DNA from: Oscillospiraceae bacterium
GTDB taxonomy: Bacteria; Bacillota; Clostridia; Oscillospirales; Ruminococcaceae
DNA: 51,257 nt
Assembly: GCA_018110825.1 (NCBI GenBank)
Contig: JAGBCL010000015.1
Coordinates: 1 to 51,257, forward strand
Reading direction: 5' to 3'
In this document: piece by piece, positions 1 through 51,257 of the stretch
Numbering within the stretch: the stretch's first letter is position 1
Layout of the letters: each line of letters opens with the position of its first letter
The notes under the pieces: model-generated
The model's database searches: none
The model's input: only the letters and a program-made list of their open reading frames with translations
Told to the model about the DNA's origin: nothing
Made by a program: the position numbers and the translations under genes

Positions 1-3
1 GCA

Positions 4-124
4 AATGTGGAATTAGGAATGAGGAAAGTGAAATTATTGTGCCCGCCTTTGGCGGACGATTTTTAAATTGTCGGCAAAGCCGACAACATTAATTCCTCAT
101 TTCACATTCCACTTTTCACATTCA
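4..124. repeat. Family 1 inverted-repeat element upstream of dnaB
   Basis: The outer arms (4-35 and about 90-124) are imperfect inverted copies built on the words GGAATTAGGAATGAGG and CCTCATTTCACATTCC. Two inner hairpins sit between them: CCGCCTTTGGCGG, and TTGTCGGC-aaa-GCCGACAA. A nearly identical element in the opposite orientation lies at 24674-24796. It is non-coding and resembles a MITE or REP-type element. Its function is unknown. Confidence 0.75.
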
Positions 125-175
125 GACAAATTATAATTTACCTTCATTAAATTCAACAGGAAAGGAGAGTTTACG

Positions 176-1531
176 ATGGACTTCAACCTTGAAAGCATGG
201 AACTTCCATACAACCTTGAAGCGGAGCAGACCGTGCTGGGTGCACTGCTTATCGACCCCGAATCGCTGTCGATTGCAATGAATTACATAAAGCCCGAAAG
301 CTTTTATGTTACAAAACACCGCGATCTTTTTGCAATAATTGTAAGGCTGTTTTCGCTGGGTGTAAATGCAGATATTATCACGGTAATCAACGAGGCTGTC
401 CGTGACGGCATTTTCGAAAGCACAGGTGCCGCTAAGGAATACCTTGCTTCAATTATGGAAGGCGTTCCCACAACCAAAAATATTGAAAGCTACTGCAAAA
501 TCGTTGAGGAAAAATACTACGTCCGCAGTCTTATTTCCGCCGCAAAGGACATCATTGAGGCCTCCACAACAGGTCAGGAGGACGCTATGCACCTGCTTGA
601 CTATGCCGAGCAGAAAATTTACGATATCCGTCAGGGAAAAAGCTCCGACGGGTTGGTTAAAATCGACCAGGTAGTGCTTGACGCTTACGATGAACTGGGC
701 AGAAAGTCAGGTCCCGACCGTGAGAAATATCTCGGTGCAAAGTCAGGCTTCAATGACCTTGACAACGTAATCACAGGTCTTAACAAGTCCGACCTGCTTA
801 TCGTTGCGGCACGTCCTGCAATGGGTAAGACCTCTTTCGTGCTTAATATCGCTTCAAACGTTGCACGCTTCAACAAGGATATCGAAATCGTAATTTTCTC
901 CCTCGAAATGTCCAAGGAACAGCTTGTTACAAGAATGCTTTCTTCGGAAAGCCTTGTTGAAAGCGAGTACCTTATGAAAGGCAACATCTCAGGCGACCAG
1001 TGGGAAAAGCTTGCTGAGGGTGCTGAAAGACTGTCGGGAATGAATATGTATCTGGACGATACCGCAGGTATAACCGTGCCGCAGATGAAAGCGAAATTAC
1101 GCCGCCTGAAAAATCCGGGACTGGTTATCATCGACTACTTGCAGCTGATGAATTCCAGCCGCCGTATAGACAACCGTGTAAATGAAATTTCCGAAATCAC
1201 ACGTCAGCTGAAGCTTATGGCAAAGGAACTTAACGTTCCTGTTATAACTCTTTCACAGCTTTCCCGTAGCGTCGAATCAAGAACGGACAAACGTCCGATA
1301 CTTTCCGACCTGCGTGAATCGGGTTCTATCGAGCAGGACGCAGATATCGTAATGTTTCTGTACCGTGACGGGTATTATAATAAGGAAAACCCCGACCAGA
1401 CACTGGCGGAGTGTATCGTTGCAAAGAACCGACACGGCGAAACGGGCACAGTAAACTTGCGTTGGAACGGACAGTATACATTGTTCATGGGTGCGGAGAG
1501 ATTCAACAATCAGAACGCACCGACGAAGTAA
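176..1531 (+). CDS. dnaB: Replicative DNA helicase DnaB
   Basis: This is the hexameric 5'-3' helicase that unwinds the fork and carries primase (named dnaC in Bacillus). The 451-residue length is normal. The N-terminal primase-interaction domain covers about residues 8-110. The RecA-like ATPase domain has the Walker A motif ARPAMGKTS at 212-220, the Walker B segment LVIIDYLQLM near 318, and the DnaB signature SQLSRS further on. AAAGGAG lies 8 bases before the ATG and supports this start. It is transcribed towards tilS, but 554 bases of repeats separate the two genes. If replication starts between dnaA and dnaN, this gene is head-on to the leftward fork. Confidence 0.97.
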   Translation: MDFNLESMELPYNLEAEQTVLGALLIDPESLSIAMNYIKPESFYVTKHRDLFAIIVRLFSLGVNADIITVINEAVRDGIFESTGAAKEYLASIMEGVPTTKNIESYCKIVEEKYYVRSLISAAKDIIEASTTGQEDAMHLLDYAEQKIYDIRQGKSSDGLVKIDQVVLDAYDELGRKSGPDREKYLGAKSGFNDLDNVITGLNKSDLLIVAARPAMGKTSFVLNIASNVARFNKDIEIVIFSLEMSKEQLVTRMLSSESLVESEYLMKGNISGDQWEKLAEGAERLSGMNMYLDDTAGITVPQMKAKLRRLKNPGLVIIDYLQLMNSSRRIDNRVNEISEITRQLKLMAKELNVPVITLSQLSRSVESRTDKRPILSDLRESGSIEQDADIVMFLYRDGYYNKENPDQTLAECIVAKNRHGETGTVNLRWNGQYTLFMGAERFNNQNAPTK

Positions 1532-1554
1532 ATTATAATTTAGCGAGCAATAAT

Positions 1555-2016
1555 GGGTTTCCAAAGGGGACAGTGTCCCCTTTGGTGGGGGTCTTGGGGG
1601 CAAAGCCCCTGAGGCGCCGCTCGCAAGCGGCGAAATTCCTGCTTCGCCCGTAGGCGTGCTTTAAGCGCATCTAAAGGGTGAATTTCGCAACGTGTTGCGA
1701 AAGAGGGATTTTCTGCAAGAGAGAAAATCCCTAACAGCAACGAAGTTGCTGCTTTTGTATGGCTGTAATGATAAAATACGTTCAAAACGTTCCACTGGAA
1801 CGTTTTGAAGGAACAACTTTCCGTAAGCCATACAAGGAGGGGCGGTCTTGTTCGCCCCTCCTCGAAATGCTGTCGCATTTCTCACCTCCTGCTCCGTTTT
1901 TCAAGGCAAGGGGATATTTCGCCCGTTGCGGAAACCATTTAAAGAATGGTTTTAGCGACTCAGGGACTCCGTCCCTAAGAACCCTGCCAAAGGGAACGAG
2001 TTCCCTTTGGAAACCC
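1555..2016. repeat. Family 3 compound palindromic repeat (two units head to head)
   Basis: This fills the 554-base gap between dnaB and tilS. It is bounded by GGGTTTCCAAAGGG at the left and its inverted copy at the right. Inside is a run of about a dozen perfect or near-perfect hairpins, for example CCAAAGGGGAC/GTCCCCTTTGG, CGCCGCT/AGCGGCG, GGGATTTTCT/AGAAAATCCC, AGGAGGGGCG/CGCCCCTCCT and GAAATGC/GCATTTC. The left half matches the element at 27448-27649 in its linkers but not in its stems. The right half, inverted, matches those at 5451 and 11499. I see no coding function. Confidence 0.8.
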
Positions 2017-2085
2017 GTAGCCGCTTCGCTAATTCTAAAACAAAGATTATACCAAATAATAATTCACTAACAAAAGGAAACTGCA

Positions 2086-3408
2086 ATGATTTCAACCGTA
2101 AAGCTCACAATCCAAAAGCATACCATGCTTCTCGCAGGGGATTCTGTTTGCGTCGCTCTCTCAGGCGGTGCGGACAGCGTTGCCCTGCTTCTTGTGCTTT
2201 ATGAGCTTTCTGCGGAACTGAATTTCTCCCTTTCCGCTGTTCACGTCAACCACCTCCTCCGCGGCGAGGAAAGCAACCGTGACGAACAGTTCTGCTGTGA
2301 TTTGTGTGCACGGCTTGGTGTTCCTCTGCAAATCTTCCGTGAGGACGCTGCCGCTTTTTCACACTCACTCGGTGAGTCTGTGGAAACAGGTGCACGTGAA
2401 CTCCGTTACAGAATTTTTGACTCCCTCAAATGCGGCAAAATCGCTACTGCACACAACCTCAACGACAATGCCGAAACCCTTTTGTTCCGCCTTGCACGGG
2501 GCACGGGTCTCCACGGTCTGTCGGGAATTCCCGCTGTTCGCGGAAAAATTATCCGCCCGCTGATTGAGTGCACCCGTGACGAAATTGAGGTGTTCCTTGC
2601 CGAAAAAAATCAGCCTTTTGTAACCGACAGCACAAACCTTTCCGACGATTACGCAAGAAACAGAATCCGCCACCGCATTGTTCCCGAAATGAAAGCTGTG
2701 CACGGTGCTTTTCCGCATTGCGTAACCCGAATGGTTCAGAGTTTTGCCGAGGACGAGGACTTTTTAACAGCCGAAGCAAAAAAATGTGAAAAGCAAAGTC
2801 TTTTCACTCTTCACCCAGCAATCAGAAAACGTGTTATCATAAATCAGCTGAAATCGCATAACCTTAAAGTATATACCGAAAAAATTGAGGAAATCGAGTC
2901 CGCTTTGCTTCTTCACAAAAGCAGGGTAATGCTCGAAAACGGCTTCTTTGCTGCGTTTGACAAGGGTGTAATGCGTATTTACAAGGAGCAGACAACAGAA
3001 AATCCCGAAGCTGTTGTTACCGAATTCGACAAGGAATATCCCTTCAACGGTGACAGAATTGTGATAATCTCGGTACAATCAGGCGAAATTGCCCCTGTAA
3101 CAGATATTGTTAATAAAAAATCCACAATTTACTACGCAGATTATGATACAATACAAGGTGATATTGTTTTGAGGAACAGACTGAGAAATGATGTCATCAA
3201 ACCCGTGAATTCCGTTCATACAAAGGAATTGCGGAAAATTTTACAGCAGAAGCTTCCACCCGAAAAAAGAAAATCATCTGCCGTGCTTACCGATGAAAAT
3301 GGTATAATATGGGCGGAGCATGCGGGAATTGCCGAAAGGGTAAAACCACGCGAAAATACGGAAAATTACCTCAGAATAGAGATAATATATACTGACATTA
3401 CTAATTGA
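2086..3408 (+). CDS. tilS: tRNA(Ile)-lysidine synthetase TilS
   Basis: TilS ATP-dependently attaches lysine to C34 of the CAU-anticodon tRNA-Ile, so that it reads AUA and is charged with Ile. The PP-loop motif SGGADS is at residues 26-31 of a 440-residue protein. The N-terminal N-type ATPase domain is followed by a TilS-type C-terminal region ending around the KLPPEKR segment. AAAGGAAAC precedes the ATG. The stop lies 13 bases before ftsH, so the two are very likely cotranscribed, as in many Firmicutes. Confidence 0.95.
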
Positions 3409-3421
3409 AAGGATTGATACA

Positions 3422-5443
3422 ATGAACAAGAAAAGCAGCGGAAAGGGCATACTTATCTATGTCATCGTCATGATTTCCGCAATCTCTCTGGCGGTTGTCC
3501 TTCTTAAACAGTCAACCAAATCAAATGCAGAATACAGCTATTCTGATATCATGCAGTATTTCGACAACTATCAGGTCAGCCAGATGACCTTCGACCTTGG
3601 AACAGGTGAACTGGAAATGGTTGTTGATGGGCAGGAAAAGCCTATCGAATACACCGTTCCGAATGTAAGCGTGTTCCTGGACGAAATCCAGATGGGCGAA
3701 GAAAATTACCGTAAGGAATACAACGCTCTCCACCCTGATGCACCTCTTGCACAGGAATACTACAAAATTCAGGATACTTCCTGGCTCTATAACCTCCTGC
3801 CGTCACTCCTTATCATCGGTCTGATGCTGTTCCTGTTCTTCTTTATGATGCGACAGGCAAGCGGCGGCGGAAAGATGAACAATTTCGGCAAGGCAAACGT
3901 GAAGAACGCTTCCGGCAAGAAGCACACTTTCGACGATGTTGCAGGTGCTGACGAGGAAAAGGAAGAACTTGAGGAAGTTGTTGACTTCCTGAAAAATCCT
4001 AAGAAATATACCGCAATGGGCGCAAGAATACCAAAGGGTATCCTTCTCATGGGCCCTCCGGGTACAGGTAAAACCCTCCTTGCAAAGGCTGTTGCAGGCG
4101 AGGCAGGCGTTCCGTTCTTCTCTATCTCAGGTTCGGACTTCGTTGAAATGTTCGTAGGTGTCGGTGCATCCCGTGTCCGTGACCTCTTTGAAACAGCAAA
4201 GAAAAATTCCCCTGCAATCATCTTCATCGACGAAATCGACGCAGTAGGCAGACGCCGCGGTGCAGGTCTCGGCGGCGGCCACGATGAACGTGAACAGACT
4301 CTCAACCAGCTGCTTGTTGAAATGGACGGCTTTGAGGGCAACGAAGGCATCATCGTTATGGCTGCTACAAACCGTAAGGATATCCTCGACCCGGCACTTC
4401 TCCGTCCGGGACGTTTCGACCGTCAGATTACCGTAAATTACCCCGACATCAAGGGCAGAGAAGAAATCCTCAAGGTACACACAAAGAACAAACCACTTGC
4501 TCCTGACGTAAGCCTCAAAACTATTTCCCAGTCCACAGCAGGCTTTACAGGTGCAGAGCTTGAAAACCTTACAAACGAAGCGGCTCTCCTTGCTGCAAGA
4601 AAGAACCGTAAGGCTATCACTAAGGAAGACATCGAGGAAGCTACAATCAAGGTTATTGCAGGCCCTGAAAAGAAGAGCCACGTTGTTACAGAAGAGCAGA
4701 AGCGTATCGTTGCTTACCACGAAGCAGGCCACGCTGTTGTAACATACTATATGGAAACTCAGGATAAGGTTCACCAGGTTACAATTATCCCAAGAGGTTC
4801 AGCAGGCGGTATGACAATTCACCTTCCTGAGCACGAGCCTTCTTTCCTTAACGTTACAATGAGAAAGCTGAAGGAAGAAATCGCAGTCTGCATGGGCGGA
4901 CGTGTTGCTGAACAGCTTATTATCGGCGAGTACACAGCAGGTGCAATCAGCGACCTCCAGCGTTCAACAAAGCTTGCAAAGGCTATGGTTACCCAGTACG
5001 GCTTCTCTGAAAATCTTGGTCCTGTCGTTTACGGCAGTGACAACGACGAGCCTTTCGTTGGTATGAGCTACGGTCAGAGCAAGGACCACTCCGAAAAGGT
5101 TCAGGCGGAAATCGACGCAGAAGTACGTACAATTATCGATGAGTGCTATGAACTTACAGTTACAACCCTCAAGGAGCACCTTGACCAGCTCCACGAGGTT
5201 GCACAGTACCTCCTCAAGCACGAAAAAATCAACGGTATCGACTTTGAGAAGCTGATGAAGGGCGAGCTTGAAGAGGAAGCTGAAGAAGAAAAAACTTCTG
5301 AAGAAATCGTAATCGAGGAAAAGACAGAAGAAACTGTTGAGGTTACAGACGAACTTCCCGAAACAGAGGAAACAGAAGAAACTTCCGAAGAAAACGCACC
5401 TGAGGATAACGACACAGACGAAAACAATTCTGACGAAGAATAA
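3422..5443 (+). CDS. ftsH: ATP-dependent zinc metalloprotease FtsH
   Basis: This is a membrane-anchored AAA+ protease for membrane-protein quality control and turnover of short-lived regulators. Transmembrane segments lie at about residues 9-28 and 121-143 and flank an extracytoplasmic domain. The Walker A motif GPPGTGKT is at 211-218, followed by the Walker B segment [11 protein letters not shown] and the second region of homology. The zinc-binding HEAGH is at 433-437. The 673-residue length includes an unusually acidic Glu/Thr-rich tail of about 60 residues after the protease domain. GAAAGGA precedes the ATG, just downstream of tilS. Confidence 0.97.
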
Positions 5444-5450
5444 AAATAAC

Positions 5451-5613
5451 GGGTTTCCAAAGGGAACAGTGTTCCCTTTGGCAGGGTTCTTAGGGACGGA
5501 GTCCCTGAGTCGCAAACAAACTTGTTTGTTTTGAGCAGAACGAGCGAAACACCCCTTGCCTCCCAAAACGGGGATAAGGGGAAGGGGAAGCGGACACGAC
5601 CGCTTCCCCTTTG
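5451..5613. repeat. Family 3 compound palindromic repeat
   Basis: It starts with GGGTTTCCAAAGGG eight bases after the ftsH stop. Hairpins include CCAAAGGGAAC/GTTCCCTTTGG, AGGGAC-gga-GTCCCT, AAACAA-acttg-TTGTTT and GGGGAAGCG/CGCTTCCCC. Its first 60 bases match the inverted right end of the 1555-2016 element. The last hairpin may also terminate ftsH transcripts, although no clear poly-T tract follows. Confidence 0.7.
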
Positions 5614-5686
5614 TTGTAATTACAAATAAAATTTCCCTCAAAAACCCAACATAAAAAACACACCAAACCATAAAAGGAGTCCCCAT

Positions 5687-6454
5687 ATGAAACTACTTTT
5701 CCTTGGCGACGTTGTCGGTGATATCGGCAGCAAGTTCGTCAGCTCAAAGCTGCGCTCCCTGAAACAATTCTACGGCGCAGATATCGTGGTAATCAACGGC
5801 GAAAACAGTGCCAACGGCAACGGAATTACCCCGCAATCCGCAAAATACCTCTTCCAAATCGGTGCAGACGTAATCACAACGGGCAACCATTGCTACCGCA
5901 GAAAGGAAATCCTCGATATGTTCGACGAGGAAGAATTCCTAATCCGTCCCGCAAACTTCCCCGACGGCAACGTCGGTCACGGCTACTGCGTCCTCGATAT
6001 GGGAAGTACCCGTGTTGCAGTCGTAAACCTTATGGGCACGGTCTACATGGAAGCCCTCGACAACCCCTTTTCCACAATCGACCGCCTGCTTGGTGAAATT
6101 GATACTCCCAACATCATCGTGGATTTCCACGCCGAAGCAACCAGCGAGAAAAAAGCAATGGGGCAGTACCTTGCAGGAAAAGTTACCGCCGTTTTCGGCA
6201 CCCACACCCACGTCCAGACCGCTGACGAGTGCATACTTTCCGACCACACCGCATATATTACAGATGCGGGAATGTGCGGACCTGAGCTTTCCGTGCTGGG
6301 CGTAAAGAGCGAAATTGCTATCGAAAAACAGCGTTTTCATTCTCCCGTTAAGTTTGTTGAGTCAGACAATCCGCCATTTATCAATGGTGTAATAATCGAA
6401 TTTGACTCAAAGAATGGTAAAAGTAACTCAATTGAAAGATTAATTATTAGGTAA
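5687..6454 (+). CDS. ymdB: YmdB-family metallophosphoesterase
   Basis: This 255-residue protein belongs to the calcineurin-like YmdB/TIGR00282 family. In Bacillus the family member hydrolyses 2',3'- and 3',5'-cyclic nucleotides and affects biofilm and motility decisions. Metal ligands are visible: D8 in GDVVGD, E39-N40 in NGENSANG, N67-H68 in TTGNH, a His in VDFHAEATSEK, and the pair in GTHTHVQTADE. The family usually has a Trp-Asp after GNH; here it is GNHCYRRKE. AAAAGGAG precedes the ATG. The biological role here is inferred from the family only. Confidence 0.9.
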   Translation: MKLLFLGDVVGDIGSKFVSSKLRSLKQFYGADIVVINGENSANGNGITPQSAKYLFQIGADVITTGNHCYRRKEILDMFDEEEFLIRPANFPDGNVGHGYCVLDMGSTRVAVVNLMGTVYMEALDNPFSTIDRLLGEIDTPNIIVDFHAEATSEKKAMGQYLAGKVTAVFGTHTHVQTADECILSDHTAYITDAGMCGPELSVLGVKSEIAIEKQRFHSPVKFVESDNPPFINGVIIEFDSKNGKSNSIERLIIR

Positions 6455-6478
6455 AATACCGAAATTGTGAAAATACTA

Positions 6479-6507
6479 TTGCAAAAAGAAAACAATCACT
6501 GTATAAT
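6479..6507 (+). promoter_or_regulatory. Sigma-A type promoter for spoVS
   Basis: TTGCAA (6479-6484) and TATAAT (6502-6507) are separated by 17 bases, about 64 bases upstream of the spoVS start. It reads as a housekeeping promoter. I do not see an obvious sigma-H element, although spoVS is sigma-H dependent in Bacillus. Confidence 0.75.
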
Positions 6508-6570
6508 TTTATTAATTTAAAGCGGTAACTTTGTTAAGTGATACCGTAGCAAGAAATGGGGTTTTTAGCA

Positions 6571-6831
6571 ATGGAAATTCTTAAGGTTTCAGCACGTTCA
6601 TTCCCTAATTCTGTAGCAGGAGCAATTGCAAGCGTAATGCGTGAAAACGGCGACGTGGAAGTCCAGGCAGTCGGCGCAGGCGCAGTAAATCAGGCAGTCA
6701 AATCAATTACAATCGCAAGAGGATACCTTACGCCGGTTGGAATAGATATGATTTGCTATCCTGCATTTGCAAATGTTGATATTGACGGAGAAACAAAGAC
6801 AGCTATAAGACTTATATGCGAAAAAAGATAA
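6571..6831 (+). CDS. spoVS: Stage V sporulation protein S
   Basis: SpoVS is a small dimeric Alba-like protein needed for late sporulation in Bacillus and is also found in non-spore-formers. From the ATG at 6571 the product is 86 residues, the exact family length, beginning MEILKVSARS and containing the family core AIASVMRENG..VGAGAVNQAVK..IARGYL. An in-frame ATG at 6556 adds MGFLA but has no ribosome-binding site, while GGGG precedes 6571. It stands alone between its own promoter and a terminator. Confidence 0.93.
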   Translation: MEILKVSARSFPNSVAGAIASVMRENGDVEVQAVGAGAVNQAVKSITIARGYLTPVGIDMICYPAFANVDIDGETKTAIRLICEKR

Positions 6832-6835
6832 AAGA

Positions 6836-6872
6836 AAAACTGTAAGGCAAGAATTTGCTTTACAGTTTTTTT
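6836..6872 (+). terminator. Terminator after spoVS
   Basis: The stem AAACTGTAA/TTACAGTTT has a partly paired interior and is followed by a run of T residues. It starts just past the spoVS stop. Confidence 0.85.
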
Positions 6873-6885
6873 CTTGAATAATAGT

Positions 6886-6928
6886 TTGCAAACAAAAAAC
6901 AGCACGGATTTCTCCATGCTGTTTTTGT
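6886..6928 (-). terminator. Terminator of the membrane-protein gene
   Basis: The arms AAACAAAAAACAGCA and TGCTGTTTTTGTT close around a short loop. On the - strand a T-rich tail follows, so it ends transcription from 6931-7263. The T-rich arm means it could work in both directions. Confidence 0.75.
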
Positions 6929-6930
6929 TC

Positions 6931-7263
6931 TTACTTGAGAATTTCAATGTCGCCGATATAAGGAAGCGGTTTGATATTTCCTGTAAATGCGCCTATCATC
7001 TGATAGATTGTAAGAGCAAGAATTGCTGCGTCAACTAACCAGAATACGATTCCCATAATTGTGCCAATTACAGGAATAACTCCGATTACTGCTGCAACTA
7101 CAGAAACGAAAACTCCGAGAATTGTAAAGATAATACCCTGATTTGCACAGTATTTTACATAAGCGGAATCCTTACCTGAGATAAAGTAGATGAGGAACAG
7201 AATAGGAAATACTGCAACAGTTGCTATAATCTTCTTATCTTCTTCAAAACGTGGTGCTGCCAT
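6931..7263 (-). CDS. Small DUF4870/Tic20-like membrane protein
   Basis: The product is 110 residues with three or four hydrophobic segments: about 12-29, 43-65 and 69-90. The pattern fits the DUF4870 (Tic20-like) family: a short polar N-terminus (MAAPRFEEDKK), a first helix ending in FISGKDSAYVKYCANQG, then paired helices with Ile/Val-rich faces. GGAGTT lies ahead of the ATG. No function is established for this group. The gene follows serA in the same direction, 57 bases away, with only a weak hairpin (7293-7310) between them, so cotranscription is possible. Confidence 0.7.
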   Translation of the reverse strand: MAAPRFEEDKKIIATVAVFPILFLIYFISGKDSAYVKYCANQGIIFTILGVFVSVVAAVIGVIPVIGTIMGIVFWLVDAAILALTIYQMIGAFTGNIKPLPYIGDIEILK

Positions 7264-7320
7264 AATAATACAACTCCTTTTTAATTGTGTCTCAGGCAGG
7301 GAACTGCCTGAATTTTAAAA

Positions 7321-8481
7321 TTACTTGATAACTCTGATCTTGATTACGTTTTCAACGCCTGCAAGCTTAGCAACGATATCATCGTTGATATCAGCAGTAT
7401 CAAGCATTGTATAAGCATAGTCCTTCTTTGACTTACTTACCATATTGTTGATGTTGATGCCTGCATCACCAAGAACGGAAGTGAGCTTGGAAATTACATC
7501 AGGAACATTCTTGTGCATTACGCAAACCTTTGTACCTGTTGCATTCATTTCAGCGTCAGGGTAGTTTACGGAATTCTTGATGTTACCGTTTTCGATGTAA
7601 TCGATGAGTTCGAGAGCAGCCATCATTGCGCAGTTGTCCTCAGATTCAGGTGTAGAAGCACCGAGGTGAGGAATTGCAACAACATTCTTAACACCGAGAA
7701 CTTCGTCAGATGGGAAGTCAACAACGTAGGAAGCAACCTTACCGCTTTCGAGAGCAGCAACGATTGCAGCAGCGTCAACGAGTTCACCTCTTGCGAAGTT
7801 GAGGATACGAACGCCGTCCTTCATAAGAGCGATTGTATCGTTGTTGATAGTGCCCTTAGTTTCAGCGTTATAAGGCATGTGAATTGTGATATAATCGGAA
7901 ACAGCATAGATATCCTTGATATCAGCAACAACCTTTACAGCAGGGTTAAGGTTAAGAGCAGCCTTTACGGAAAGGAATGGGTCGTAACCAACAACCTTCA
8001 TACCGAGAGCTGTTGCAGCGTTTGCAACGAGAACACCAATAGCACCGAGACCGATGATACCGAGGGTCTTGCCCATGATTTCAGGACCGGCAAACTGACC
8101 CTTGCCCTTTTCAACCATCTTGCCAACTTCTGCACCGTTGCCCTTGAGAGTCTGAGCCCAGATCATAGCGTCAGAAACCTTACGGGAAGCGAGGAGAAGG
8201 CCAGCTATAACGAGTTCCTTAACAGCGTTAGCGTTTGCGCCTGGTGTGTTGAAAACAACGATACCCTGTTCAGCACACTTGTCAACAGGAATGTTGTTTA
8301 CGCCTGCACCAGCTCTTGCAATAGCAAGAAGGTTTGGAGCAAATTCCATTTCGTGCATGGAAGCGGAACGAACCATAATAGCGTCAGGGTTAGCAATTTC
8401 GTCAACAATGTTATACTTAGTAGTATCGAAATTATCGGTACCGTACTTGGAAATCTTATTCAGAGTCTGAATATTGAACAT
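7321..8481 (-). CDS. serA: D-3-phosphoglycerate dehydrogenase
   Basis: SerA catalyses the first step of serine synthesis: 3-phosphoglycerate + NAD to 3-phosphohydroxypyruvate. The 386-residue protein has the D-2-hydroxyacid dehydrogenase fold. The NAD-binding motif GLGAIG is at 144-149. The substrate loop RAGAGVNNIP is at about 57-66, and the catalytic arginine (NFARGELVD) and histidine (AIPHLGAST) are visible. A C-terminal ACT domain (about 315-386) is present, a known site of serine feedback control, but the larger intervening domain of long SerA forms is absent. GGAGGT precedes the ATG. Gene order serC-serA forms a serine unit; no serB is in the window. Confidence 0.94.
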   Translation of the reverse strand: MFNIQTLNKISKYGTDNFDTTKYNIVDEIANPDAIMVRSASMHEMEFAPNLLAIARAGAGVNNIPVDKCAEQGIVVFNTPGANANAVKELVIAGLLLASRKVSDAMIWAQTLKGNGAEVGKMVEKGKGQFAGPEIMGKTLGIIGLGAIGVLVANAATALGMKVVGYDPFLSVKAALNLNPAVKVVADIKDIYAVSDYITIHMPYNAETKGTINNDTIALMKDGVRILNFARGELVDAAAIVAALESGKVASYVVDFPSDEVLGVKNVVAIPHLGASTPESEDNCAMMAALELIDYIENGNIKNSVNYPDAEMNATGTKVCVMHKNVPDVISKLTSVLGDAGININNMVSKSKKDYAYTMLDTADINDDIVAKLAGVENVIKIRVIK

Positions 8482-8502
8482 CGTAAAAACCTCCAGTTTT
8501 TT

Positions 8503-8631
8503 AATGTGGAATTTGGAAAGTGAAATTAGGAATTATCCATAACCACACAGTTCATTTTTTCGTATTTGTTTTATTTCAGAAAATGGAGTGTGAAAACAAT
8601 AATTCCACATTCCACTTTCCTAATTTCAAAT
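8503..8631. repeat. Family 1 inverted-repeat element between serC and serA
   Basis: The arms at 8503-8532 and 8599-8631 are imperfect inverted copies using the words GTGGAATTTGGAAAGTGAAA and CCACATTCCACTTTCC. It sits inside the presumed serC-serA transcript, so it would be transcribed as a long imperfect hairpin. Confidence 0.65.
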
Positions 8632-8633
8632 TT

Positions 8634-9716
8634 TTAAGCGTTTTCAGCTTCGAACTTCTTCATGAATTCTACAAGCTTTTCAACGCCTTCGATTGGCATA
8701 GCGTTGTAGATGGAAGCTCTCATACCGCCAACGCTGCGGTGACCCTTGAGGTTTTCAAAGCCTGCAGCCTTAGCTTCCTTAACAAACTTAGCATCGAGTT
8801 CTTCGTTGCCTGTTACGAATGGAACGTTCATGAGGGAACGGTCCTTCTTTTCAACAGTACCCTTGAAGAGCTTGGAGCTGTCGAGGAAATCATAAAGGAT
8901 AGCAGCCTTCTTTTCGTTGTGAGCCTTCATAGCTTCGAGGCCGCCCATCTTCTTGATCCACTTGAATACCTTACCGCAGATGTAGATACCGTAGCAAGGA
9001 GGTGTATTGTAAAGGCTGTCGTTGTCAGCCTGTGTCTTCCACTTGAGCATTGTTGGTGTGCCTGCAAGAACGTCATCTCTGATGAGGTCTTCACGGATAA
9101 TTGCAATTACAACACCTGCAGGGCCAACATTCTTCTGTACGCCGCCGTAGATTACGCCGTACTTTGTAACGTCAACAGGTTCGGAAAGGAAGCAGGAAGA
9201 AACGTCGGAAACAAGGTCCTTGCCCTTTGTGTTAGGGAGTTCCCAGAACTTTGTGCCGTAGATTGTATTGTTTTCGCAGATGTAAACGTAGTCTGCATCT
9301 TCAGGAATATCGAGGTCGGAGCAGTCAGGAATGTAGGAGAAAGTCTTGTCAGCGGAAGAAGCAACTGCAACAGCTTCGCCGTACATCTGAGCTTCCTGGT
9401 AAGCCTTCTTAGCCCACTGACCTGTAATTATGTAAGCAGCCTTCTTGTTCTTCATAAGGTTCATTGGAACTGCAGCAAACTGCTGGGAAGCACCACCCTG
9501 AAGGAAGAGCACCTTGTAGTTGTCAGGAATGTTCATAAGGTCACGGAGATCCTTTTCCGCATCCTTGATGATTTCGTCGTACACCTTGGAACGGTGGGAC
9601 ATTTCCATAACGGACATACCTGAACCCTTGTAGTCAAGCATTTCTTCTGCTGCTTCTCTGAGAACTTCCTCAGGGAGTACAGCGGGGCCTGCGCTGAAAT
9701 TATAAACTCTGGACAT
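8634..9716 (-). CDS. serC: Phosphoserine aminotransferase
   Basis: SerC is a PLP enzyme converting 3-phosphohydroxypyruvate and glutamate to phosphoserine. I chose the ATG at 9716 (MSRVYNFSAGPAVLP), giving 360 residues, the family length. An upstream in-frame start would add 20 residues, but GGAGGTCATTAAA lies directly before 9716. The Schiff-base lysine is K195 in GGVQKNVGPAG. LQGGASQQF near 72-80 binds the cofactor phosphate. It lies upstream of serA on the same strand and behind a strong promoter. Confidence 0.95.
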   Translation of the reverse strand: MSRVYNFSAGPAVLPEEVLREAAEEMLDYKGSGMSVMEMSHRSKVYDEIIKDAEKDLRDLMNIPDNYKVLFLQGGASQQFAAVPMNLMKNKKAAYIITGQWAKKAYQEAQMYGEAVAVASSADKTFSYIPDCSDLDIPEDADYVYICENNTIYGTKFWELPNTKGKDLVSDVSSCFLSEPVDVTKYGVIYGGVQKNVGPAGVVIAIIREDLIRDDVLAGTPTMLKWKTQADNDSLYNTPPCYGIYICGKVFKWIKKMGGLEAMKAHNEKKAAILYDFLDSSKLFKGTVEKKDRSLMNVPFVTGNEELDAKFVKEAKAAGFENLKGHRSVGGMRASIYNAMPIEGVEKLVEFMKKFEAENA

Positions 9717-9775
9717 TTTAATGACCTCCAATAAAAAATTTTCAATAAAAGTAAAAATAATACTACATACTAACA

Positions 9776-9804
9776 ATTATAAACCTTTGTGAACAGATTG
9801 TCAA
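9776..9804 (-). promoter_or_regulatory. Sigma-A promoter of serC-serA
   Basis: On the - strand TTGACA (9804-9799) and TATAAT (9781-9776) are 17 bases apart, about 60 bases before the serC start. Both hexamers are perfect matches. I see no riboswitch or T-box in the leader. Confidence 0.88.
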
Positions 9805-9966
9805 GGCACTAAAGCGGTGAACTGCACCGAAAATAAAAAATAATCTGTACAATTATTTTTGAACATAAATGTGCAGATTTAACAAATTATTTCATAATAC
9901 CTCAGAATTGCCCATTTTACGCTGTTTTTTCTATACCCTGTATACCCCTTTTTTGACTCCAGATGC

Positions 9967-9995
9967 TTGCAATGAAATGAAATTTATGCTATAAT
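9967..9995 (+). promoter_or_regulatory. dnaA promoter with extended -10
   Basis: TTGCAA (9967-9972) and TATAAT (9990-9995) are separated by 17 bases, with TG one base before the -10 (extended -10). The dnaA start is 90 bases further on. No convincing DnaA box is seen around it. Apart from this promoter and that of serC, I see nothing else in the 368-base gap 9717-10084. Confidence 0.85.
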
Positions 9996-10084
9996 ATAAT
10001 AGTATATTGGAGTAATATTTTATTAAGAACAAAAGGAAGTAAAGGCTTACAAAAATTGCCTTTATCGGAAGGAGAATTTTAACT

Positions 10085-11437
10085 ATGAAATCCTTTGATG
10101 AGGTTTTTCAGAATGTGCAGGAATACTGCCTCGATAAGATAAAAAAAGGAGAACTTTCAGATACAGCTTACCGCCTCTGGATTAACACACTCCAGCCTGT
10201 AAAGCTTGACGAAAATGTTGCCTGCTTTACGGTACCATCTGAATTTCAGGCAAACATTATCAAAAAGAATTATACTTCAATCATAAAAGCCGCCCTCGAA
10301 AGCGTTCTCGGTTTTGAAGTAGATATAGATATTACCGCTGCGGAGGAAATCCTCGACGATGATGAGGATACCGACCCTAATCAGCTGAAAAAGGAACTTG
10401 AAGAGTCCTTTACCAACGCTGAGTACGACTATACCTTCGACACATTCATCGTGGGACGTTCAAATGAATTCGCTTATGCCGCTTGTACTTCAGTTGCAAA
10501 AGAACCCGGCAGCACATATAACCCGCTGTTTATCCACGGTCCGTCAGGTCTCGGAAAAACTCACCTTATGACCGCTATCAGCAACGAAATCAAACGCCGC
10601 AACCCTAAGACAAACATCATTTACGTTACGGGCGAAACCTTTGCAAATGAGCTTATCAACGCTATCCAGCAGAAAAAGGATACAAGCCAGTTCCACCAGA
10701 AATACAGAAGCGCTGACGTGCTGCTTATCGACGACGTGCAGTTCATCGCAGGCAAGGAGTCCACACAGGAAGAATTCTTCCATACATTCAATGAGCTTCA
10801 TAAGGTCGGCAAACAGATTGTTCTCACATCTGACCGTCCGCCGAAGGATATCAAAACCCTTGAGGAAAGAATCCGTACCCGTTTTGAATGGGGACTTATC
10901 GCAGATATTTCAATTCCTGACTTCGAAACAAGAGTTGCAATTATCCGCCGCAAGGCTGAACTTCTGAACCTTATCATTCCCGACGATGTTTCCGAATACA
11001 TAGCAAACAAGCTTAAAACAAATATCCGTCAGCTTGAAGGCTGTGTAAAGAAACTTAAAGCCAGCAAGCACCTTGTTGGTACACCGCCTTCCATGGCACA
11101 GGCACAGAACGCAATCAGAGAAATTCTTTCCGATGAACAGCCTGCACCAATCACAATCGAGCGTATCCTCAACGAGGTCGGCAACGTGTACGGCGTAAGT
11201 GCAGAAGATATCATTTCCAAAAAGAGAAGTGCACAGATTTCCATTGCACGAAAGGTAAGCTGTTACGTGCTTAAAGAAGTTACGGACATGTCATACAAAT
11301 CAATCGGTATGGAACTCGGAGCAAGAGACCACAGTACAATCATCTACTACTGCGGAGATATCGAAAAGCTCATAAAGAAAGATAACCACGCCAAGGAAAT
11401 GATTGAGGACATCATTAATAATATTAGGAACGCGTAA
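10085..11437 (+). CDS. dnaA: Chromosomal replication initiator DnaA
   Basis: DnaA binds oriC boxes and melts the origin in its ATP form. It has 450 residues. Domain I covers about 1-80 and is followed by a short acidic linker (EEILDDDEDTD). The AAA+ domain has the Walker A motif GPSGLGKT at 152-159 and Walker B LLIDDVQF. Domain IV carries the DNA-binding signature GARDHSTI near 417. GGAAGGAG precedes the ATG. dnaN follows after a large non-coding origin region. Confidence 0.98.
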   Translation: MKSFDEVFQNVQEYCLDKIKKGELSDTAYRLWINTLQPVKLDENVACFTVPSEFQANIIKKNYTSIIKAALESVLGFEVDIDITAAEEILDDDEDTDPNQLKKELEESFTNAEYDYTFDTFIVGRSNEFAYAACTSVAKEPGSTYNPLFIHGPSGLGKTHLMTAISNEIKRRNPKTNIIYVTGETFANELINAIQQKKDTSQFHQKYRSADVLLIDDVQFIAGKESTQEEFFHTFNELHKVGKQIVLTSDRPPKDIKTLEERIRTRFEWGLIADISIPDFETRVAIIRRKAELLNLIIPDDVSEYIANKLKTNIRQLEGCVKKLKASKHLVGTPPSMAQAQNAIREILSDEQPAPITIERILNEVGNVYGVSAEDIISKKRSAQISIARKVSCYVLKEVTDMSYKSIGMELGARDHSTIIYYCGDIEKLIKKDNHAKEMIEDIINNIRNA

Positions 11438-11498
11438 TTAAATCAAAATCAGAGATTTTGTTTCAGTGTTAGCGAAGCGACCTAAAAAGTTTCGTCCA

Positions 11499-11662
11499 CC
11501 TTTTCAAAGGTGGTGGGGGTCTTGGGGGCAAAGCCCTTTGGTCGCCAAAACCATTCTTCGAATGGTCTACGCAAGCGGCGAAAAACCCTATCGTTCAAAA
11601 CGGAGAAAGAGGTGAGGAATGCGACAGCATTCCGAGGAGAAGCGAACAAGACCGCTTCTCCT
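11499..11662. repeat. Family 3 compound palindromic repeat beside oriC
   Basis: Hairpins in order: CCACCTTTT/AAAGGTGG, GGGCAAAGCCC, ACCATTC-ttc-GAATGGT, GGAATGC-gaca-GCATTCC and AGGAGAAGCG-aacaagac-CGCTTCTCCT. The last two share their loops with the 1555-2016 element read on the other strand (stems GAAATGC and AGGAGGGGCG there), with base changes compensated on both arms. It lies immediately after dnaA, at the left edge of the origin region. Confidence 0.75.
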
Positions 11663-11732
11663 ACTATCAAATTTCAATAATCTTTCCTCCAAAACGTGCC
11701 AGTGACACGTTTTGGACGCAATAACCTTGTTT

Positions 11733-12200
11733 TTCTCCACATATGTTGAAAACAAAAAAAACCCCCCCGAAAAAACTCATAAAAAACTGTAAAGTAAAAA
11801 TTACAATCAGTTGTAAAATAAAGTTTTCAACAGGGTGTGGAAAACAATGTTGAAAATTAAATTTCACGGTTTTATGCCGTGTAACTCCGTTACATTACAT
11901 TTTGTATAAACCACTTTTCAACATTTTGTGATGTTCCAATAAAAGGAACGGGTTTTCCACTGACTTTTCAAGATTTTTTCCACTTTCCACTAACAGCTTC
12001 CACCATTATTCAACAGGGAAAAAACTGTTTTAACTTTTCAACAAATAATCAACATCAGTCAGGTGAAAAAACAAAGCTTGTCCAGAAAACGGTTTGAGTT
12101 CCCTTTCAACACTTTGGACACCCCCTACTGCTGCTACTGTTTAATTATTATCATATTATATTGATTTTACTTTTTTGCAAAGCAAATAAATTTGCATCGC
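11733..12200 (+). other. oriC: Probable oriC between dnaA and dnaN
   Basis: This gap holds many DnaA-box-like nonamers differing from TTATCCACA by one to three bases: TTCTCCACA (11733), TTTTCAACA (11824, 11915, 12035), TGTGGAAAA (11836, inverted) and TTTTCCACT (11953, 11976). Next come CCCCC (12121-12125) and CTACTGCTGCTACTG (12125-12139), whose complementary strand reads 3'-GAT-GAC-GAC-GAT-GAC-5', the DnaA-trio pattern of Bacillus-type origins. A strongly AT-rich stretch (12140-12200), the likely unwinding element, follows. Position between dnaA and dnaN agrees. The assignment is inference from motif and context. Confidence 0.75.
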
Positions 12201-12318
12201 AAAAAATTTCTCTGTCAAAGAAAAATTATCTGTCATACAGAGTTTGAAAAACAAAGAGCACGTCATTTCCGCCCTTATTGCTCAAACTCCGAAACTAAAA
12301 ATAGGAGGAACGTGACAT

Positions 12319-13428
12319 ATGAAATTTACATGTAAACAAGCCGAAATCAATGAAGCCCTTGCAAATGTATCAAGAGCCGTGCCTCAGAAGTCACCGCTGA
12401 CTGCTCTCGAAGGCGTAAAGCTCTACCTGAACAGAAATACCCTCGAACTGACAGGTTATGACCTTGAACTGGGTATCCAGACAAAAATCAATGCAGTTTC
12501 CGATGATATCGGCGAGTGTATCCTCAACAGCAAGCTTTTCGGAGAAATTATCCGTAAGATGCCTTCCGAAACAATCGAAATCGAAATTGATGACAGCCTT
12601 ACAACCACAATCAGAGGCTTCAATACAGAATATAAAATCCTCGCTATGCCTGCTGACGAATATCCGTCAATTCCTGACTACGACACAGGCGATAACTTCA
12701 CTATCCCTCAGCCTATGCTGAAAAATATGATTAATCAGACAATCTTCGCAGTTGCAGTTGTTGACAACAAGCCTATCCTTATGGGTGAGCTTTTCGATAT
12801 CCTCGATTACAACTTCAACCTCGTTGCAATCGACGGCTACCGCCTTGCAGTAAGAAGCGAAAGAATCGAGTCTGACAACCATTACCATTTCGTAGTAAAG
12901 GCAAAGGCACTTTCTGAAGTTTCAAAGCTTCTCAAGGACGACGAAAAGGAAACTGTTACCATGCACGTTTCAAAGAAGCATATCACCTTTGAAATCGGCA
13001 AGTATATGCTTTTCTCGCGTCTGCTTGAGGGTGACTTCCATAACTATAAGGGCTCTATCCCTGCAAATCACAATACCGAAATTGTTATCAATACAAGAGA
13101 ATTCATCTCCACACTTGAAAGATGTATGCTTCTTATCAACGAAAAGGCAAAAGCACCTGTAAGATGCGTGTTCAAGGACGGCAAAGTAAAGCTTTCCTGC
13201 TCAACTGCCTTGGGTAAGTTTGTCGACGAAATGGAAGCAGATACAGCAGGTCCGTCAGTAGAAATAGGATTCAATTGCCGTTATCTCCTTGACGCACTGA
13301 AGGCTACCGAGTCCGATAAGGTAAGACTCCAGCTCAATGGCGGACTTTCCCCGATGAAGATAGTACCGATGGACGGAAACGCATATACATTCCTGGTGCT
13401 TCCGACAAGACTGAAAAACGAAAGCTAA
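12319..13428 (+). CDS. dnaN: DNA polymerase III beta sliding clamp
   Basis: DnaN is the processivity clamp, a homodimer of three repeated domains per chain, loaded around DNA and bound by the polymerase and many partners. The 369 residues are the usual length, and the fold repeats begin [14 protein letters not shown]. The clamp normally ends shortly after a motif like LVLPTR; here four extra residues (KNES) follow, encoded by the left arm of a family 2 hairpin that also carries the stop codon. AGGAGGAACG precedes the ATG. Confidence 0.97.
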
Positions 13429-13475
13429 AGCTTTCGTTTACGGGTTTTGCTTCGCAAAACACCGTAGTTAGCATT
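13417..13475. repeat. Family 2 two-hairpin repeat overlapping the dnaN end
   Basis: Hairpin one is AACGAAAGCT-aa-AGCTTTCGTT (13417-13438) and contains the dnaN stop in its loop. The linker TTTACGG, hairpin two GTTTTGC-ttc-GCAAAAC and the tail ACCGTAGTTAGCA follow. ACGG and CCGT can pair around hairpin two. Copies of the same layout occur at 27361-27420 and 30215-30279. Confidence 0.7.
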
Positions 13476-13499
13476 AAACTAAAAAATAAAGGATTTATT

Positions 13500-13709
13500 A
13501 TGGATAACAAAGTTAAAATTACAACCGAATTTATCAAGCTTGACCAGCTTCTGAAATTTGCAGGTGCTGTTGCTATCGGCTCCGAGGCAAAGGAGCTTAT
13601 CCTCGACGGCAAAGTCAAAGTCAATGGCGAAGTCTGCACCATGCGTGGAAAGAAAATCCGCGGCGGTGATACTGTTACTGTCAACGGTCAGGATATTTCT
13701 GTAGAATAA
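13500..13709 (+). CDS. yaaA: S4-domain RNA-binding protein YaaA
   Basis: This 69-residue S4-like protein is almost always found between dnaN and recF in Firmicutes. The S4 fold is visible in [27 protein letters not shown]-type residues around 10-37, followed by KVKVNGE and the strand [14 protein letters not shown]. Its exact role is unclear; members bind RNA and have been linked to ribosome assembly. AAAGGA lies before the ATG, and recF begins 24 bases after the stop. Confidence 0.9.
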
Positions 13710-13733
13710 TTACAAATAGTAAAGGAGTTTCCC

Positions 13734-14852
13734 GTGGTCATTAACCGCATAAATGTCGATGGTTACAAAAATCTGGAAGACGTTTCCCTCGACCTCGACC
13801 CGAAAATGAATATTATTTGCGGCGAAAATGCCCAGGGCAAAACCAATCTCATCGAAGCAATCTGGCTTTGCAGCGGCTGCCGTTCGTTCCGTGGCACCCG
13901 TGACAAGGACTTCATCGGCTTCACAAAAGACTCGGCACAGGTCGGAATGACCTTTACCGACTCGTTCCGTCAGCAGGAAATACGTTTTGCCGTGAAAAAA
14001 GGAGCAATCAAAGACAAGCTTGTCACCCTTAACGGCGTAAAACTTCCGCTTCTGTCAAAGCTGTTCGGCAGCTTCCGTTGTGTGGTGTTTACCCCTGAGG
14101 ACCTGAACCTGACAAAGGGTTCTCCCGACAACCGCCGAAGTTTTATCGACATGTCCATTGCTCAGATTAAAAATTCCTATATCAGTGCACTTAACAAGTA
14201 CAATAACATTCTTTTCCAGCGAAATGCCTTGCTGAAAACCCTTTCTATGGGGTACGGCGATGAAAGTTCCCTGGAAATATGGGACAGCCAGCTGGCAAAA
14301 ACAGGTGCGTATATATCGGTTTTACGTTATACATTTTGTATTACTCTAAATAAATATACCAATGAGTTGTATAATAAAATTACAAATGGTAAAGAAAAAT
14401 TAGAATTATACTATCAGTCAACAGTATTTGACAACCTGCAAGGCCGTACCGATTACGAGGGGGAACTTGTAGAAGAGTACCTCGCAAAGCTTCAGAGTAC
14501 CGTCGCAAACGATATCCGTGCAGGGTATACAACCGTCGGCGTGCACCGTGATGACGTGGGTGCATACATCAACGGGCTTTCCGTCCGTGATTTCGGCTCG
14601 CAGGGTCAGGCAAGGTCGGTTGCACTGTCAATGAAGCTTGCCCACGCAAAAATTTTAAAAGCAGAACAAGGGGAGTACCCCGTGATGCTGCTTGACGACG
14701 TGCTGTCGGAACTTGACCCACACAGACAGCAGTTCATACTGAACAATATCGACGATATGCAGGTAATCATAACCTGCTGCGACAGCAAGCCCATAACCGA
14801 AATGAAGCAGGGCAAGGTCATTACAATGAAAAACGGAAAAGCAGGTGATTGA
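13734..14852 (+). CDS. recF: DNA replication and repair protein RecF
   Basis: RecF is an SMC-like ABC ATPase that helps load RecA at gaps and stalled forks. It has 372 residues. The Walker A motif GENAQGKT is at 30-37, the signature helix GSQGQARSVALSMKLAHA lies in the last third, and Walker B is MLLDDVLSELD. The start is GTG with AAAGGAG 6 bases upstream. The stop is immediately followed by the remB start, so the two are translationally coupled. Confidence 0.96.
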   Translation: MVINRINVDGYKNLEDVSLDLDPKMNIICGENAQGKTNLIEAIWLCSGCRSFRGTRDKDFIGFTKDSAQVGMTFTDSFRQQEIRFAVKKGAIKDKLVTLNGVKLPLLSKLFGSFRCVVFTPEDLNLTKGSPDNRRSFIDMSIAQIKNSYISALNKYNNILFQRNALLKTLSMGYGDESSLEIWDSQLAKTGAYISVLRYTFCITLNKYTNELYNKITNGKEKLELYYQSTVFDNLQGRTDYEGELVEEYLAKLQSTVANDIRAGYTTVGVHRDDVGAYINGLSVRDFGSQGQARSVALSMKLAHAKILKAEQGEYPVMLLDDVLSELDPHRQQFILNNIDDMQVIITCCDSKPITEMKQGKVITMKNGKAGD

Positions 14853-15088
14853 GTGTATATCCATCTTGGCGAGGAAACAACCGTAAGAGGAAGCGAAGTT
14901 ATCGGAATATTCGATATCGAAAATACCTCAATCAGTAAGCATACAAAGGAATTTCTTGCATCAGCAGAAAAAAATCATGCAGTTGAGTACGTCAATTTCG
15001 AAATGCCGAAAAGCTTTGTGGTGTGCGAAAGCGGCGGCGAGGACAAGGTTTATATCTCTCCCATTTCAGCAGCAACATTAAGAAAAAG

Positions 15089-15116
<28 letters not shown>
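14853..15116 (+). CDS. remB: Extracellular matrix regulator RemB (DUF370)
   Basis: This 87-residue protein begins MYIHLGEETTVRGSEVIGIFD, the clear RemB/DUF370 pattern. In Bacillus, RemB sits at the same place and helps activate matrix genes. It starts with GTG directly after the recF TGA. The natural domain ends near ISPISAATLRKR, after which about seven residues (IRNVKSEK region) are encoded by a family 1 repeat. The gene therefore appears to have acquired a repeat-derived tail and stop. The function here is inferred from family and position. Confidence 0.88.
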
Positions 15117-17143
<2,027 letters not shown>

Positions 17144-17147
17144 TTAG

Positions 17148-17206
17148 AAATTTGAAAAGTGGAATGAGGAATTAAAGAGAAAATTTCTCATTCCAAATTC
17201 CACTTT
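17148..17206. repeat. Family 1 inverted repeat after gyrB
   Basis: The arms AAATTTGAAAAGTGGAATGA and TCATTCCAAATTCCACTTT are imperfect inverted copies around a short AT loop. The repeat fills the gap between gyrB and the next gene. Confidence 0.65.
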
Positions 17207-17224
17207 AATAAAAAGGAGTAAAAA

Positions 17225-17914
17225 ATGGGAATGCTCAAAGAAATGTTCGGCGAGGGCGACGAAAACTTTTCCGCACCCGAGGGCGAATTTCTCGCGAAAG
17301 GAAAGTACGAAAGCAACGCTGACCAGATTTTGAAAGGGTATAAGGTTTTTCAGAAAAAATATGTCGTAAAATCACTTATACCAAGACTTCTTCTCGCAGG
17401 TCTTGCAATTGCCTCATCAATAATGATGATAATGTCAGACCCAGGCGGAAGAATACCGATACTTTGCCTGATGATTGCGCTTTGCGTAACAATATATTTC
17501 ATCAGCCAGCCGATTACAAACAGCAAGAACCTCCGCAAAGGTCTTGATTCCATAAGCGGCACGGAGTACGAAGCTGAATTCTACACCGACAAGGTGAAAA
17601 TCTCAACTGTGAACTTCCGGAGCGATATTGTTGAGGTTGAAAAGGCTGAGGAAACAGTTGAAACAACCGAACCAAATGTGCAGACCGAAGCTGACATCGC
17701 TATCTACGGCGAAAAGGAAGCGGAGGAAATTCCTGCGACAATTATCCATCTTGACCAGCCAATAGTTGACTTACTGGATAAAGATGATATGTTTATACTT
17801 GTAGTAAATAAATCCTACGTGTTTATTATTCCGAAATCCGCTTTCACAGAGGACGAAGTACAGAAAATCCGTGAAAAGTTGTCGGTAATAATGGGAATAA
17901 GATACAAAATTTGA
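17225..17914 (+). CDS. YcxB-like membrane protein
   Basis: The 229-residue protein has two membrane segments, about 56-73 and 78-95, separated by a short loop with a Pro-Gly. The C-terminal stretch MFILVVNKSYVFIIPKSAFTEDEVQKIREKL matches the YcxB-like (PF14317) pattern, a soluble domain that follows two helices. An acidic Glu/Thr-rich linker (about 138-175) splits the domain and is unusual. GGAG precedes the ATG. It lies between gyrB and gyrA, which are otherwise usually adjacent, and nothing suggests a gyrase-related function. Confidence 0.65.
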   Translation: MGMLKEMFGEGDENFSAPEGEFLAKGKYESNADQILKGYKVFQKKYVVKSLIPRLLLAGLAIASSIMMIMSDPGGRIPILCLMIALCVTIYFISQPITNSKNLRKGLDSISGTEYEAEFYTDKVKISTVNFRSDIVEVEKAEETVETTEPNVQTEADIAIYGEKEAEEIPATIIHLDQPIVDLLDKDDMFILVVNKSYVFIIPKSAFTEDEVQKIREKLSVIMGIRYKI

Positions 17915-17961
17915 AAAGTGAAAAGTGGAAAGTGAAATTGTGTTTGAGGTTTTAATATAAT

Positions 17962-18033
17962 TGTTCCACATAGAACAAAAACAAACCGTAAACGGTTTGT
18001 CTCCAAGTTTTATCCTTGCGGATAAAACTTTTA
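17962..18033. repeat. Family 2 repeat with imperfect parS-like site
   Basis: TGTTCCACATAGAACA (17962-17977) resembles the parS palindrome with one arm mismatch. It is followed by hairpin CAAACCG-taaa-CGGTTTG, linker TCTCCAAG and hairpin GTTTTATCC-ttgc-GGATAAAAC. The same order recurs at 34320-34396 with a different first stem. Family 1 arms flank it at about 17911-17936 and 18040-18077. Confidence 0.65.
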
Positions 18034-18098
18034 ATGGTTTTCTAATTCCTCATTCCTGATTCCAAATTCCTCATTCAAATAAAGGGGAGTTGTTAAGT

Positions 18099-20660
18099 TT
18101 GTATAACGACGAAAACACAAAAATAATCAACGTCGATATCGAAAATGAAATGAAGAAATCCTTCCTTGAATATTCGATGTCGGTAATCGTTGCAAGAGCC
18201 TTGCCTGACGTCCGTGACGGTCTGAAGCCTGTTCACAGACGTATCATCTACACCATGAATGACGCAGGCAACACCGCTGATAAAGCTTACCGAAAGTGTG
18301 CGTACACTGTCGGTGAAGTGCTCGGTAAGTACCACCCGCACGGTGACGCATCTGTTTACGACGCTATGGTACGTCTTGCGCAGAATTTCTCGCTCCGTTA
18401 CCCCCTCGTAGACGGCCACGGTAACTTCGGTTCCATGGACGGCGACCCGCCTGCTGCTTACCGTTACACAGAAGCAAGAATGGCGAAAATCTCCGCCGAA
18501 ATGCTTGCTGACATAAACAAGGACACTATTCCTTATACCTCCAACTATGACGATACTCTGAAAGAACCTGAGGTTCTCCCGTCCCGTTTCCCGAATATTC
18601 TCGTAAACGGCTCTGTCGGCATCGCTGTTGGTATGGCTACAAATATTCCTCCACACAACCTCAACGAGGTTATAAATGCAATCAACGCAATGATTGCCAA
18701 CGAGGATATCTCCAACGAAGAAATTATGGAGCACGTCAAGGGCCCTGACTTCCCGACAGGCGGTATCATCATGGGCCGTGCAGGTATCCGTGCCGCTTAT
18801 GCAACAGGTAAGGGCAAGCTGACTCTCCGTGCAAGAACTTCAATTGAGGAAATCAAGGGAAGAACCTGCATTATCGTTACCGAAATTCCTTATATGGTCA
18901 ACAAGGCACGTCTCGTTGAGAGCATTGCCCAGCTTGCAAAGGAAAAGCGTGTTGACGGTATCCACTTTATCCGTGACGAGTCCGACAAGGAGCACGCTGT
19001 ACGAATTGTTATCGAGCTTAAAAAGGACGCTGTTCCGCAGATTGTCCTCAACAAGCTTTTCAGCTACACACAGTTGCAGGATACAGTCGGCGTAAACCTC
19101 CTCGCACTTGTAAGAGGCGAGCCTAAGGTGCTTTCGCTCCGTCAGATTATCCGTGAATATATCGACTTCCAGGTTGACGTTATCCGCCGCCGTACTGAGT
19201 ACGATTTGAAAAAGGCGAGAGAGCGTGCACATATTTTGGAAGGCTTGATGGTTGCCGTTGACAATATCGACGAGGTAGTAAAAATCTGCCGCAGCAGCCG
19301 TGATGCCGCTGAAATCAAGGCAAGACTTATTGAGCGTTTCGGAATTTCCGAAATTCAGGCAGACGCAATCGCTCAGATGCGACTTGTTCAGCTGTCAGGT
19401 CTGGAAAGAATGAAGCTTGAGGAAGAACTTGCTGCTCTCCACGCTAAGATTGAGGAGTTCGTTGCAATTCTCGCAAGCAAGGAAAAAATGATGGCTATCG
19501 TTTCCGAAGAACTTGAAGTAATCAGAAAGAAGTTCGGTGACGAAAGAAGAACAACTATCGAAACAATTTCCGGCGAGGTTGATATCGAGGATCTTATCCC
19601 TGAGGAAAACTGCGTTGTAACTTACACAAACATCGGCTATATCAAGCGTCAGCCTGTAAGTATGTACAAGACCCAGCACCGCGGCGGTAAGGGCGTTTCG
19701 GGTATGAAACAGCGTGAGGAAGATTTCGTTGAGGAAATGTTCATCAGCTCCACCCACGATAACGTGCTGTTCATCACAAACAAGGGTATCATGTACAAGC
19801 TGAAGTGCTACGAAATCCCTGAGGGCTCCAAGCAGTCAAGAGGTCTTAACATTGTAAATATCCTGCCGCTTACAGAGGGCGAAAAGGTTGCCGCAATGAT
19901 TAAAACCGAGGACTTCGACGAGGGAAAGTTCCTTATAATGGTTACAAAGAACGGTAAAATCAAGCGTACTCCGCTTAGCGCTTATAAGAACGTGAGAAAG
20001 AACGGTCTTATTGCAATCGGTCTCGACGAGGGCGACGAAATTGCAGGTGTACGTCTTACCAATGGTGATGCACAGGTTATCGTTGCAACAAGAATGGGTT
20101 ACGCAATCCGTGTCGAGGAACAGAAAATCCGTGCAATGTCACGTTCCGCTCACGGCGTAAGAATTATGAAGCTTCGTGAAGAGGACTACATCGTTTCTAT
20201 GGCACGTGTACGTGATGGTGCAACAGTTCTCACCGTAACCGATAAGGGTAACGGACGACGTGTTGACCTCGACTCCTACCGTATCCAGAATCGCGGCGGT
20301 AAGGGTATGCTGAACTATAAGGTTTCCGAGGAAAAGGGTTATGTCTGCGGAATCAAGGTTGTTGACGAGGAAGACGACATCATTATGATTTCCAATGACG
20401 GTATCATAATACGAATCCGTGCGGAAGATATCCGTGTTATGGGACGTTACGCAACAGGTGTACGCCTCATGCGAGTTCAGGACGACGTAAAGGTTGTTTC
20501 CTTCACAAGAGCCGAACGTGACGAAGAAGCCGAAACCGAAAAGGTAGAGGAACCGTCCGCAGAGGAACTTGAAGCGGAAATGAAAGCCGCAGCAGAAGCG
20601 GAAGCAACAGAAGTGATTGTCGAGGAAGAAGTTCCTGACGATGACAATGAAGAAGAATAA
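18099..20660 (+). CDS. gyrA: DNA gyrase subunit A
   Basis: This is the breakage-reunion subunit of gyrase. I chose the TTG at 18099 ([11 protein letters not shown], 853 residues) because AAGGGGAG lies 9 bases before it; an in-frame TTG at 18090 would touch the ribosome-binding site. The catalytic tyrosine is Y123 in YRYTEARM. The quinolone region reads [10 protein letters not shown], with Ala84 where E. coli has Ser83. Six-bladed C-terminal repeats follow, including QRGGKGV-type GyrA-box residues (HRGGKGVSG). An acidic tail of about 45 residues ends the protein. It is the last gene of the gyr block. Confidence 0.96.
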
Positions 20661-20732
20661 CTTGTAAACTATTGAGGGAGACCCTTTTGAAAAAGGGTCC
20701 TCCCTCAAACTCCCTCCCTAAAACTTCTAATG

Positions 20733-20773
20733 TAAAATACCCCATAGAGCAAATAGCTCTATGGGGTATTTTA
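20733..20773 (+). terminator. Strong palindrome downstream of gyrA
   Basis: This is an 18-base perfect stem, TAAAATACCCCATAGAGC against its complement, with a 5-base loop. It is very stable but lacks a T run beyond the stem. A second hairpin (about 20674-20706, GAGGGAGACCCTTTT/AAAAGGGTCCTCCCTC) lies between it and gyrA. Together they likely stop gyrA transcription. The rest of the gap to nifJ holds an imperfect hairpin around 20795-20835 (CTGGGGAA/TTCCCCAG). Confidence 0.65.
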
Positions 20774-20860
20774 GACTGAAAGTCTTTGGAAAAGGGTCTG
20801 GGGAATAACCTTTCTTCAGAAAGGTTTTCCCCAGTAGGCTACAGGATATCTTTCTCCAAC

Positions 20861-20893
20861 AAAAAAACGCACCGAACGTCTTCGGTGCGTTTT
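20861..20893 (-). terminator. Terminator of nifJ
   Basis: The perfect 13-base stem AAAACGCACCGAA/TTCGGTGCGTTTT has a 4-base loop. On the - strand it is followed by further T residues. Confidence 0.88.
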
Positions 20894-20932
20894 CTTTATA
20901 TTACTTGTAACAGATTACTGAGTAATCAAAAA

Positions 20933-23900
20933 TTACTTAGTTTCTTCTGTGCCGTAAAGCTTAACAAGTCTGGAGAGGTAATCGTAACGATCCTTAGCGT
21001 TGTCAACAGCCTTGCTGAAGAGAGCTTCTGCTCTTTCAGGGTTCTGTCTAGCGAGGGAGTTGTAACGTACTTCACCCATGAGGAAGTCCTTATACTTTTC
21101 ATCGATAGCAGGTACCTTGCTGTCGAGAGAGAATGGATTCTTGCCTTCAGCCTTGAGAGCTGGGTTGTATCTGAAGAGGTTCCAGTAACCAGCTTCAACA
21201 GCCTTCTTCTCTTCGTCCATAGCCTTGCTCATACCAGCCTTGATACCGTGGTTGATACATGGAGCGTAAGCGATGATGAGGGATGGACCGTTGTAAGCTT
21301 CAGCTTCTGTGATAGCCTTGATACACTGGTTCATGTCAGCACCCATAGCAATGTGTGCAACGTAAACGTAGCCGTAGCTCATAGCGATACCAGCGAGGTC
21401 CTTCTTCTTAACTTCCTTACCAGCAGCAGCAAACTGAGCGATTGCACCTGTTGGTGTGGACTTGGAGGACTGACCGCCTGTGTTGGAGTAAACTTCTGTA
21501 TCGAATACGAAGATGTTTACGTCTTCGCCGGAAGCGATAACGTGGTCGAGACCGGAGAAGCCGATATCGTAAGCCCAACCGTCGCCGCCGAATACCCACA
21601 TAGACTTCTTGCCGAGGTAATCCTTGAGAGCAAGAACTTCTGCAGCAGCATCAGCCTTGGAGCCTTCGAGTGCCTTAACGAGTTCAGCAGTAGCAGCCTT
21701 GTTAGCGTTACCGTCGTTAAGTGTGGAGAGGTAGTTTTCGATAGCAGTCTTCATGCCGCCCTTAGCGCTCTTCTGCATGTCGAGGAGCTTAGCAACAGCT
21801 CTCTGACGGAGAGTGTTCTGAGCGAGGAACATACCGTAACCATATTCAGCGTTATCTTCGAAGAGGGAGTTAGCCCAAGCTGGACCCTTGCCTTCCTTGT
21901 TAACTGTGTATGGTGTAGATGGAGCGGAACCACCCCAGATAGAAGAACAGCCTGTAGCGTTAGCGATGAACATTCTGTCACCGAAGAGCTGTGTAACGAG
22001 CTTAGCGTAAGGTGTTTCACCACAGCCTGCACAAGCACCGGAGAATTCGAGGAGAGGCTGCTTGAACTGGGAGCCCTTAACAGTTGTTTCCTTGAACTTT
22101 TCAGCAATTTCCTTCTTTTCAGGAAGTGTAAGACCGTAAGCGAATGTTTCCTGAGCTGGGAGCTGGCTTTCGAGTGGCTTCATTTCGAGAGCCTTGTTGC
22201 CCTTCATACCAGGACATACATTTACACAAGAGCCGCAGCCTGTACAGTCAAGAGCAGAAACAGTCATAACGAAGTTCATGCCGTCGAGACCAGCAATCTT
22301 CTTGCTCTGTGTACCCTCTGGAGCGTTCTTGAGTTCTTCGTCTGTCATAGCAACAGGACGGATTACAGCGTGTGGACAAACGTAAGCACAGAAGTTACAC
22401 TGGATACAGTTAGCGCTGTTCCAAGCTGGAACGTCAACTGCGATACCACGCTTTTCATAAGCAGCAGAACCCTGTGGGAATGTACCGTCAGGCATACCCT
22501 TGAATGCGGAAACAGGGAGGGAGTCACCCATCTGAGCGTTAACAGGAATCTGGATGTTGTTAACGTACTTAACGAGATCCTTTCTATCGCCTGTAGCCTT
22601 AGCAACGCCCATCTTAGTATCCTTGCACTTCTTCCATTCAGCAGGAACTTCGATTTCGATGATGTTCTTAGCACCTGCGTCGATAGCGTCGTAGTTCATC
22701 TTAACTACGTCTTCACCCTTCTTACCAAAGGAAGCGAGTGCCTTTTCCTTCATGTACTTGATAGCGTCAGCTTCTGGAATAATCTTAGCAAGCTTGAAGA
22801 ATGCGGACTGGAGAACTGTGGAAGTTCTGTTGCCGAGACCGATTTCACGAGCAATGTCTACACCATTGATAATGTAGAACTTGATATCATTTTCAGCAAG
22901 ATATCTCTTAACCTGACCTGGGAGGTAGTTAGCAACTTCATCCTTAGTCCACTGACAGTTAAGGAGGAAAGTACCGCCCTTCTTGATATCCTGAACCATG
23001 TTGTACTTGTCGATGTAGGACTGGTTGTGACAAGCAACGAAGTCAGCCTGGTTAACGAGGTATGTAGACTTAATAGGAGTCTTACCGAAACGGAGGTGAG
23101 AAACAGTTACGCCGCCGGACTTCTTGGAGTCGTAAGCAAAGTATGCCTGAGCGTACATGTCTGTGTGGTCACCGATAATCTTGATGGAGTTCTTGTTAGC
23201 ACCAACTGTACCGTCAGAGCCGAGACCCCAGAACTTACAAGCAACTGTTCCCTCTGGAGCAGTGTCGAGCTTGCCTTCGGATGGGAGAGAGAGGTTAGTA
23301 ACGTCATCTGTGATACCGATTGTGAAGCGTGGCTTGTAGTCTTCCTTGAAGGAAGCGTTCCAGTAAACAGCCTTGATCTGGTCAGGAGTTGTATCCTTGG
23401 AACCGAGACCGTAACGACCGCCAGCGATAACAACGTCATTGAACTTAGTGCCCTTGAGAGCAGCAACAACGTCGAGGTAGAGAGGTTCGCCGAGAGCACC
23501 TGGTTCCTTAGTTCTGTCGAGAACAGAAATCTGCTTAACAGTATCAGGAATTGCTTCGATGAGCTTGTCAGCACAGAAAGGTCTGTAAAGACGAACCTTG
23601 ATAAGACCGAGCTTAGCGCCTTCAGCGTTGAGGAAATCGATTGTTTCTTCGATTGTATCACATACAGAACCCATAGCGATGATTACGTGGTCAGCGTCTG
23701 GAGCACCGTAGTAGTTGAAGAGCTTGTAGTTAGTACCGATCTTCTTGTTAACCTTATTCATGTAGTCTTCAACGATAGCAGGGAACTTGTTGTAGAATTC
23801 GTTACAAGCTTCACGAGCCTGGAAGAAGATGTCACCGTTCTGAGCAGTACCGCGGAGAACAGGGTGTTCAGGGTTAAGAGCACGGTTTCTGAAAGCCTGA

Positions 23901-24499
23901 GCAGCCTTCTTGTCGAGCATATCTTCGAGATCCTTGTAATCCCAAGCTTCAATCTTCTGGATTTCGTGAGAAGTACGGAAACCATCGAAGAAGTGGAGAA
24001 CAGGAACTCTGCCCTTGATTGTGGAAAGGTGAGCAACAGCACCGAGGTCCATAACTTCCTGAACGTTGGAAGCACAGAGCATAGCGAAACCTGTCTGACG
24101 ACATGCGTAAACGTCAGAGTGATCACCGAAGATGTTAAGAGCGTGGGAAGCAACACATCTTGCAGAAACGTGAATTACGCAAGGGAGAAGTTCACCGGCA
24201 ATCTTGTACATGTTAGGGATCATAAGAAGAAGACCCTGAGAAGCTGTGTAAGTAGTTGTAAGAGCACCAGCAGCGAGAGAGCCGTGTACAGTACCTGCAG
24301 CACCGGCTTCAGACTGCATTTCTGCAACCTTTACAGGCTGACCGAAGATGTTGTTCTGCTTCTTAGCAGCCCACTGGTCAGTAACCTCAGCCATAACAGA
24401 GGAAGGGGTGATAGGGTAGATAGCAGCAACGTCAGTGAATGGGTAGGAGACCCAAGCAGCAGCGTTGTTACCGTCCATGGTTTTCATTGATCTTGCCAT
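20933..24499 (-). CDS. nifJ: Pyruvate:ferredoxin (flavodoxin) oxidoreductase
   Basis: This homodimeric TPP and iron-sulfur enzyme oxidises pyruvate and CoA to acetyl-CoA and CO2, reducing ferredoxin; it is the central catabolic step in anaerobes. The 1188-residue single chain has all domains fused. The N-terminal pyrimidine-binding domain begins near YPFTDVAAIYPITPSS. Ferredoxin-type clusters CIQCNFCAYVCP (about 697-708) and CTGCGSCVNVCPG (about 752-765) follow, then the TPP segment ACAGCGETPYAKL (about 820) and GDGWAYDIGFSG (about 975). GGAGG lies 10 bases before the ATG. Codon bias is strong, suggesting high expression. Confidence 0.97.
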   Translation of the reverse strand: MARSMKTMDGNNAAAWVSYPFTDVAAIYPITPSSVMAEVTDQWAAKKQNNIFGQPVKVAEMQSEAGAAGTVHGSLAAGALTTTYTASQGLLLMIPNMYKIAGELLPCVIHVSARCVASHALNIFGDHSDVYACRQTGFAMLCASNVQEVMDLGAVAHLSTIKGRVPVLHFFDGFRTSHEIQKIEAWDYKDLEDMLDKKAAQAFRNRALNPEHPVLRGTAQNGDIFFQAREACNEFYNKFPAIVEDYMNKVNKKIGTNYKLFNYYGAPDADHVIIAMGSVCDTIEETIDFLNAEGAKLGLIKVRLYRPFCADKLIEAIPDTVKQISVLDRTKEPGALGEPLYLDVVAALKGTKFNDVVIAGGRYGLGSKDTTPDQIKAVYWNASFKEDYKPRFTIGITDDVTNLSLPSEGKLDTAPEGTVACKFWGLGSDGTVGANKNSIKIIGDHTDMYAQAYFAYDSKKSGGVTVSHLRFGKTPIKSTYLVNQADFVACHNQSYIDKYNMVQDIKKGGTFLLNCQWTKDEVANYLPGQVKRYLAENDIKFYIINGVDIAREIGLGNRTSTVLQSAFFKLAKIIPEADAIKYMKEKALASFGKKGEDVVKMNYDAIDAGAKNIIEIEVPAEWKKCKDTKMGVAKATGDRKDLVKYVNNIQIPVNAQMGDSLPVSAFKGMPDGTFPQGSAAYEKRGIAVDVPAWNSANCIQCNFCAYVCPHAVIRPVAMTDEELKNAPEGTQSKKIAGLDGMNFVMTVSALDCTGCGSCVNVCPGMKGNKALEMKPLESQLPAQETFAYGLTLPEKKEIAEKFKETTVKGSQFKQPLLEFSGACAGCGETPYAKLVTQLFGDRMFIANATGCSSIWGGSAPSTPYTVNKEGKGPAWANSLFEDNAEYGYGMFLAQNTLRQRAVAKLLDMQKSAKGGMKTAIENYLSTLNDGNANKAATAELVKALEGSKADAAAEVLALKDYLGKKSMWVFGGDGWAYDIGFSGLDHVIASGEDVNIFVFDTEVYSNTGGQSSKSTPTGAIAQFAAAGKEVKKKDLAGIAMSYGYVYVAHIAMGADMNQCIKAITEAEAYNGPSLIIAYAPCINHGIKAGMSKAMDEEKKAVEAGYWNLFRYNPALKAEGKNPFSLDSKVPAIDEKYKDFLMGEVRYNSLARQNPERAEALFSKAVDNAKDRYDYLSRLVKLYGTEETK

Positions 24500-24563
24500 T
24501 TTGGACAGTCCTCCTAAAATTACAAATTTGTATGACTTTTATAATAGTACATACGTTGATATT

Positions 24564-24592
24564 ATTTTAACATAAATTAATGCTGTTGTAAA
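24564..24592 (-). promoter_or_regulatory. nifJ promoter
   Basis: On the - strand TTTACA (24592-24587) and TAAAAT (24569-24564) have a 17-base spacer and lie about 65 bases before the nifJ start. Confidence 0.65.
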
Positions 24593-24673
24593 GTGGTTTT
24601 TTTCTGAAAATATAGAAATTTCAAGTTGTTTTTTGTGGAAAACACGAATAGGCAGATAAATTATAATTTATCT

Positions 24674-24796
24674 GAATGTGGAAAGTGAAAAGTGGAATGA
24701 GGAATTAATGTTGTCGGCTTCGCCGACAATTTAAAATTCGTCCGCCAAAGGCGGAGACAATAATTTCACTTTCCTCATTCCTAATTCCACATTCAG
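24674..24796. repeat. Family 1 element, inverted copy of 4-124
   Basis: Read on the - strand, this is nearly identical to 4-124: the same outer arms, TTGTCGGC-gaa-GCCGACAA and CCGCCTTTGGCGG hairpins, and the same ATTATAATTTA flank. It sits between the nifJ and rpmH promoters. Confidence 0.8.
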
Positions 24797-24888
24797 AAAG
24801 ATAAATCCCAATTTAATGTTCAAAATAACCAACTTTTCCACCTGTAAAAATAAAATTTGTGAAAAAATAAAAAAATTGCGAAAAACAC

Positions 24889-24918
24889 TTGACAGCACCC
24901 CTTAAAATGTTATATAAT
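24889..24918 (+). promoter_or_regulatory. rpmH promoter and leader hairpin
   Basis: TTGACA (24889-24894) and TATAAT (24913-24918) have an 18-base spacer. A small leader hairpin, GGGGTATCTTACCCC (24930-24944), follows before the ribosome-binding site. Confidence 0.85.
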
Positions 24919-24983
24919 TTAGACTTGATGGGGTATCTTACCCCGAAGCCTTATACGGATAAATCGCAGAAGGAGGAGAAATC

Positions 24984-25118
24984 ATGAAAAGAACATATCA
25001 GCCTAAGAAGCTCCACAGAAAGAAAGAGCACGGCTTTATGAAGAGAATGTCTACAAGAAACGGCCGCAAGGTTCTCGCTAGAAGAAGAGCTAAGGGCAGA
25101 GCAAGACTTACTCACTAA
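24984..25118 (+). CDS. rpmH: 50S ribosomal protein L34
   Basis: The 44-residue basic protein begins [18 protein letters not shown] and ends [13 protein letters not shown], matching L34 along its whole length. AGGAGGAG lies 7 bases before the ATG. In most bacteria rpmH is divergent from dnaA; here it is 13.5 kb away on the same strand. A terminator follows, which would separate much of its expression from rnpA. Confidence 0.97.
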
Positions 25119-25159
25119 GGTCTGCTGCAAATCACAGCTACGTTTGTGTAAAAATGATT

Positions 25160-25203
25160 AGACCGCAATATGGGGTTTTGCCTTTAGTTGCGGTCTTTTT
25201 ATT
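25160..25203 (+). terminator. Terminator between rpmH and rnpA
   Basis: The stem AGACCGCAA/TTGCGGTCT encloses a 19-base loop and is followed by six T residues. Partial read-through probably feeds rnpA. Confidence 0.85.
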
Positions 25204-25253
25204 TATCGAAAGTAATTTTTAATGCGGATATTACAAATAGTAAAGGTACGGTT

Positions 25254-25631
25254 ATGAAGTATACTATTAAAATAAAAGAGAATAAGGACTTTGTAAATCT
25301 GTACAAGCGTGGTAAGTTTGTTGCGGGAAAGGCGATTACGATATATTACCGCAAAAACCGCTTCGGCAAAACCCGCCTCGGTATTACAACGGGTAAAAAG
25401 GTCGGCAATGCCGTGACCCGAAGCCGCTGCAGAAGAATTATCCGTGCCGCATATTATGCAAACGAGGAAGCTTTCCCGAAGGGTTACGATTATATTATAG
25501 TTGCACGTCCGTACTGCGGCGACTGCAAATCAACCCAGCTTGCGGACTTTATGAGAATGAAGGCTATCCCGCAAATGCTGAAATCAATCGAAAATAAGCA
25601 TACAAATAGTAATAATTGCACTAAAAAATAA
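25254..25631 (+). CDS. rnpA: Ribonuclease P protein component
   Basis: RnpA is the protein cofactor of RNase P, which trims tRNA 5' leaders. The ATG at 25254 gives 125 residues (MKYTIKIKENKDFVNLYKRGKF). An in-frame TTG at 25188 lies inside the rpmH terminator and is not credible. The RNA-binding RNR motif is present as GNAVTRSRCRRIIRAAYYAN. AAAGGT precedes the start. yidD follows within 35 bases. Confidence 0.95.
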   Translation: MKYTIKIKENKDFVNLYKRGKFVAGKAITIYYRKNRFGKTRLGITTGKKVGNAVTRSRCRRIIRAAYYANEEAFPKGYDYIIVARPYCGDCKSTQLADFMRMKAIPQMLKSIENKHTNSNNCTKK

Positions 25632-25665
25632 CTGCTTGTATATTAAATATAATAACTTTAAGTAT

Positions 25666-25989
25666 ATGAAAAAAATTTTATTACTTTTAGTAAAATTCTA
25701 TAGAAAGCATATCTCCCCGAAAAAAGCACCGTGCTGTAAGTACCACCCAACCTGTTCAACCTATGCGCTGGACGCTCTGGAGAAGCACGGTGCACTGAAA
25801 GGAACAATCCTTACCGTGTGGAGAGTGTTGAGGTGCAATCCCTGGAGTCTTGGGGGAATTGATTACGTCCCCGACAAGTTCAGCATTTATACACTCAGTA
25901 AAAGGTACGGCAAGGGGAGAACCACTCCGAATTCGGAATTCGGAATGCAGAATGCGGAATTAAAACATAGAAATCAACATAACAAATAG
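25666..25989 (+). CDS. yidD: Membrane protein insertion efficiency factor YidD
   Basis: This small family helps YidC-dependent membrane insertion. From the ATG at 25666 it has 107 residues. The conserved core is YRKHISPKKAPCCKYHPTCSTYALDALEKHGALKG followed by RVLRCNPWSLGGIDYVP. The usual protein ends about here; the last 20 or so residues (after GKGRTT) are encoded by a family 1 repeat (25928-25962). No good ribosome-binding site is visible, suggesting coupling with rnpA. An upstream TTG at 25636 would add 10 residues. Confidence 0.88.
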   Translation: MKKILLLLVKFYRKHISPKKAPCCKYHPTCSTYALDALEKHGALKGTILTVWRVLRCNPWSLGGIDYVPDKFSIYTLSKRYGKGRTTPNSEFGMQNAELKHRNQHNK

Positions 25990-26145
25990 TTATGTTATAA
26001 TAAAATATTACAAAATGTATAAATTTTTCGGAGGTAATTTGAAAATAAATTTTCAAATCCGAGTTTTGTTTTCGGAACTGCCGTTCCGAATTTTGTAAAC
26101 AAAAACACAAAACATCGAAAGGAGGACATTTTCCCTGTCGGGAAA

Positions 26146-27333
26146 ATGACTATTAAAATGAGCGAAATTATCGGTTACCCATTAGGCTGGGTCATGTGGC
26201 TTATGTATCAGATTACAGACAACTATGCGTGGTCAATCGTAATCTTTACATTAATCATCAAAATTCTTCTTTTCCCATTATCCGTAAAACAGCAGAAATC
26301 TTCCGCTGCAATGGCTGCCTTCCAGCCAAAGCTTGAAAAGCTGAAGAAGCAGTATGCAAACAACCAGCAGAAACTCCAGGAAGAGCAGATGAAGCTTTAC
26401 TCCGAAGAGGGCATCAACCCTATGGCAAGCTGTCTGCCGCTGTTTATCCAGCTCCCTATCCTCTATGGTGTGTTCGACGTTGTTTATCGTCCTATCACTC
26501 ATATTGTACGTGCAGGTAAGGACGTTATCGAAAGCGCAAAGGTTATCGCAAAGGGCCTTATGGAAGCTGCAGGCGTAACTGATTTTGCAAACTTCAATCA
26601 GCGTCCCGAAATTTATATCGTAAAGGAAGTTCAGAAGAACCCTGACGCTTTCGCAAGCCTCAACAACCCTGAGTTTGTAGAGGAAGTTTCCAACTTCAAC
26701 AACAAGCTTTTCGGTATCGTTGACCTGGGCGATATCCCTACCCTCAAGCCTGAGGTGTGGAACACTGCCGCAATTATCCTTATCCTTATTCCTGTTATGT
26801 CCGGTCTTATCCAGATGATTATGACCATTTATTCTCAGGTGAGAAGCAAGAAGCTCAACCCTGATGCTCCAAGTATGGCAGGTATGAACATTATGCTCTA
26901 TATCATGCCAATTTTCTCTGTGTGGATTGCGTTCAGCTTCCCTGCAGGTATCGGTTTCTACTGGACAATGTCCTCACTGTTCAGCTTTGTTCAGTCAATT
27001 ATCCTCTACAACATCTATACTCCTGAGTACGTTGCAAAGCTTGTGGAAAAGGACAAGGAAAAGCGTAAGAAGAAGAACCGCCCCAATATGATGGAACGTT
27101 ACCAGCAGATGATGGAAGAACAGATGGCTCAGCAGAACGGAGGAAAGGGTGCAGCGTCTGCTTCCAACAATAATAAGAAGATTGCAACAGCTAAATCCAC
27201 TGATGACGAGGGCAGCGAAGTGAAGATTTCCCGTTCAAAGCAGAAGGAATATGAAAAGATGATTATCCGTGAAGCACGCCGCAGACAGGCTGAAAAGTAC
27301 GGCGAGGAATTCATCGACGACGACGAGGAATAA
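26146..27333 (+). CDS. yidC: Membrane insertase YidC/SpoIIIJ
   Basis: YidC inserts membrane proteins with or without Sec. It has 395 residues and five hydrophobic segments starting with YPLGWVMWLMYQITDNYAWSIVIFTL, a hydrophilic coiled loop (LEKLKKQYANNQQKLQEEQMKLYSEEG) and the conserved NPMASCLPLFIQLPILYGVF. The basic C-terminal tail is ribosome-binding in other species. No lipobox is present. The start is uncertain: ATG 26146 or 26158. GGAGG (26121) is 20 bases upstream and the space between is an 8-bp hairpin, ATTTTCCC-tgtc-GGGAAAAT (26128-26147). If folded, the hairpin would bring the site closer. Confidence 0.93.
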   Translation: MTIKMSEIIGYPLGWVMWLMYQITDNYAWSIVIFTLIIKILLFPLSVKQQKSSAAMAAFQPKLEKLKKQYANNQQKLQEEQMKLYSEEGINPMASCLPLFIQLPILYGVFDVVYRPITHIVRAGKDVIESAKVIAKGLMEAAGVTDFANFNQRPEIYIVKEVQKNPDAFASLNNPEFVEEVSNFNNKLFGIVDLGDIPTLKPEVWNTAAIILILIPVMSGLIQMIMTIYSQVRSKKLNPDAPSMAGMNIMLYIMPIFSVWIAFSFPAGIGFYWTMSSLFSFVQSIILYNIYTPEYVAKLVEKDKEKRKKKNRPNMMERYQQMMEEQMAQQNGGKGAASASNNNKKIATAKSTDDEGSEVKISRSKQKEYEKMIIREARRRQAEKYGEEFIDDDEE

Positions 27334-27360
27334 ATTCGGAATGCGGAATTCGTAATTAAA

Positions 27361-27420
27361 ACAACCGCAAGCGGTTGTTTCCGAGTTTCCCTTCGGGAAA
27401 CGTCGGAGTTTGTACAACAA
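27361..27420. repeat. Family 2 two-hairpin repeat after yidC
   Basis: Hairpin ACAACCGC-aa-GCGGTTGT, linker TTCCGA, hairpin GTTTCCC-ttc-GGGAAAC, then GTCGGAGTTTGTACAACAA. CCGA pairs with TCGG around hairpin two, where the copies at 13417 and 30215 have ACGG with CCGT. A family 1 fragment (27333-27358) precedes it. Confidence 0.7.
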
Positions 27421-27447
27421 TTGAAATGTTTTGGTAACCTAAATAAT

Positions 27448-27649
27448 GGGTTTCCAAAGGGTGTGCGCACCCTTTGGCAGGGTACTTAGGGACGGAGTCC
27501 CTAAGTCGTCCTCCGCAGAGGACGAAATACCTGCTTCGCCCGCAGGCGTGCTTTAAGCGCCTCTAAAGGGTGAATTTTGAAGCGTGAGCTTCAAAAGAGG
27601 GATTTTCTGCAAGAGAGAAAATCCTTAACAGTGGCGAAGCCACTGCCCA
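27448..27649. repeat. Family 3 compound palindromic repeat upstream of jag
   Basis: It aligns module by module with 1555-1755. Hairpins: CCAAAGGGTG/CGCACCCTTTGG, CTTAGGGAC-gga-GTCCCTAAG, CGTCCTC-cgc-AGAGGACG, TGAAGC-gtga-GCTTCA, GGATTTTCT/AGAAAATCC and AGTGGC-gaa-GCCACT. Linkers such as CCTGCTTCGCCCG and GGCGTGCTTTAAGCGC are shared with 1555-1755, while the stems differ. A TATAAT (27705-27710) lies between it and jag but has no convincing -35. Confidence 0.8.
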
Positions 27650-27738
27650 CTTCTATCTCAATTATAAAAAGCATATATAAGCCTTTAACAGACCCAGAGG
27701 TCTGTATAATATTAGTCAAAATTGAAAGGAAGGTCAGT

Positions 27739-28542
27739 ATGGCAGAAATCAAAAAAATCTTCACAGCAAAGTCCATAGAGGAAGCTAAGGCTATGGCAGC
27801 ACAGGAATTCGGTGCTGAAGAAAGCAAAATCACCTTCAATGTAATCGAAGAACCGAAAAAGGGTCTGTTCGGCAAGGTAAAGGGCGAAGCAAAGGTAGAA
27901 GCTTCCTATGAACAGTCCAAGGCACAGCTCGCAGGCGAGTACATCAAGTCAATCCTCGCAAATATGGGTATCGCAAATGATATCAGTATCGAAGAATCCG
28001 AAGATGGTGCAACAATCGAAATCCTCGGCGATACAACAGGTGCAGTAATCGGCAGACGCGGCGAAACTCTCGACGCTATCCAGTACCTCGCATCCATGAC
28101 CGCAAACCGCGGCGATAAGGAATATTACAGAATTACAGTTGACTGTTGCGGTTACCGTGAAAAGAGAAAGGCAATCCTTGAAGAACTTGCTGCAAAAATT
28201 GCAAAGACAGTTCTCCGCACAGGCAGAACCTCTACTCTTGAACCAATGAACCCATACGAAAGAAGAATTATCCACTCCGCAGTTGCAAACATTGAGGGAG
28301 TAACTTCTAAGAGCATCGGCGAAGAGCCATACAGAAAGGTTGTTATTTCTTCCACAAATCCACGTCCTAAGAAGGATTTCAAGGGCGACCGCAGACCACG
28401 CAGACGTGACAAGAATCCTGATGAGTACACACCACGCTCAATGGATATGATGAAAACTTCCTTTGAGAAGGACTATAAGCGTCCGAAGCCTGAGGACAGC
28501 CTCCTGGTTGAAGGCGACCTCTACGGCAAAATTGATATCTAA
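27739..28542 (+). CDS. jag: RNA-binding protein Jag/KhpB (KH and R3H domains)
   Basis: I chose the ATG at 27739 (MAEIKKIFTAKSIEEAKAMA), 267 residues, with GGAAGG ahead; upstream in-frame sequence is repeat-derived. The Jag_N domain is at about 1-50 with KKGLFGKVKGEAKVE. The KH domain has the GRRG loop (GAVIGRRGETLDAIQYL, about 107-125). The R3H domain covers about 170-230 (MNPYERRIIHSAV). A basic, Arg/Lys-rich tail follows. Jag/KhpB binds RNA and influences cell elongation and division in Gram-positives. It is cotranscribed with yidC in many species. Confidence 0.94.
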   Translation: MAEIKKIFTAKSIEEAKAMAAQEFGAEESKITFNVIEEPKKGLFGKVKGEAKVEASYEQSKAQLAGEYIKSILANMGIANDISIEESEDGATIEILGDTTGAVIGRRGETLDAIQYLASMTANRGDKEYYRITVDCCGYREKRKAILEELAAKIAKTVLRTGRTSTLEPMNPYERRIIHSAVANIEGVTSKSIGEEPYRKVVISSTNPRPKKDFKGDRRPRRRDKNPDEYTPRSMDMMKTSFEKDYKRPKPEDSLLVEGDLYGKIDI

Positions 28543-28563
28543 AAATCAGCAGATGTTTTTTAC

Positions 28564-28599
28564 GGGAACATGGGAGCAAATCCCGTGTTCCTGTTTTTA
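28564..28599 (+). terminator. Terminator after jag
   Basis: The stem GGAACATGGGA/TCCCGTGTTCC has a 5-base loop and is followed by GTTTTTA. Confidence 0.8.
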
Positions 28600-28605
28600 A
28601 TTAAG

Positions 28606-28692
28606 AAAGTGGAATGTGAAAAGTGAAATTGAAATTGAATAAACTTGAAGTTGATTTTATAATTTCACTTTTCACATTCCAAATTTCACATT
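28606..28692. repeat. Family 1 inverted repeat upstream of mnmE
   Basis: The arms AAAGTGGAATGTGAAAAGTG and CACTTTTCACATTCC are inverted copies flanking an AT-rich middle. The mnmE ribosome-binding site follows directly. Confidence 0.7.
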
Positions 28693-28709
28693 TATATGGA
28701 GGAGTAACT

Positions 28710-30074
28710 ATGTCCACAATCGCCGCAATTTCGACTCCCCGTGCACAGGGGGGAATTTCAGTAATCCGAATTTCAGGCGAAAACGCACTGGAAATCGCAG
28801 AGAAAATTTTTGCTCCCGTGTCAACAAGCCTTACAGCTACACAGATGCAGGGTTATACTTGTGCTTACGGCAACATCATAAACGGCACGGAAACCGTTGA
28901 CGACGGCGTTCTGACCGTGTTCCGTGCACCAAAATCATATACCGGCGAGGACGTTGTTGAAATTTCCTGCCACGGCGGAATTTTCGTTACCGACAAGGTT
29001 TTGCAGCTTATTTTCGCAAACGGTGCAACTCCTGCCGAAGCGGGCGAGTTCACAAAGCGCTCGTTCCTCAATGGAAAAATGAGCCTGACCCAAGCCGAAG
29101 CGGTTATGGACGTTATCGCAGCCGACGGAAAAGCAGGTCTGCGTTGCGCAGAAGCACTGAAGGAAGGTTCCCTCTACCGACGTATCAAGGCCGTTTCCGA
29201 CACTACATTGCAGCTTTTGGGGTCGCTTGCCGCATGGGTCGATTACCCCGATGACGATATCCCCGCTGTTGATGATATGGAAATTATTACCACTTTGGAG
29301 CAAGCCGTGCAAAACCTCGACCAGTTGTTGTCCACCTACGACAGCGGCAGAATTATCCGTGAGGGTGCAGATACGGCAATTGTAGGAAAACCAAATGTTG
29401 GAAAATCCACCCTTATGAACCTGCTTTCGGGTTGCGAAAGAAGCATCGTAACCGACATCGCAGGAACAACCCGTGACGTGGTTGAGGAGTCTGTGCGGCT
29501 GGGAGATATCGTGCTCCGACTGTCCGATACCGCAGGAATTCACGAAACAGGGGACGTTGTAGAGAGCGTTGGCGTAGAAAAGGCGCTGAAAAAGCTTGAA
29601 ACCGCCGATTTAATCCTTGCCGTGTTCGATATGGGTGCGGAAATTACCGCCGAGGACAGAGAACTTGCGGAAAAGTGCAAAGGCAAGAACGCCGTCGCAA
29701 TTCTCAATAAATCCGATTTGGAGCAACGCTTTGATTTGTCGGCAATTTCCGATAATTTCAGTGAAATCGTGACAATTTCCGCAGGGCAGGGCGAGGGACT
29801 CGACCGCCTGAAAACTGCAATCGAAAACATATACAAGCTTGCCAACATCAATTCCGATATGGGAATCCTCGCAAACGAGCGTCAGCGTGGCTGTGCTGTA
29901 AAGGCGAAAGCCAGCTTCGAGGAAGCCCTCGGCGCACTCCGTGCAGGTGCAACCTACGACGCAGTAAATATCCTCATCGACGACGGAGAGAACTATCTCC
30001 TCGAACTGACAGGTGAGCGTGCCTCGGAAGCTGTCGTAAATGAGGTGTTCTCAAGATTTTGTGTTGGTAAATAA
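28710..30074 (+). CDS. mnmE: tRNA modification GTPase MnmE
   Basis: MnmE works with MnmG to install 5-carboxymethylaminomethyl on the wobble uridine of several tRNAs. The ATG at 28710 with GGAGGAG ahead gives 454 residues, the family length. The N-terminal folate-binding domain is about 1-118. The G domain has GKPNVGKST (about 226-234), DIAGTTRD, DTAGIHET and NKSD. The C-terminal motif FCVGK, with the catalytic Cys, ends the protein. mnmG follows downstream, after a repeat-rich gap. Confidence 0.96.
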   Translation: MSTIAAISTPRAQGGISVIRISGENALEIAEKIFAPVSTSLTATQMQGYTCAYGNIINGTETVDDGVLTVFRAPKSYTGEDVVEISCHGGIFVTDKVLQLIFANGATPAEAGEFTKRSFLNGKMSLTQAEAVMDVIAADGKAGLRCAEALKEGSLYRRIKAVSDTTLQLLGSLAAWVDYPDDDIPAVDDMEIITTLEQAVQNLDQLLSTYDSGRIIREGADTAIVGKPNVGKSTLMNLLSGCERSIVTDIAGTTRDVVEESVRLGDIVLRLSDTAGIHETGDVVESVGVEKALKKLETADLILAVFDMGAEITAEDRELAEKCKGKNAVAILNKSDLEQRFDLSAISDNFSEIVTISAGQGEGLDRLKTAIENIYKLANINSDMGILANERQRGCAVKAKASFEEALGALRAGATYDAVNILIDDGENYLLELTGERASEAVVNEVFSRFCVGK

Positions 30075-30279
30075 TCGAAACAGTATAACTGTTTCGATTG
30101 CTAAAAATTGTTCCACATGGAACAATTTTATAACCCCAGCAAACCACGATGTATTTTTGCAAAGCAAAAATACTCGTAACCAAACGCTTGCGTTTGGTTT
30201 TTCCACGTGGAACAAAAACGAAATCAAAGATTTCGTTTACGGGTTTTTGCTTCGCAAAAACGCCGTAGTTTGCACAACA
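30073..30279. repeat. Family 2 repeats with two parS-like sites
   Basis: Contents in order: hairpin ATCGAAACAG-tata-CTGTTTCGAT (30074-30099); TGTTCCACATGGAACA (30109-30124), differing from the perfect parS-like palindrome by one base; hairpins TTTTTGC/GCAAAAA and CCAAACGC/GCGTTTGG; TTTTCCACGTGGAACA (30199-30214), one mismatch; hairpin CGAAATC-aaa-GATTTCG; and GTTTTTGC-ttc-GCAAAAAC with ACGG/CCGT pairing around it. A family 1 half-element lies at 30309-30340. This is essentially all of the mnmE-mnmG gap. Confidence 0.7.
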
Positions 30280-30360
30280 ATGCAACTTTGACATTATAAT
30301 TTAAAACATTTCTCATTCCACTTTCCAAATTACGAATTAAAAAAGAAACGAGGTGCTCAG

Positions 30361-32232
30361 ATGAGCCATTATATAGACAGCTACGACGTTGCCGTAATCG
30401 GTGCGGGACACGCAGGTGTTGAAGCCGCCCTCGCCGCCGCACGTCTTGGTGCAAAAACCGTGCTGTTCAGCATTTCACTGGACAACATTGCAAACCTGCC
30501 TTGTAATCCGTCAATTGGCGGCACGGCAAAGGGACACCTTGTCCGTGAAATCGACGCAATGGGCGGCGAAATGGGCAAGGCAGCTGACCAGTGCTTTATC
30601 CAGAGCCGTATGCTCAACAGGGGCAAGGGTCCAGCCGTGCATAGCCTCCGTGTGCAGGCTGACAGGGTAAAATATCACAACCATATGAAGAAAATCTGTG
30701 AGTCGCAGGAAAATCTCCACGTCAAGCAGGCCGAAGTTACCGAGGTGCACGTGGAAAACGGTGCTGTAAAATCAATCGTGACCCACCTCGGCGGCGAGTA
30801 CCACTGCAAAACTGCAATCATCGCCACAGGTACATACCTTAAAGGCTTAATTCACGTCGGTGACACGTCCTACGAAAGCGGTCCGGACTCAACTCTGCCG
30901 TCAAGGGGACTTTCCGACAGCCTTAAATCCATCGGAATTGAGCTTCGCCGCTTCAAAACCGGTACTCCAAGCCGTGTGCACCGCCGTTCCATCGACTTCG
31001 ACAAGCTTGAACGTCAGGACGGTGACGACGATATCCAGCCGTTTTCCTTTGAAACCAACCGCGAGGGACTGAAAAATATCGTGCCCTGCTACATCGGCTA
31101 CACAAACGGCGACACCCACAAGGTTATCCTCGACAACATTCACCGCTCCCCAATGTATTCGGGACGAATTGAGGGCGTCGGACCACGTTACTGCCCGTCA
31201 ATTGAGGACAAAATCAAGCGTTTCAGCGAGCGTCCACGTCACCAGCTGTTTATCGAGCCAATGGGGCTTGACACAGATGAGTATTATTTGCAGGGTATGT
31301 CCTCGTCGCTCCCTGAGGACGTGCAAATCGCTTTTTTGCGCACGATAAAGGGGCTTGAAAACGTTGAAATAATGCGTAATGCTTACGCTATCGAGTACGA
31401 TTGCTGTAACCCTCAGGATTTGCGCCACACCCTTGAATTCAAGGCAATCAAGGGACTTTTCGGTGCAGGTCAGTTCAACGGTACCTCAGGTTACGAGGAA
31501 GCCGCCGCACAGGGTTTAATCGCGGGAATCAACGCCGCACGCTCCGTTCAGGGCAAGGAAATGATTACCCTGACCCGTTCGTCCTCTTATATCGGCACGC
31601 TTATCGACGATTTGGTAATCAAAGGTTGCTCCGACCCGTACCGAATGATGACCTCACGAAGCGAGTATCGTTTATTGCTCCGTCAGGACAACGCAGACGA
31701 GCGTCTTACCCCTCTCGGACACGAAATTGGACTTATTTCCGACGAACGCTACGAGAAATTCCTCGAAAAGCAGGCACAAATCAAGGCTGAAATCAAGCGT
31801 GTGAAAGCAAAATCCCTCTCTCCGACCGACGAGCTGAACGCATTGCTGGTGGAAAAGGGTACTGCACCAATTGCAACGGGGCTTAAAATGAACGATTTGA
31901 TACGTCGTCCGCAGATTTCCTACGAGGATTTGGCACCATTTGACCCTGAACGTCCCGAACTTTCCTACGAAGTGCGTGAACAGGTGAACCTGCAAATCGA
32001 ATACGAGGGTTATATCGCACGTCAGCTTATGGAAGTCGAGCACGTCCAGAAGTTGGAGCAAAAAAAGCTTCCACAGCCGTTCGATTACCGCACAATCAAG
32101 GGTCTGAGCCTTGAAGCACACGAAAAACTGAACCGTGTACAGCCTGAAAATATCGGACAGGCAAGCCGAATTTCGGGTGTTTCACCTGCTGATGTAAGCG
32201 TGCTGATAATATGGCTTTCCGGGCAAAAGTAA
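30361..32232 (+). CDS. mnmG: tRNA uridine-5-carboxymethylaminomethyl enzyme MnmG
   Basis: This is the FAD-dependent partner of MnmE. Its 623 residues are typical. The dinucleotide-binding motif GAGHAGVEAALAAARLG is at 14-30. The family signatures NPSIGGTAKGHLVREIDAMGG and GTPSRVHRRSID are present, and the C-terminal helical domain ends with ASRISGVSPADVSVLIIWL. GAGGTG precedes the ATG. It is part of the mnmE-mnmG-rsmG-parAB run, which near the origin is conserved across bacteria. Confidence 0.97.
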   Translation: MSHYIDSYDVAVIGAGHAGVEAALAAARLGAKTVLFSISLDNIANLPCNPSIGGTAKGHLVREIDAMGGEMGKAADQCFIQSRMLNRGKGPAVHSLRVQADRVKYHNHMKKICESQENLHVKQAEVTEVHVENGAVKSIVTHLGGEYHCKTAIIATGTYLKGLIHVGDTSYESGPDSTLPSRGLSDSLKSIGIELRRFKTGTPSRVHRRSIDFDKLERQDGDDDIQPFSFETNREGLKNIVPCYIGYTNGDTHKVILDNIHRSPMYSGRIEGVGPRYCPSIEDKIKRFSERPRHQLFIEPMGLDTDEYYLQGMSSSLPEDVQIAFLRTIKGLENVEIMRNAYAIEYDCCNPQDLRHTLEFKAIKGLFGAGQFNGTSGYEEAAAQGLIAGINAARSVQGKEMITLTRSSSYIGTLIDDLVIKGCSDPYRMMTSRSEYRLLLRQDNADERLTPLGHEIGLISDERYEKFLEKQAQIKAEIKRVKAKSLSPTDELNALLVEKGTAPIATGLKMNDLIRRPQISYEDLAPFDPERPELSYEVREQVNLQIEYEGYIARQLMEVEHVQKLEQKKLPQPFDYRTIKGLSLEAHEKLNRVQPENIGQASRISGVSPADVSVLIIWLSGQK

Positions 32233-32277
32233 TGCGGAATTCGTAATTCGGAATTCGTAATTATTTGAGGTGAACCT

Positions 32278-32559
32278 ATGACATCAATAGAAATAAGCGA
32301 AAAACGTCACGAAATGGACTGGAATAGCTTCAAAAATGCCAAAATTACAGTGAAAGCACCTGCTGAGAGCGAGCGTCACGAGGTTGTTGCTACGCTGATT
32401 AATACCTTATCATATAATGGTGCGTGGGATTTTTCTGTTGCAAACAATAATGATACATCGGCTATTCGTTTTAAATACAATGGCACAATAGCCGCCGCAG
32501 ATGCAATATCAAAACTTCATTTCAAATGTGAATGTTCAATACAATCAGAATGGGAATAG
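32278..32559 (+). CDS. Small protein of unknown function between mnmG and rsmG
   Basis: The 93-residue protein, with GAGGTG before the ATG, has no domain I recognise. It has no membrane segment and looks globular and mixed alpha/beta (EMDWNSFKNAKITVKAP, AIRFKYNGTIAAADAISKLHF). Two Cys occur near the C-terminus (FKCECS). It breaks the usual mnmG-rsmG adjacency. A family 1 fragment (32231-32262) lies just upstream. Base use is more AT-rich than in mnmG, so it may be a later arrival. Confidence 0.65.
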   Translation: MTSIEISEKRHEMDWNSFKNAKITVKAPAESERHEVVATLINTLSYNGAWDFSVANNNDTSAIRFKYNGTIAAADAISKLHFKCECSIQSEWE

Positions 32560-32599
32560 TTTAACTTTATAAAATTACGCATTTAAAAGAGGTGTAACA

Positions 32600-33313
32600 A
32601 TGCCATTTTTACCTGAATATAACGCTTTTGCGGAGTTTTTTGCCGCTGAAAAGCTTGAAATTACCCCTGAACAGTACGCTCAGCTTGAAACCTACGCACG
32701 TCTGCTGGTGGAATGGAACGAAAAAATGAACCTGACGGGCATTACTGACCCCGAGGGGATTGCTGTGAAGCACTATCTAGATAGTATTCTGCCCCTTAAC
32801 TTTATAAATGTTCCACGTGGAACAAAGCTTATTGACGTGGGAACAGGGGCAGGTTTTCCTGGTCTGCCCATGAAAATATATCGTCCCGACGTAAAGCTTA
32901 CCCTATTGGACAGCCTTAACAAGCGTATTAATTTCCTTTCTGCCGTGTGTAACGAGGCAGAAATTGCCGCAAAATGCGTCCACGCAAGAGCAGAAGAGGG
33001 AGGACGCAACCCCGAATTCCGTGAAAAATACGACGTTGCAGTAGCAAGAGCAGTTGCAGCAATGCCCGTGCTGACGGAATATTGCTTGCCATATGTCAAG
33101 GTCGGCGGAATTTTTGCGGCACTGAAAGGCCCTAACGAGAATTATAAAGAGGGCAACAATGCCGTGATAACTCTTGGCGGCGAGATTTCCGACGTTAAGG
33201 AGTACGCTCTCCCCAATGGTGACAAGCGCACGCTGATTGTGGTGCACAAAATCAAGGCTACACCGCCTAAATATCCACGCAACGGCGGACAGATTGCAAA
33301 GAAAAACTTGTAA
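32600..33313 (+). CDS. rsmG: 16S rRNA (guanine-N7) methyltransferase RsmG
   Basis: RsmG (GidB) methylates G527 of 16S rRNA using S-adenosylmethionine. It has 237 residues. The SAM-binding motif LIDVGTGAGFPGLPMKI lies at about 75-91, and the N-terminal YARLLVEWNEKMNLTGI motif is characteristic. GAGGTG precedes the ATG. Codons for NVPRGTK contain a perfect parS-like palindrome (32809-32824). The parA gene follows downstream. Confidence 0.95.
   Translation: MPFLPEYNAFAEFFAAEKLEITPEQYAQLETYARLLVEWNEKMNLTGITDPEGIAVKHYLDSILPLNFINVPRGTKLIDVGTGAGFPGLPMKIYRPDVKLTLLDSLNKRINFLSAVCNEAEIAAKCVHARAEEGGRNPEFREKYDVAVARAVAAMPVLTEYCLPYVKVGGIFAALKGPNENYKEGNNAVITLGGEISDVKEYALPNGDKRTLIVVHKIKATPPKYPRNGGQIAKKNL
32809..32824. 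promoter_or_regulatory. parS-like site inside rsmG
   Basis: TGTTCCACGTGGAACA is a perfect 16-base palindrome, differing from Bacillus parS (TGTTTCACGTGAAACA) by one symmetric pair. It lies 0.7 kb before parA and 1.9 kb before parB. It is probably bound by the ParB encoded at 34665. Confidence 0.8.
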
Positions 33314-33335
33314 ATGACAATTCCATTTATAAAAT

Positions 33336-33380
33336 TGTTCCACGTGGAACAAAAACAAATCAGCAAAGCTGATTTGTCTA
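33336..33380. promoter_or_regulatory. parS-like site with attached hairpin
   Basis: TGTTCCACGTGGAACA (33336-33351), perfect, is followed by the family 2 hairpin CAAATCAGC-aaa-GCTGATTTG. It is between rsmG and parA. Confidence 0.78.
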
Positions 33381-33404
33381 AAGTGGAAAAGATATAAAAA
33401 CGTC

Positions 33405-33447
33405 AAAAAATCTCCTATATCCTTATGATATATGGAGATTTTTTATA
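33405..33447 (+). terminator. Terminator after rsmG
   Basis: The arms AAAAAATCTCC and GGAGATTTTTT close over an AT-rich interior and a T-rich tail follows. It isolates parA from the mnm-rsm genes. Confidence 0.82.
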
Positions 33448-33453
33448 TTTTTA

Positions 33454-33482
33454 TTGCAAACAGCACATCATTGTGCTATAAT
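33454..33482 (+). promoter_or_regulatory. parA promoter with extended -10
   Basis: TTGCAA (33454-33459) and TATAAT (33477-33482) have a 17-base spacer and TG one base ahead of the -10. The hexamers match those of the dnaA promoter exactly. Confidence 0.85.
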
Positions 33483-33522
33483 TAATGTAATCACACATCA
33501 AATCTGAAAGGAAGTAACGCCA

Positions 33523-34302
33523 ATGGCTATGGTAATTGCAGTTGCAAACCAGAAAGGCGGCGTGGGAAAGTCCACAACTGTTGTAAATCTTGCCGCTTGC
33601 CTGGGAAAAAAGAAGAAAAAAGTGCTCTGTGTTGATATGGACGCCCAGGGAAACGCAACAAGCGGCTTCGGAATTCGTAAAAAGAACGTTGAAGTTACCA
33701 CATATGAGGTGCTTCTCGGCCTGCGACGTATTCAGGACGCAATAATCAAGACGGAATTCGACAATGTTTCGCTTGTGCCTGCAACTTCGGCGCTTGCCGC
33801 TGCTGATATTGAGCTTATCGAGGTTGACAACATGCAGAAGCGCATGAAAATGCAGCTTCTGACGGTCAAGGACGAGTATGATTACATACTTCTGGACTGC
33901 CCGCCGTCACTTTCGCTTATTCCAATTAATGCACTTTGTGCCTGCGATACGGTTTTGGTGCCGATGACCTGCGAATATTTCGCAATGGAGGGCTTGTCCC
34001 AACTTGTTGAATCAATTCGTTTGGTGAAGCAGCGTTACAACCCTGCAATCGACATTGAGGGAATTCTGTTTACAATGTTTGACGGACGTCTTAATCTTAC
34101 TACACAGGTTGTGCGAGAGGTAAAAAAACATTTCCCGAATAAGCTTTTTAATACGGTAATTCCGAGAAATGTACGTATTTCCGAGGCACCAAGCTTTGGT
34201 AAACCCGTTATTTATTACGATAAAAGCTCACGAGGTGCAGAAGCTTACACAGCTTTTGCAGATGAAATGCTGAAAAGACATAAAAAAGCAGCGAAAAAGT
34301 AA
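33523..34302 (+). CDS. soj: Chromosome partition ATPase ParA/Soj
   Basis: This Walker-type ATPase binds DNA dynamically and, with ParB-parS, separates origins; in Bacillus it also controls DnaA. It has 259 residues. The deviant Walker A motif KGGVGKST is at 11-18, followed by LCVDMDAQGNAT and YILLDCPPSL. The start is ATG 33523 with GGAAG ahead; a second ATG two codons on is possible. A small broken gene and a parS-like site separate it from parB, whereas the two genes usually touch. Confidence 0.95.
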   Translation: MAMVIAVANQKGGVGKSTTVVNLAACLGKKKKKVLCVDMDAQGNATSGFGIRKKNVEVTTYEVLLGLRRIQDAIIKTEFDNVSLVPATSALAAADIELIEVDNMQKRMKMQLLTVKDEYDYILLDCPPSLSLIPINALCACDTVLVPMTCEYFAMEGLSQLVESIRLVKQRYNPAIDIEGILFTMFDGRLNLTTQVVREVKKHFPNKLFNTVIPRNVRISEAPSFGKPVIYYDKSSRGAEAYTAFADEMLKRHKKAAKK

Positions 34303-34319
34303 GCAGAAAGGGGTAAAAT

Positions 34320-34396
34320 TGTTCCACGTAGAACAAAAACAAATCAGCAAGGCTGATTTGTCTCCAAGTTTTATCCTTGCGGATAAAACTTTTAAT
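34320..34396. repeat. Family 2 repeat with imperfect parS-like site
   Basis: TGTTCCACGTAGAACA (34320-34335) has one mismatch. Hairpin CAAATCAGC-aag-GCTGATTTG, linker TCTCCAAG and hairpin GTTTTATCC-ttgc-GGATAAAAC follow. The second hairpin is identical to that at 17962-18033; the first has a different stem. Confidence 0.7.
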
Positions 34397-34419
34397 AATG
34401 AATTATAAAAGGTGATTTT

Positions 34420-34662
34420 ATGGCTAAAAAGAAGCTTTCTGCTGAAGAAATTGAAGCAATAAAGGTTGAATTTGACCACCTTTTTGTTGAATTTTACCCC
34501 GAATATGCAATGCATAGACGTGAAAATACGCTTATAGAGCAACTAAAAAATTAGAATTTTGCCGATAAAGCCTATGAACTTATGAAGCTTGGCAAGAAAA
34601 TTGGCATTGATGTTGAGCAATATATTACCGAATACGGAACAGAACACAACTGGGAGGTATAA
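34420..34662 (+). pseudogene. Small gene with an in-frame TAG between soj and parB
   Basis: AAAGGTG precedes an ATG at 34420. The frame encodes 44 residues (MAKKKLSAEEIEAIKVEF...), meets TAG at 34552-34554, then continues open for 35 codons (NFADKAYELMKLGKKIGID...) to TAA at 34660. Composition is continuous across the stop: acidic/basic helix-rich on both sides. The C-terminal part overlaps the ribosome-binding site of parB. It may be a small gene with a nonsense mutation, a read-through product, or a 44-residue protein with chance extension. I do not recognise the family. Confidence 0.5.
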
Positions 34663-34664
34663 AA

Positions 34665-35537
34665 ATGGCTAAAAAAGCAGGATTAGGAATGGGTCTGGAC
34701 GCACTTTTCGGAGACAACACAGGCGAAAGTGCAGGCGTGCAGACTCTCAGAGTTGCAGATATAGAACCAAACCGTAAACAGCCACGTCAGACTTTTGACG
34801 ATGCGGCAATCGCTGAGCTTGCGGACAGTATCCGTCAACACGGTTTAATTCAGCCGATTGTAGTGCGTTCAATGGGCACGAATTATCAGATTGTGGCAGG
34901 TGAACGCCGCTGGAGAGCCTGCAGAATGCTTGGAATGAGCGAGGTTCCCGTTATTATTAAGGAACTTGATGATGCTCAGACAGCACAGATTGCCCTGATT
35001 GAGAACATTCAGCGTGAGGATTTGAATCCTGTTGAAGAGGCAATGGCTTACCGTGCTCTTATGGAGGACCACAATATGACTCAGGAGGAGTTGTCGAAAA
35101 TTGTTGGCAAGTCCCGTTCGTCAATTGCAAATGCAGTGCGTCTGCTTAATCTTCCCGACGAGGTTGTTGAACTGCTGAAAAAGCGTGAGATTACCTCGGG
35201 ACAAGCCAAGGCACTTGCTGCTGCGGAAACTGATGAGGAAATGATTGAGCTTGCAAAACTTGCTGCTGCGGGAAAAATCACCGTAAGAGGCATTGAAAAG
35301 GCAATTGCAAAGGCTGCAAACGAGGACGATGACGAGCCTGGGCGTGAAAAAGCACCAAAAACTGCTGAGGAACGTGCAAATCACAGCTTTATTACCGAAA
35401 TGCAGCTGAGTCTTGAAAATCACCTTGAAAGAAAGGTGCGTATTTCATCATCTGATGGCGTAAAAGGAACAATTACAATTGATTTTTACGACCAGGACGA
35501 ACTTACAACGCTTGCAGACAAGCTTACGATGTATTGA
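34665..35537 (+). CDS. spo0J: Chromosome partition protein ParB/Spo0J
   Basis: ParB is a CTP-dependent clamp loaded at parS that spreads and recruits SMC. It has 290 residues. The N-terminal CTPase domain includes PNRKQPRQTFDD, the GERRWRA box and the phosphate-binding ENIQREDLNPVEEA. The helix-turn-helix is at about 125-160 (MTQEELSKIVGKSRSSIANAVRLL). The C-terminal dimerisation region is LENHLERKVRIS. The N-terminus MAKKAGLGMGLDALFGD is the ParA-stimulating motif typical of Spo0J. GGGAGGT precedes the ATG. Confidence 0.95.
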   Translation: MAKKAGLGMGLDALFGDNTGESAGVQTLRVADIEPNRKQPRQTFDDAAIAELADSIRQHGLIQPIVVRSMGTNYQIVAGERRWRACRMLGMSEVPVIIKELDDAQTAQIALIENIQREDLNPVEEAMAYRALMEDHNMTQEELSKIVGKSRSSIANAVRLLNLPDEVVELLKKREITSGQAKALAAAETDEEMIELAKLAAAGKITVRGIEKAIAKAANEDDDEPGREKAPKTAEERANHSFITEMQLSLENHLERKVRISSSDGVKGTITIDFYDQDELTTLADKLTMY

Positions 35538-35553
35538 TTATTGAATTATTTTG

Positions 35554-35585
35554 CACCGGAAATGAAAATTTCCGGTGTTTTTTTA
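35554..35585 (+). terminator. Terminator after spo0J
   Basis: The perfect 10-base stem CACCGGAAAT/ATTTCCGGTG has a 4-base loop and seven T residues. Confidence 0.92.
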
Positions 35586-35622
35586 TTTCCCAATGCTTTT
35601 CGACAAATTGTGCAGCGGTAAA

Positions 35623-35632
35623 CTGCTATAAT
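35623..35632 (+). promoter_or_regulatory. Extended -10 promoter of the second parB
   Basis: CTGCTATAAT has TG plus one base directly before a consensus -10 (35627-35632). I see no good -35 at the right distance. The gene start is 24 bases after the -10. Confidence 0.6.
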
Positions 35633-35655
35633 CAGGTCAGAAAGGACGTGATTTT

Positions 35656-36456
35656 ATGCTGTTTTCTGCAAAAGAAAAAGTTGTGGCAAAGGTAATTCAG
35701 GTTGAAATTGACAAAATTGAACCGAATCCGTATCAGCCAAGGCGTGAATTTGATGATATCGAGGCACTTGCACAAAGTATTGAGCAAAACGGAATTTTGC
35801 AGCCGCTGACGGTGCGCAGAACAGATGATACATTCCAGCTTGTGGCGGGGGAACGTCGGCTTCGTGCGGCAAAAATGCTTGGAATGGAGGTTGTTCCGTG
35901 TATTCCCGTGACGATTACAGAGCGAAATTCGGCGGTGATGGCACTTATTGAAAATATTCAGCGTCGTGACCTGACTTTTTTTGATGAGGCAGAAGCAATT
36001 GCAAAGCTGATAGATTTCTACGGAATGACTCAGGAGGACGCGGCAATAAAGCTTGGCAAATCACAGCCGTCAATTGCAAACAAGCTTCGTTTGCTGAAGC
36101 TGGACAAGCATGTCAGGAAAAAGGTTTCAGAGTACGGCCTGACAGAGCGTCATGCACGGGCGTTGCTCAGGCTTAAATTTCAGGAGCAGCAGCTTGCGGC
36201 GATAGAAATGTTCAGAAGCAAAAATATGAACGTTGAGGCGGCAGAAAGACACGTCGAGTTGATGCTGCAAAGTGAAAAGGATTTAGCAAGTCTGAAGAAG
36301 CGGAGTGTCGTGCTGAAGGACGTGCGGTTGTTCGTAAACACCCTTAACAAGGCTGTTGAAATGATGAAAGCAGCGGGAATTGATGCAAATTCCGAGCGTA
36401 TTCAGAGCGAGGATTACATAGAATATATCGTGAAAATTCCTGTGCAGAAGGATTGA
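35656..36456 (+). CDS. Second ParB-family protein, possibly Noc-like
   Basis: The 266-residue protein has the ParB N-domain (IEPNPYQPRREFDD, GERRLRAAKMLG, ENIQRRDLTFFDEA), a helix-turn-helix (MTQEDAAIKLGKSQPSIANKLRLL) and a different C-terminal region from Spo0J. It lacks the ParA-contacting N-terminal motif seen in Spo0J. Instead it starts MLFSAKEKVVAKVIQ, a short mildly amphipathic segment. Noc proteins (nucleoid occlusion) lie in this neighbourhood in Bacillus, lack ParA contacts and bind membrane by an N-terminal amphipathic helix, so Noc is plausible. GAAAGGAC precedes the ATG. Which sites it binds is not evident. Confidence 0.8.
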   Translation: MLFSAKEKVVAKVIQVEIDKIEPNPYQPRREFDDIEALAQSIEQNGILQPLTVRRTDDTFQLVAGERRLRAAKMLGMEVVPCIPVTITERNSAVMALIENIQRRDLTFFDEAEAIAKLIDFYGMTQEDAAIKLGKSQPSIANKLRLLKLDKHVRKKVSEYGLTERHARALLRLKFQEQQLAAIEMFRSKNMNVEAAERHVELMLQSEKDLASLKKRSVVLKDVRLFVNTLNKAVEMMKAAGIDANSERIQSEDYIEYIVKIPVQKD

Positions 36457-36464
36457 ATTGACAA

Positions 36465-37826
36465 TTATTTCCTTGCACATTTTATACTATTTGTATAATT
36501 ATTAATAACCTTAACAGCCTTATTGTGCAGAATAATTACCGCTGAAAGATTGAGTACAAGCATGAACCAGTTGAGTATGTCGGCACTTTCCCAAACAAGT
36601 TCAAGCTCTGCAACAGCACCTGCAAATGCGGCAAAAACATATAGAATACGGTAACAAAAAAGTGCGGTGGAATTTCCAGTTTTAAAGACAAATTCGAGGC
36701 ATTTTTCGCCGTAAAAATACCAGCCGAAAAGGGTGCAGAATGCAAAAATTACTGTTGTAAATGACGTAAAAAATGGAGCAAACTTTCCCATTACGGCACT
36801 GAATCCGACCGTAACCATGGCAAGTCCTTGTTCACCGGAGTTGTGTGCACCTGTGAGTAATATAACAAAAGCAGTTGCAGTGCAGCACAAAAGTGTGTCA
36901 ATAATCACTTCCGTAACGGCAAGTGCACCAGGCTTTATTGATGAGTTTGCATCGGTTTCAGAGTGGATAAGAACGGAACTTCCCATGCCTGATTCGTTGG
37001 AAAATATGCCTCGGCGAAGTCCGACAGCAACGGATTTTTTCAGAATTGCACCACAGATTCCGCCTGAAATCTGAGAAAATCCAAAGGCAGATTCTACAAT
37101 CAAAATTAACGTATTGGAAATATATTTGCCAAATATAGCTATTACAACCAAAGCACCAATCAGGTATAAAGCGGCAGTAAAAGGCACTAATTTCTCGGCG
37201 GTCGCAACAACTTTCTTCCCTCCGCCGAAAATAATTACCCCGCAGATTGCAGCAGTCAGAATTCCTGAAAATGACAAAGGAATACCAAATTCAGACGCTG
37301 CAGCGGAAATTGCATTTGACTGGGTCATATTTCCAATTCCGAAAGATGCGGCAACGCAAAGCATGCTGTAAATCATTGGTGCTCGGGATGAATTGAATGC
37401 GCAGGAAATATATCCCATAGGACCTTTGCCACAATCCTTGTAAATAAATCCCAGCACATTTTCGATAAAACCAATTGCGGTTCCGAAAAGTGCCGAGACC
37501 CACATCCAGAAAATAGCACCGGGTCCGCCCATGGAAATTGCCGCCGCAACACCAATAATATTTCCTGTTCCCATGGATGCAGCGAGAGCAGTTGACAATG
37601 CTTGAAACTGTGAAATATTACCTTTTTTGCAACTTGTTTTATGTCTTGCACCTGATGAAAAAGCTGTCTTAATTAGTTTTACAATATGTATAATATTGCA
37701 GAATCTAATACGAATTGTAAAGTACAGTCCTAAAGAAATAATTAAAATGAATGTCCCAATTCCCCATAACAAATTGTTAATATTAGATATATGTATACAA
37801 AAAGTATTATATAAATCGGCTAACAA
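36465..37826 (-). CDS. Alanine/glycine:cation symporter (AGCS family)
   Basis: This sodium-coupled amino-acid importer has 453 residues and about ten to eleven membrane segments, from LLWGIGTFILIISLGLYF at the N-terminus. AGCS features include the segment ALAASMGTGNIIGVAAAISMGGPGAIFWMW, the most conserved stretch of the family, and GLRRGIFSNESGMGSSVLIH. The start appears to be TTG at 37826 with GGGAG 10 bases ahead. It converges on the second parB with only eight bases between the stops and no obvious terminator. Substrate choice (Ala, Gly or another) cannot be read from the sequence. Confidence 0.92.
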   Translation of the reverse strand: MLADLYNTFCIHISNINNLLWGIGTFILIISLGLYFTIRIRFCNIIHIVKLIKTAFSSGARHKTSCKKGNISQFQALSTALAASMGTGNIIGVAAAISMGGPGAIFWMWVSALFGTAIGFIENVLGFIYKDCGKGPMGYISCAFNSSRAPMIYSMLCVAASFGIGNMTQSNAISAAASEFGIPLSFSGILTAAICGVIIFGGGKKVVATAEKLVPFTAALYLIGALVVIAIFGKYISNTLILIVESAFGFSQISGGICGAILKKSVAVGLRRGIFSNESGMGSSVLIHSETDANSSIKPGALAVTEVIIDTLLCCTATAFVILLTGAHNSGEQGLAMVTVGFSAVMGKFAPFFTSFTTVIFAFCTLFGWYFYGEKCLEFVFKTGNSTALFCYRILYVFAAFAGAVAELELVWESADILNWFMLVLNLSAVIILHNKAVKVINNYTNSIKCARK

Positions 37827-37941
37827 TTGGTGCAGCTCCCTTGCAAAAATCAGAATTATGGTTTTATTATTTTAGAAAAGAGATATAATAATGTAACTGA
37901 AGATGAAGAAAACAAAATCAAAATGTGAGGTTTTGGAATAG

Positions 37942-38412
37942 ATGAAGAAATACTATGCGGATAATAATAGTATAAAATTCCTTAGAGTATTTAGTGCAAT
38001 GATAATTATTTGTATAATTATCGCTATATATTACAATTTGTACTATATAAATGGAGATTCCAAAATCATTCGAATAATAGGCTTGACTATGATTGTTGCC
38101 CTGATAACAGCTTATGTGGTTATGATGCTGATTATTCTGCCAATGTGGTACAAGTCTGTAAGTTACACGGTGGCTGCCGATGAAATCATTATCCGTTCGG
38201 GTGTTGCTTTCAAGAATACAACCTATATAAAAATTTCGTCGATTCAGTATACAGCAACTATAAAATGCCCGTTTTCTGATAAGACAAGTTTTAACTTTTT
38301 GTTAATAAACGCTTACGGCGGACGAGCTATGTTGTTGTTTTTATCAAGCAAATCGCTGGAAGAAATAAACAAAAAAATACAAACCTACCTGCGGGAAAGA
38401 GGAGGCTTGTGA
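37942..38412 (+). CDS. Bacterial PH-domain membrane protein, YdbS-like
   Basis: The 156-residue protein has two membrane helices (about 17-34 and 46-70) followed by a bPH2 (DUF304) domain with the VAADEIIIRSGVAFKNTTYIKISSIQYTA pattern. Its length matches YdbS of Bacillus, which pairs with the larger YdbT. In Bacillus this pair has been linked to protection against certain antimicrobial peptides. The stop overlaps the start of the next gene (TGATG), so they form an operon. TATAAT at 37884-37889 may be its -10, with a poor -35. Confidence 0.78.
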   Translation: MKKYYADNNSIKFLRVFSAMIIICIIIAIYYNLYYINGDSKIIRIIGLTMIVALITAYVVMMLIILPMWYKSVSYTVAADEIIIRSGVAFKNTTYIKISSIQYTATIKCPFSDKTSFNFLLINAYGGRAMLLFLSSKSLEEINKKIQTYLRERGGL

Positions 38413-39866
38413 TGAAGCGTCAGCATAAAATTGCAATTTTAAAATACACAAAAGGAAATTTCTGGCTGCTTTTAATTCCTCTTTTGCGAGGTCTTGCGGC
38501 AATGAAATTTGATATATATCATTGGCTGAAAGGTTCGTATTTGGATATTATTGTAATTTTATCAATTCTTGGACTTGCCTGTATAAAGTGGAATTATGTG
38601 AGATATGAGATTGGAGAAAAGGGAATTACTGTAAATAAAGGTGTGGTGTTCAAAAGTGAATTTGTACTTCCTTACAGTGTGGTTTGCTGCGCTGTATGTG
38701 CTGAACCGTTGTTTCTGAGACCGTTCAAGGCTGTGAAAATTTCCTTGGATTCCGACTCTTATTCCGTGACAAATAAGAGGAGCAAAGCAGATGTTGCACT
38801 AATTGTTTCGTTAACTGATTATTTACAATTATACAATAAAATCCCAGCTAAATTTGTAAGTATGAAAATGGCTTATCAGGCGTCAAAAAAAGACCTTATA
38901 TTTTTTTCGCTGTTATTTTCATCAACACTTTCTGGAATTATTTTCATGGGAACATTTTTTATTCAGGGCAGCAGGGTTGTTGGAAAAGGATTTGAAGATG
39001 AAATATTTTCTGCAGTCAGTAGTGTTGCGGAAGGCGTAAAAAAAATTACTGAGCGTGCAGAATTTTTTTCGGTTGCACTGACAATGATAATTCTGTCAGG
39101 TTGGTTGTTGTCATTTTCAGTAAATTTGCTGAGACATTTAAACTTCAGAATCAGAAGATGTGGGAACGAAATTACGATTGAAAACGGACACTTTTCAAAA
39201 TGGAAATATTATGTAAATTCTTCCAGGATAAATTACGCTGACCTGCGTCAGAATCTGTTTATGAAAATTGCAAAAATAATGTCGGTGCACGTCAGCTGTA
39301 CGGGTTACGGAAAGAGAAGAAATGAGATGCCGGTTTTTGTTCCGATTACTACGAGAAGGCGTGTTATGAGTACGATGAAGATGATGCTGCCTGATTTTAC
39401 GCTGAGTAATATTTCCCTGAGACCGAAGCGGACATATATAGTTGCCTATATCTGGATGCCGACATTGCTTGTTCTGGCAGTACCGATAACGGCGTTGCTG
39501 CTTGCGAAAAATTATACGGCGTGGGAGGGTGCAATAAAATTTTGCGGAGTAATGCTTGAAATCCCATCTGTGTATCTGCTTGTGGTAAAAATTGCGGCAA
39601 AGATGACCACGGGAATCGGAGTAGGCAGGGAAACACTGACGGTCAGGTATTGCACAGCGTTTCAGTTTCACACGGTAATCGTGCCGAAAAGCAGGGTCGC
39701 GTATATAAAGGTACGCAGCACGCCTTTTCAGCGTGCAGGAGGGTGTTGTGATGTTGTAATTTTCACCCGCGGGGAACGTGTGAAAGGCCATAGGGTAAGA
39801 GGTGTAAGGTTGTCCGAAGCGAAAAAGTTTGCGGCAAATTACAACTCAATTGGTCAAAATGTATAG
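38412..39866 (+). CDS. Bacterial PH-domain membrane protein, YdbT-like
   Basis: The partner of the preceding gene has 484 residues from the ATG at 38412 (GAGGAGG seven bases ahead; a GTG one codon earlier is less well spaced). It contains repeated bPH2/DUF304 modules (YEIGEKGITVNKGVVFKSEFVLPYSVV, CGNEITIENGHFSKWKYYVNSSRINYADLRQN, and GRETLTVRYCTAFQFHTVIVPKSRVAYI), each preceded by paired membrane helices. This architecture and length match YdbT (493 residues in Bacillus). The molecular role is unclear. Confidence 0.8.
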   Translation: MKRQHKIAILKYTKGNFWLLLIPLLRGLAAMKFDIYHWLKGSYLDIIVILSILGLACIKWNYVRYEIGEKGITVNKGVVFKSEFVLPYSVVCCAVCAEPLFLRPFKAVKISLDSDSYSVTNKRSKADVALIVSLTDYLQLYNKIPAKFVSMKMAYQASKKDLIFFSLLFSSTLSGIIFMGTFFIQGSRVVGKGFEDEIFSAVSSVAEGVKKITERAEFFSVALTMIILSGWLLSFSVNLLRHLNFRIRRCGNEITIENGHFSKWKYYVNSSRINYADLRQNLFMKIAKIMSVHVSCTGYGKRRNEMPVFVPITTRRRVMSTMKMMLPDFTLSNISLRPKRTYIVAYIWMPTLLVLAVPITALLLAKNYTAWEGAIKFCGVMLEIPSVYLLVVKIAAKMTTGIGVGRETLTVRYCTAFQFHTVIVPKSRVAYIKVRSTPFQRAGGCCDVVIFTRGERVKGHRVRGVRLSEAKKFAANYNSIGQNV

Positions 39867-39932
39867 TTTTTCGGTGTAAATATATGAATTTGTAAGAAGA
39901 ATGTATAAAAATAATTTTTTTCGCAAAAACTA

Positions 39933-39961
39933 TTGACAGAAGTGACTTGTTGGTGTATAAT
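39933..39961 (+). promoter_or_regulatory. Promoter of the tRNA pair
   Basis: TTGACA (39933-39938) and TATAAT (39956-39961), 17 bases apart, both perfect, lie 35 bases before the first tRNA. Confidence 0.92.
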
Positions 39962-39995
39962 AATTAAGTCGCACAACGATAGTGAGCGAAAACAT

Positions 39996-40072
39996 GGCGA
40001 GATGGCTCAGTTGGCTAGAGCAACCGGTTCATACCCGGTAGGTCGTGAGTTCAAGTCTCACTCTCGCTACCA
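39996..40072 (+). tRNA. tRNA-Met (CAT anticodon)
   Basis: A full cloverleaf is visible: acceptor GGCGAGA/TCTCGCT (with one G-T pair), D arm GCTC/GAGC, anticodon stem ACCGG/CCGGT around loop TTCATAC, T arm GTGAG/CTCAC, discriminator A and encoded CCA. The stem lacks the three G-C pairs expected of an initiator, so it is an elongator-type Met tRNA. A lysidine-modified Ile tRNA with the same anticodon cannot be fully excluded. Confidence 0.93.
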
Positions 40073-40074
40073 AC

Positions 40075-40149
40075 GGCCCGTTGGTCAAGAGGTTAAGACG
40101 ACGCCCTTTCACGGCGTAATCATGGGTTCAATTCCCGTACGGGTCACCA
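40075..40149 (+). tRNA. tRNA-Glu (TTC anticodon)
   Basis: Acceptor GGCCCGT/ACGGGTC, anticodon stem ACGCC/GGCGT with loop CTTTCAC, and encoded CCA. It starts two bases after tRNA-Met and shares its promoter. The 3' end overlaps, on the other strand, the last codons of the serine recombinase gene. Confidence 0.95.
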
Positions 40150-41624
40150 CACTCTAATAAAGAAGAACACTCATCAATTGGGTGTTCTTTTTTTATACCC
40201 TCATTCAAATCATCGAAGCGAATAGTTTTCTCTCCGCCTTTGAAGTTGAGCATAATTACGAACTTGTCATTATAAAGGAAAATGCTGTTTACAAAGAAGT
40301 CAATCAGCTTCTGTTTATGCTCGGATGTGTTAAGCTTGATTTTTGCAAAGCTTAAAATCCAAGCTTCAATCTGGTCAGCAGGTACAACAGCATTGTTGAT
40401 TTTCTCTTTTGCAATTTCCGCTTCAATAGCTTCCTGCTGGTTTTCAAGACGTTCAAGCTCTGTTTTGGTGGACTTGGTAAAAAGTCCCGCCTTGATTGCA
40501 TTCAGCAGATTATCAAGCTCCTTCTTGTTCTGCTTCTGCTCCTTCTGAAGTGCAGAAAGCTTCGTACTTTTCTGTTTCTGAAGCACAAAGCAGGTTTTGC
40601 TTATCCTTTTAACCAGCGACACATCATTAAGCAGTTCAAGTACAACCTTAACTACCAAATCTTCAAGACGCTTCTTGGCAATCATTTTGTGAGGGCAATT
40701 CCGCTTTTTTGCAGAGTTGCATTGATAGTAATGATACACCTGTGTACGTCCCGTGCCGCCTGTGCCTGAAACCGTCGTGCCGCAGTAGCCGCAGAAAATC
40801 TTACCCGTGAGAATAAATCTGTCCTCAATTTTTCTGTAGCTTCCGCACTTGTGCTTGTTTGCATCAAGCCTCTGACGGCAGATTTCAAAAATTTCCGTTG
40901 TAATAAGCGGAGGAATAGCACTGTCATTTACCACGTCCTTGAAACGGTACTCGCCGAGATATCGGCGGTTCTTCAAAAGTCCGTCGATAAAGTTATAGGT
41001 AAACTTCTTACCCCGCTTTGTAAGACCCCTTCCGCTTAAATCAGCAATAATTTCAAGAATAGTCTCGCCGTCAGCGTACCGATTGAAAATTTCAGTAACA
41101 ATCGGAGCTTCGGCAGGATTTTTACGGAAAAACCTGTCCTTGTCAATGGAGTAACCGTATGTAACAGAACCACCATTGAACTTCCCCTTAAGAACGTTCT
41201 CCACCATACCCCTTGTAACCTTTTCGGAAAGGTCGATAGAGTAATATTCCGATATTCCTTCAAGAACGGATTCAAGAATAATACCCTCTGCACCCTCCGA
41301 AATTGCCTCTGTTGCAGAAACAACCGATACATTGTTTTTCTTCAACGCAGCTTTGTATCTTGCCGAATCGTAGCGGCTTCTTGAAAACCTGTCCAGCTTC
41401 CATACAATAATTATATCAAATTCTTTTTTGGCACTGTCCTTTATCATTCTCTGAAAGTCGGGACGGTTGTCGGTTTTCGCGGAAATAGCTCTGTCGATAT
41501 ATGTATCCACAACAATGTAGCCCTTGCGTTCAGCAAAAGCCTTGCATTCTCTGAGCTGTCCCTCGATAGATTCTTCACGCTGATTGTCGCATGAATAACG
41601 TGCATAGATTACTGCTTTTGACAA
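40128..41624 (-). CDS. Large serine recombinase (site-specific integrase)
   Basis: This likely integrates and excises the mobile element. The start is TTG 41624 with AGGAGT 7 bases ahead, giving 498 residues. The resolvase catalytic domain has YARYS with nucleophile S11 and IIVWKLDRFSRSRYD. The recombinase domain covers about 150-260. The zinc ribbon has CGYCGTTVSG...CNSAKKRNCPH. A coiled coil (QKQKSTKLSALQKEQKQNKKELDNLL) follows. The normal end seems to be near FKGGEKTIRFDDL, but the frame runs on through the tRNA-operon terminator and stops inside tRNA-Glu, so the last 25 or so residues look acquired at the junction. The start overlaps the upstream regulator gene. Confidence 0.93.
   Translation of the reverse strand: MSKAVIYARYSCDNQREESIEGQLRECKAFAERKGYIVVDTYIDRAISAKTDNRPDFQRMIKDSAKKEFDIIIVWKLDRFSRSRYDSARYKAALKKNNVSVVSATEAISEGAEGIILESVLEGISEYYSIDLSEKVTRGMVENVLKGKFNGGSVTYGYSIDKDRFFRKNPAEAPIVTEIFNRYADGETILEIIADLSGRGLTKRGKKFTYNFIDGLLKNRRYLGEYRFKDVVNDSAIPPLITTEIFEICRQRLDANKHKCGSYRKIEDRFILTGKIFCGYCGTTVSGTGGTGRTQVYHYYQCNSAKKRNCPHKMIAKKRLEDLVVKVVLELLNDVSLVKRISKTCFVLQKQKSTKLSALQKEQKQNKKELDNLLNAIKAGLFTKSTKTELERLENQQEAIEAEIAKEKINNAVVPADQIEAWILSFAKIKLNTSEHKQKLIDFFVNSIFLYNDKFVIMLNFKGGEKTIRFDDLNEGIKKEHPIDECSSLLECGDPYGN
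40163..40196 (+). terminator. Terminator of the tRNA operon
   Basis: The stem AAGAACAC/GTGTTCTT is followed by a run of T residues, 14 bases after tRNA-Glu. It lies inside the reading frame of the convergent recombinase gene. Confidence 0.88.
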
Positions 41625-41629
41625 TAAGT

Positions 41630-41986
41630 TCACTCCTTATTTTCTTGGAGCATTTGCAGTAAAGCTTGCTTGAAACGAGCATTGGCAGGTGACTTCGGGT
41701 CAAAGCACATATCAATGAATTTTTTCATATCATCGTCTTCTTCAATGATTTTTGGCTGATATTCATATAGCTTACCCTGTGGGTTGTCAGTGCGTCCGAA
41801 GATGTAATCAAGTGATACATCGAAGCGGTCAGCATACCATAATAATGTTTCAACTGAAGGCGAAATTGCCCCGGCTTCGTAGCGGTTAACGCTTGCCTGT
41901 GCAATACCTATTTCCTTTGCAAGCTTGTTCTGCGAGATGCCCAAGTTTTCTCGTAATAATTTTAGTCTTTCTGCGATTTTGTCCAT
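41630..41986 (-). CDS. XRE-family helix-turn-helix regulator
   Basis: The 118-residue protein has an N-terminal Cro/C1-type helix-turn-helix (ISQNKLAKEIGIAQASVNRYEAG, residues 18-40) and a C-terminal tail without a recognised domain. It is directly upstream of the recombinase, with coupled translation. A 15-base palindrome overlies its own promoter, so it probably represses itself and the recombinase and controls excision. GGAGAT precedes the ATG. Confidence 0.88.
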   Translation of the reverse strand: MDKIAERLKLLRENLGISQNKLAKEIGIAQASVNRYEAGAISPSVETLLWYADRFDVSLDYIFGRTDNPQGKLYEYQPKIIEEDDDMKKFIDMCFDPKSPANARFKQALLQMLQENKE

Positions 41987-41997
41987 AGTTTTATCTC

Positions 41998-42049
41998 CTA
42001 TACATATATTGTGTAATTACATTATACAATATATGTATAGATATGTCAA
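41998..42049 (-). promoter_or_regulatory. Promoter and operator of the XRE regulator
   Basis: On the - strand TTGACA (42049-42044) and TATAAT (42026-42021) are 17 bases apart. Two perfect 15-base inverted arms, CTATACATATATTGT (41998-42012) and its complement (42026-42040), cover the spacer up to the edge of the -10, and the region just downstream of it. This is a good candidate for autorepression. Confidence 0.85.
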
Positions 42050-42085
42050 TACATTTTGTGAATAAGTTTTGGGCTTTCCTTGCCA

Positions 42086-42355
42086 TCACTCTTCGAGTTC
42101 TTTCATCATCTCCAATATCAGCTGAGCCCCAACCCTGACACCCATCTGAAACTGAAGAAATTCAAATTCATGGGAAGCACCACGATATGCGTTAAAGTAT
42201 TTTTCAAGAAGTCCTCTTATATCAGGGAACTTTTTAATGATTTCATCTTGAAGCATAAGAATCTCTCCCATTTTTTCATCATATTCTCCCGAGTGTGGAT
42301 TCAACTCAATAAAGGACGGAACATTTCCGTAGTACATGTCTTTAATTATATTCAT
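42086..42355 (-). CDS. DUF6809-like small protein
   Basis: The 89-residue, all-alpha protein begins MNIIKDMYYGNVPSFIELNPHSGEYDEKMGEI and ends with the helix FEFLQFQMGVRVGAQLILEMM. This fits the DUF6809 pattern common on Clostridia mobile elements, with an N-terminal YYGN and a C-terminal F..GF..GA..M-type helix. GGAGG precedes the ATG. Its function is unknown. Confidence 0.6.
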   Translation of the reverse strand: MNIIKDMYYGNVPSFIELNPHSGEYDEKMGEILMLQDEIIKKFPDIRGLLEKYFNAYRGASHEFEFLQFQMGVRVGAQLILEMMKELEE

Positions 42356-42417
42356 AATTTAATTTACCTCCAAATAGATAGTAAGCGTTGGAACATCAAG
42401 TCCCAACGCTTTTTGGT

Positions 42418-42687
42418 TTACTCCGTCATCTGTGCAACATAATTCTCATAAGCATCCAGCACAGGCTTTTCAATGCTTGCTCTCGCTCTATTGTGAATAG
42501 CGTGCACCATATCAGCAAATCCGCCATCAGCAGTTTTTCTGCTTGGCATCCCGACGAAAAGCCTGTCAGTACCCTGAACAACCTTGATGTCGTGAATTTC
42601 AATAAAGTTGTCAATGACGATAGAAGCAACAGCCTTAAGCTTGCCTTCTGTGAAAATGTTGTGGATGTTTACGTTTGTAATAGTCAT
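42418..42687 (-). CDS. SpoVG-family protein 1
   Basis: I chose the ATG at 42687 (MTITNVNIHNIFTEG), 89 residues, with GGAGT ahead; a longer frame upstream lacks support. SpoVG features are clear: GKLKAVASIVIDNFIEIHDIKVVQG and FVGMPSRKTADGGFADMVHAIHN. SpoVG proteins bind nucleic acid and modulate many genes post-transcriptionally. This one is on the mobile element, just downstream of a second copy, and the two differ substantially. Confidence 0.9.
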   Translation of the reverse strand: MTITNVNIHNIFTEGKLKAVASIVIDNFIEIHDIKVVQGTDRLFVGMPSRKTADGGFADMVHAIHNRARASIEKPVLDAYENYVAQMTE

Positions 42688-42782
42688 AAATTTTGTAACT
42701 CCTTTGTGATTGTAAGTTTGGTTTGTACGTTTGTAAATGTGCCTGTGCAAAAGCCGAGCAGACCTTTGCACAAGCCATTCTT

Positions 42783-43082
42783 TTAGAAAGACATCTTGTC
42801 ATCTTCCGAATCAAGAACACTTTCAAGCTCAACATAATTCTTGTAAGTTTCAAGAATCGTGTCTTCGAAATACTTTCTCGCTTCAGGATAAATCGGATGA
42901 ACTACATCACGGTAAATCCCGTTTTCGTCCTTGCGGCTCGGCATAGCGATGAACAATCTTTCGCTGCCCTGAACGACCTTGATGTCGTGGATTGCAAGGC
43001 AATCATCGATTGTGACGGACACAATACCTCTGAGTGCACCGTCTGTAAATGTCTTTCTGATCTTGATTTCACTAATATTCAT
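42783..43082 (-). CDS. SpoVG-family protein 2
   Basis: The 99-residue protein begins MNISEIKIRKTFTDGALRGIVSVTIDD and contains HDIKVVQGSERLFIAMPSRKDENGIYRDVVHPI, the SpoVG core. A longer acidic C-terminal tail (ESVLDSEDDKMSF) distinguishes it from the downstream copy. GGAGG precedes the ATG. The leader contains the hairpin GACGCAT/ATGCGTC (43168-43188). Confidence 0.9.
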   Translation of the reverse strand: MNISEIKIRKTFTDGALRGIVSVTIDDCLAIHDIKVVQGSERLFIAMPSRKDENGIYRDVVHPIYPEARKYFEDTILETYKNYVELESVLDSEDDKMSF

Positions 43083-43329
43083 AGTGTAAATCCTCCTTTA
43101 AAATGGTGAAATTTTTCAGATACATAATTGCCGCCGGCAGGCATTATATATCTTTAATAACAATCCGACGCATCACCAAGATGCGTCCAAATCGTAAGAA
43201 CCTGATAATTATATATAGTATAGAACGTGAATCCTTACTTTGAATTACCAAATTATTTAGAAGAAACTCGGCAGTGCGTGAGCACTGCTTTTACATTAAC
43301 AGTACATACGGTGATTACCGTTTCTGTTA

Positions 43330-43358
43330 TTGACTTTAATACAGAGTTTAGTTATAAT
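43330..43358 (+). promoter_or_regulatory. Promoter of the 150-residue orphan gene
   Basis: TTGACT (43330-43335) and TATAAT (43353-43358) have a 17-base spacer and lie 36 bases before the gene. The rest of the 311-base gap (43083-43393) holds the spoVG leader hairpin and a GCAGTGC-gtga-GCACTGC hairpin (43272-43289). Confidence 0.8.
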
Positions 43359-43393
43359 AATCTCAATGACACATCAAAACAGGAGATAAACAT

Positions 43394-43846
43394 ATGATTT
43401 TGATAGACTTTGGAATTATTTGTATAGGGCAAACAAAACTATCCACACCTCCAAATATTAATGGTAATGATATTGAAGTATATAAAAGAACGATAAATTC
43501 AGATGCACTATATGATGAGTGGTATAATTTTCATACTGCAGATACCTTAATCGGATATTGGTATATACCTTGGTTACCTGAAGAAATTATGTATGATGAG
43601 TCTTTTTTTGATATATCTGAAAAAGGATGTCCTTGGGTATATGTTGTTCCTAAATGGAAAGATACTGTAAGAAGCGTTTTGGAATTTTACTTAAAAGAGT
43701 CACCAGAGCATAAAATTGCAGTATTGCTTAGGATACAAGATAAATCTAACGATACCGTACATTCAGTTTGTAAAATTGATGAATTTATGAATGCATTAAC
43801 TGATGGAAATATAAGATGGAATGAATTATACTTTATTGAAGAATAA
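43394..43846 (+). CDS. Orphan 150-residue protein, possible cargo gene
   Basis: The protein begins MILIDFGIICIGQTKLST and is rich in aromatic residues (DEWYNFHTADTLIGYWYIPWLPEEIMYDESFF, WVYVVPKWKD). I do not recognise the family. No membrane segment or signal is seen, and it is acidic and soluble-looking. It has its own promoter and terminator, lies opposite in strand to both neighbouring operons and is AT-rich, all typical of a separately acquired cargo gene. The composition is reminiscent of small immunity-type proteins, but that is only a guess. GGAG precedes the ATG. Confidence 0.6.
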   Translation: MILIDFGIICIGQTKLSTPPNINGNDIEVYKRTINSDALYDEWYNFHTADTLIGYWYIPWLPEEIMYDESFFDISEKGCPWVYVVPKWKDTVRSVLEFYLKESPEHKIAVLLRIQDKSNDTVHSVCKIDEFMNALTDGNIRWNELYFIEE

Positions 43847-43874
43847 ATTTTAACTTACTAATTAAACAGTCATA

Positions 43875-43907
43875 CCCTGTGAAGAACAATCTCCACAGGG
43901 CTTTTTT
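43875..43907 (+). terminator. Terminator after the orphan gene
   Basis: The stem CCCTGTG/CACAGGG has a 12-base loop and a run of T residues. It lies just beyond the end of the convergent coupling-protein gene. Confidence 0.85.
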
Positions 43908-43913
43908 CTGCCG

Positions 43914-45110
43914 TCATTTCACCGTACTGTAAGGCAAAATCTTTTTAACAACCTTGCCCATCTCGCCGCCCGTAATCAGCACCGCCAAATTTCTCGGCAT
44001 AGCAAGTACCGATTCGGGAAGCTTGCCAAGCCGCTGACCGATATACGAGGCGGTGTAAATATCCTGACAGCCAAGATAAAGAATATGGTCGCAGTTGTTG
44101 ATGATTGTGGTCGCAACAGGCGAAGCATACAGCGTTTCGAGCTGTGTAAGGCTCTGCAAAATGATACTCACCGAAATCTCACGGGAGCGAATTATGGAAA
44201 TCGTCTTGTCGAAATCAGGAATTACAGCACTCGAAGCAAAATCGTCCAAGATAATCCGCACGGGAACTTTCAGCCTGCCGTCCGTATTTGAGTCAGCAAG
44301 CGAGCAGAGCAGCTGCAAAGCCTGCGTGTGGAACACGTTGGCAAGGCGGTCAAAGGTGCGGTCGGTGTCGCTGATGTTCAGAAACAGCACCGTCTTTTTC
44401 TTCCCCAAACTGCAAATATCAAAGTAATTATCACTCTTGAAAATGTGGTATACCTCTTTGAATTCAAAGGGCTCAAATGCACGGTTTGCAAACTCAAGAA
44501 TACAACTCCAAGTCCTGTCAGCCTTTGTAATAGACTCAATTTTATGATATTTCTTACTTGCAAAAGAGTCAGGGTTTCGCTCAACCCACTCCATAAATGA
44601 CAGCTCACCGCCCGGCTTGATAAAGGTCTGATGAAGATTGCAAAGTCCCACCATATTATGTTCATCAGGAACAAGTGCTTCAAGGCAGTAAGAAATCAGA
44701 AACGCAATGTAGCTTGCGGCGGCCTGCTCCCAGAACGGCTCAATCCTGTCCAAGCACGGCATAAGCGTGTTCGCAAGTGTGAGGATATCCTGCTCACGAA
44801 ACCTGCCGTCAGGGTAACGTCGAATACCGTCAAAAGGATTGTATCCGCAGGAGTTTAAAGGGTCAACAAAATCAAGTGTGTACACATCGTATCCCTTTGC
44901 TTCAAGTTCAGCTTTAAACATCTTGCAAAGCCGCCCCTTTGTATCGGACACAACCATACTGCCCGATATATTCTGAATATTCGGAATAACGTAACCGCCC
45001 GTTTTGCCTGCACCCGACGCACCGATAATCAGGTCATTGTTGTTTAAACCAGTAAGTCTTGTGTCATTTGAAATTGTAATATTTTCTGCAATGTAACGCA
45101 CATTTTTCAT
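43914..45110 (-). CDS. VirD4/TraG-type coupling ATPase
   Basis: Coupling proteins bring the relaxase-DNA complex to the conjugation pore. I chose the ATG at 45110 with GGAGG seven bases ahead, giving 398 residues. The Walker A motif GASGAGKT is at 30-37, VVSDTKGRL follows, and Walker B is RIILDDFASSAVIPDF near the C-terminal third, followed by the ISVSIILQSLTQLE segment. Full-length relatives have around 600 residues with N-terminal membrane helices; this one has none and is short. It is two bases after the ClpP-like gene. Confidence 0.88.
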   Translation of the reverse strand: MKNVRYIAENITISNDTRLTGLNNNDLIIGASGAGKTGGYVIPNIQNISGSMVVSDTKGRLCKMFKAELEAKGYDVYTLDFVDPLNSCGYNPFDGIRRYPDGRFREQDILTLANTLMPCLDRIEPFWEQAAASYIAFLISYCLEALVPDEHNMVGLCNLHQTFIKPGGELSFMEWVERNPDSFASKKYHKIESITKADRTWSCILEFANRAFEPFEFKEVYHIFKSDNYFDICSLGKKKTVLFLNISDTDRTFDRLANVFHTQALQLLCSLADSNTDGRLKVPVRIILDDFASSAVIPDFDKTISIIRSREISVSIILQSLTQLETLYASPVATTIINNCDHILYLGCQDIYTASYIGQRLGKLPESVLAMPRNLAVLITGGEMGKVVKKILPYSTVK

Positions 45111-45112
45111 AG

Positions 45113-45691
45113 TCAAACCTCCGTTAAAATTTCTGTTGCAAGCCCGAACGCTACCGCTTCTTCCGCACTGAAACAGGTGTCAGTTGCAGTAACCTTGTAA
45201 ATCTCTTTAAGCCTTTTTCCTGTCTTTTCAGCAATGATTTTAGCAAGCGTTTCACGGACTTCGTTAAGCTTGTCCAACTGCTGCTGAATTTCGTGGGACT
45301 TCTGTCCGCCAATGTCATTTGAACCATATGACGGGTCGTGAATGAGAAGCCGAGTATGCGGCAACATCTGACGAGTTGTTCCAGCAAGAAACAGTATTGC
45401 ACCCATACTTGCAGCTGTGCCCGTACAAACAGTACGCACAGGTGACTTCATCAATTTGATAAAATCATACACAGCAAGTCCGCTGATAACATCACCGCCG
45501 AGGCTGTTTATGTAGAGTGTGATTTCTTCACCTGTACCGTTTCTATCAAGGTACATAAGCTGTTTCAGAAGCAAGGTTGCAGACGTAGTGTTTACTTCAT
45601 CAGTGAAGAAGATTTCACGGTTGCTGAACAGCTCATCATCGAGCAGAATGATGTCAATCCCTCTTGCTGTTTCTTTTAAAATATTAGGCAT
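45113..45691 (-). CDS. ClpP-like serine protease on the element
   Basis: The 192-residue protein has the ClpP fold with a full catalytic triad: S95 in GTAASMGA, H118 in LLIHDPSYG and D171 in ATDTCFSAEEA. The core (ITLYINSLGGDVISGLAVYDFIKLMKSPV) is typical. It differs from housekeeping ClpP in the N-terminal region, which is important for binding ClpX or ClpC. No Clp ATPase is nearby. It is in one operon with the upstream unknown gene and the downstream coupling protein. GGGG precedes the ATG, weakly. Confidence 0.9.
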   Translation of the reverse strand: MPNILKETARGIDIILLDDELFSNREIFFTDEVNTTSATLLLKQLMYLDRNGTGEEITLYINSLGGDVISGLAVYDFIKLMKSPVRTVCTGTAASMGAILFLAGTTRQMLPHTRLLIHDPSYGSNDIGGQKSHEIQQQLDKLNEVRETLAKIIAEKTGKRLKEIYKVTATDTCFSAEEAVAFGLATEILTEV

Positions 45692-45693
45692 AA

Positions 45694-46386
45694 TTAAAAC
45701 CCCTTTTTGTATTTTTCTTTAAGCTTGTCCAAATTAAAATAGTCAGGAAAAGCCTGTTTGAAATGCTTGATAAGCAGGCAATACAAGTCATCATAAATAT
45801 TTCTTTGATATTCCTCAAACTGAGTCATTGTCATAGTCGGAACCCAGTTTCGTGACTGAAAGTTTGCAATGGTGCTTAAAAGCTGACCCACCTTTGTTTC
45901 AGCTGTGATTTCAAAGCACATGTGTTTATGTACACTTTGAGAAAAGTTGCGTAAGGATTTACGCACGCTTACCTTTCCACGTAAATTAAGATAACGGAAA
46001 TATTCCTTTACAGTTATCGACATGAAAAGGTGAACAGCGTTGTTTTTACAGTCAAAATCAATGAGCATATTTCTGATGTGAGCAAGCATCGTGAAACGCA
46101 GGTCATTATTGAATTTTTCACCGTCGCATTGATAAATTCCGCTTGTAACCATCAGTTCAATCATACCAAGCATTTCGCCGAACGTAATCTGATAGATTTT
46201 GTTATCGTCCATACCGCTGTCACGCATAAAGTCTTTCAGCAAATCAATGACAAACTGAGTCCTGTCATTACGAAATGTGCGAAGCTGTACAGAAGCAAAA
46301 TTCTGGACAATCCAATCAATAGAATCTTGGTCGGAAATGTAGCCGTTCCGAGAAGCTTCAGTTGCTTTTTCAAATGTAGTTTTCAT
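45694..46386 (-). CDS. Mobile-element protein of unknown function
   Basis: The ATG at 46386 (MKTTFEKATEASRNGYISDQ) with GGAAG ahead gives 230 residues. It appears all-helical and soluble with no domain I recognise. Its stop is two bases before the ClpP-like start, so both are translated from one message with the coupling protein. The position suggests a role in the transfer or maintenance unit. A replication-accessory role is possible but not supported by motifs. Confidence 0.7.
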   Translation of the reverse strand: MKTTFEKATEASRNGYISDQDSIDWIVQNFASVQLRTFRNDRTQFVIDLLKDFMRDSGMDDNKIYQITFGEMLGMIELMVTSGIYQCDGEKFNNDLRFTMLAHIRNMLIDFDCKNNAVHLFMSITVKEYFRYLNLRGKVSVRKSLRNFSQSVHKHMCFEITAETKVGQLLSTIANFQSRNWVPTMTMTQFEEYQRNIYDDLYCLLIKHFKQAFPDYFNLDKLKEKYKKGF

Positions 46387-46520
46387 AAACTTCCTTTCTG
46401 CAAACAAAACCAGCAGACTGCCATGCCTAACAGTCCGCTGTTCTGTTTACCTGTATTCATCAGGACTAATGCCAAAGTAGGACAGCGAAGAACACCACAT
46501 CTACACTATCCTAAACACTA

Positions 46521-46580
46521 TCCCGACGGCAGTTCTTCTGCCGTAAAAGCAATATACAATCAGAATATATATTACTTTAA
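46521..46580. repeat. 60-base direct repeat, copy 1
   Basis: It contains the hairpin ACGGCAG/CTGCCGT and the AT-rich segment AATATACAATCAGAATATAT. It matches 47688-47747 in the same orientation except for a few bases in the hairpin loop. It lies in the leader of the - strand operon starting at 46386. The rest of the gap 46387-46736 holds a CCAGTGC-gtga-GCACTGG hairpin (46591-46608) and the promoter of the LytTR gene. Confidence 0.85.
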
Positions 46581-46644
46581 ATCCAACCCGCCAGTGCGTG
46601 AGCACTGGTAGACCCCAGAGCCAGACATTCATTATGCAAATCTG

Positions 46645-46712
46645 CCACTTATAGTTCAAAATCAACCACTTATTAAAAATCGATTGAAACTGTAATAATC
46701 AAATGATATAAT
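46645..46712 (+). promoter_or_regulatory. LytTR operator and promoter
   Basis: CCACTTAT occurs twice, at 46645-46652 and 46666-46673, exactly 21 bases apart (two helical turns), as expected for LytTR-type sites. TTGAAA (46684-46689) and TATAAT (46707-46712), 17 bases apart, follow. The position just upstream of the -35 suggests activation by the downstream regulator. Confidence 0.75.
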
Positions 46713-46736
46713 AAAATCGCAACAGGAGGTGTGGTT

Positions 46737-47177
46737 GTGGAGATAGAAATAAAAATCAATCCCGAATATAAAATTCCGAAAGTGATAGTGTTGACCGACA
46801 AGGTCACAGATGAGGTCAATGCCATAGTTGCAAGGCTGTCTGAGGAAGTGCCGCAGCTTATTTCAGGGTTCAGGGACAACGTGCTGAAAATACTTGAACA
46901 GGAAGAAATTATAAGGGTGTATTCAAGTGACGGAAAAATCATAGCAGTAACCGATGAGGGCGAGTTTTTTCTTCGTCAGCGGCTGTACGAAATGGAAGAA
47001 CGGCTTGACAGTTTAAGGTTCGTGAGAATATCAAATTCGGAGATAATCAATCTGAAAAAAGTGAAAAGCTTTGATATGAGTTTTGTAGGAACAATATGCG
47101 TTTCAATGAGCGATTCGGCGGTTACCTATGTATCGAGAAGATACGTTTCAAAAATCAAAAAAATATTGGGAATATGA
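46737..47177 (+). CDS. LytTR-domain transcriptional regulator
   Basis: I chose the GTG at 46737 (MEIEIKINPEYKIPK) because AGGAGGT ends 6 bases before it; a GTG at 46731 abuts the ribosome-binding site. The 146-residue protein has no response-regulator receiver domain, only an N-terminal segment (about 1-45) and a LytTR DNA-binding domain (EIIRVYSSDGKIIAVTDEGEFFLRQRLYEME...FVRISNSEIINLKKV). This architecture, paired with a DUF3021 membrane protein, is a known two-gene regulatory module that often controls itself. Confidence 0.9.
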   Translation: MEIEIKINPEYKIPKVIVLTDKVTDEVNAIVARLSEEVPQLISGFRDNVLKILEQEEIIRVYSSDGKIIAVTDEGEFFLRQRLYEMEERLDSLRFVRISNSEIINLKKVKSFDMSFVGTICVSMSDSAVTYVSRRYVSKIKKILGI

Positions 47178-47186
47178 GGTGTAGTT

Positions 47187-47636
47187 ATGATAAATAAAAT
47201 TATAAAAAGAGCAATTCCAGGATTTTTTATCGGCATAGCAATAGGTCAGATTATCAGCGTTCTTATCTCGCTGATAGGCGGAAACGGTGAATTTGTAGTA
47301 TGTGCACCTGAATTTACAGAGCAGGTCGGAAACGAGGCAATGGCAGGTGCGATCCAGACGCTTCTTTGCGGAATTATGGGCAGTGGTTTTGCAGTAGCAT
47401 CTGTAATCTGGGAGCTGGATAGCATAAGCATTGCCGCACAGACAGGCATCTGCTTCGGCATCTATGCAGTTGTAATGCTTCCCATCGCCTACTTCACGAA
47501 CTGGATGGAACATTCAGTTGAAGGCGTGCTGAGTTACATCGGAATATTTGCAGCAATATTTGTTGCAGTATGGATTGGTCAGTATTTTGCATGGAAGAAT
47601 AAAATCAAGGCAATAAACGCTAAACTCGGCAATTAA
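47187..47636 (+). CDS. DUF3021 membrane protein, partner of LytTR
   Basis: The 149-residue protein has four hydrophobic segments (about 9-30, 54-72, 82-102, 116-135) and fits DUF3021 in order and length. These proteins typically sit next to small LytTR regulators and inhibit them at the membrane. GAGGTG precedes the ATG, ten bases after the regulator stop. A clear terminator follows. Confidence 0.82.
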   Translation: MINKIIKRAIPGFFIGIAIGQIISVLISLIGGNGEFVVCAPEFTEQVGNEAMAGAIQTLLCGIMGSGFAVASVIWELDSISIAAQTGICFGIYAVVMLPIAYFTNWMEHSVEGVLSYIGIFAAIFVAVWIGQYFAWKNKIKAINAKLGN

Positions 47637-47641
47637 ATCAG

Positions 47642-47673
47642 ATGGCGGATACGCAAAAGTATCCGCCATTTTT
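47642..47673 (+). terminator. Terminator of the LytTR module
   Basis: The perfect 11-base stem ATGGCGGATAC/GTATCCGCCAT has a 6-base loop, followed by T residues. Confidence 0.9.
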
Positions 47674-47687
47674 GTGTTCCGCAACAA

Positions 47688-47747
47688 TCCCGACGGCATA
47701 TTCTCTGCCGTAAAAGCAATATACAATCAGAATATATATTACTTTAA
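47688..47747. repeat. 60-base direct repeat, copy 2
   Basis: This is the same sequence and orientation as 46521-46580 apart from the loop bases. The two copies bracket the LytTR-DUF3021 module. Between here and 48073 I see only AT-rich sequence and the promoter at 47976. Confidence 0.85.
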
Positions 47748-47975
47748 TACACCACCGCCGTCACGCAGGTTACGGATGTGTATTTTGTAAAATTTTATCT
47801 TAATTATACTATTCGTAAATTTGCTCCTTAGTAAAAATTCAAATAACAACTAAGTGCTCAAACAGTGGAAACACCGTTAAAAAACAGCAATGCGGAAGGC
47901 GTTTTATGAGAAATTTATGTCTAATTTGCACAATAATTTGCTTGTAAATTCAGAAGAAAACTTTGCTCATTTTAA

Positions 47976-48004
47976 TAGACATTCATAAATTTGAGTGCTA
48001 TAAT
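47976..48004 (+). promoter_or_regulatory. Promoter of the 53-residue gene
   Basis: TAGACA (47976-47981) and TATAAT (47999-48004) have a 17-base spacer and a TG one base before the -10. Three TAACAT words occur in the leader before the gene. Confidence 0.75.
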
Positions 48005-48073
48005 GACAACTAAGCCGTAACATTTTATGTTAACATTCGTAGTAACATCTGAGTCCGTCAAAGGAGTACCGAC

Positions 48074-48235
48074 ATGAACAATTTCAATCAAGAAGAAATC
48101 CCGCAATATGTTATCGAAGGTCTCGCTCGAATGATTCTTCCCGAGCTTCGCAAGTTTTACGAAAGCGAAGAAGGCAAGGAATTCTTTGAAAAGTGTAAGG
48201 CTGAAAATATGCCTGACACTGAGAGTGAGAAGTAA
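48074..48235 (+). CDS. Small acidic protein, 53 residues
   Basis: AAAGGAG precedes the ATG by 8 bases. The protein reads MNNFNQEEIPQYVIEGLARM at the start and ends MPDTESEK. It is helical and acidic. It has its own promoter and a terminator. I do not recognise a family. Its place just before the mobilisation genes suggests an element function. Confidence 0.65.
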   Translation: MNNFNQEEIPQYVIEGLARMILPELRKFYESEEGKEFFEKCKAENMPDTESEK

Positions 48236-48262
48236 TTCGGCATATGGGATTTTAAGAAGTGC

Positions 48263-48300
48263 AGCCCTGTTATGCCGAGTAGGTATAGCAGGGCTTTGTG
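48263..48300 (+). terminator. Terminator after the 53-residue gene
   Basis: The stem AGCCCTG/CAGGGCT is extended by weaker pairs, followed by TTTGTGTTTG. Confidence 0.7.
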
Positions 48301-48379
48301 TTTGTAAGGAAATATTTTATTTGATATGCACAGCGCAAAGCTGATGACATAAATTTATGACGAAAGGAGGTTTCCTTTT

Positions 48380-48736
48380 ATGGGTAACAGAAAGGAAATC
48401 AAACAGCAGCTTTTGAAAATTCAGAAAGAAGAGCAGAAAAAAATGCAGGAGTACGTAGTAAGCGAACTGGAAGAAAAGCTTGAATGTCTCCCCACTCTGA
48501 TTTATCAGAATGGAGCTATGTGCAGCATCATTCGTTCGTTGCCGAACGATGAACTGAAAATTGTGTTAAAAGAGATTTTCAGTTCAACTGAATTTATTAA
48601 CTGGTTCAAGGCAACAATCGAAGGAAGTACAGAGCTTGCAAAGAAGCGCCAGTCTAAAGTTGATAAGGCTGAAAAGCGTAAGCGTAATTCAGCGGTGAAG
48701 GCGCAGGCTGTTCCGACTGACGAAATCACCCCTTAA
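48380..48736 (+). CDS. Small basic-tailed protein of the mobilisation region
   Basis: The 118-residue protein has AAAGGAGG ahead of the ATG. The N-terminal helix (EIKQQLLKIQKEEQKKMQEY) looks coiled-coil, a middle part contains SIIRSLPNDELKIVLKEIF, and the C-terminal tail is Lys/Arg-rich (KKRQSKVDKAEKRKRNS). I recognise no domain. Its location upstream of the oriT-like region and its basic tail would fit a relaxosome DNA-binding accessory, which is inference. Confidence 0.6.
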   Translation: MGNRKEIKQQLLKIQKEEQKKMQEYVVSELEEKLECLPTLIYQNGAMCSIIRSLPNDELKIVLKEIFSSTEFINWFKATIEGSTELAKKRQSKVDKAEKRKRNSAVKAQAVPTDEITP

Positions 48737-48752
48737 GCGGAACAGCCCTAAA

Positions 48753-48850
48753 ACTAATAACCAATAAAAACTGCTGACAAAAAATCTTCGCACAATCAAT
48801 AACGCAAGATTATGTTTGATTTTTTGTGCAGTTTAAAATTGGTTATTAGT
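48753..48850. other. 98-base long-stem inverted repeat
   Basis: The outer arms ACTAATAACCAAT (48753-48765) and ATTGGTTATTAGT (48838-48850) are perfect. Inside, AAACTGC (48768) pairs with GCAGTTT (48828-48834) and ACAAAAAATC (48777) pairs with GATTTTTTGT (48818-48827), giving about 30 base pairs in all with small bulges and a loop near 31 bases. It may be a terminator, an antisense RNA or part of oriT. Confidence 0.7.
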
Positions 48851-48903
48851 TATGAAAGGGGTCGCAGGGGAAAACGTTTGAATTTTTTCAAATGTTGTCC
48901 CCC

Positions 48904-48941
48904 GCAAGTATAGGGTTGCCGCACCGCAACCCTATACTTGC
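48904..48941. other. Candidate origin of transfer (oriT)
   Basis: A perfect 16-base inverted repeat, GCAAGTATAGGGTTGC and its complement, with loop CGCACC, lies 60 bases upstream of the MobC-like and relaxase genes. Relaxases of this class nick next to such hairpins. The nick site cannot be read with certainty. A smaller hairpin (AACGTTTGAA/TTCAAATGTT) precedes it. Confidence 0.7.
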
Positions 48942-49000
48942 ACTTTTGTGATAGTGAGCGGAAATGACAATTTTTATGACAGGATGGAGGAAGTCAGTTT

Positions 49001-49525
49001 ATGGATACAAAAGCAATTGCGATGGATTATGACATTGTGGATTTCGGCGAGCAGCTTGTTCCTGTTACAGTGCGTTTACCGGAGAATGTATATTTTCAGC
49101 TGAAGGAACTTGCTGAAATATTTTCGCTTAGTTTTGCTTCGGTTGCAAGAATTACATTGGAAGCAAATCTTGAAAATTATCTTGGCACTGTAAAATATAT
49201 TGACAAGGAACAGGCTGATAAAATCAGTGAAGCTGTGCGTGAGCTTACCGCTGAATGCAGAGAGATAAAAAACCACATAAAGCGTATCGGAATCAACTAC
49301 AATCAGGAGATAAGATTAAAAAATATAACACAGAAATATCATGATGTGTTGAATGATAAAACTGCAAGCGAACATCGTAGACTTGAAGCAAGAAAAGAAT
49401 ATGAAGATGCAGTGAAAAGTATAGATGATACTTGTCTAAACAAAACGGAACTTACAGAGTTGCTTGAACGTTTTGAAGCAGCGGCGGATAAAGCGGAGAA
49501 ACTGGCATGGCTTATTCATCAGTAA
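49001..49525 (+). CDS. MobC-like relaxosome accessory protein
   Basis: The 174-residue protein has an N-terminal ribbon-helix-helix-like part (LVPVTVRLPENVYFQLKELAEIFSLSFASVARITLE) and the MobC-type motif EIKNHIKRIGINYNQ, followed by a long coiled coil. It likely binds oriT and helps the relaxase. Its end overlaps the relaxase start by 19 bases in a different frame. GGAGGAAG precedes the ATG. Confidence 0.8.
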   Translation: MDTKAIAMDYDIVDFGEQLVPVTVRLPENVYFQLKELAEIFSLSFASVARITLEANLENYLGTVKYIDKEQADKISEAVRELTAECREIKNHIKRIGINYNQEIRLKNITQKYHDVLNDKTASEHRRLEARKEYEDAVKSIDDTCLNKTELTELLERFEAAADKAEKLAWLIHQ

Positions 49526-50880
49526 AGAGAGTTGCCTGTGGATACTCTGCGTTGCATTATGTGATTTATGAGCACGGACACAACGGACATGAAAAGCGAA
49601 ACGCAGTGCTTACAGCAATAAATATGTGCAGAAAAGTTCCGTATGAAATACAGATGAACAGGTATTGGCGCAGAGCAAGGTCAAATCATAAAATACAGAT
49701 TATTGCAATAGTGCAGTCCTTTTCAAAGAAAGAATTTGACCCAAAGAACGAGGGTGACATTCTTAAAGCAAATCAAGTGGGACAGCAGCTTGTGAATGAA
49801 CATTTCAAAGGCAGACAGGCGTTGGTCTGTACACAGATTGACGGCAAGAAAGGTTACGTTCATAATCACATTCTTATCAATGATGTTTCAATGATTGATT
49901 TGAAAGGTTGTACAAAACAACAGTATTATTACAAGAACATTGAGATATGGACGGATGAAATCACACAGGAGTATACCATACTCGATTTGGGTGAGAAAAA
50001 CGCCGAGGAAAAGGTCACACGAACAGAACGTGCGAAACGTGAAAAGGGCGAGTATGTATATAGAGATGACATACGGGAACGAGTGTTGGCAGCAATGAAA
50101 AATTCTGCAAGTGAGGAAGATTATTTCCGTAGGTTAAGTAAAAACGGTATTGGTGTAAAAAAGAAAAACTCTCCGAAGTACGGAGAGCATTATGTGTATG
50201 AGCTTCTGGATTTTTCTAAAGTTCCCGAAGGAACAAAGCTACCCAAGCACGGCAATCGTTCCGCACGTTCATACAAGCTTGGAACACTTTACGGACCTGA
50301 AGCACTTCAGGTAGAAATTGAACGTTTTAATCGGATTATGAAGAAGATTGAAGAGGAAGGTACTTTTACACTTGATATATCAATCGATATGCCGACAACA
50401 TCGGTTAAGGTTGAGAAAGAAACTGTTCAGCCTACAGCTGTTACTGTACCCGAAATATCATACGAAACTGTATCAACACCCGTTGAAATTGAAGCTGAAG
50501 AGCAGGAAATTGAATATGTATCCAAACATAAAAAGACAATGTCAGCCGAAGAAAAAGCAACAGAAGAAATTTCTGTAACTGCACCTGTTTCGCAGGTTGA
50601 AGTCCAGCGAGCTGGAGTCCAGCTTGAACAGCAGGTGGTTGTTCCGTTTCTGATTATTGATGATGAGGACGACGATGACGATGAAATCGTCAAGGAAGTT
50701 GAGAAATATCCGAAACAGAAAAAATCGCAGGAAAATTTCTTTGTAAAGGCTAAATGGAAGATTAAGGAAAAGGTGGAAAGCAAGCAGAGAAATCTTTCAA
50801 ACAGGTTTAGAAAGCTGCCGTTTAGTGATGTTTCGGAGGGTGTGGATAAGGATAAAGATGATAGGGATTTGGGTGAATAA
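49507..50880 (+). CDS. Relaxase/mobilisation nuclease (MobA/VirD2 type)
   Basis: The relaxase nicks oriT and leads the strand into the recipient. It has 457 residues. The metal-binding HxH motif is at H119 and H121 in GYVHNHILIN, preceded by the QALVCTQIDG strand. Candidate catalytic tyrosines are in the N-terminal CGYSALHYVIYEHGH segment. After about residue 290 the protein turns low-complexity and acidic (IIDDEDDDDDEI) with a basic C-terminus, a likely coupling-protein contact region. It is translationally coupled to the MobC-like gene. Confidence 0.9.
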   Translation: MAYSSVKRVACGYSALHYVIYEHGHNGHEKRNAVLTAINMCRKVPYEIQMNRYWRRARSNHKIQIIAIVQSFSKKEFDPKNEGDILKANQVGQQLVNEHFKGRQALVCTQIDGKKGYVHNHILINDVSMIDLKGCTKQQYYYKNIEIWTDEITQEYTILDLGEKNAEEKVTRTERAKREKGEYVYRDDIRERVLAAMKNSASEEDYFRRLSKNGIGVKKKNSPKYGEHYVYELLDFSKVPEGTKLPKHGNRSARSYKLGTLYGPEALQVEIERFNRIMKKIEEEGTFTLDISIDMPTTSVKVEKETVQPTAVTVPEISYETVSTPVEIEAEEQEIEYVSKHKKTMSAEEKATEEISVTAPVSQVEVQRAGVQLEQQVVVPFLIIDDEDDDDDEIVKEVEKYPKQKKSQENFFVKAKWKIKEKVESKQRNLSNRFRKLPFSDVSEGVDKDKDDRDLGE

Positions 50881-50928
50881 TTGATATTTCCGGTAATATC
50901 TTTTCTGAGTACATATAAGAATTATACA

Positions 50929-51066
50929 ATGACTCTTTCAAGCACAGACTTCAATATATATCTGTACCAAAATTCAAACTTCATTGACATCAATTCAGCA
51001 TATGAAATGGGATACTTAGATGAAAGCGATATTGAAGCAATAGCCTATTATGTAAATCTGGGATAA
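50929..51066 (+). pseudogene. C-terminal gene remnant near the right edge of the element
   Basis: A 45-residue frame from the ATG at 50929 (MTLSSTDFNIYLYQNSNFID...) has no ribosome-binding site and resembles the tail of larger proteins ending in a helix such as INSAYEMGYLDESDIEAIAYY. It may be the end of a chromosomal gene cut by integration or a short element gene. Confidence is low. Confidence 0.35.
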
Positions 51067-51105
51067 CACATCACCAAACTGTAAATATATGTAACCGATT
51101 TGTCA

Positions 51106-51134
51106 TTGTAACAGAGTGAAACAAGATGTATAAT
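51106..51134 (+). promoter_or_regulatory. Promoter of the lipoprotein gene
   Basis: TTGTAA (51106-51111) and TATAAT (51129-51134) have a 17-base spacer and lie 31 bases before the start. Confidence 0.75.
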
Positions 51135-51165
51135 TTAAGAAAGTACAAAAATCAGGGGTGACTTT

Positions 51166-51257
51166 ATGAGAAAGAAATTGCTTGTTCTTATGGCTGCGGC
51201 GGTGCTTCTTACCGCGTGTACGGAGAATAAAAGCGAAGGGGAAGCCGCAAGCAGCGA
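51166..51257 (+). CDS. Lipoprotein, truncated by the window end
   Basis: The frame begins MRKKLLVLMAAAVLLTACTE: a lysine-rich n-region, a hydrophobic core and the lipobox LTAC with cysteine at position 18, so it is probably exported and lipid-anchored. GGGGTG precedes the ATG. Only 30 codons are visible, ending in a Ser/Glu/Ala-rich linker, so the function cannot be given. It probably belongs to the chromosome beyond the element. Confidence 0.8.
   Translation, partial: MRKKLLVLMAAAVLLTACTENKSEGEAASS

Follow-up and report, generated by a model that had tools for sequence, protein, structure and literature searches.

A 51,257-nucleotide stretch of Oscillospiraceae DNA, here called the window, carries copies of an old modular palindromic repeat that has relatives across the bacterial order and in which partly conserved linkers string together as many as 13 hairpin cassettes. 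The arms of these hairpins show near-perfect Watson-Crick pairing, stems of the left core differ between copies as whole units, module alleles occur in mixed combinations, and the content of fixed loci varies. Between species, copies are present at some sites and missing from the same sites elsewhere. We put at about even the chance that this is a mobile DNA repeat whose hairpins are exchanged as cassettes, are kept palindromic at the DNA level and are moved by a putative trans-acting enzyme. Parts of the repeat resemble MITEs, REP sequences and BOX repeats, and its membership in each of the groups tested is incomplete.

In its full form the element strings together 13 palindromic modules, and modules 1–3 and 11–13 make up its inverted ends (Table 1). 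Terminal inverted repeats, at query positions 1-63 and 401-462, match in inverted orientation at 78%. Left halves (modules 1–7) and right halves (modules 8–13) are also found as solo copies. When positions 1546-2030 were folded as single-stranded DNA, the result had a z of -14.9 against 100 shuffles. The element is probably not protein-coding; mechanical open reading frames overlap it, and the copies in G000 and G003 differ by indels of one or two bases that would disrupt any common frame. In some copies, extra palindromes are inserted within modules or linkers, giving nested hairpins (L009 615-1140, L013 and L014).

Table 1. Repeat features of the window, with positions counted from its first letter.
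Feature	Position	Strand	Context or remark
Another repeat family, GTGGAATG/CATTCCAC-like words in inverted pairs	85-128, 8496-8638, 15089-15183, 17142-17221, 24675-24813, 28599-28707
Full compound element	1546..2030	+	between dnaB (176-1531) and tilS (2086-3408)
Module 1, terminal palindrome CCAAAGGGGACAGTGTCCCCTTTGG	1561..1585		inverted partner is module 13
Module 2 hairpin GGGGC-AAA-GCCCC	1597..1609
Module 3 hairpin	1615..1632		loop CGCA; many matched stems
Linker CCTGCTTCGCCCG	1638..1650	+	also present in the copy at 27448
Module 5 hairpin	1683..1702
Module 6 hairpin	1705..1731		loop GCAAGAG
Module 7 hairpin	1735..1751		loop GAA
Module 8 hairpin	1781..1809		loop ACT, ACC elsewhere; free-stem form found order-wide
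Module 9 hairpin	1835..1862		loop GTCTTGTT
Module 10 hairpin	1864..1881		loop TGTC
Linker TCACCTCC	1882..1889	+	part co-varies with the module 9 5′ arm
Nested palindrome within module 11	1932..1953
Module 12 hairpin	1962..1976
Module 13	1987..2010		inverted partner is module 1
Internally deleted right half	5445..5613	-	between ftsH and ymdB
Right half (modules 8-13)	11485..11721	-	between dnaA and dnaN
Neighbouring hairpins, another palindromic family	27355..27410		aligned in place with G003
Left half (modules 1-7)	27441..27649	+	between a yidC-like gene (60KD_IMP) and jag

The original prediction, made from the letters of the window, held that four repeats share loops and linkers while their stems differ with matched changes on both arms. 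Its quoted examples were all located: AGCAAC-gaa-GTTGCT at 1736 against AGTGGC-gaa-GCCACT at 27630, CGCCGCT/AGCGGCG (1615-1632) against CGTCCTC/GAGGACG, CGCAAC/GTTGCG (1686-1699) against TGAAGC/GCTTCA, and AGGAGGGGCG (1835) against AGGAGAAGCG of the copy that lies near 11640 on the minus strand. All four copies are real, and their description needed some adjustment. The third, on the minus strand, extends to about 11720. The copy at 27448 is a left half, that at 11499-11720 a right half, and that at 5451-5613 a right half with an internal deletion. Conservation does not extend to every linker; the spacer between modules 8 and 9 (~27 nt) is variable among copies. Across the window's genome, a sequence search returned 44 aligned pieces that were grouped into about 21 copies, and a later model search added one at C97:48277. 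Within the genus, 15 of 21 genomes contain element matches.

The matched-stem pattern extends beyond the four copies. A motif-free finder applied to 180 extracted element regions identified 1035 hairpin instances, with perfect arms in 935 and mismatches in 100. Covariation was assessed in an alignment of 24 left cores (A1, modules 5–7) and another of 28 right cores (A2, modules 8–10), in which 99.7% and 99.8% of cells are paired, respectively. Many uncompensated changes, or a lack of covariation, had been named in advance as the signs of chance or simple decay. Instead, 233 changed cells are two-sided (110 in A1, 123 in A2) and 7 are one-sided (3 and 4). In neither alignment did any of 500 shuffles reach the observed covariation score or paired share, and structures slid along the alignments pair about 40-54% of cells. 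The count of "further standard pair types" is no higher than in shuffles, of which 500/500 (A1) and 236/500 (A2) were at least as high.

Rows of both alignments were chosen by linker and loop motifs; A1 comprises 24 of 46 left cores, and A2 comprises 26 of 134 right cores together with two window copies, the omitted rows having failed the motif and length filter or duplicated another sequence. The paired share is raised because outer pairs overlap the selection motifs. In A1 these are pairs 7-29, 8-28, 9-27, 62-79 and 63-78, together with 32-58 and 33-57 on one side only; in A2 it is the closing pair of module 8. Such pairs contribute no changed cell except three one-sided cells at 32-58. Pairing stands at 94% in right cores whose linker identity falls under 60%, with a slight drop as linkers diverge (Spearman 0.26-0.28). 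A wider count with a sequence-only profile took in 51/84 and 123/197 hits. Regex censuses without context picked up background. Further, the 5′ arm of module 9 covaries with a third strand, the linker after module 10 (90.5% of cells paired), mainly through one column pair (A-T 15, G-C 12).

The manner in which stems change is most evident in the left core. Slow double mutation predicts that one-sided changes appear first in near-identical copies, and the left core displays the reverse. Across 11 pairs of copies whose unpaired bases (about 25 nt) are identical, 48 of 286 base-pair cells differ, all 48 on both sides and none on one. Among left-core nearest neighbours (27 pairs), there are 120 two-sided against 9 one-sided changes, with differences at 24 of 685 unpaired positions. 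The same copies recur among the pairs of both comparisons, which are thus not independent. Right-core stems diverge along with the spacer, nearest neighbours there show 211 two-sided against 64 one-sided changes, and en-bloc stem change is less clear. A four-gamete analysis, with parsing that covered 26/46 left and 86/134 right cores, detected all four allele combinations for modules 6/7, 5/7 and 9/10, and no such case for the module 5 class against module 6. Because stems differ as units and module alleles mix, the hairpins behave as reassorted cassettes. Several stem alleles recur across many copies.

A search for inverted loops, which would be the clearest sign of template switching, found none for modules 3, 6, 9 and 10. 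Inverted and normal loops number 0 and 138 for module 3, 0 and 20 for module 6, and 0 and 59 for module 10. For module 9, the counts are 2 and 80, both inverted cases being opposite-strand readings of a nearly palindromic copy. For module 7, one TTC match was judged unrelated, and a single TTT loop stands against 28 normal loops. Template switching predicts some inverted loops and none is seen in these four modules; therefore, either the loops are selected or the exchange is of another kind.

Comparison of the same loci in sister species shows that stems differ there too. At dnaB-tilS, G000 and G003 both carry the full element in the same orientation, and across eight aligned hairpins 12 pairs have changed on both arms and 2 on one, the latter both in module 9, which looks chimeric. 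Arms at this locus have diverged by 17.3% and unpaired bases by 16.2%. Module 2, which is below the finder's length limit, has a one-arm break in G003. A flanking segment of ~50 bp that follows the element on its right side in G000 is found on the left side, in inverted form, in G003. In the more distant species G002 (TilS 60% identical), the same site holds two right halves, head to head.

Four further loci were placed by flank matches. The dnaA-dnaN site holds a right half in the window's genome and a left half in G003 and G004, and content or orientation also differs in sister species at the ftsH-ymdB site, one C18 site and one C36 site. Opposite element orientations occur at one locus in sister species. 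The copy at 27448 is absent from its site in G003. No clean target duplication was seen by eye at this empty site or at three G003 insertions set against sites of the window's genome. In each of two aligned hairpins of the neighbouring group at 27355-27410, two pairs differ from G003 on both arms and no pair differs on just one, and two more outer pairs were also matched by eye. Chance hairpins in coding DNA, by comparison, gave 6 two-sided against 33 one-sided changes. All intergenic hairpins of this genome against G003, with 24 skipped for gaps, gave 52 two-sided changes, 56 one-sided changes and 16 doubly changed unpaired cells. Since several of these intergenic alignments look non-homologous, only dnaB-tilS and the hairpins at 27355-27410 were used.

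RNase P RNA served as a yardstick for a selected RNA. It was taken from 13 genomes of the same genus, using 13 of 16 full-length matches to RF00010 (RF00011 gave none in the genus), with a structure predicted from its own alignment. It has 72 two-sided against 29 one-sided changed cells. G-U pairs occupy 149 of its 1287 cells (11.6%), against 7 of 1483 (0.5%) in the elements, so the wobble tolerance on the transcribed strand that is expected of a selected structured RNA is nearly missing from the repeat. Hairpin mismatches comprise 12 G-T, 17 A-C and 38 others with the motif-free finder, and 34 G-T against 28 A-C in sequence-only profile alignments. Because A-C and G-T mismatches are about equally frequent, no strand looks RNA-protected overall. 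By itself, the left core has G-T above A-C, at 12:3 in the profile alignments, and left halves point the same way as the tandem genes that flank them in 10 of the 12 cases that could be used (p 0.04). This G-T excess and gene-wise orientation are a weak hint of an RNA role for the left half; right halves have no orientation bias (17 vs 22). At the gathering threshold, the curated models of Rfam 15 matched only two tRNAs within the window, and relaxing the threshold to E 0.1 brought no family to light in eight element loci. By a hand count, pair changes of the transversion type exceeded those in RNase P, though not significantly (21:22 vs 21:9, p 0.09).

A selected RNA is consequently not supported, given that wobble is nearly absent and mismatches are strand-balanced overall, the left core alone excepted. 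The original prediction had offered two readings, selection on the structure of an RNA or DNA and a copying process that rewrites whole palindromes. The evidence speaks against its RNA branch and supports a process at the DNA level that alters hairpins as whole units, as the two-sided differences at identical unpaired bases and the stem differences between sister species indicate. De novo rewriting by template switching gains no such support, inverted loops being absent from modules 3, 6, 9 and 10.

We propose that cassettes and half-elements are swapped between copies by recombination through their shared linkers and terminal palindromes. Exchange between copies would explain both the two-sided differences at identical unpaired bases and the stem differences at the same locus. 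New copies would be mobilised by a putative enzyme acting in trans. The arms would keep their complementarity because recognition or repair acts on the DNA hairpin or cruciform, and could be kept perfect either by selection for an extrudable hairpin or by hairpin-templated repair.

Among other explanations, one that we regard as unlikely is rewriting without function, in which template switching during replication copies arm to arm and stems drift as pairs, free of exchange or selection. It would account for the matched changes, the scarcity of intermediates, the balanced mismatches and the agreement of arm and unpaired-base divergence at dnaB-tilS. Such a mechanism has been described in RNA genes (PMC8794818), and for mitochondrial palindromes it has been raised as a possibility (PMC6649704). 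The failure to find inverted loops in four modules argues against it, many of the differing stems are recurrent alleles, and unselected drift leaves unexplained why loop and linker words recur in other families. Ordinary decaying MITEs, with stems matched by chance or descended from a few founder alleles, are harder still to credit, and we give them very little weight. The recurrence of several stem alleles in many copies and the mismatches in about a tenth of hairpins speak for them. However, decay fails as a full account under the shuffles, which never reached the observed covariation or pairing, under the mostly one-sided changes of chance coding hairpins, and under the order-wide free-stem matches described below.

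Two further explanations invoke a structure with a function. Folded single strands are bound by recombinase at integron attC sites and by transposase at IS200/IS605 ends, and a comparable functional DNA structure, bound through its loops while stems vary freely as long as they pair, seems to us quite improbable here. Conserved loops with variable complementary stems across genera would suit such a structure, as would the unoriented right halves and the one site without an element. In contrast, the five copy-rich genomes, two of them incomplete, lack a Y1 transposase match, the sites read by eye lack a clean duplication and, to our knowledge, the ends of known transposases and recombinases need fewer than thirteen hairpins. 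For a regulatory or catalytic RNA maintained by ordinary compensatory mutation, the strong covariation in both alignments, the third strand at module 9, which is reminiscent of an RNA switch, and the G-T excess and orientation of the left half can all be cited. We nevertheless find it very doubtful: the elements have a small fraction of the G-U pairs of RNase P, two-sided changes in the left core occur at zero unpaired-base divergence, Rfam models find nothing in the eight element loci, and orientation varies at one locus between sister species and among right halves.

Relatives of the repeat extend well beyond the genus. A 23-base long-form pattern matched 50 stretches in 84,980 species genomes. 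Of these, 48 belong to MAGs that bear the labels Oscillospiraceae, Ruminococcus or Clostridia, and several come from samples of colon, cecum or rectum. The other two (Anaerolineae, Bacteroides) had no right-core model match. The right-core model itself has matches in 8 of 119 genomes of the family; G049, of another genus, has 7 copies. When 295 genomes of the order were scanned for a module 8 pattern with three free letters per arm, 54 contained it, whereas a reversed control gave single hits in 4 genomes. Among the 150 matches listed, from 46 genomes, 142 have complementary free letters; independent arms would give about 2.3 such matches. These complementary matches represent 18 different stems. 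In a phylum-wide sample, the pattern is present in 15 of 398 genomes, mostly as single copies; one family outside the order includes two genomes with 7 and 3. Module 8 is more widespread than the element, since some order-wide copies lie outside the long chain, where they adjoin tRNA-like sequence. By eye, its palindrome in other families adjoins apparent tRNA 3′ ends or fragments (L223, L230, L232, L248 and L250).

An end-module pattern was found in 12 of 245 genomes, from four families of the order. Of the hairpins fetched, 18/30 are perfect over five pairs, comprising 18/24 in multi-copy genomes and 0/6 in single-match genomes, whose hits look like chance. G266 and G358 have modules resembling 8, 11, 12 and 13 in the same order, and words from the loops and linkers are shared by other families of this bacterial order. 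It is possible, although we hold this only tentatively, that the repeat is part of a system spanning the order, whose DNA hairpin cassettes are interchangeable. Its chains of palindromes would follow a conserved grammar of loops and linkers, stem pairs would be replaced as units by a DNA-level mechanism with the hairpin itself as the copying unit, and copies would be gathered near the replication origin. Positions 1546-2030 had no match among plasmid and phage records. A single hit in a scan of viral contigs was judged to be chance, as it lies in a low-complexity stretch within an open reading frame and has no right-core model match.

Comparison with known systems gives several partial likenesses. 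BOX repeats are modular. Mitochondrial double-hairpin elements and GC clusters resemble the present repeat in being small mobile palindromic elements, but belong to different genomes. REP and REPIN sequences with RAYTs are, in the available text of PMC3116915 and PMC3733652, short intergenic palindromes with many copies, thought to be moved in trans. Here, however, chains of distinct hairpins are much longer. PF01797 (Y1/RAYT transposase) has no match in the copy-rich G000, G002, G003, G004 and G005 (G002 is 78% and G004 70% complete), and the REPIN/RAYT link was dropped because of this. The family is matched in 4 of 21 genomes of the genus (G008, G012, G015 and G017), and of these only G008 has element matches.

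Pneumococcal BOX, RUP and SPRITE repeats, as portrayed in the text available for PMC3049150, are likewise interspersed, have extensive secondary structure and are thought to be parasitic. They occur in another bacterial class, and that text does not describe for them the matched stem replacement with conserved loops seen here. Template-switch hairpins also have perfect stems altered on both arms together, but those treated in PMC8794818 were inferred for RNA genes, and 78.5% of their two-step changes involve G-U. The present repeat has almost no G-U pairs, and no inverted loop was found in the four modules above. In hairworm mitochondrial coding palindromes, arms stay identical while the sequence varies among species, but these lie inside genes and the accessible part of PMC6649704 does not describe them as dispersed repeats sharing loops and linkers. 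No published description of the present repeat was found in the literature searched, which mostly excluded subscription journals.

Matched changes on two arms are usually taken as proof of a working RNA. The repeat provides a natural set with near-complete covariation, yet with wobble intermediates nearly absent, mismatches balanced overall and left-half stems that differ as units. Given this set, a covariation pipeline would presumably report an RNA gene. The set also opens an old question to testing, namely whether perfect palindromes are kept by selection on the fold or by copying from arm to arm.

These repeats occur in gut bacteria, and some copies are near the replication origin. The window resembles an origin region, with dnaA, dnaN, 60KD_IMP, jag and two ParB-domain genes (10085-13428, 26146-28542). 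Copies look clustered in it, with 4 of about 21 in 51 kb among the matches listed (binomial p 3e-4, for a window that was not blindly chosen). On orthologous contigs of G003, about 8 of 24 copies fall in 75 kb, again among the matches listed (binomial p 2e-7).

The window has other features. Six sites lie within 2 mismatches of TGTTCCACGTGGAACA, where none is expected (17962, 30109, 30199, 32809, 33336 and 34320), and we take these to be parS-like. Four of the six are followed by a hairpin with a variable stem, and they lie near two ParB-domain genes, the neighbours at 34665-35537 and 35656-36456, each with ParB N-terminal and ParB HTH domains. Another repeat family has GTGGAATG/CATTCCAC-like words in inverted pairs, and G004 carries a hairpin-cassette element at the site matching window positions 8494-8634. 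A further dispersed family of ~170 bp, at about 20661-20838, has many copies in G003 and G004 at roughly 84-94% identity.
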